NCBI GenBank assembly: GCA_903926695.1
Contig: CAIYKK010000493.1
Coordinates: 1-10,375, forward strand
DNA: 10,375 bases
From: an uncultured Burkholderiales bacterium
GTDB taxonomy: Bacteria > Pseudomonadota > Gammaproteobacteria > Burkholderiales > Burkholderiaceae_C
Reading direction: 5' to 3'
The position numbers and the translations under genes were made by a program. Under the pieces are notes generated by a model that saw only the letters and a list, made by a program, of their open reading frames with translations, made no database searches and was not told the DNA's origin. Shown here one piece after another: positions 1-10,375 of this stretch (its first letter is position 1; every line of letters begins with the position of its first letter).

Positions 1-962
<962 letters not shown>

Positions 963-1042
963 GGCGATAAAGCGGCCAGGGCGGGCATGAAAATGGCTTG
1001 CCCTGCTGCGAACTCACTTCACTTCTGTCTGGACAAGCCCTT

Positions 1043-1429
1043 ATGAAAATTGCCATCGCTACCAAAGACAACGGCCGCCAGGTCTCCGGCCACGCGGGCC
1101 AGTGCCGCGACTGGCGGGTGTTTGACTGCCAGCCCGGCCAGCCGCTGCCGGAACCGGCGCTGATCGCGCTGACCCAGGAGCAGCTGCCGCACCATTTTCA
1201 GGACGACGGGCCGCACCCGTTGCACGGTGTCGAGGTCATGCTGGCGGCCAGCGCGGGCGACGGCTTTATCCGCCACATGGAGAAATGGGGCGCGCAGGTG
1301 CTGCTGACCGGCGAGACTGAGCCGCTGGCGGCGCTGCAAAAAATCCTCGCCGGTGAGGCGCTGGCCGACACGCGCTTTGATGTAAGTACCACGCTATGCA
1401 AGCTGCGTGACCTGTTCTCGCGCCACTGA
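1043..1429 (+). CDS. NifX/NifB-domain protein (dinitrogenase iron-molybdenum cofactor family) in the mod cluster
   Basis: A 128-residue protein that starts MKIAIATKDNGRQVSGHAGQ and carries DGFIRHMEKWGAQVLLTGET followed by EPLAALQKILAGE. This is the fold pattern of the Nitro_FeMo-Co family (NifX, NafY, the C-terminus of NifB, and many small stand-alone proteins), which bind iron-molybdenum cofactor or its precursors in nitrogen fixers. No nif structural gene is visible, so a role in handling Mo or Fe-Mo clusters is an inference from family and position between modA and modD. I chose ATG 1043 because MKIAIA is the canonical family start. An in-frame TTG at 998 would add 15 residues unlike the family. 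No good Shine-Dalgarno precedes 1043, so translation may be weak or coupled to the upstream gene. Confidence 0.8.
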   Translation: MKIAIATKDNGRQVSGHAGQCRDWRVFDCQPGQPLPEPALIALTQEQLPHHFQDDGPHPLHGVEVMLAASAGDGFIRHMEKWGAQVLLTGETEPLAALQKILAGEALADTRFDVSTTLCKLRDLFSRH

Positions 1430-1450
1430 AGAATGGCTTGCCAGTCGTGC

Positions 1451-1520
1451 GCCCGGCTGAAGTTCCGCGCCCGCCAAGCCATGACGCTCTGCGCCAGCGA
1501 AGAGGCCCGGCACCTGTTCG
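1451..1520 (+). pseudogene. Duplicated internal fragment of modD
   Basis: These 70 bp match 1674-1743 inside the intact modD at 62 of 70 positions by eye, with no gap (constant offset 223). Translated in the same phase, the fragment reads ARLKFRARQAMTLCASEEAR, against ARLEFRARQAMTVCASEEAQ in modD. The protein similarity is thus kept across the repeat, but the frame then runs through unrelated sequence to a TGA near 1550. Homology stops at about 1450 and 1520. It is best read as the remnant of a second modD-like copy left by deletion or recombination. A functional small peptide from the ATG at 1481 is possible, but nothing supports it. Confidence 0.8.
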
Positions 1521-1568
1521 GGTTTTTCGATGAAAACCGCTGCCATTTTTGATGAAAGCTCTGATCCC

Positions 1569-2477
1569 ATGACTCTTCGCGCCCTCAACGATTTCGACCT
1601 CTGCCGCCTGCTCGACGACGACACGGCGGGCTGCGACCTGACCACCGACAGCCTGGCCATTGGCCACCAGCCCGCCCGGCTGGAATTCCGCGCCCGCCAG
1701 GCGATGACCGTCTGCGCCAGCGAAGAGGCCCAGCGCCTGTTCGAGCTGGCAGGCGCCCAGGCGCGGCTGCGGCTGCATTCGGGCGCTCATGCTAAAGCGG
1801 GCGCGCTGATCCTCGAAGCCACGGGCAGCGCCGCCAGCCTGCATCACGCCTGGAAAACCGCCCAGACGCTGGTCGAATGGGCCAGCGGCATCGCCAGCGC
1901 CACGGCGGCCATCGTGGCCGCTGCGGGCGGCGTGGCCGTGGCCTGTACGCGCAAAAACGTGCCCGGCACCAAAGCCCTGTCGATCAAGGCCGTGAAAAGC
2001 GGCGGCGCCATCATGCACCGGCTCGGCCTGTCGGAAACGCTGCTGCTGTTTGCCGAACACCGCTTGTTTTTAGACGCCAGCCCAGCGCAAATCATTATTG
2101 AACTGCGCCGCGTCCAGCCGGAAAAAAAGATCGTCGTCGAAGTCGGCGATCCCCGAGAAGCCCGACTCTGGGTCGAGGCTGGTGCCGACGTGCTGCAGCT
2201 AGAAAAATTCACGCCCCAGGCCGTGGCGCTGTGCCGCGAGATGCTGGAGGGCATGCCCGCAACAAGCCGCCCGTTGCTGGCTGCCGCTGGCGGCATTCGC
2301 GCCGACAATGCCGCCGCCTACGTGGCGGCGGGCGCTCACCTGTTGGTGACTTCCGCGCCCTACACCGCCGCGCCGCAGGACGTTCAGGTCAACTTCTTTC
2401 TCGCTTCCCAAGCGCCTTGGCGCGCAGTCATGATAGACACGGATTTCGAGATCCTTGGCCAAACCGCCACCCGATAG
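1569..2477 (+). CDS. modD: ModD, NadC-like (quinolinate phosphoribosyltransferase fold) protein of the molybdate cluster
   Basis: From ATG 1569 the protein has 302 residues, starts MTLRALNDFDLCRLLDDDTA and continues CDLTTDSLAIG, the usual opening of ModD and NadC proteins. It keeps phosphoribosyltransferase landmarks: CTRKNVPGTKALSIKAVKSG (126-145), GGAIMHRLGLSET (145-157), EVGDPREARLWVEAGADVLQLEKF (191-214) and AAGGIRADNAAAYVAAGAHL (239-258). In true NadC the middle motif is typically GG..NHR.GL; here the Asn position is Met (MHR), and NadC is not expected in a mod cluster. ModD occurs next to modABC in several proteobacteria, but its reaction is not established. An ATG at 1530 would add 13 residues that do not fit the family and lie partly in junk beside the modD fragment. 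The stop lies 9 bp before modB. Confidence 0.88.
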   Translation: MTLRALNDFDLCRLLDDDTAGCDLTTDSLAIGHQPARLEFRARQAMTVCASEEAQRLFELAGAQARLRLHSGAHAKAGALILEATGSAASLHHAWKTAQTLVEWASGIASATAAIVAAAGGVAVACTRKNVPGTKALSIKAVKSGGAIMHRLGLSETLLLFAEHRLFLDASPAQIIIELRRVQPEKKIVVEVGDPREARLWVEAGADVLQLEKFTPQAVALCREMLEGMPATSRPLLAAAGGIRADNAAAYVAAGAHLLVTSAPYTAAPQDVQVNFFLASQAPWRAVMIDTDFEILGQTATR

Positions 2478-2486
2478 GCCACACCC

Positions 2487-3167
2487 ATGCTTTTGAACGA
2501 CGGTGATCTTCAGGCCATCTGGCTGACCGTGCGGCTGGCTGGCATCGTGACGCTCATCCTGCTTTTGATCGGCACCCCTATCGCGTGGTGGCTGGCACGC
2601 TCCAGGGCGTGGTGGAAAGGTTCTGTCGGCGCCGTTGTGGCCTTGCCGCTGGTCTTGCCGCCTTCCGTGCTGGGTTTTTACCTGCTGCTGACGATGGGAC
2701 CCAATGGCCCGGTAGGCCATCTCACGCAGGCGCTGGGAATCGGACTTTTGCCCTTCACCTTCTGGGGCCTGGTGATTGCCTCCGTGTTTTACTCGCTGCC
2801 CTTCATGGTGCAGCCGCTGCAGACAGCGTTTGAGGCCATCGGCGAGCGTCCGCTTGAAGCCGCCGCCACCTTGCGCGCCTCGCCGCTCGACGCATTCTTC
2901 ACCGTCGCGGTGCCGCTGGCGCTGCCCGGCTTCCTGACGGCTGGCATCCTGACGTTTGCGCACACCGTGGGTGAATTCGGTGTGGTCCTGATGATTGGGG
3001 GCAACATTCCCGGCGTGACCCGCGTCGCTTCCGTGCAAATCTACGATCATGTAGAAGCCGTGGAATATCTAGAGGCGCATCGCCTGTCTGCGGTCATGCT
3101 GATCTTCTCCTTCCTCGTGCTTTTGGCGCTGTACGCCTGGCGGCCCGATTCAAGGAAAGGCAGTTGA
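2487..3167 (+). CDS. modB: Molybdate ABC transporter permease ModB
   Basis: A 226-residue integral membrane protein, normal for ModB. Hydrophobic segments are visible at about 13-35, 46-70, 86-108, 138-165 and 199-217, as expected for the five-helix core. [15 protein letters not shown] (53-67) is characteristic of ModB. The cytoplasmic EAA loop that docks on the ATPase reads [20 protein letters not shown] (124-143), followed by [30 protein letters not shown] (157-176) is another family hallmark. Two ModB subunits form the inner-membrane channel that takes molybdate from ModA. The gene begins 9 bp after modD with a poor Shine-Dalgarno, so translational coupling is likely. It ends 1 bp before the modC start codon. 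Confidence 0.95.
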
Positions 3168-3168
3168 C

Positions 3169-4242
3169 ATGACGGGAATCCAAGCGCGTTTTCACCTGGC
3201 CTGGCCAGATTTCACACTCGACATCGATCTCGAATTGCCCGCTCGCGGCGTGACCGCTCTCTTCGGCCCATCCGGCTGCGGCAAAACCAGCCTGCTGCGC
3301 TGCATGGCCGGGCTGAACCGCTCGCCCGCTGGCCGCTTTATCGTCAACGGCGAAATCTGGCAGGACGGCGATTTTTTCCTGCCCGTGCATCGGCGCGCGC
3401 TGGGCTACGTGTTTCAGGAAGCCAATTTGTTCGCACACCTGACGATACGGCGCAACCTCGACTACGGCCAGTCGCGCATTCCCGCCGCCGCCCGGCGCGT
3501 CGAGTTTGACCGCGCCGTCGAGCTGCTGGGCATCGGCCATTTGCTCGAACGCCAGCCCGCTGGCCTGTCCGGCGGCGAGCGCCAGCGCGTGGCCATTGCC
3601 AGAGCCCTGCTGACCAGCCCGCGCCTGCTGCTGATGGACGAGCCGCTGGCCGCGCTGGACCTGGCACGCAAGCAGGAATTCATGCCTTATTTGGAACGGC
3701 TGCACCACGAGCTGGACATTCCCGTCATCTACGTCACCCACGCGCCCGACGAAGTGGCGCGGCTCGCCGATCACATCGTCGTGATGAAAGAAGGCCGCGC
3801 CCTGGCCGCCGGGCCGCTGACCGAAACGCTGGCGCGTGTCGATCTGCCGATCCGCCTGGGCGAAGACGCGGGTGTGGTGCTGGACGCCGTGGTCGCTGAG
3901 CGCGAAGAAGAATGGCATCTGGCGCGGGTGGAGTTTGCGGGCGGCAGCCTGTGGGTGCGCGACGGCGGCCAGCCGCTGGGAGCAAAGGTGCGGGTGCGGA
4001 TTTTGGCGCGTGACGTGAGCATTGCGCTCGCGCCCGTCAGCGGCACCAGCATTCAGAACTGCTTGAGCGCCACCGTGGGCGAAATGGCCGACGACAGCCA
4101 CCCGGCGCTGTCCCTGTTAAGGCTCACCATCGGCCCCTCGCCCCTGCTGGCGCGGCTGACGCGGCGCTCGGCCGTGGGACTGGGTTTGGCGCCGGGCAAG
4201 GCGGTGTGGGCGCAGATCAAGGCGGTGGCGTTGGTTGGGTAG
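3169..4242 (+). CDS. modC: Molybdate ABC transporter ATP-binding protein ModC
   Basis: A 357-residue ATPase. Walker A is GPSGCGKTS (33-41), the Q-loop lies in VFQEAN (Q83), the ABC signature is LSGGERQR (133-140), Walker B is LLLMDEP (153-159) followed by LAALD, and the switch histidine is in VTHAPDE (H191). All catalytic residues expected of a working ATPase are present. After about residue 290 comes a C-terminal TOBE/Mop domain (SIQNCLSATV, then LLARLTRRSAVGLGLAPGKA). In ModC this domain binds oxyanion and can inhibit transport when cytoplasmic molybdate is high. The gene starts 1 bp after the modB stop, with an AAGGAAAGG-type purine run about 8 nt before its ATG. It is the last mod gene, and GC content drops sharply after it. 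Confidence 0.96.
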   Translation: MTGIQARFHLAWPDFTLDIDLELPARGVTALFGPSGCGKTSLLRCMAGLNRSPAGRFIVNGEIWQDGDFFLPVHRRALGYVFQEANLFAHLTIRRNLDYGQSRIPAAARRVEFDRAVELLGIGHLLERQPAGLSGGERQRVAIARALLTSPRLLLMDEPLAALDLARKQEFMPYLERLHHELDIPVIYVTHAPDEVARLADHIVVMKEGRALAAGPLTETLARVDLPIRLGEDAGVVLDAVVAEREEEWHLARVEFAGGSLWVRDGGQPLGAKVRVRILARDVSIALAPVSGTSIQNCLSATVGEMADDSHPALSLLRLTIGPSPLLARLTRRSAVGLGLAPGKAVWAQIKAVALVG

Positions 4243-4259
4243 TGACTGAGGTGACGTAG

Positions 4260-4295
4260 CGGTGTAGGTCGGGTTAGCCGCAGGCGAACCAAACA
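4260..4295. repeat. REP-like half element downstream of modC
   Basis: GGTGTAGGTCGGGTTAGCCG, followed by CAGGCGAACC, resembles the common proteobacterial repeat in which GTCGGGTTAGC is followed by an inverted GCGTAACCCGAC. Here only GGTT/AACC and the inner CC/GG can pair, so the element is degenerate or truncated. It sits at the boundary between the GC-rich mod cluster and the AT-rich toxin-antitoxin island. It might serve as a weak 3' hairpin for the mod transcript, but no T-run follows. Confidence 0.35.
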
Positions 4296-4331
4296 AGCAG
4301 CTATGTCAATCATCGAATTTAGTTATTCTTG

Positions 4332-4359
4332 GCTGTAGCCGCATATATGCGGCTACAGC
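4332..4359. promoter_or_regulatory. Perfect 28-bp palindrome (distal operator candidate of the AbiEi-like antitoxin)
   Basis: Each 14-nt arm reads GCTGTAGCCGCATA, with no spacer, so the centre is CATATATG. Its centre lies about 121 bp upstream of the centre of a second perfect palindrome that has the same outer GCTGT and the same CATATATG core. AbiEi antitoxins are known to bind inverted repeats upstream of their own gene and repress it, so an operator role fits. It is not followed by a T-run on either strand, which argues against an intrinsic terminator. Confidence 0.55.
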
Positions 4360-4427
4360 ATAAACAAATTTACCTAGTTCGTCAACAAAATTTAGCTCTA
4401 AGTTCTCCTCGTCAAACAGTTTGTCTC

Positions 4428-4456
4428 TTTTCAAAAAACGCAGAAGATGCTATGCT
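4428..4456 (+). promoter_or_regulatory. Putative promoter of the antitoxin gene
   Basis: TTTTCA (4428-4433) and TATGCT (4451-4456) are 17 bp apart. The -10 is preceded by TGC, giving an extended -10 (TGCTATGCT). The -35 match is weak. The -10 overlaps the left end of the palindrome at 4453-4480, and transcription would start inside that palindrome. This is the geometry expected for autorepression by a palindrome-binding antitoxin. Called by eye only. Confidence 0.35.
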
Positions 4457-4480
4457 GTTGGGCATATATGCCCAACAGCA
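4453..4480. promoter_or_regulatory. Perfect 28-bp palindrome (proximal operator candidate over the antitoxin promoter)
   Basis: Each arm reads TGCTGTTGGGCATA, meeting at a CATATATG centre with no mismatch. It shares the outer GCTGT and the core with the palindrome at 4332-4359, but has one base fewer per arm between those parts and a different inner sequence (TGGG instead of AGCCG). It lies 31 bp before the antitoxin start codon and overlaps the putative -10. Confidence 0.6.
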
Positions 4481-4500
4481 CCAACAACAAGCAGTCATTT

Positions 4501-4505
4501 AGGAG
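4501..4505 (+). promoter_or_regulatory. Ribosome binding site that fixes the antitoxin TTG start
   Basis: AGGAG stands 5 nt before the TTG at 4511. No in-frame ATG exists in the N-terminal part of this gene, so the Shine-Dalgarno decides the start. Confidence 0.7.
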
Positions 4506-4510
4506 CGCCA

Positions 4511-5401
4511 TTGGCTACTCGCATCCAGATCGCTAAGCAGGACATCATCAAGACGTTTGAGGAGTTGCCACGAATCCTTCGATCAGCTGATGTAGCAAAG
4601 ACTTTCGATAAAAATCGAGCGTTCTGGCGACTAGCTAAAAGCTCATCATTGAGGAGCTTCACAGAGTTTTTGGTTGAGAAAACCGCTCTCAAACCGGTGC
4701 GGTTCTGCTTTCCCCACCGCGAAGTGTCGGGCTATACGTGGGGTAACGTACCACTCTTGGAAATCCTTCTCGGTTTGGTGGATAACAGTTACTACAGCCA
4801 CTACACAGCAGTGCGACTGCATGGACTAACAGAGCAAGTACCTAAAACAGTCTATTTAAATCAGGAGAAATTGAGCACCTCTGCAAATTACTCTACCCAT
4901 ACTGACTTATTTTCTCAGGATGCGATTGACGCCGCTTTTCAGCAATCACCGCGAGTTTCACAGAATGAGGTCGTTCACGGGGATATTCGTATTATTTTTT
5001 TATCGAGCGCTTATAAAGCAATGCTTGGCGTGACAACCGAGACGGTGAACTACGGAGAAGATCATGACTTGCTTTTACGATTCACGAATTTAGAGCGAAC
5101 GCTCATTGACATCGTGGTCAGACCATTCTACTCCGGCGGCGTATTTGAAGTTGCCAAGGTATTTGAGAATGCCAAAAATCAAGTATCCGTGAATAGATTG
5201 AAAGCCATGCTGAAACAGATGGCATTTGGATATCCTTATCATCAGGCCATAGGGTTCTATTTAGAGCGGGCAGGCTACAAGCAGTCACAAATCGATATGT
5301 TTAAAAATCTGCCGATGGAGCGGGATTTTTACTTAACGCACGCAATGGGTAAAACCTCGTACGTGAAACAGTGGCATTTACATATTCCAGAGGGCTTCTA
5401 G
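4511..5401 (+). CDS. AbiEi-family antitoxin / transcriptional regulator (type IV toxin-antitoxin)
   Basis: From TTG 4511 the protein has 296 residues. Residues about 8-60 (IAKQDIIKTFEELPRILRSA, then FWRLAKSSSLRSF) suggest the winged-helix DNA-binding N-terminus of AbiEi-type regulators. The segment YYSHYTAVRLHGLTEQVPKT (94-113), followed by VYLNQEK, is the hallmark of the AbiEi C-terminal domain, and LLRFTNLERTLIDIVVRPFY further on also fits it. In AbiE systems this protein represses its own promoter and counteracts the AbiEii nucleotidyltransferase without forming a stable complex (type IV). I chose TTG 4511 because AGGAG lies 5 nt upstream; a longer TTG start at 4421 would translate through the promoter palindrome. 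The gene is much more AT-rich than the mod genes, a sign of separate origin. Its last 24 bp overlap the end of the opposite-strand toxin gene. Confidence 0.82.
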   Translation: MATRIQIAKQDIIKTFEELPRILRSADVAKTFDKNRAFWRLAKSSSLRSFTEFLVEKTALKPVRFCFPHREVSGYTWGNVPLLEILLGLVDNSYYSHYTAVRLHGLTEQVPKTVYLNQEKLSTSANYSTHTDLFSQDAIDAAFQQSPRVSQNEVVHGDIRIIFLSSAYKAMLGVTTETVNYGEDHDLLLRFTNLERTLIDIVVRPFYSGGVFEVAKVFENAKNQVSVNRLKAMLKQMAFGYPYHQAIGFYLERAGYKQSQIDMFKNLPMERDFYLTHAMGKTSYVKQWHLHIPEGF

Positions 5402-6277
5402 TCTCTTGCACTGATCTACGACGAAGTCACAGTAGTAATCGAACGGTTTGAGTATTACGCCTGGCTTCATCGTTGCTTTCACTTGGTCAAACCCGAGCGC
5501 ATGAAACTCTCTCATGTCCGCAATCCGTGCAAGATACTCCACTGGCACACGCTTAAGTTCAAACATCTTTACAATCATGTGTTTGGCTCGATCAGAGCCA
5601 ACATCAACATCAAACTTTTTGATGAGTGCTTCAATATCAATAAAATCACGTGCTCGCTGCTTTCCAGTGCCGCTTCGCCTAATGATTTCTCCATACTCAG
5701 GCATTTGTTGACAAATGGCCCGTAACTTTTCGCAAACAATCATTTCAGGCGAATAAACATATATTTGATAACCGTTGAGTTCTGCCTCCTGCTTTCCATC
5801 TGTATACTCATAACGGCTAATATCAATAGTAAAACGTGATCCCTCTCCCAGTTTGATGGCTTCTCGTCGCATGATTTCAATATCTCTTCTGATTTCGTCT
5901 GCACGCTTTATCGAAATCAACTTGAACTCCACTAAATAACCACCCCAAAAGGCTGCAAGTTCGTCAGGCATCTGCCCTGGGCGAGCCGACATCTTGATAT
6001 CGAATGCTAGATAACCTTCGAGCGCAAATGTAGTCAGAAGAGTACGCTCAAATCGCTTCTGAGCTGTAGCTTGATCAAAGTCACTCTTCATTGAGAAGTC
6101 GAGGTCAACTGACGCCCTAGCATTAACCTGATGGACTATATCCATTGCATTACCGCCTTTAAGAACCAACTGATCTAGCAATTCATCATCAGAAAACATA
6201 GCCACGATGGCAAGCTTTTTTATACTCTCGAGTTTGTCGCCTAATAGCCGCTCAGCAGAGACTCGTTGTTGCTTCAT
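5378..6277 (-). CDS. AbiEii-family nucleotidyltransferase toxin (type IV toxin-antitoxin)
   Basis: A 299-residue protein of the AbiEii/DUF1814 nucleotidyltransferase family. The active-site motif is visible as LVLKGGNAMDI (37-47), followed by ARASVDLDFSM (53-63); the paired glycines and the D58-L-D60 pair are the expected metal-binding pattern. A second conserved block, SPEMIVCEKLRAI (176-188), supplies the lysine K184. A third, RARDFIDIEALI (208-219), supplies the Arg-Asp-x-x-Asp pattern. No key residue seems lost. Family members stop growth, with NTP transfer to RNA targets shown for some relatives; the target here is unknown. The ATG at 6275-6277 has GAGAAG 7 nt upstream. The gene runs toward the antitoxin gene and overlaps its 3' end, and it lies 77 bp downstream of the Rep_3 gene on the same strand, so it may be partly read from the rep transcript. 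Confidence 0.85.
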   Translation of the reverse strand: MKQQRVSAERLLGDKLESIKKLAIVAMFSDDELLDQLVLKGGNAMDIVHQVNARASVDLDFSMKSDFDQATAQKRFERTLLTTFALEGYLAFDIKMSARPGQMPDELAAFWGGYLVEFKLISIKRADEIRRDIEIMRREAIKLGEGSRFTIDISRYEYTDGKQEAELNGYQIYVYSPEMIVCEKLRAICQQMPEYGEIIRRSGTGKQRARDFIDIEALIKKFDVDVGSDRAKHMIVKMFELKRVPVEYLARIADMREFHALGFDQVKATMKPGVILKPFDYYCDFVVDQCKRLEALWNM

Positions 6278-6284
6278 TTTTTAG

Positions 6285-6290
6285 CTTCTC
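6285..6290 (-). promoter_or_regulatory. Ribosome binding site of the AbiEii-like toxin gene
   Basis: On the minus strand GAGAAG stands 7 nt before the ATG at 6277, with an A-rich spacer. This is a moderate Shine-Dalgarno that allows independent translation of the toxin. Confidence 0.6.
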
Positions 6291-6354
6291 TTTCAGATTA
6301 AATATTTTTGATAATAGGACGTTGAGTTCACAACATATTTCTACTTCAACCAAG

Positions 6355-7689
6355 TTACTGCGCTGCCCGCAGAACCGCTGGATCTATTCCATTTCCCCGC
6401 ACGAATTCATCAAAGGCAGCTTCATCAAACACCGGAGTCACTTCCCGCCTGAGCCACGGCTTGAATAACGCATTGGTCATCGTGTCAGTGAATTTTCCGG
6501 TACGCAGATCAAAATTCCCGGTCTTGCCCCGGCCCTCTTCAGACGCCAGAAAGCGACTGGGATAGTCGGCCAGTTCGGCGGAGGTCAGGTTTTTGACAAT
6601 TTCACGCACCGTCTTGTCACGGAAATCTATCCGAAGCGCTTCATATTTAGCCTTGGCAGCAGCGGTTTTCTTTTCGTTATCGACAATGGCCTGTTCAGCA
6701 GTTTTACGGGCTTGGTAAGCGGTGCCGCCCAGATCAGCTTTTTCCTCGAACAGTTTTTTAATATAGCCAGCCGGGCTGGTTTTAATCAGCCCTTTCTTGT
6801 CGCGCTTTTCGGTTTCCTCGACGGCCAGACGGGCTTGCTCCGGGTCTTGCTTCATGTAAGCCAGCGCCAGCCGCTCTGCAAAGCCATGCTCGATCAACTT
6901 TTTAAAAGTTGCATCCTGCCGAATCAGCGCCATGCCATCCTCATCGAGCGGTTTGGGTGCAAACAAAGCCGACTGCGGGTTTTCTTCAATCAGGAAGCGC
7001 ACTGCCGCCACATGGCGCGCCTGGCGCTGGTATTCCACCGTGAGCTTGATGTCGGAAATGCGGTTAATTTCCTCGACGGCTTTTTTAATCACAAAACTGG
7101 ACAGGCGTTTAAAGTCGTCGTACATCGGGGCATTCGCGCCCATCAGTTGGCGGAATTTTTCCAGACTCCACCAGCCGGTGGAACGCACATTTTTAAAACG
7201 CACCGCATTTTCATACAGCGTCAGGCTGTAACCACCTTTAAAACCGCGCTGAACGCCGACGTTAATCGTGGCAAAAATAGCCGGATCGTGCAGCTTGGCC
7301 GCCAGTTCCTCAACATAGCCATAGGTGCATTCGCCATTGTTGAGCGAGCCGGTAATCTGCGCATAAGCCAGCAGCGTCATGGATTGCCAGACTTCCTGGC
7401 CGTCGTGCATCAGGTTGAACTCCACACGCGTGGTTTGCAGCCGGGCCAACGCTTGCTTGAGGTTGTCCAGGTTTTTTGAGCTTTCCCAGCCCAGCATGTG
7501 ACTGAGGTAACGCACGGGAATCGTGTGCCGCGAACTGGTCAGCAGCTTGTCATAGGCGTTGAGCAGCAGGATGTTGACGATCTTGCGCTCGACCAGGCCC
7601 AGCTCGCCGCTGGTGTGAACCGCCGCCACATGCTTGCGCAGAACGCCGTTGGTTAGCTTTTTGGGAGGGGATTTTTGGGAAGTGGCCAT
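6355..7689 (-). CDS. Rep_3/RepB-family plasmid replication initiator
   Basis: A 444-residue initiator of the Rep_3 superfamily (relatives include F RepE, pPS10 RepA and R6K pi). The first winged-helix domain covers about 17-135, opening with LRKHVAAVHTSGELGLVERK and including IPVRYLSHMLGW. The second holds the DNA-contact signature GWWSLEKFRQLMG (172-184), DDFKRLSSFVIKKAVEEINR (191-210), then ISDIKLTVEYQRQARHVAAV and RFLIEE. Such proteins bind direct-repeat iterons as monomers to open the origin and act as dimers on an inverted repeat to repress their own gene; both kinds of site lie directly upstream. Beyond about residue 240 is a charged extension that makes it longer than the roughly 250-310 residues common in the family. 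It includes a Lys/Ala-rich helix at 325-350. No clear Shine-Dalgarno precedes the ATG. Confidence 0.9.
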   Translation of the reverse strand: MATSQKSPPKKLTNGVLRKHVAAVHTSGELGLVERKIVNILLLNAYDKLLTSSRHTIPVRYLSHMLGWESSKNLDNLKQALARLQTTRVEFNLMHDGQEVWQSMTLLAYAQITGSLNNGECTYGYVEELAAKLHDPAIFATINVGVQRGFKGGYSLTLYENAVRFKNVRSTGWWSLEKFRQLMGANAPMYDDFKRLSSFVIKKAVEEINRISDIKLTVEYQRQARHVAAVRFLIEENPQSALFAPKPLDEDGMALIRQDATFKKLIEHGFAERLALAYMKQDPEQARLAVEETEKRDKKGLIKTSPAGYIKKLFEEKADLGGTAYQARKTAEQAIVDNEKKTAAAKAKYEALRIDFRDKTVREIVKNLTSAELADYPSRFLASEEGRGKTGNFDLRTGKFTDTMTNALFKPWLRREVTPVFDEAAFDEFVRGNGIDPAVLRAAQ

Positions 7690-7725
7690 GATCTGAGGGT
7701 GAAGCGACTGGCTGATTTTATTTTT

Positions 7726-7760
7726 AAAGACATATTTAAGATAGAAAAATCTATGTCTTT
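7726..7760. promoter_or_regulatory. Inverted half-iterons upstream of rep (candidate autorepression operator)
   Basis: AAAGACATA (7726-7734) and TATGTCTTT (7752-7760) form perfect 9-bp inverted arms. The inner part contains ATAGA-AAAA-TCTAT (7741-7754). CTATGTC, seen in the right arm (7751-7757), is the 3' end of the Rep_3 iterons, and GACATA is most of its reverse complement. The element lies 37-71 bp before the Rep_3 start codon. In Rep_3 plasmids such as F, pPS10 and R6K, partial iterons in inverted order form the operator bound by initiator dimers. Confidence 0.6.
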
Positions 7761-7765
7761 TAAGT

Positions 7766-7972
7766 CCCCAAAAACCATGTCTTCAGCGCCCCGAAAACTA
7801 TGCCTTTTCACGTCTATTTTTCAGGCGATGGGCGCTTTTAAGGCGTAAAAATTCATAAAAATCAAGGGTGTTGGCGACTTGTCCACAGGCGCGCCACGGG
7901 TTCCCCAAAAACTATGGCCATTGGAGGAAGAAATTCCCCCTGAACTATGTCTTGATGCCCCAAAACTATGTC
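7766..7972 (+). repeat. Iteron group 1 (CCCCAAAAACTATGTC type) of the Rep_3 replicon
   Basis: Five direct repeats lie at 7766-7781 (CCCCAAAAACCATGTC), 7789-7804 (CCCCGAAAACTATGCC), 7903-7918 (CCCCAAAAACTATGGC), 7936-7951 (CCCCCTGAACTATGTC) and 7958-7972 (CCCCAAAACTATGTC). A degenerate sixth, AAAAATCTATGTC, sits at 7745-7757. Adjacent pairs are spaced about 22-24 bp, two helical turns, except for a 114-bp gap holding a DnaA-box-like site and a 33-bp step. The array is upstream of the Rep_3 gene, which is the usual place for oriV in this family. Confidence 0.85.
7879..7887 (+). promoter_or_regulatory. DnaA-box-like site 1
   Basis: TTGTCCACA differs at one base from the strong DnaA box TTATCCACA. 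It stands in the gap between iterons of group 1. Many Rep_3 origins need host DnaA bound next to the iterons. Confidence 0.6.
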
Positions 7973-8030
7973 CCAACCGGGCTGCAGGCCGCGCCAGTGC
8001 TGGGTTTGCGAAAGCTAAAGTTTTCTTAAA

Positions 8031-8055
8031 AGGATGTTTCTTAAAAAAACATCCT
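8031..8055 (-). terminator. Hairpin, possible terminator between the two replicons
   Basis: AGGATGTTT (8031-8039) and AAACATCCT (8047-8055) form a perfect 9-bp stem with a 7-nt loop. On the minus strand the stem is followed by TTTTAAGAAAA, so it could end leftward transcripts from the TrfA side before the Rep_3 origin. The stem is AT-rich and the T-run is short. A structural role in the origin is equally possible. Confidence 0.4.
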
Positions 8056-8147
8056 CGCGCGAAAAGCAAGCTGCCGGGTTTGATGCTCAGGTTTTGCGGC
8101 GCAATTGTTGGCTGTTGGCTGTTTTCTTGATAGACCGGCTGTTGGGA

Positions 8148-8173
8148 GGCCCCTTGTGGGCCGGGCGAAGCCC
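8148..8173. repeat. Two small adjacent GC hairpins
   Basis: GGCCC-cttgt-GGGCC (8148-8162) is followed at once by GGGC-gaa-GCCC (8163-8173). These short stems lie between the hairpin at 8031 and the A-rich repeats at 8265. They may matter on single-stranded DNA at the origin, but no protein site is recognised. Confidence 0.35.
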
Positions 8174-8264
8174 TGAACGGGCAGTGCCTGCTTTTTTCCA
8201 GCGATTTCTGCGGCTTTTTCACAGCCACCGCCCGAGCTTTCAGCCGGTTTGTCTCGCGCGCGTT

Positions 8265-8297
8265 GATTAAAAAAGGATTAGAGAAAGATTAGCTGAA
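8265..8297 (+). repeat. Three phased 11-bp A-rich repeats (candidate DNA unwinding element)
   Basis: GATTAAAAAAG, GATTAGAGAAA and GATTAGCTGAA stand head to tail with exactly 11-bp spacing, about one helical turn. An AT-rich tract to about 8322 follows. The block lies just left of a DnaA-box-like site and the TrfA iterons. Replication origins commonly place AT-rich direct repeats beside iterons as the site of first strand opening. Confidence 0.55.
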
Positions 8298-8349
8298 TTT
8301 TTAGTTTTCAAAAAATCCTTATCTGACAAGGGGTTACGAGCGTTTTGCC

Positions 8350-8358
8350 TGTGGACAA
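8350..8358 (-). promoter_or_regulatory. DnaA-box-like site 2
   Basis: TGTGGACAA is the reverse complement of TTGTCCACA, the same 9-mer as the site at 7879 but inverted. It directly touches the first TrfA-side iteron at 8359. Confidence 0.6.
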
Positions 8359-8463
8359 TTCGGATTCTATCCCCCCAATTTTCGGATTCTATCCCCCTAA
8401 AATTCGGGCTCTATCCCCCCCCTCGCGGATTCTATCCCCCCCTTCATTCGGATTCTGTCCCCC
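8359..8463 (+). repeat. Iteron group 2 (TTCGGATTCTATCCCCC type), five copies, TrfA replicon
   Basis: Five 17-bp direct repeats lie at 8359, 8381, 8403, 8424 and 8447, spaced 22, 22, 21 and 23 bp. The consensus is TTCGGATTCTATCCCCC. Copy 3 has GGCTCTAT, copy 4 starts CGCGG and copy 5 has CTGTCC. The 22-bp phasing places all copies on the same helix face, as in initiator-binding iteron arrays. They end 2 bp before the stop codon of the TrfA-like gene, which makes that protein the natural ligand. Confidence 0.88.
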
Positions 8464-8465
8464 CC

Positions 8466-9716
8466 TCATTTGCCGTCAGCAAGCGGCTTGCCCGGCTTTG
8501 CCTGCAGGTGCTTGCGCTGGGACTGGCTCGGGTCGCGGCTGACGTTGACCAGATCGCCGTGAGTGATTTCCCACGAAAACGCCTGCCCTACCTGCAGACA
8601 GGCTTGCACCAGCACATCGAGCGCCGGAATCAGGCTGCCGTCACGCCAGCCAAGGATGGCTTTGTTTCTTTCCGCATCGGTCAAGGTCTGGTCGCCGGTT
8701 GCGCTGCCGCACAGCTTGTGCAGCGTTTCCACCTTGAGCGGAAACGGACACGCGTGGGTCGAGTAAAAGCCATGTAGCCACTGCGCCAGCGGGTGGCCGC
8801 GCAGCGCCTCGCGCAGGCTCCAGTCGATCTGCGTCCAGCCTTCGCGGCCAAACATCACTTTCATGCGCGGGTTGAGCACCAGCACATAGCGCCCGCTGTC
8901 CTCGTCGCGGAAATACTCGTCCACCAGCGAGCCCGCGTAGGCATACGGGCCTTGCTTGATCTCCACCGTGTTCGCCGAGAGCCGCGCCAGCGCATTTTTC
9001 AGCCAGTCGCGGTCGCTTTTGCCGATGTTCACGCCGCCCTCGCCGCCCCGGCCAATCAGCCGCAAAAAGCTTTTTTCGGTGAACTCGATGCGGTTGCCCA
9101 GCGGAGCGAGCCGCGCCAGGTGCAGCGCGCCCTGCCACACGTCAAGGTCGGACTGATCCAGGCGCGGGCCGGTGTAGAGGATGTCGATGCCCTGCACCGA
9201 GGCAAAAACTTCGCGCTCCACATAGCGCCGCTTGCCGCGCTTGATGGCGCCGAACAGCGCCGAGCGCAGGATGCCGTTGGGCACGCCGCGCACGGCGTCG
9301 GGCCAAAACGGCAGCTGCGCGGGTGCGGCCAGGGCGCGCTCGGTGGTTTTACGCCGAATAGCGTCCAGCAGGCGGCCCGCTGGCGCTTCGCCGGGCTTGG
9401 CTGAGGGTAGCCCTGCCTGATGGGGCGTTTTGCGGTCACGGGCGTCACGGCAGGCCCGGATGCGCTCTTGCAGGCGGGCTATTTCACCTTCGCACTCGGA
9501 TTTTTTGGCCTCCAGCGTTTTGATCTGGCGCCACAGCAGTTCGGTTTCGTGCTGGCGGGCGGGCGTGTCTTCGCGCCGTTCGAGCGCAATCAGCCGGGCC
9601 TGGGCGGCAATGATTTCTTCGGCAATCTGCTTGGACAGGCGGATGAAGCGGTCTTCGCTGAGCACATCGGCATCGTGGCCTGATGGCGGCTGGTCTGTTG
9701 AATCGGTGGTTTTCAT
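8466..9716 (-). CDS. trfA: TrfA-family plasmid replication initiator
   Basis: A 416-residue protein. Its C-terminal two thirds match the TrfA family of IncP-type plasmids: QLPFWPDAVRGVPNGILRSA (134-153), DILYTGPRLDQSD (178-190), RIEFTEKSFLRLIGR (209-223), a 'WLKNALARLSANTVEIK' helix (238-254) and HPLAQWLHGFYSTHACPFPL (308-327), then KVETLHKLCGS. TrfA binds iterons at oriV and recruits host DnaA and helicase. The first 130 residues are not part of the core. Residues about 25-93 are a charged, Leu/Ile-spaced helix that looks like a coiled coil. The ATG gives MKTTDSTDQP and has no strong Shine-Dalgarno. Unlike RP4, where oriV and trfA are apart, the iterons here directly follow the gene's 3' end. 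The symbol reflects family membership, not proven orthology. Confidence 0.88.
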   Translation of the reverse strand: MKTTDSTDQPPSGHDADVLSEDRFIRLSKQIAEEIIAAQARLIALERREDTPARQHETELLWRQIKTLEAKKSECEGEIARLQERIRACRDARDRKTPHQAGLPSAKPGEAPAGRLLDAIRRKTTERALAAPAQLPFWPDAVRGVPNGILRSALFGAIKRGKRRYVEREVFASVQGIDILYTGPRLDQSDLDVWQGALHLARLAPLGNRIEFTEKSFLRLIGRGGEGGVNIGKSDRDWLKNALARLSANTVEIKQGPYAYAGSLVDEYFRDEDSGRYVLVLNPRMKVMFGREGWTQIDWSLREALRGHPLAQWLHGFYSTHACPFPLKVETLHKLCGSATGDQTLTDAERNKAILGWRDGSLIPALDVLVQACLQVGQAFSWEITHGDLVNVSRDPSQSQRKHLQAKPGKPLADGK

Positions 9717-9735
9717 GTTTTTGGCCCCATTTCTT

Positions 9736-9784
9736 CAACAGTGTCCTGCTTAAACCGGTGTCTGGAATATGGGGTCCACTTTAG
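9736..9784. mobile_element. Possible insertion-sequence end remnant before trfA
   Basis: Read on the minus strand, AGTGGACCCCATATTCCAGA, then CACCGGTTTAAGCAGGACAC, resembles the terminal sequence that precedes transposase genes in several IS3-family elements (TGGACCCC...GGACAC...AAGCAGGACAC). No transposase frame is present, and the TrfA start follows about 20 bp after it. This is recognition by resemblance only. The tract may instead be the trfA promoter region. Confidence 0.25.
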
Positions 9785-9844
9785 TAGTCGAAATTTTCCA
9801 CCGGGTTGGTTTAAAAGAGGGATTTTGGCGCTTTAAAACTAGCC

Positions 9845-9866
9845 TAAGATAATCAGCGTTATCTTA
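9845..9866. repeat. Perfect 8-bp inverted repeat with 6-nt loop near oriT
   Basis: TAAGATAA and TTATCTTA flank TCAGCG. GCC and GGC just outside can extend the stem past a one-base bulge. It lies about 80 bp from the nic-like site. No T-run follows at once (one begins about 13 nt on), so a relaxosome or regulatory site is as likely as a terminator. Confidence 0.45.
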
Positions 9867-9914
9867 TGGCTATTCACTCTTTTTTTGCGGCAATGTTACA
9901 AATTTCAGCGCCTG

Positions 9915-9958
9915 CCCAAGCTGGGTAAATGGTTTGTTGATATCCTGCCCGCCTTGGT
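9915..9958 (+). other. Candidate transfer origin (oriT) with IncP/MOBP-type nic sequence
   Basis: TATCCTGCCCG (9941-9951) equals the core of the RP4 nic region, in which relaxase TraI cuts between the G and C of ATCCTG/CCCG. By analogy the cut here would fall between 9947 and 9948. CCAAG (9915-9919) and CTTGG (9954-9958) form a short inverted repeat around it. The site lies in a 440-bp non-coding gap (9717-10157) between a replication gene and a TraK-like gene, a sensible place for oriT. No relaxase gene is inside the window. Confidence 0.6.
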
Positions 9959-9979
9959 AAAAACAGAGACGGGGTTAAA

Positions 9980-10140
9980 TTCTGGATAGTTTCTAAATCA
10001 GAACTCTTTCAATTTAACTAACATTAAACTAATAAATAGCTTATTTTAAATATTCAATAAATTTTTTAAATTTACTTAAAACAAACAAAAACCTTGTTAG
10101 ACTAACAAAAAACATGCAAATAACCCGCAAAAAACTATCT
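9980..10140. other. Very AT-rich non-coding block
   Basis: About 160 bp of strongly AT-biased sequence, with runs such as TTTTAAATATTC and AATTTTTTAAATTTAC, stand between the nic-like site and the small gene at 10158. No gene is seen. It could be a bent or easily melted relaxosome region, or promoter DNA for the small gene. No clear sigma-70 pair was found. Confidence 0.5.
10094..10108. promoter_or_regulatory. Palindrome TTGTTAG-A-CTAACAA (operator candidate)
   Basis: Two perfect 7-bp arms flank one base, 49 bp before the start codon of the TraK-like gene, at the edge of the AT-rich block. Its size and symmetry suit a site for a small dimeric DNA-binding protein, perhaps the product of the neighbouring gene. 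Confidence 0.4.
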
Positions 10141-10157
10141 ACTCCGGCAACCTTCCG

Positions 10158-10375
10158 ATGACTGTGGACGCCCCAACCATCGCGCTGGCCTTACAGGCGC
10201 TGGCGCACTCAGGCGCGGCGCGCACCAAAGCCTCGCGCCTGCGCGAGTTGCTGCCAGAGATCGAAGCAGCCCAAGCCGCAGGCGTCAAGCACGAACACAT
10301 CCTGGACGCGCTCAACGCGCACGGTTTTGACTTGAGCAAAAAGTCCTATTCGGTCATGCTCTGGCGGCTGCGCCA
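10158..10375 (+). CDS. Small oriT-associated protein, TraK-like (partial, 3' end outside window)
   Basis: An open frame from ATG 10158 runs off the right edge, with 72 full codons visible. It starts MTVDAPTIALALQALAHSGA and continues RTKASRLRELLPEIEAAQAA, then GVKHEHILDALNAHGFDLSK and KSYSVMLWRLR. The second half, a short helix, GV.HE.I...LN..GF..S..SY...L.R.R, is a helix-turn-helix-like pattern. It recalls the ASGYALVTIWEHMRETG...SYETFRSHARRH stretch of RP4 TraK, a protein that binds and bends oriT next to nic. Its position about 200 bp from the nic-like site supports that role. The resemblance is in pattern, not a clear match, so other accessory mobilisation proteins (MobC-like) remain possible. 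No Shine-Dalgarno is visible. Confidence 0.5.
   Translation, partial: MTVDAPTIALALQALAHSGAARTKASRLRELLPEIEAAQAAGVKHEHILDALNAHGFDLSKKSYSVMLWRLR

Follow-up and report, generated by a model that had tools for sequence, protein, structure and literature searches.

AbiE is a type IV toxin–antitoxin (TA) system in which toxicity is neutralised without a stable complex, and which provides phage resistance or plasmid stabilisation, while the toxins of the MenAT systems add nucleotides to the 3′ ends of tRNA. According to the available text of PMC3985639, described abiE loci are same-strand operons in which the regulator gene precedes the nucleotidyltransferase gene in each case, as our initial annotation had stated. 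The locus considered here lies in a window of 10,375 nucleotides, by which we mean the whole stretch of DNA analysed, from an uncultured Burkholderiales bacterium. It resembles AbiE of S. agalactiae and L. lactis in its AbiEi fold, its AbiEii/DUF1814 toxin family and the inverted repeats upstream of the antitoxin gene. Nevertheless, AbiE is a same-strand operon with the antitoxin first and a 4-nt overlap, and its 23-bp repeats have 4 mismatches around N3 and match perfectly across just 11 bp around N27 (PMC3985639, available text), whereas those of the window are gapless and perfect.

MenAT3 and MenAT4 of M. tuberculosis (Rv1044-Rv1045 and Rv2827c-Rv2826c) share with the window the toxin fold (MenT3/TglT, MenT4), the antitoxin fold (Rv2827c) and a serine before the DxD motif, but they are same-strand operons, and Rv2827c has two pairs of 23-bp repeats (PMC7319586, available part). 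The toxin fold is also that of the H. pylori nucleotidyltransferase JHP933. Head-to-head AbiE-like pairs (L113–L118 and L128) belong to the same protein subfamily as the window pair, with genes on opposite strands and a TATATA-type palindrome core as in the convergent loci; unlike the window genes, theirs are divergent, which places the palindromes between the starts of the two genes. On balance, we favour the reading that the window contains a TA locus belonging to a convergent group that is sister to AbiE, in which the antitoxin probably autoregulates via palindromes and the toxin is transcribed separately, towards the antitoxin.

Convergent genes with a shared end

The AbiEi-like antitoxin gene lies at positions 4511–5401 of the forward strand (296 aa, stop TAG at 5401) and the AbiEii-like nucleotidyltransferase toxin gene at 5378–6277 of the reverse strand (299 aa, TAA stop at 5378). 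The open reading frame coordinates agree with the ends first annotated, and the antiparallel overlap at 5378–5401 is, as also annotated, exactly 24 bp that code for both C-termini; the last eight codons of the two genes are the same 24 bp. With codons in register, the overlap encodes LHIPEGF-stop on one strand and LEALWNM-stop on the other, each stop codon facing a leucine codon of the partner gene. The antitoxin start, a TTG at 4511, matches the start positions of homologues in an alignment of the window and 27 proteins chosen among the best 120 of 5269 matches, and is preceded by a Shine–Dalgarno-like AGGAG at 4501–4505 (+), read from the sequence; the longest open frame begins 5′ of it, at 4421. 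The window's assembly (86% complete) contained one antitoxin match and one PF08843 match, both at the window locus, and no second same-strand antitoxin of the same type, which the initial annotation had named as a possible true partner of the toxin, was seen in it.

Genes for a molybdate-transport-like binding protein (210–962), a QRPTase-like protein (1530–2477), a molybdate-transport-like permease (2487–3167) and a molybdate-transport-like ATPase with a TOBE domain (3169–4242) stand on one side of the pair; on the other are a Rep3 plasmid replication gene (6355–7689, reverse strand) and a TrfA-like plasmid replication gene (8466–9716, reverse strand). The contig could represent a plasmid, either free or integrated, or an assembly of mixed origin. 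The Rep3 gene is separated from the toxin start by 77 bp (6278–6354) on the same strand, and the toxin might therefore be read together with it.

The antitoxin matched PADLOC AbiEi models (best E 5.7e-19) and scored 17.6 bits against Pfam AbiEi_1, under the cut-off of 22.2, and nothing was found for it in NCBIfam or PHROGs. Its AlphaFold2 model (mean pLDDT 90.0) comprises a winged helix-turn-helix at about residues 4–77 and a C-terminal domain, and the first Foldseek matches in the PDB were AbiEi of S. agalactiae (6y8q, 2.1e-5) and Rv2827c of M. tuberculosis (1zel, 9.3e-5). The PADLOC and fold matches thus suggest membership in AbiEi, against which the Pfam score stands. Searching PDB sequences with antitoxin and toxin, each as a single query, found no relative.

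The toxin scored 76.2 bits against Pfam AbiEii (cut-off 22.5), and its AlphaFold2 model (mean pLDDT 87.6) found MenT3/TglT (2.8e-9), JHP933 (1.7e-7) and MenT4 (3.1e-5) as first Foldseek matches. It has the motifs KGG, DxD and RDFID and a motif III-like EKLRAICQQ; motifs I, II and IV of the DUF1814/AbiEii nucleotidyltransferase toxins of AbiE are thus present, whereas motif III ends in CQQ instead of Arg, as in 61 of the 65 toxins of at least 230 aa. Seven residues on from the Lys, this end corresponds to R180 of S. agalactiae AbiEii, for which the available text of PMC3985639 reports that R180A abolished toxicity. The toxin's Ser56 lies two residues N-terminal to DxD, the place of the Ser/Thr phosphoacceptor of MenT proteins (PMC11375011, available text), and a serine is found there in 64 of the same 65 toxins, the pattern being absent in one. 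An earlier idea that the phosphoacceptor had been lost, with the KGGN loop taken as the site, was rejected, since the position given in the available part of PMC11375011 differs and there the serine is kept.

A scan of genome contigs (one genome per species, 84,980 species) gave 123 confirmed loci from 148 stretches. The best 80 of the 123 were used in a set of 83 loci, the window plus L002–L083, whose layout was read with profiles of both proteins; the window's own copies (L001, L085, L112, L159 and L160) were left uncounted. A convergent and adjacent toxin gene was found in 73 of the 83 loci, and no adjacent same-strand or divergent toxin was seen in any of these loci. The remaining ten, with no toxin seen, include L014 and L033, which stop at a contig edge, and L044, with a weak toxin match (6.8e-4) about 1 kb upstream. 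The L033 contig, of Desulfomonilaceae, stops 60 bp past the convergent-type antitoxin, and its toxin match belongs to a second AbiE-like pair upstream. Convergence, initially considered a possible rearranged subtype, is instead the usual layout of the subfamily in many phyla. The bicistronic same-strand operon with the antitoxin first is missing from the window, and for this reason we have not filed the pair as canonical AbiE. It had also been asked initially whether convergent pairs were already common and described: common they are in our set, but neither convergent AbiE nor palindromes of this kind were found described in the literature searched, which comprised main texts (including the available text of PMC8562856 and PMC8436566), few of them from subscription journals, and AbiE terms were absent from the available part of PMC2701414.

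An overlap of exactly 24 bp with the codon register kept was found in 41 of the 83 loci (the best 80 of 123 included). Overlaps of 27, 30, 36, 39 or 69 bp, in the same register, occurred in nine loci and overlaps of 4, 8, 12, 14 or 19 bp in 15; seven had zero overlap or a gap, and L057, whose antitoxin frame comes from the contig edge and runs on, was unusable. That exactly 24 bp recur in 41 loci, other lengths of 4–69 bp being seen in 24, argues for an overlap beyond chance. Among these best 80 of 123 contig loci, the exact overlap spans five named phyla, being present in Pseudomonadota (18/25), Acidobacteriota (8/12), Planctomycetota (7/11), Binatota (1/1) and Verrucomicrobiota (1/1), besides three loci without a named phylum, and absent from Bacteroidota (0/16), Bacillota (0/3), Chlorobiota (0/1) and Myxococcota (0/1). 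A Brevibacillus plasmid (Bacillota) has it.

In PLSDB, 39 plasmid records matched the antitoxin and 37 the toxin; of 18 inspected, nine were convergent, seven divergent and two, from Sulfurimonas (L125) and Aliarcobacter (L126), lacked an AbiEii match. In these two plasmids the AbiEi-like gene points away from an annotated HipA-type gene, and in L125 two palindromes with the core GTATATAC lie between the two genes (about 2114–2232); the AbiEi-like protein is here perhaps an antitoxin with a different partner. From the viral contigs scanned came a single relative, L084, which is distant and has a same-strand layout.

Weak same-class or viral relatives numbered 27 (L084 and L086–L111), and the 11 with a same-strand toxin match entered a quick tree of 109 antitoxins, from which L057 was excluded. 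These 11 split from the other 98 rows with a support of 89; one row labelled same-strand among the 98 is the mislabelled L033. The seven divergent loci, all on plasmids of Bacillota (Streptococcus suis, Lactococcus, Lactiplantibacillus, Brochothrix, Ligilactobacillus and Staphylococcus pseudintermedius), form one group (support 94) nested within the 98, so that the sole non-convergent layout seen within the subfamily is head-to-head and not an operon. Layout labels required 12 changes on the tree, against a mean of 29 when shuffled; its deep joins are unsure, owing to long branches and gappy rows in the same-strand set. For comparison, 72 of the 249 genomes scanned from the phylum had PF08843 matches, and the best 30 of these control loci had a same-strand upstream neighbour, by our rule, in 25 cases (not in L133, L141, L144, L148 and L153), 23 of the 25 neighbours matching one PADLOC AbiEi model.

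The overlap could be historical and without a regulatory role, the genes having once become convergent with two C-termini that matter and stops that are hard to move, and we regard this as possible, if somewhat less than probable. Its length shifts between lineages while convergence stays: 14 of the 16 Bacteroidota contigs have 4–19 bp, and Bacillota have gaps of up to 347 bp. Moreover, the antitoxin end encoded by the overlap is modelled by AlphaFold2 as a strand (290–293) following strand 282–285; it therefore looks like part of the fold, and a terminal beta strand would be enough to keep its residues. Codon usage was set aside as proof: the leucine codons facing the stops are CTA or TTA in 41 of 41 loci both ways, compared with 217 of 1827 other leucine codons, but this is forced by construction from 24 bp and leucine, and the proline codon CCA (31/41 vs 90/435) was likewise set aside as tied to the toxin's tryptophan. 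Against a merely historical overlap, convergence has been kept over several phyla and the only alternative within the subfamily is head-to-head, although regulation is not implied by this.

Perfect palindromes with variable arms

Upstream of the antitoxin gene the window has two perfect 28-bp palindromes with 14-bp arms and no spacer, P1 (4332–4359) and P2 (4453–4480), which we regard as candidate operators; the centre of P2 lies about 45 bp upstream of the antitoxin start. They are the two longest inverted repeats of the window (arms of at least 11, distance of at most 60), and as single-stranded DNA they would fold into hairpins of -14.8 kcal/mol (z -6.2) and -14.3 kcal/mol (z -6.95), respectively. 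Their inner 10 bp are alike, and the outer GCTGT is also common to both, with its spacing off by one. The common core GCATATATGC has no other occurrence in the 3.25-Mb assembly. The initial annotation had noted neither these palindromes nor the recurrent 24 bp and the divergent relatives.

Such palindromes are a regular feature of the convergent loci. In 90 loci of the convergent set, 162 perfect palindromes (arms of at least 11, spacer of at most 4) fell in the 300 bp that precede the antitoxin gene (78 of the 90 loci), compared with one upstream of a toxin and 41 at other places in 702 kb, some of which are further upstream copies. An independent score of at least 11 was reached by 75 of 82 antitoxin upstream regions and two of 72 toxin upstream regions. 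Of 88 loci (position statistics without L033 and L057), 79 have at least one palindrome member in the 1500 bp before the antitoxin gene; within 500 bp there is one member in 18 loci, two in 36, three in 18 and four or five in seven. The centre nearest to the antitoxin start is at a median of 55 bp, and the median centre-to-centre spacing is 110 bp (106 values). Helical phasing of the copies was rejected: among 94 spacings of 40–146 bp (two of 8 bp and those of at least 172 bp left out), the best period of about 11.7 bp was weak (p 0.04, jitter test) and is not the helical repeat.

Palindromes also adjoin toxin-less antitoxins (L027, L028, L044, L049, L053 and L076), and in the divergent loci the same type lies between both gene starts, scoring by the antitoxin rule in six of seven and by the toxin rule in the seventh. 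Nine of the 88 loci have none, and in three of the nine (L060, L080 and L127) the convergent toxin looks intact. Palindromes were missing in six of 15 loci with a broken or absent toxin versus three of 71 others (Fisher p 0.0007, groups assigned by hand after the fact, kinship ignored, L014 and L067 left out for their contig ends), a tie between palindrome loss and toxin loss that is a lead only. Among the 30 PF08843 controls, five have one palindrome and none has two, that of L153 being just upstream of a candidate antitoxin; two of the 27 weak relatives (L101 and L104) score by the upstream rule. L086 (about 1021–1175) and L101 (about 2174–2329), weak relatives outside the convergent type and the former a same-strand pair, each carry two long perfect palindromes just upstream of an AbiEi-like gene, with arms of 28 and 27 and of 22 and 19, respectively. 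Their cores are other ones, common within the locus, and the outer arms differ but are paired. Tandem palindromes are therefore not confined to the convergent branch, and convergence and the possession of palindromes are separate traits.

The pairing test was seeded with positions 2–8 from the centre only, so that positions 9 onward were unselected. In 196 members from 81 of 88 loci, outer pairing at positions 9–14 was 95, 96, 95, 95, 91 and 81%, falling to 47% and then 37% past position 14, while shuffled arms paired at 27–35% over positions 9–14. Control seeds numbered four in the coding stretch of 88 antitoxins and one upstream of 79 toxins. The paired letters vary: the 145 members fully paired at 9–14 carry 109 distinct outer 6-mers, and of 94 same-locus copy pairs with equal positions 2–6, 88 show differences at no fewer than two outer positions out of six, both copies being fully paired at 9–13 in 63 of these 88. 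Pairing itself thus seems to be maintained in the outer arms, as judged from sequence comparison. That the arms are variable yet paired raises the possibility that DNA base pairing, as a hairpin or cruciform, or a process of hairpin copying is part of their function or upkeep. Cruciforms form more readily where the centre is AT-rich, and a palindrome can be made perfect by template switching.

Another view, which we consider unlikely, has the palindromes serve as ordinary operators for a symmetric protein complex, all pairing being set by protein contacts and no hairpin being formed. AbiEi and Rv2827c do bind inverted repeats (PMC3985639 and PMC7319586, available text), the core of P1 and P2 is unique to its locus in the window's assembly, and the inner core is more alike within than between loci (0.78 vs 0.41 at position 6). 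Nor are the outer letters wholly free in betaproteobacteria, where the arms often end in TGCT, those of P1 and P2 ending in GCTGT. However, a single sequence-reading protein does not predict variable but paired arms of the kind seen in the same-core copy pairs.

Pairing might also be kept by mutation instead of selection, if hairpins at replication forks let one arm template the other, and we hold this to be similarly improbable. In 25 close locus pairs, which are not independent, 24 symmetric two-arm changes and 12 one-arm changes were counted, and L020 and L022, with antitoxins about 97% identical, differ by two symmetric palindrome changes. One-arm changes nevertheless occur, the drop past position 14 (81% to 47%) is sharp, and similar perfect palindromes are rare elsewhere in the loci (the 41 in 702 kb), all of which speak against upkeep by mutation.

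Transcription, toxicity and control

That the gene pair does not function as a TA system at all appears quite unlikely to us. The antitoxin score under the Pfam cut-off and the CQQ terminus of motif III would fit a non-functional pair, but the genes stay together across several phyla and their folds match proven toxins and antitoxins. Moreover, in five loci (L025, L048, L050, L052 and L065) the convergent toxin match is split into two or more frame pieces and the antitoxin frame is open, in a set of loci picked by the antitoxin. Even less likely, indeed very improbable, are RNA hairpins in the antitoxin mRNA leader, since, although the palindromes precede the antitoxin gene and part of them come close to its start, no Rfam family is nearby and mismatches at 9–14 (six G-T, 11 A-C and 35 other, total 52, in 186 members with at least four of six paired) show no wobble excess, which speaks for palindromes that act as DNA rather than RNA.

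For a convergent TA locus related to AbiE, we propose that the antitoxin binds the palindrome core and controls its own promoter, as the behaviour of AbiEi and Rv2827c, the locus-specific core and the palindromes beside toxin-less antitoxins suggest. The toxin would be transcribed separately without a palindrome operator, in the window perhaps jointly with the rep gene that ends 77 bp before it. The initial annotation had the toxin uncoupled from the antitoxin promoter; for the operator this looks right, because candidate operators precede the antitoxin gene and only very rarely the toxin gene, but for the promoter itself our scan of 4200–6500 was at chance level, with five sites where 3.9 were expected and none fitting just upstream of either start. 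A terminator scan of the same interval gave one weak site, within the antitoxin gene, where 2.5 were expected; with no terminator seen at the junction, read-through of each transcript into the opposite gene is likely. Transcription of the antitoxin would then tend to keep the toxin in check, and both genes would be damaged by a break within the shared 24 bp. Antisense control, RNase III processing or transcriptional interference might play a part, as the initial annotation suggested.

The toxin could modify tRNA like MenT proteins, as its fold and the available text of work on MenT and Serratia AbiE suggest (PMC11375011, PMC7725324). The antitoxin would silence it, perhaps through induced phosphorylation of the conserved serine, a mode reported for MenT1 and MenT3. 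Furthermore, the antitoxin might read DNA structure together with sequence, that is, a locus-specific core within a hairpin or cruciform formed by the paired 14-bp arms, although we regard this extension as doubtful.

Conclusions

A widely annotated defence and plasmid-maintenance family appears to have a branch, distributed over several phyla, that is unable to use the textbook operon logic, so that its toxin:antitoxin balance must be set otherwise. The in-register 24 bp are an unusual case of antiparallel overlapping genes held at one length across phyla. The palindromes, for their part, amount to a natural covariation experiment, by which the dependence of a regulator on a DNA hairpin or cruciform, or a perfection kept by copying, becomes testable. 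If DNA structure is indeed read, supercoiling, or single-stranded DNA during replication, plasmid transfer or phage entry, would influence antitoxin expression, and the operator-free convergent toxin would be expressed when palindrome control or opposing transcription fails.
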